From a candidate division TA06 bacterium SM23_40 (GTDB taxonomy: Bacteria; LJUI01; SM1-40), in assembly GCA_001303705.1 (NCBI GenBank), contig LJUI01000118.1, positions 1-8,051 of the forward strand: a stretch of 8,051 bases of DNA, written 5' to 3'. Numbering within the stretch: position 1 is the first letter of the stretch; every line of letters starts with the position of its first letter. A program made the position numbers and the translations under genes. Below are positions 1 to 8,051 of the stretch, in pieces. A model generated the notes under the pieces. The model was not told the DNA's origin and did not search any database. It worked only from the letters and a program-made list of their open reading frames with translations.

Positions 1-1774
1 GTCCTGCATAGATGACCTGGCCGCCCATCTCGCCCGGGCCCGGGCCCAGATCGACGATGTAGTCGGCGGAGCGGATGATGTCGGCATCGTGCTCGACGAC
101 AAGAACAGTATTTCCCCGATCGGCAAGGCCGCGGAGCACTGAGATGAGTTGCCCGACGTCGCGGGGGTGGAGGCCGATGCTCGGCTCGTCCAGCACGTAG
201 AGGGGGTTCACGAGCGAGGTTCCCAGTGCCCTGGTGAGACTGATCCGCTCTGCCTCGCCGCCCGACAGGGTCCGGGACTGGCGGTCGAGCGTGAGATAAC
301 CGAGGCCGACGTCGAGGAGATAACGCAGGCGGCTCGCGATCTCCCCGATGATGAGGTTGGTCGCGTCGTCGTGGGGTCTGGATCCGCCATCGTGGAAGAA
401 CTCGTAGCAGCGGTCTATCGGCATTCGGTACAAGTCGGAGACAGTCTTTCCGCCGAGACGGTACAGGAGCGTTTCCTCCCTGAACCGGGTGCCGCCGCAC
501 ATGCTGCAGGTGCGGTAGGCGCGGTACTTGGAGAGGAGCACGCGGATGTGCATTTTGTAGCTCTTCGACACCAGCCACTCGAAGAATCCTTCGACGCCAT
601 AGAAATCCCGGGTCCCTTCCCAGATCATCTGTCGGTGCTTCGCGCTCAGGTCCGAGAAGGGTACATCGGTCGGGATATTGCGGCGCCGGCAGAAGCGGAG
701 CAGGTCGTCGGTTCCCTCTTCGAACGCCGGCGTGGTCCACGGCCTGATCGCTCCTTCCCGGAGTGACTTGGCTGGGTCCGGAATGACGAGTTCGGGATCG
801 ATCTCGATGGTGCGCCCGAATCCCCGGCAGTTGGGACAGGCTCCCAGGGGGCTGTTGAACGAGAAGAGGTTCGGCACCGGATCGCCATAGGAGATGTCGC
901 AGTCCGGACAGTGAAGGTCCTCGGAGAACGTCATCTGGCGGCTGCCGGACAGAACGACGATGATCTGCCCTCTGCCGTACCGGCCTGCGGACTCGAGAGA
1001 GTCGATGATCCGTGTCCGTTTCTTCCTGTCGAGCCGTATCCGGTCGAGGACGAGGACGAGCTGGGGATGAGTCCCCTGTGCGGCACGGGTCCGGCCAGGG
1101 GGGCGGGCCGTGCGCGTGGTACCGGCCCTGCGCCGGGTCCGGCGATCGGATCCGGAGAAGACGCCAGGCAGCGCCTTGCTCAGGATGGTCTGGGGGTCGG
1201 AGTTCTCCCTGAGGTCCAGGATCGTGGCGTCGACCCACAGGCGCACGAACCCCTGGCGTTGCAGTGCCGCTGCCAGATCGGCCGGATCGATCGAGGCCGT
1301 GACCGGCAGGGGGAAGGCTATGATGGCCTCTTCTCCCGGCGCGACATCTAGCAGCCTGTCGAAGACCCTCTCCGGAGTATCACGCGTCACCTCCCTGCCG
1401 CAGCCGCCGCAGTACAGCGTGGCCGCCCGGGCGAACAGGAGCTTCACGAAGTCTGTGATCTCCGTCATCGTACCCACCGTCGAGCGGGAAGTCTTGACCG
1501 GATTCGTCTGGCTGATGGCGATGGCTGGCGGAATGCCGGAGATACTGTCGGCCCGGGGCTTGTCCATGCGGTCGAGGAACTGGCGGGCATAGGGAGAGAA
1601 TGTCTCGACATACCGCCGCTGGCCCTCGGCGTACAGCGTGTCGAACGCGAGACTCGACTTGCCTGAGCCGCTCACTCCGGTGACGACGACGAGTCGATTG
1701 AGCGGAATATCGAGGTCGATCTGCTTGAGGTTATGTTGTGCTGCTCCCCGAATGGAGATGTGCTTCGATTGCAT
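1..1774 (-). CDS. uvrA: Excinuclease ABC subunit A (UvrA), N-terminal 591 codons, cut by the window edge
   Basis: UvrA is the cytoplasmic damage-sensing ATPase of nucleotide excision repair. It forms a dimer, recognises distorted DNA and loads UvrB. Reading the minus strand from ATG at 1774, the frame is open to base 1. It shows Walker A GVSGSGKSS (residues 33-41), the UvrA-typical SLAFDTLYAEGQRRYVE block, a CGGC pair (C122, C125), the zinc module CPDC-X20-CPNC (C289, C292, C313, C316), a CSMCGG pair, the ABC signature LSGGE (503-507) and Walker B YVLDEPSIGLHPRD (526-539). These positions match the first ABC half of ordinary UvrA of about 940 residues; the second half lies outside the window. 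The start is set by homology beginning at MQSKHISIRGA; the frame stays open for a stretch upstream and there is no strong Shine-Dalgarno next to the ATG. The wording of the AISQTNPVKTSRSTVGT and DVPFSDLSAKHRQMIWEG blocks reminds me of a long, divergent UvrA subgroup, but I cannot confirm this. An Arg-rich linker (about residues 205-235) is unusual. Confidence 0.97.
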   Translation of the reverse strand, partial: MQSKHISIRGAAQHNLKQIDLDIPLNRLVVVTGVSGSGKSSLAFDTLYAEGQRRYVETFSPYARQFLDRMDKPRADSISGIPPAIAISQTNPVKTSRSTVGTMTEITDFVKLLFARAATLYCGGCGREVTRDTPERVFDRLLDVAPGEEAIIAFPLPVTASIDPADLAAALQRQGFVRLWVDATILDLRENSDPQTILSKALPGVFSGSDRRTRRRAGTTRTARPPGRTRAAQGTHPQLVLVLDRIRLDRKKRTRIIDSLESAGRYGRGQIIVVLSGSRQMTFSEDLHCPDCDISYGDPVPNLFSFNSPLGACPNCRGFGRTIEIDPELVIPDPAKSLREGAIRPWTTPAFEEGTDDLLRFCRRRNIPTDVPFSDLSAKHRQMIWEGTRDFYGVEGFFEWLVSKSYKMHIRVLLSKYRAYRTCSMCGGTRFREETLLYRLGGKTVSDLYRMPIDRCYEFFHDGGSRPHDDATNLIIGEIASRLRYLLDVGLGYLTLDRQSRTLSGGEAERISLTRALGTSLVNPLYVLDEPSIGLHPRDVGQLISVLRGLADRGNTVLVVEHDADIIRSADYIVDLGPGPGEMGGQVIYAG

Positions 1775-2050
1775 TGGCAACACCAGTTCTGTGGGACTCC
1801 CGCCCGCGTCAGCTGGTTGTCTCCTGAGGCTACCTGTCTGGTGCGCCCGGGCGTCCTGGGTGTGGGAATCGAGGGTCTCCTTGACGTTCTCTTGGACGGG
1901 CCCAGGAGTGCAGACGGCGGCGGCACGTGCGCGGTTCCGGTCTTCCTCTTCGTCCGCGTTTCCTGGGGCACCTCCGCCCGGGTGCTCCGGCCCCCGAGGA
2001 CGGAGAGGCGGAACAGCAGCCGGGCGACGTGCCCGGCCTGAGACGGATTC

Positions 2051-2071
2051 GGCAGCGCTCCGGGCGCTGCC
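2051..2071. repeat. Perfect 8-bp inverted repeat (hairpin) upstream of uvrA
   Basis: GGCAGCGC (2051-2058) and GCGCTGCC (2064-2071) pair perfectly around a 5-nt loop. On the minus strand it would lie in the 5' leader of uvrA if the promoter at 2098-2127 is used. No T-run follows on either strand, so it is not a classic terminator. Its role is unknown; it could be a protein-binding palindrome or a leader structure. Confidence 0.6.
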
Positions 2072-2097
2072 GACCTCGGGGTACGGCCGTCGACATG

Positions 2098-2127
2098 ATG
2101 ATGCACCAGGTCCGAGCAGGCTGTCAA
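2098..2127 (-). promoter_or_regulatory. Candidate sigma70-type promoter for uvrA
   Basis: On the minus strand, a perfect TTGACA (2127-2122) is followed after 18 nt by CATCAT (2103-2098), which matches four of six positions of the -10 consensus. It would give a leader of about 320 nt before the uvrA ATG at 1774, which is long. The perfect -35 and the fact that no other promoter was seen nearer to uvrA are the reasons for listing it. Confidence 0.35.
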
Positions 2128-2269
2128 GCGCCTTTCGGGCCTGTGGGGGTCCTCCAGACTCTGTTCCGGCTTCGGAAGGATCGGGAGGATTGTGCCAGAG
2201 GATTGCGTGATCATGACCTATGGAGACGGGAGGGGGAATGGAGATCGGTTTTTTGCCGAGGTTTCGTGC

Positions 2270-2298
2270 TTGACAGCGGCAGGAATTTGCGCTAGACT
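2270..2298 (+). promoter_or_regulatory. Sigma70-type promoter of the first paralog
   Basis: A perfect TTGACA (2270-2275), a 17-nt spacer and TAGACT (2293-2298) form a strong vegetative promoter. The surrounding bases TTCGTGCTTGACAG and TTTGCGCTA recur at the promoter of the second paralog, so the promoter was duplicated with the gene or kept under selection. Transcription should start near 2305, giving a leader of about 140 nt. Confidence 0.8.
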
Positions 2299-2327
2299 AG
2301 TAGCCTAGTGGATTGTGTTGTGGCAAG

Positions 2328-2352
2328 CCCGGCGCGATCCCCCAGCGTCGGG
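2328..2352 (+). other. Hairpin in the 5' leader of the first paralog
   Basis: CCCGGCGC (2328-2335) pairs with GCGTCGGG (2345-2352) over 8 bp including one G-T wobble, with a 9-nt loop. It lies about 25 nt after the predicted transcription start. The second paralog also has a leader hairpin, but of different sequence. The function is unknown. Confidence 0.45.
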
Positions 2353-2443
2353 TCTATTCGTAGTAATAGGGGAGTGGTCTGGGAGGATCTCTCGCGCCAC
2401 TTCTCTGTCGGGATCTCGAGAGAGAGGACAAAGGAGGGAAAGG

Positions 2444-3505
2444 ATGCGACTACTTGGCCTCGGTGTGGGAGCGATGATGCTCCTGGTTCTGGGCCTCGCT
2501 GTCATAGTCCCAGCCCAAGAGATATTTATCTGGGACCACGATAAGGGCGCAGACAACATGTTTTACGATCCAGAGGGCGCAGGCTACGTCGGGTGCGAGT
2601 TCGGGGTCCAGCGGGCCCTGACTCGGAACGGCTATACCCACGAGACGCTTCTCTATCTTCCTATGGATCTCAGCCAGTATGATGTGGTCTTCGTCATACT
2701 CGGCTGGTGGTGCTGAGCCGGTGCATCGACGATTGCTCCGGCGGAGCAATCTCGGTTGATGGAGTTCATGGATGCCGGCGGAAGTGTCTACGTGGAGGGG
2801 AACGATTTCGGTTACTCACACCGCTACGATCCGATCTACGAATACTTCGGCTGCACTTACACAGGGGACGGCAATTCCTCCTTCAATGTCGACCATCTCT
2901 ACGGAGAAGCGGGGACGATGCTGGATGGGAGGCATCTCCGGTATATGTACGGCCAGGGTCCCGATGTCTATGTTGACATGATAGAGAGCAATGGCGGCAC
3001 GATTCTGTTCCGCGACCAGATCAATGCCGGACGACTGATCAAGTGGGACGGTGAAGATCACGACTATCGCTCGATGCATTCCACATATGTGTTCGGCGCG
3101 ATGATCGATCAGACCCCCCCCGACACCAAGGATGATGTGATGGCCGCATACATGGGCTATCTCTTCCCGTCGGTCGTGGTGAATCTCGAGCCGGACGCGA
3201 CGACGATTCCCCAGGGTGGGACACTGGGCTACACGGCGACGCTCGTCAACAAGACCGACCAGCAGCAGACGATCTATGGACGGGCGAACGTGTACCTGCC
3301 CGGCGGTTCGCCGTTCCCGGGTAATCCCGTTGTGGCGCCGACTCAGGTTACTTTGAATGCCGGCGCGACGGTGACGGTGCACTACTCACATCCGGTGCCC
3401 GCGGGTGCTCCGCTGGGAGTGTACACGTATGAGGCGCAGGTGGGAGTGCCGCCGGCCAATCTGATCGATGACGATCTGTTTGAGTTCGAGATCGTGGCGC
3501 CGTAG
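2444..3505 (+). CDS. Putative secreted selenoprotein, copy 1 (in-frame TGA at codon 91)
   Basis: I do not recognise a named family. The start is ATG 2444, six bases after GGAGG (2433-2437). The frame runs 353 residues to TAG at 3503-3505 if TGA at 2714-2716 is read as selenocysteine (Sec). Layout: signal peptide (1-24, likely cut at VPA|Q); an alpha/beta domain (about 25-245) starting QEIFIWDHD, holding the strand YDVVFVILGWWC-U (80-91) and then LMEFMDAGGSVYVEGNDFGY, a pattern like amidotransferase/ThuA-type folds in secreted proteins; and a C-terminal Ig-like domain (about 246-353) with PQGGTLGYTA and VPAGAPLGVYTYE. C51, C90, U91 and C137 are conserved in copy 2. The product should act outside the cytoplasm; there is no membrane anchor after the signal peptide. 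Without recoding, the product would be a 90-residue fragment ending GWWC, and the downstream part would lack its own conserved start. A pseudogene is the alternative, but copy 2 argues against it. Confidence 0.8.
2714..2716 (+). other. In-frame TGA, candidate selenocysteine codon (copy 1, residue 91)
   Basis: The codons TGG TGG TGC TGA GCC GGT keep the same frame on both sides. The TGA sits after Cys90 and gives WWC-U-AGA. Copy 2 has TGA at the identical codon. Two other genes in the window (ending at 6441 and 7339) use TGA as a normal stop and the paralogs end in TAG, so the codon appears locally recoded. Confidence 0.75.
2724..2761 (+). promoter_or_regulatory. Candidate bacterial SECIS hairpin, copy 1
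   Basis: The upper stem GATTGCTCC (2731-2739) pairs perfectly with GGAGCAATC (2743-2751) around a GGC loop (2740-2742). The lower stem CATCGAC (2724-2730) pairs with GTTGATG (2755-2761), one G-T wobble, after a 3-nt bulge on the 3' side. The total is 16 bp. The loop begins 23 nt after the TGA and starts with GG. Bacterial SECIS models expect a loop about 16-37 nt after the UGA with a G in its first two positions. In such elements the stem-loop lies inside the coding region and binds SelB. It codes for TIAPAEQS. Confidence 0.72.
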
Positions 3506-3574
3506 GCCGCGGTGCGGCGATAGGTGTTCGCGGCGGGGGGAGCTCGCGAGCATCGAAATGAAACGAGAGAAGAG

Positions 3575-3608
3575 GACGGGTCTTGGGCGAACTGCTCCGA
3601 GGCCCGTC
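3575..3608 (+). terminator. Candidate terminator after copy 1
   Basis: GACGGGTCTTGG (3575-3586) pairs with CCGAGGCCCGTC (3597-3608) over 12 bp with two wobbles. Flanking ACGAGA and TCTCGT can extend it. Only a weak T-run (GTTCTCGT) follows, so intrinsic termination may be inefficient. Copy 2 has a similar hairpin in the same relative place. Confidence 0.5.
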
Positions 3609-3710
3609 GTTCTCGTGTGCGGCTGGAGCCTCAGCGTCATGCGGCCGTTGACCGGGGGCTGAGCGCGCCCCTGCCATCGGTCCGGGGAGCGCAGTGTCCG
3701 GGCACGGGTT

Positions 3711-3759
3711 CGTCCGGTGCGGGATACGATGTACTTGAGAGATCCCACGTCCGGTGCGG
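3711..3759 (+). repeat. 12-bp direct repeat just upstream of the copy 2 promoter
   Basis: CGTCCGGTGCGG occurs at 3711-3722 and 3748-3759, 37 bp start to start. The second unit ends 7 bp before the -35 box at 3767, where an activator site could lie. No such repeat was seen before the copy 1 promoter. The repeat is certain; a regulatory role is a guess. Confidence 0.6.
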
Positions 3760-3766
3760 TTCGTGC

Positions 3767-3795
3767 TTGACAGATTGCCGATTTTGCGCTATGCT
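3767..3795 (+). promoter_or_regulatory. Sigma70-type promoter of the second paralog
   Basis: TTGACA (3767-3772), a 17-nt spacer and TATGCT (3790-3795) match the consensus closely. It shares TTCGTGCTTGACAG and TTTGCGCTA with the copy 1 promoter. Its presence means copy 2 is transcribed on its own and does not depend on read-through from copy 1. Confidence 0.82.
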
Positions 3796-3864
3796 CACAT
3801 TCCAGCAGGTGGCTCCGTGGCCTGTGCGACGGCACCCCCGCCCTCGGCAGGTCTAACGGGATAG

Positions 3865-3908
3865 CGGGAGGCAGGCGGCCAGCGGTGCTGCGCCTTCCCG
3901 TCGGGATC
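3865..3908 (+). other. Structured leader and conserved pre-RBS box of copy 2
   Basis: CGGGAGGC (3865-3872) pairs with GCCTTCCCG (3892-3900) with one bulged T, and an inner stem CAGC/GCTG (3880-3883 / 3887-3890) closes a GGT loop. The box GTCGGGATC follows at 3900-3908, exactly 37 nt before the ATG; the same nine bases lie at 2407-2415, also 37 nt before the copy 1 ATG. This shared spacing suggests a conserved leader, possibly only by duplication. Confidence 0.45.
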
Positions 3909-3936
3909 CGGGAACAGAGGCAGAAGGAGGAGAGAG

Positions 3937-4998
3937 ATGCGACGATACTACCTGCCAGTCGCAGCCATCGCCCTCATGACGATGGGCCTGGCTGCAATGG
4001 CGCAGACACAGGAGATACTCATCTGGGATCATGACACAGGTGCCGACAACATGTTCTACGACCCTGAGGGCGCGGGATATGTCGGCTGCGAGTTTGGCAT
4101 TGAGCGTGCGCTGGAGCAGAATGGCATTGAAGCTACGACCCTCCTCTATCTCCCGGCCGACCTCAGCCAGTACGATGCCATCTTCGTCGTCCAGGGATGG
4201 TACTGCTGAGGGGGCGGAAATCAGATTGGTCCGGTGGACCAAACACGATTGATGGAGTACATGGATAGCGGCGGAAGTGTCTACCTCGAGGGGAACGACT
4301 TCGGGTACCTCCACGCATACGATCCCCTCTATCCGTACTTCGGCTGCATCTATGTGGGAGATGGCAATTACTCTTTCAATGTCGACCACCTCTACGGCCA
4401 GCCGGAGACGATCCTGGATGGATTCCATCTCCGGTATATGTATGGTCTGGAACCCGACTACTATGTGGATGAGATAGCGGCTGATGAGGGCACGATCCTG
4501 TTCCTCTGCCAGCAGAACAAGGGCCGGGCGGTGAATTGGGATGGTGCCGGGCACGACTACCGCGCGATCCACTCGACGTTTGTCTTCGGTGCGATGATTG
4601 ATCAGATGCCGCCTGACACCAAGCAGGAAGTGATGGCAGTATATCTGGACTACCTCCTGCCTGAGGTCGTGATCGATCTGGCGCCGCAGGCGACGACGGT
4701 TCCCCAGGGAGGGACGTTGAGCTATGTGGCCGGGCTGACGAACAGGACGGATGAGGTTCAGATGGTCTGGGGACGCGCGAATGTGTACCTGCCCAATGGC
4801 AATCCGTTCCCTGGCAATCCGGTGGTACCGCCGACTCCGGTGACGTTGAATCCGGGTGCGACGGTGACGGTGAACTACTCACATCCGGTGCCTGCGGGTG
4901 CGCCGCTGGGAGTGTACACGTATGAGGTGCAGGTGGGAGTGCCGCCGGCGAACCTGATCGATGACGATCGGTTTGAGTTCGAGATCGTTGCGCCCTAG
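3937..4998 (+). CDS. Putative secreted selenoprotein, copy 2 (in-frame TGA at codon 91)
   Basis: This is a paralog of the gene at 2444-3505, aligned without gaps over all 353 residues at about 70 % identity by eye. The start is ATG 3937, six bases after AAGGAGG (3924-3930); the stop is TAG 4996-4998. TGA at 4207-4209 falls at codon 91, giving GWYC-U-GGG, which resembles the Gly-Cys-Sec-Gly redox tail of animal thioredoxin reductases; that is an analogy only. Layout: signal peptide (about 1-22, AMA|Q), alpha/beta domain starting QEILIWDHDTG, and Ig-like C-terminal domain. C51, C90, U91 and C137 are shared with copy 1; copy 2 has one extra Cys (FLCQQN). The most divergent parts are the signal peptide and residues 92-105, while EGNDFGY, SFNVDHLYG, VFGAMIDQ and the C-terminal 60 residues are nearly fixed. 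The part after the TGA could be read from GTG 4234, but no Shine-Dalgarno precedes it and copy 1 has GCG there. The function is unknown; an extracytoplasmic redox or metal-binding role is inferred. Confidence 0.8.
4207..4209 (+). other. In-frame TGA, candidate selenocysteine codon (copy 2, residue 91)
   Basis: TGG TAC TGC TGA GGG GGC stays in the frame of both halves of the protein. The position is codon 91, identical to copy 1, although about 30 % of residues differ between copies. Two independent nonsense mutations at the same codon with otherwise intact frames would be very unlikely; inheritance of one old nonsense mutation would not preserve the downstream protein. Confidence 0.76.
4220..4253 (+). 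promoter_or_regulatory. Candidate bacterial SECIS hairpin, copy 2
   Basis: TTGGTCC (4226-4232) pairs with GGACCAA (4236-4242) around a GGT loop (4233-4235), which begins 23 nt after the TGA as in copy 1. G4224-C4244 adds a pair past one A-A mismatch. A short lower stem ATCA (4220-4223) with TGAT (4250-4253) is possible but is shifted by two bases relative to copy 1. Compared with copy 1, C2736-G2746 is replaced by G4229-C4239, so pairing is kept while both codons change (Ala to Gly, Glu to Asp). The GGU loop resembles that of the E. coli fdhF SECIS (AGGUCU). Confidence 0.7.
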
Positions 4999-5061
4999 TG
5001 CATAGTGAGGGGCGATGCCCGTGGCGTTGGGGGGAGGCGCGGGTGTCGTAATAAGAAAGGA

Positions 5062-5104
5062 GAACGGGTTTCGGGGTGTTGGTCCCCGGGGCCCGTTCCG
5101 TCTT
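5062..5104 (+). terminator. Rho-independent terminator after copy 2
   Basis: GAACGGGTTTCGGGG (5062-5076) pairs with CCCCGGGGCCCGTTC (5084-5098) over 15 bp including three G-T wobbles, with a 7-nt loop, followed by CGTCTTT. It begins 63 nt after the TAG stop. It closes the second monocistronic unit. Confidence 0.7.
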
Positions 5105-5230
5105 TGATGCGTGTGAGGTGCTGGCGCCTCGCGCGGATAGTACTTCTCGGCCGGGCGCGGCGAAACACATCCATAGGACGTGGGCGGTTGCCTTTCGTGT
5201 CTGGCACCAAGTCTACTTTCGATCCTACCA

Positions 5231-5259
5231 TTGACACGTCCTCACCGGATCGCTACTAT
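5231..5259 (+). promoter_or_regulatory. Sigma70-type promoter of the toroid-protein gene
   Basis: A perfect TTGACA (5231-5236), a 17-nt spacer and TACTAT (5254-5259) are present. Transcription would start near 5266, leaving a leader of about 200 nt before the ATG at 5467. Confidence 0.8.
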
Positions 5260-5301
5260 CGATCGGCCTCAATCTTCTGAGTTCGAGCTGACGGGATCCG
5301 C

Positions 5302-5365
5302 GTGCCGCTCATCTGCGCAACTACTATTGAACTCCACGGAAGTTCGGATTCGGTGAGCGCGGCAC
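5302..5365 (+). other. Long-range hairpin in the leader of the toroid-protein gene
   Basis: GTGCCGCTCA (5302-5311) pairs with TGAG (5354-5357) and CGGCAC (5360-5365), 10 bp with a 2-nt bulge. The enclosed 42 nt can form a small inner stem GAACT/AGTTC (5329-5333 / 5341-5345). It resembles a structured leader, but no known riboswitch class was recognised and no expression platform was identified. Confidence 0.4.
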
Positions 5366-5466
5366 CATATGGGCGATGTGGGGCGTCAGGCTGAGTCCGT
5401 GCGAGGCGATTGCGCTGACGGGCAGAATGGCGCAGCGAACCTCGGAGAATGCGGGAGGACAGGGGA

Positions 5467-6441
5467 ATGGATTCGATCAACCTCGACCCGGCCATGTATG
5501 AGTCTCTTCTCCCGTGGCTTCTCGAGGGGGAGCCATGGGTGCGGTATCGCACGTTGACCGACCTGCTCCGGCGGAAGCCAGACGACTCTGAGGTCGAGGC
5601 GGCGAGGAATGCCGTGCCCGACCACCAACTGATCCGTCCGATCCTGGCTCGTCAGAAAAGGAACGGCTGGTGGGGAAGGAAGAAGGACCTCCACACCTGG
5701 TGGCCCAAGAACAATACCACATTCTGGCTCGTGGGGACCCTGGCGGACTTTGGCCTGACGATCGAGGACGAACACGTATCTCGGGCATGTGCATGCATAT
5801 TCGACACCCAACTCGAGAGCGGCGGATTCCTCGGCTATAATCCGGATCAGGCCGCTGACTGTCACACCGGCATCCTGACAGAGTCGTTGGCCAAGGCCGG
5901 GAAGATCGGCGATGCGCGCCTGGAACGCGCATACCGCTGGCTGCGTTCACGTCAGCGACTCGATGGCGGATGGTGGTGTAAGGATACCGGACAACCCGGG
6001 CGGCCGAGGGAGGCGGAGCCGAGCTGCGCCCTCGCGACGATGTTTGTGCTCGGCGCTTTCGCGCACCATCCTCGGCTGCAGAAGAGCGATGTGGCCCGGC
6101 GGGGAGTGGAGTTTATGCTCGGTTGCTGGGAGAAGCGAGGTACGATCAAGTATGCGGGCCACGATTCGCAGATCGGAACAAACTGGGGAAAACTCAAGTA
6201 TCCATATACGGACTACCGGATACTCAAGTACCTCGATGTCGTCTCGAGGTTCCCCCACGTCCGCGGAGACCGGAGGGTCCGCGAGATGGCCGGGATCCTG
6301 GTATCGAAGCGAGGTCCGGTCGGTCGATACACTCCCGAGTCGATTCACAAAGTGTGGCACAAATTCGACTTCGGACAGAAGAAGAATCCGTCGAGATGGA
6401 TCACGGCGCTAGCACTTGGTGTAGTGCGCCGCATTCTGTGA
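5467..6441 (+). CDS. Alpha/alpha-toroid protein of the prenyltransferase/squalene-cyclase-like superfamily
   Basis: The product is 324 residues, without signal peptide or membrane segment, so it is probably cytoplasmic. ATG 5467 is preferred over the in-frame ATG 5449 because GGGAGGA (5453-5459) stands seven bases before it. The sequence has repeated helical units typical of this fold: WWPKNNTTFWLVGTLADFGL (79-98), ESGGFLGYNPDQAADCHTGI (117-136), RAYRWLRSRQRLDGGWW (154-170), ALATMFVLGAF (188-198) and a C-terminal PSRWITALALGVVRRIL (308-324). The 'SRQ.LDGGWW' phrase is like the QW-type motifs of terpene cyclases. The DxDD (squalene-hopene cyclase) and DDxxD catalytic motifs were not seen, so enzymatic cyclisation is not supported; it may bind a peptide or lipid, or be an orphan toroid. 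C110, C132, C171 and C187 with nearby His could bind metal. It is transcribed alone from 5231-5259 and ends in TGA. Confidence 0.75.
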   Translation: MDSINLDPAMYESLLPWLLEGEPWVRYRTLTDLLRRKPDDSEVEAARNAVPDHQLIRPILARQKRNGWWGRKKDLHTWWPKNNTTFWLVGTLADFGLTIEDEHVSRACACIFDTQLESGGFLGYNPDQAADCHTGILTESLAKAGKIGDARLERAYRWLRSRQRLDGGWWCKDTGQPGRPREAEPSCALATMFVLGAFAHHPRLQKSDVARRGVEFMLGCWEKRGTIKYAGHDSQIGTNWGKLKYPYTDYRILKYLDVVSRFPHVRGDRRVREMAGILVSKRGPVGRYTPESIHKVWHKFDFGQKKNPSRWITALALGVVRRIL

Positions 6442-6464
6442 CGGTCGACCACTCGGAAAATGGC

Positions 6465-6493
6465 TTGCCACCGATGTGTCGAGTGTGTAGTAT
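6465..6493 (+). promoter_or_regulatory. Promoter of the nucleotidyltransferase-TPM operon
   Basis: TTGCCA (6465-6470), a 17-nt spacer and TAGTAT (6488-6493) lie 24 bases after the preceding stop codon. The -35 has one deviation from consensus. The leader to ATG 6581 is about 80 nt. No terminator was seen between the toroid gene and this promoter, so some read-through is possible. Confidence 0.6.
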
Positions 6494-6580
6494 GGTGTCC
6501 GCAGGAGACACACCGGTACGTAGCATTCACTCCTATCTGTCCATTCTTGACTTCACTCAATGTAGTGGAGGGGAGCGGCG

Positions 6581-7339
6581 ATGAAGAGTCTGGTCAATAT
6601 CGAAACATTACCCGAGGCGGCGCGGAAGCGGATCGTCCCCTTCTGCGAGCAGATGCTCCAGCTCCATGGCGAAACGATTGAGTCGATGGTCGTCTACGGC
6701 AGCGCCACCGGGCTCAACTTTGTGCCGAAGCGCTCCGATGTCAATCTGCTCATCGTTGTCAGCGAGCTAGGGTACGAGACCCTGCGCCAGAGCCTCAGAC
6801 TGGTCGATCGCGGGATCAAGAAGAAGATCGCAGCGCCTCTTTTCCTCACCAGGCAGAACATCGAGCGCTCGCTCGACGTCTTTCCCATAGAATTCCTGGA
6901 GATGAAGGAGAACCATGTTGTCATCTACGGGGAGGATCCGCTAGAGGGGATCGAGATCGATCCCGAGCGGCTGCGGCTCGAGTGTGAGGAGCAGCTACGG
7001 GGGAAGCTCGTGAGGCTGCGCCAGGCGTATCTCGAGGTGGGCCTCGGGCGTAAAGGGATCGAGATGCTGCTCAAAGAGTCGCTGAGCGCGCTCATCCCGA
7101 CGTTTCGCGCGATGCTCCGTCTCAAAGGGCTCGGACCGATTCGGGAGAAAGAGAAAGTGATCGACGCACTTGCTTCGCAGTTCAATGTCGACGGACAGGC
7201 GTTCCTCGAAGTACTGCACGACCAGCAGGCCGACGAGAAGATCGGGAAGCAGGACGCGGAGACGTTCTTCGGCAAGTACCTCGAGGCCCTCGATCAGCTG
7301 ACAGTGGCTGTAGATCGCCTGTTCGAAGGAGGGGAATGA
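6581..7339 (+). CDS. Nucleotidyltransferase-fold protein (MNT-like) with helical C-terminus
   Basis: The product is 252 residues, starting at ATG 6581 after GGAGGGGAG (6567-6575). The N-terminal part has the polymerase-beta-type nucleotidyltransferase pattern: the strand SMVVYGSATGLNFVPKRSDV (36-55 region) with GS at 40-41, and D53 followed by N55, where the family usually has Asp-x-Asp. The loss of the second Asp suggests weakened or altered metal binding; the protein may bind nucleotide without transferring it. From about residue 115 the chain is helical (RLECEEQLRGKLVRLRQAYL, then a second bundle), like HEPN or substrate-binding helical partners of MNT domains. It has no signal peptide. 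The stop overlaps the next start as ATGA, so translation of the two is probably coupled. The substrate is unknown; a toxin-antitoxin role is not supported by the neighbour. Confidence 0.75.
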   Translation: MKSLVNIETLPEAARKRIVPFCEQMLQLHGETIESMVVYGSATGLNFVPKRSDVNLLIVVSELGYETLRQSLRLVDRGIKKKIAAPLFLTRQNIERSLDVFPIEFLEMKENHVVIYGEDPLEGIEIDPERLRLECEEQLRGKLVRLRQAYLEVGLGRKGIEMLLKESLSALIPTFRAMLRLKGLGPIREKEKVIDALASQFNVDGQAFLEVLHDQQADEKIGKQDAETFFGKYLEALDQLTVAVDRLFEGGE

Positions 7340-8051
7340 AGTCGATGATGGCCAGGGCGACAAGGGTGCTCTCACTCCTCATCGTGCTGCTTGTCTCCGT
7401 GCACTCCGGGAAGGCTCGCGCCCAGGAGGTGAGTCTTCCCGCCCCACGTGGATACGTGAACGACTTCGCGGACGTGATCTCGCCGGGCGATGAGTCGATG
7501 ATGGCCAACCTCGCCGGGGAGCTCGAGCGTGTGACCACGGCCCAGATCGCTGTTGTGACCCTCGAGACGACCCAACCGCTCGTGATCGAGGAGTTCGGTG
7601 TCAGGCTTTTCGAAGCGTGGAAGATCGGCCAGGCGGGGGAGGATAATGGACTCCTTCTTCTGTTTGCGCTTCAGGATCGCAAGGTGAGGATCGAGACCGG
7701 GTACGGGCTCGAGGGAGCGGTGCCCGACGCACTGGCCGACCGCATCATCCGGGACACCATGGTGCCGTTCTTCAGACGCGAGGAGTACAGCCAGGGCCTG
7801 CTCCAGGCGACGGTGCAGCTCGCCGACCTGGTCGCCCGCGAGTACGGGGTCGAGCTCGCCTCTCTGCGCTCCGTGCCGAGAGCAGTGCCTCCGCCGCCTT
7901 CGGCCGCGCGATGCGGACCCGGCCTCCTCACGCTGATCTTCTTCATGATCATTATGATACTCTTCGGCAGGCGAGGAGGTCTATTCTGGCTCTTGCTCTT
8001 CGGCCTGGGCATGGGGCGTCGTCCTGGCGGATACTGGTACGGGTCTGGTAT
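7336..8051 (+). CDS. TPM-domain (YgcG-like) secreted/membrane protein, cut by the window edge
   Basis: The frame is open from ATG 7336 to the window end (238 codons). The start overlaps the preceding stop by ATGA and AAGGAGGGG stands just before it. Residues 1-29 form a signal peptide (LSLLIVLLVSVHSGKARA|Q). The TPM domain follows with the typical YVNDFADVISPGDE (40-53), TAQIAVVTLE, GEDNGLLLLFALQDRKVRIE and TGYGLEGAVPDALADRIIRD phrases. After a Pro-rich linker, a membrane helix starts near residue 197 (LLTLIFFMIIMILFG), followed by a Gly-rich hydrophobic stretch. TPM proteins have been tied to acid-phosphatase activity in plants, photosystem II repair and membrane quality control, often next to LemA genes; no LemA is seen here. 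In bacteria the function is uncertain. The C-terminus is missing. Confidence 0.88.
   Translation, partial: MKSMMARATRVLSLLIVLLVSVHSGKARAQEVSLPAPRGYVNDFADVISPGDESMMANLAGELERVTTAQIAVVTLETTQPLVIEEFGVRLFEAWKIGQAGEDNGLLLLFALQDRKVRIETGYGLEGAVPDALADRIIRDTMVPFFRREEYSQGLLQATVQLADLVAREYGVELASLRSVPRAVPPPPSAARCGPGLLTLIFFMIIMILFGRRGGLFWLLLFGLGMGRRPGGYWYGSG

Follow-up and report, generated by a model that had tools for sequence, protein, structure and literature searches.

Two paralogous genes in the window (the whole stretch of 8,051 nucleotides that was analysed) each carry at codon 91 an in-frame TGA which, judged from sequence, very probably encodes selenocysteine (Sec). Sec insertion is preferred to generic read-through because a covarying SECIS hairpin accompanies the codon, and because SelA, SelB, SelD and tRNA-Sec are encoded in the same draft assembly (G000: 2.88 Mb, ~90% complete, 189 contigs).

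The two gene copies and selection on either side of the TGA

The relevant features of the window are as follows.

2270–2298, + strand: promoter-like site of copy 1, TTGACA-17-TAGACT (consensus match only)
2444–3505, + strand: predicted selenoprotein gene, copy 1; 353 residues counting Sec91
2714–2716, + strand: putative Sec-UGA, codon 91 of copy 1, after GWWC (GWWC-U)
2731–2751, + strand: candidate SECIS hairpin of copy 1, GATTGCTCC-GGC-GGAGCAATC; UGA-to-loop distance 23 nt; −12.3 kcal/mol
3767–3795, + strand: promoter-like site of copy 2, TTGACA-17-TATGCT (consensus match only)
3937–4998, + strand: predicted selenoprotein gene, copy 2, reading ATG...TAG; 353 residues counting Sec91
4207–4209, + strand: putative Sec-UGA, codon 91 of copy 2, after GWYC (GWYC-U)
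4226–4242, + strand: candidate SECIS hairpin of copy 2, TTGGTCC-GGT-GGACCAA; UGA-to-loop distance 23 nt; −8.3 kcal/mol
5062–5098, + strand: terminator-like hairpin 3' of copy 2

Each copy has its own purine-rich ribosome-binding site in addition to its promoter-like site, and the copy 1 protein consists of a signal-peptide-like start, a GATase1-like N-domain and a C-terminal Ig-like domain. This last domain, which both window proteins have (~110 residues; 4665–4995 in copy 2), recurs at ~95 further places in G000, lacks a Pfam model, and may serve as a surface-anchoring or sorting domain; at each of 14 loci inspected, 0–3 residues separated its end from the stop codon. Positions 5467–6441 encode a squalene-hopene-cyclase-like toroid protein of 324 residues whose stop codon is TGA. 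At the gathering threshold, Rfam gave no match in the window.

An earlier note on this DNA had described copy 2 as having TGA at codon 91 after GWYC, a frame open beyond it and a length of 353 residues, and had placed the same TGA codon in a paralogue differing at about 30% of residues without an indel. Each of these observations was confirmed at the positions listed above, the two products showing 70% identity over a codon alignment with 0 gaps. Its further claim that both halves had been kept under selection was borne out by a Nei-Gojobori comparison of copy 1 with copy 2, from which the first 25 codons of the pre-TGA part were omitted. Before the TGA, dS was saturated (pS = 0.78, pN = 0.16), and dN/dS is accordingly described as low and given no ratio; after the TGA, the values (dS = 0.66, dN = 0.20) corresponded to a dN/dS of 0.31, which is not near 1, with 0.34 for the first 120 post-TGA codons. 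Equivalent comparisons with a third copy, which bears the same TGA on another contig of the assembly (G000:C99), gave 0.22–0.64 before the TGA and 0.32–0.41 after it. Because dN/dS is low in both parts, purifying selection acts both before and after the TGA. In the last 53 codons (3344–3502 and 4837–4995), third positions differed between copies 1 and 2 at 9 of 48, versus 16 of 26 in codons 31–60, a lower synonymous divergence which perhaps reflects gene conversion between the copies.

These data bear directly on the proposition that the pair are pseudogenes or contain a sequencing error, the TGA being a damaging mutation or a miscall. A single TGA per frame does have the look of a young pseudogene, and the assembly is a fragmented draft, but the same codon occurs in two copies, a third paralogue and 18 genes of nine other genomes, the downstream half is conserved with a dN/dS of ~0.3, and each copy retains its own promoter-like and ribosome sites. 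This proposition, which the earlier note had considered very unlikely, has a vanishingly small probability and is in practice refuted; a base-calling error is effectively excluded, since the TGA is retained by the third copy and by homologues from ten genomes. The selected read-through that had been proposed instead is upheld, and can be narrowed to probable Sec insertion.

The SECIS hairpin and the Sec machinery

Published limits for bacterial SECIS elements comprise a loop of 3–9 nt, a stem of 4–16 bp, a G in the first two loop positions, a spacing of 16–37 nt and an energy of −7.5 kcal/mol or lower (PMC13188914). The hairpins of all three G000 copies, that of the third paralogue being CGATTGCTCC-GGA-GGAGCAATTG at 26 nt from the TGA, lie inside every one of these limits, and 5, 36 and 15 per 1000 synonymous recodings equalled the native hairpin in the three copies. 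Over the family as a whole, most hairpins beat 95–99% of synonymous recodings and four Calditrichota hairpins do not; several Calditrichota hairpins miss the −7.5 kcal/mol rule, with values of −1.6 to −6.1 kcal/mol when the unbroken stem alone was counted.

Covariation was assessed with 19 homologue hairpins aligned on the loop, using eight pairs and 500 shuffles. Standard pairs occupied 88.8% of cells versus 57.6% in the shuffles, and 52 cells had changed on both sides versus a shuffled mean of 15.9, a figure reached in 0 of 500 shuffles. The covariation score was 0.829 (0.217 when shuffled) and fell to 0.14 or less when the partners were slid by 1–3 columns; the inner six pairs were 96.9% paired in the first 16 hairpins. 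The UGA-to-loop distance is 23 nt in nearly all family hairpins, and G006:C190 keeps its hairpin even though the intervening coding part is six bases shorter. Between copies 1 and 2 of the window, one stem pair has changed from C-G to G-C with the replacement of Ala by Gly and Glu by Asp; since this compensatory swap changes two amino acids, pairing has been kept at the protein's cost. Within codons 91–120, third positions of identical-residue codons differed at 2 of 19 versus 88 of 229 elsewhere, as expected if the RNA itself were constrained there.

Assays of the G000 assembly against established models identified a tRNA-Sec with anticodon TCA (77.7 bits; gathering score 47), SelB (391.9 bits; cut-off 242), SelA (557.9 bits; cut-off 268) and SelD (380.7 bits; cut-off 125), the last with an in-frame TGA at the usual Sec site (GUASK). 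The selA gene adjoins selB on one contig, and the SelD gene lies ~150 bases behind the tRNA-Sec gene (L095:183-1470, G000:C58). SelB exceeded its cut-off in 10 of the 10 genomes with UGA family genes, and was also present in three genomes having TGA-free homologues; SelA exceeded its cut-off in 34 of 39 Calditrichota genomes. Co-occurrence alone proves little because SelA and SelB are also found in genomes without a family gene, and its use as a discriminating test was dropped.

Both machinery and element having been found by sequence, the following course of events is envisaged. The UGA at codon 91 would be met by the ribosome, SelB and Sec-tRNA(TCA) would bind the hairpin 23 nt downstream, and insertion of Sec would yield the full-length 353-residue protein.

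An intact 353-residue frame would equally result were UGA reassigned to Trp or Gly (codes 4 or 25) as an ordinary sense codon. However, the two genes next after the selenoprotein copies both stop at TGA, so UGA is not reassigned and remains a stop in G000; furthermore, the TCA-anticodon tRNA is the tRNA-Sec, the tRNA-Trp seen has anticodon CCA, and each family gene has exactly one TGA, with a SECIS hairpin following it. Reassignment is therefore credited with almost no probability.

Alternatively, UGA might end translation to give a 90-residue exported peptide, the remainder being either a separate gene or the product of leaky near-cognate read-through. Leaky UGA is common, and candidate downstream starts were noted at GTG 4234 in copy 2 and TTG 2756 in copy 1. 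The three copies, however, have no ATG in common soon after the TGA (copy 3 reads RLTS, the others RLME), the predicted fold spans the TGA, and the covarying hairpin is present together with the full Sec machinery; termination is consequently regarded as very improbable, and Sec insertion as the preferred reading.

Homologues, distribution and gene order

Genome contigs scanned with a single sequence gave no match, but a three-sequence profile did find relatives. The contig scan, whose patterns came from two conserved peptides that do not contain the TGA, returned five relatives with the TGA in 5 of 5, the labels being Calditrichaeota (3) and Candidatus Hatepunaea (1); the Hatepunaea-labelled genome falls in the same phylum as the Calditrichaeota-labelled ones. 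For the class and phylum around G000, the comparison set contained G000 alone. Profile searching of 39 Calditrichota genomes gave 15 strong matches (E < 1e-60) in 7 genomes, all 15 with exactly one TGA, separated by a clear gap from weaker matches that were TGA-free (E > 1e-25). A survey of 386 genomes sampled from bacteria at large brought in a single UGA gene from a third lineage; of the three genomes searched in that lineage, two have UGA genes, three in all, and the other has a remnant. The close homologues thus total 21 genes in ten genomes, each of the 21 having exactly one TGA, at a shared position, and the Sec codon is kept by relatives in at least three bacterial lineages. No relative was found in the viral contigs and plasmids searched. 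In the family tree the UGA members cluster, with 2 changes, and 0% of the bootstrap trees recover a single origin; the well-supported branches do not exclude a single UGA origin.

The remnant (L101:1459-1900, G187:C197) is 5'-truncated and has no TGA at the site, its hairpin is still visible, and it lies directly behind an FmdB-like gene; it represents the apparent decay of a selenoprotein gene.

In G001, G004 and G006 the gene order is selB, an FTR-SelD fusion and the selenoprotein gene; in G002 the selenoprotein gene is directly 3' of selA, and in G008 a SelD-like gene is located upstream with one gene between. In the fusion (L090:4765-6096 in G001:C288, L091 and L093), a ferredoxin-thioredoxin reductase beta chain is joined to SelD across an in-frame TGA (CPGUASK in G001); NCBIfam holds models for both parts, and none was seen there for the fusion. 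The selenoprotein gene of G000 is not adjacent to sel genes, and among its neighbours no gene for transport or metals was identified.

Predicted fold, likely chemistry and comparison with known systems

The N-domain was modelled with AlphaFold for a Calditrichota member (pLDDT 87.3, pTM 0.88), and the model matched the solved structures 2gk3 (Z = 17.7), 3soz (17.5), 3rht (16.9) and the ThuA-like 4jqs (15.8), with 188–195 residues aligned at an rmsd of 2.5–3.0 and 12–14% identity, which predicts a class I glutamine-amidotransferase (GATase)/ThuA-like fold. A sequence search of solved structures gave nothing convincing. The full-length protein model was poor (pLDDT 65), and its GH3 matches (rmsd 15–17) were discarded. 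The GxCxG nucleophile elbow is absent, EGNDF following strand 95–99, and no aligned member has GxCxG. The Sec is predicted to lie in an additional loop that follows the third strand and connects strand 57–62 with helix 80–91, a region modelled with the lowest certainty; the strand order suggests that this loop lies alongside the old active-site cleft.

The position of the partner Cys varies: C-U in G000, G004:C173 and G425:C220, C-x-U in G004:C38, C-x-x-U in most Calditrichota, and U-x-x-C (UGSC) in G326 and G425:C295. TGA-free relatives mostly lack the Sec loop. Only one TGA-free paralogue (G000:C19), in which the loop alignment is doubtful, shows a Cys close to the Sec column and is a possible Cys form of the loop; it forms part of a ~1000-residue protein (L038, G000:C19:25322-25840) with LGWRPESLSCGGTIES.

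The window proteins have signal-peptide-like starts, as read from sequence. In Calditrichota members there is a type A sorting domain of the T9SS (Por_Secre_tail), whereas the window copies are without it and end in another domain. Because of these starts and the T9SS domains in relatives, the selenoprotein is most likely exported.

The Sec, adjacent to Cys in the extra loop of the G000 proteins, would then most likely perform redox or metal chemistry outside the cytoplasm, either as a reversible Sec-Cys pair (selenenylsulfide) that serves as a thiol/selenol oxidoreductase or as a soft-metal binding site. By motif analogy, redox chemistry as such is moderately favoured. A Sec-Cys site used for binding a metal or metalloid, or as a carrier of selenium or sulfur, with no redox turnover is considered rather unlikely: CU pairs do occur in the metal-linked selenoproteins SaoL, HgcA and MbdU (PMC13188914), and the Calditrichota operon with selB/FTR-SelD or selA would, on such a reading, point to selenium handling, but the G000 gene has neither sel genes adjoining it nor an identified transport or metal gene beside it. 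Returning to the Sec site in general, it may tentatively be proposed that it did not arise by a Cys-to-Sec swap, and that an exported domain instead acquired a site built specially for selenium, since the Sec loop and its mobile Cys occur almost only in UGA-bearing members.

The usual sign of a selenoprotein is the existence of many Cys homologues. Their near absence here means that finders which depend upon them would miss the family, a dependence stated as a limit by the deep-Sep authors (PMC12013277), and if the purpose-built site is real, methods based on Cys homologues would be blind to such Sec sites. Annotation pipelines would split each gene into two fragments. The Calditrichota operon with selB, FTR-SelD or selA offers a testable link to selenium supply, and the analysis as a whole adds a well-supported selenoprotein family, of unusual predicted fold and probable extracytoplasmic location, from poorly studied phyla.

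Searches of Pfam and NCBIfam gave no model for the domain, and literature searches on Calditrichota with selenocysteine or selenoprotein yielded nothing relevant. A 2026 review lists 119 selenoprotein families and subfamilies, none of which matches by description (PMC13188914). This is apparently a new exported selenoprotein family, set apart from the reviewed families by description and within searched libraries that are incomplete. Like known CU, CxU, CxxU and UxxC selenoproteins, its members combine a single Sec near a Cys with a downstream SECIS element inside the coding sequence and Sec machinery; unlike them, they are predicted not to have a thioredoxin fold, their Cys spacing varies within the family, and Cys homologues are nearly absent. 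The predicted fold is shared with the ThuA-like/GATase1-like proteins (2gk3, 3soz, 4jqs and 3rht), from which the family differs in lacking the GxCxG elbow, in its probable export and in the Sec loop. TGA-free YxEGGDxW surface domains, encoded in G000 (e.g. at G000:C24) and elsewhere, are homologous and are found in large multidomain proteins, but have GIYPSN or GTFPAS at the site in place of the Sec loop. Deep-Sep reported a CTP-synthase-C-terminal-related GATase selenoprotein with GxUxG (PMC12013277), which is likewise a glutamine-amidotransferase-type protein with Sec; its motif, present in no member of the family described here, resembles the GATase nucleophile elbow, whereas the Sec loop precedes the helix and strand that lead there. 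By comparison with these systems, the family is unusual in its predicted fold, its probable location and the scarcity of its Cys homologues.
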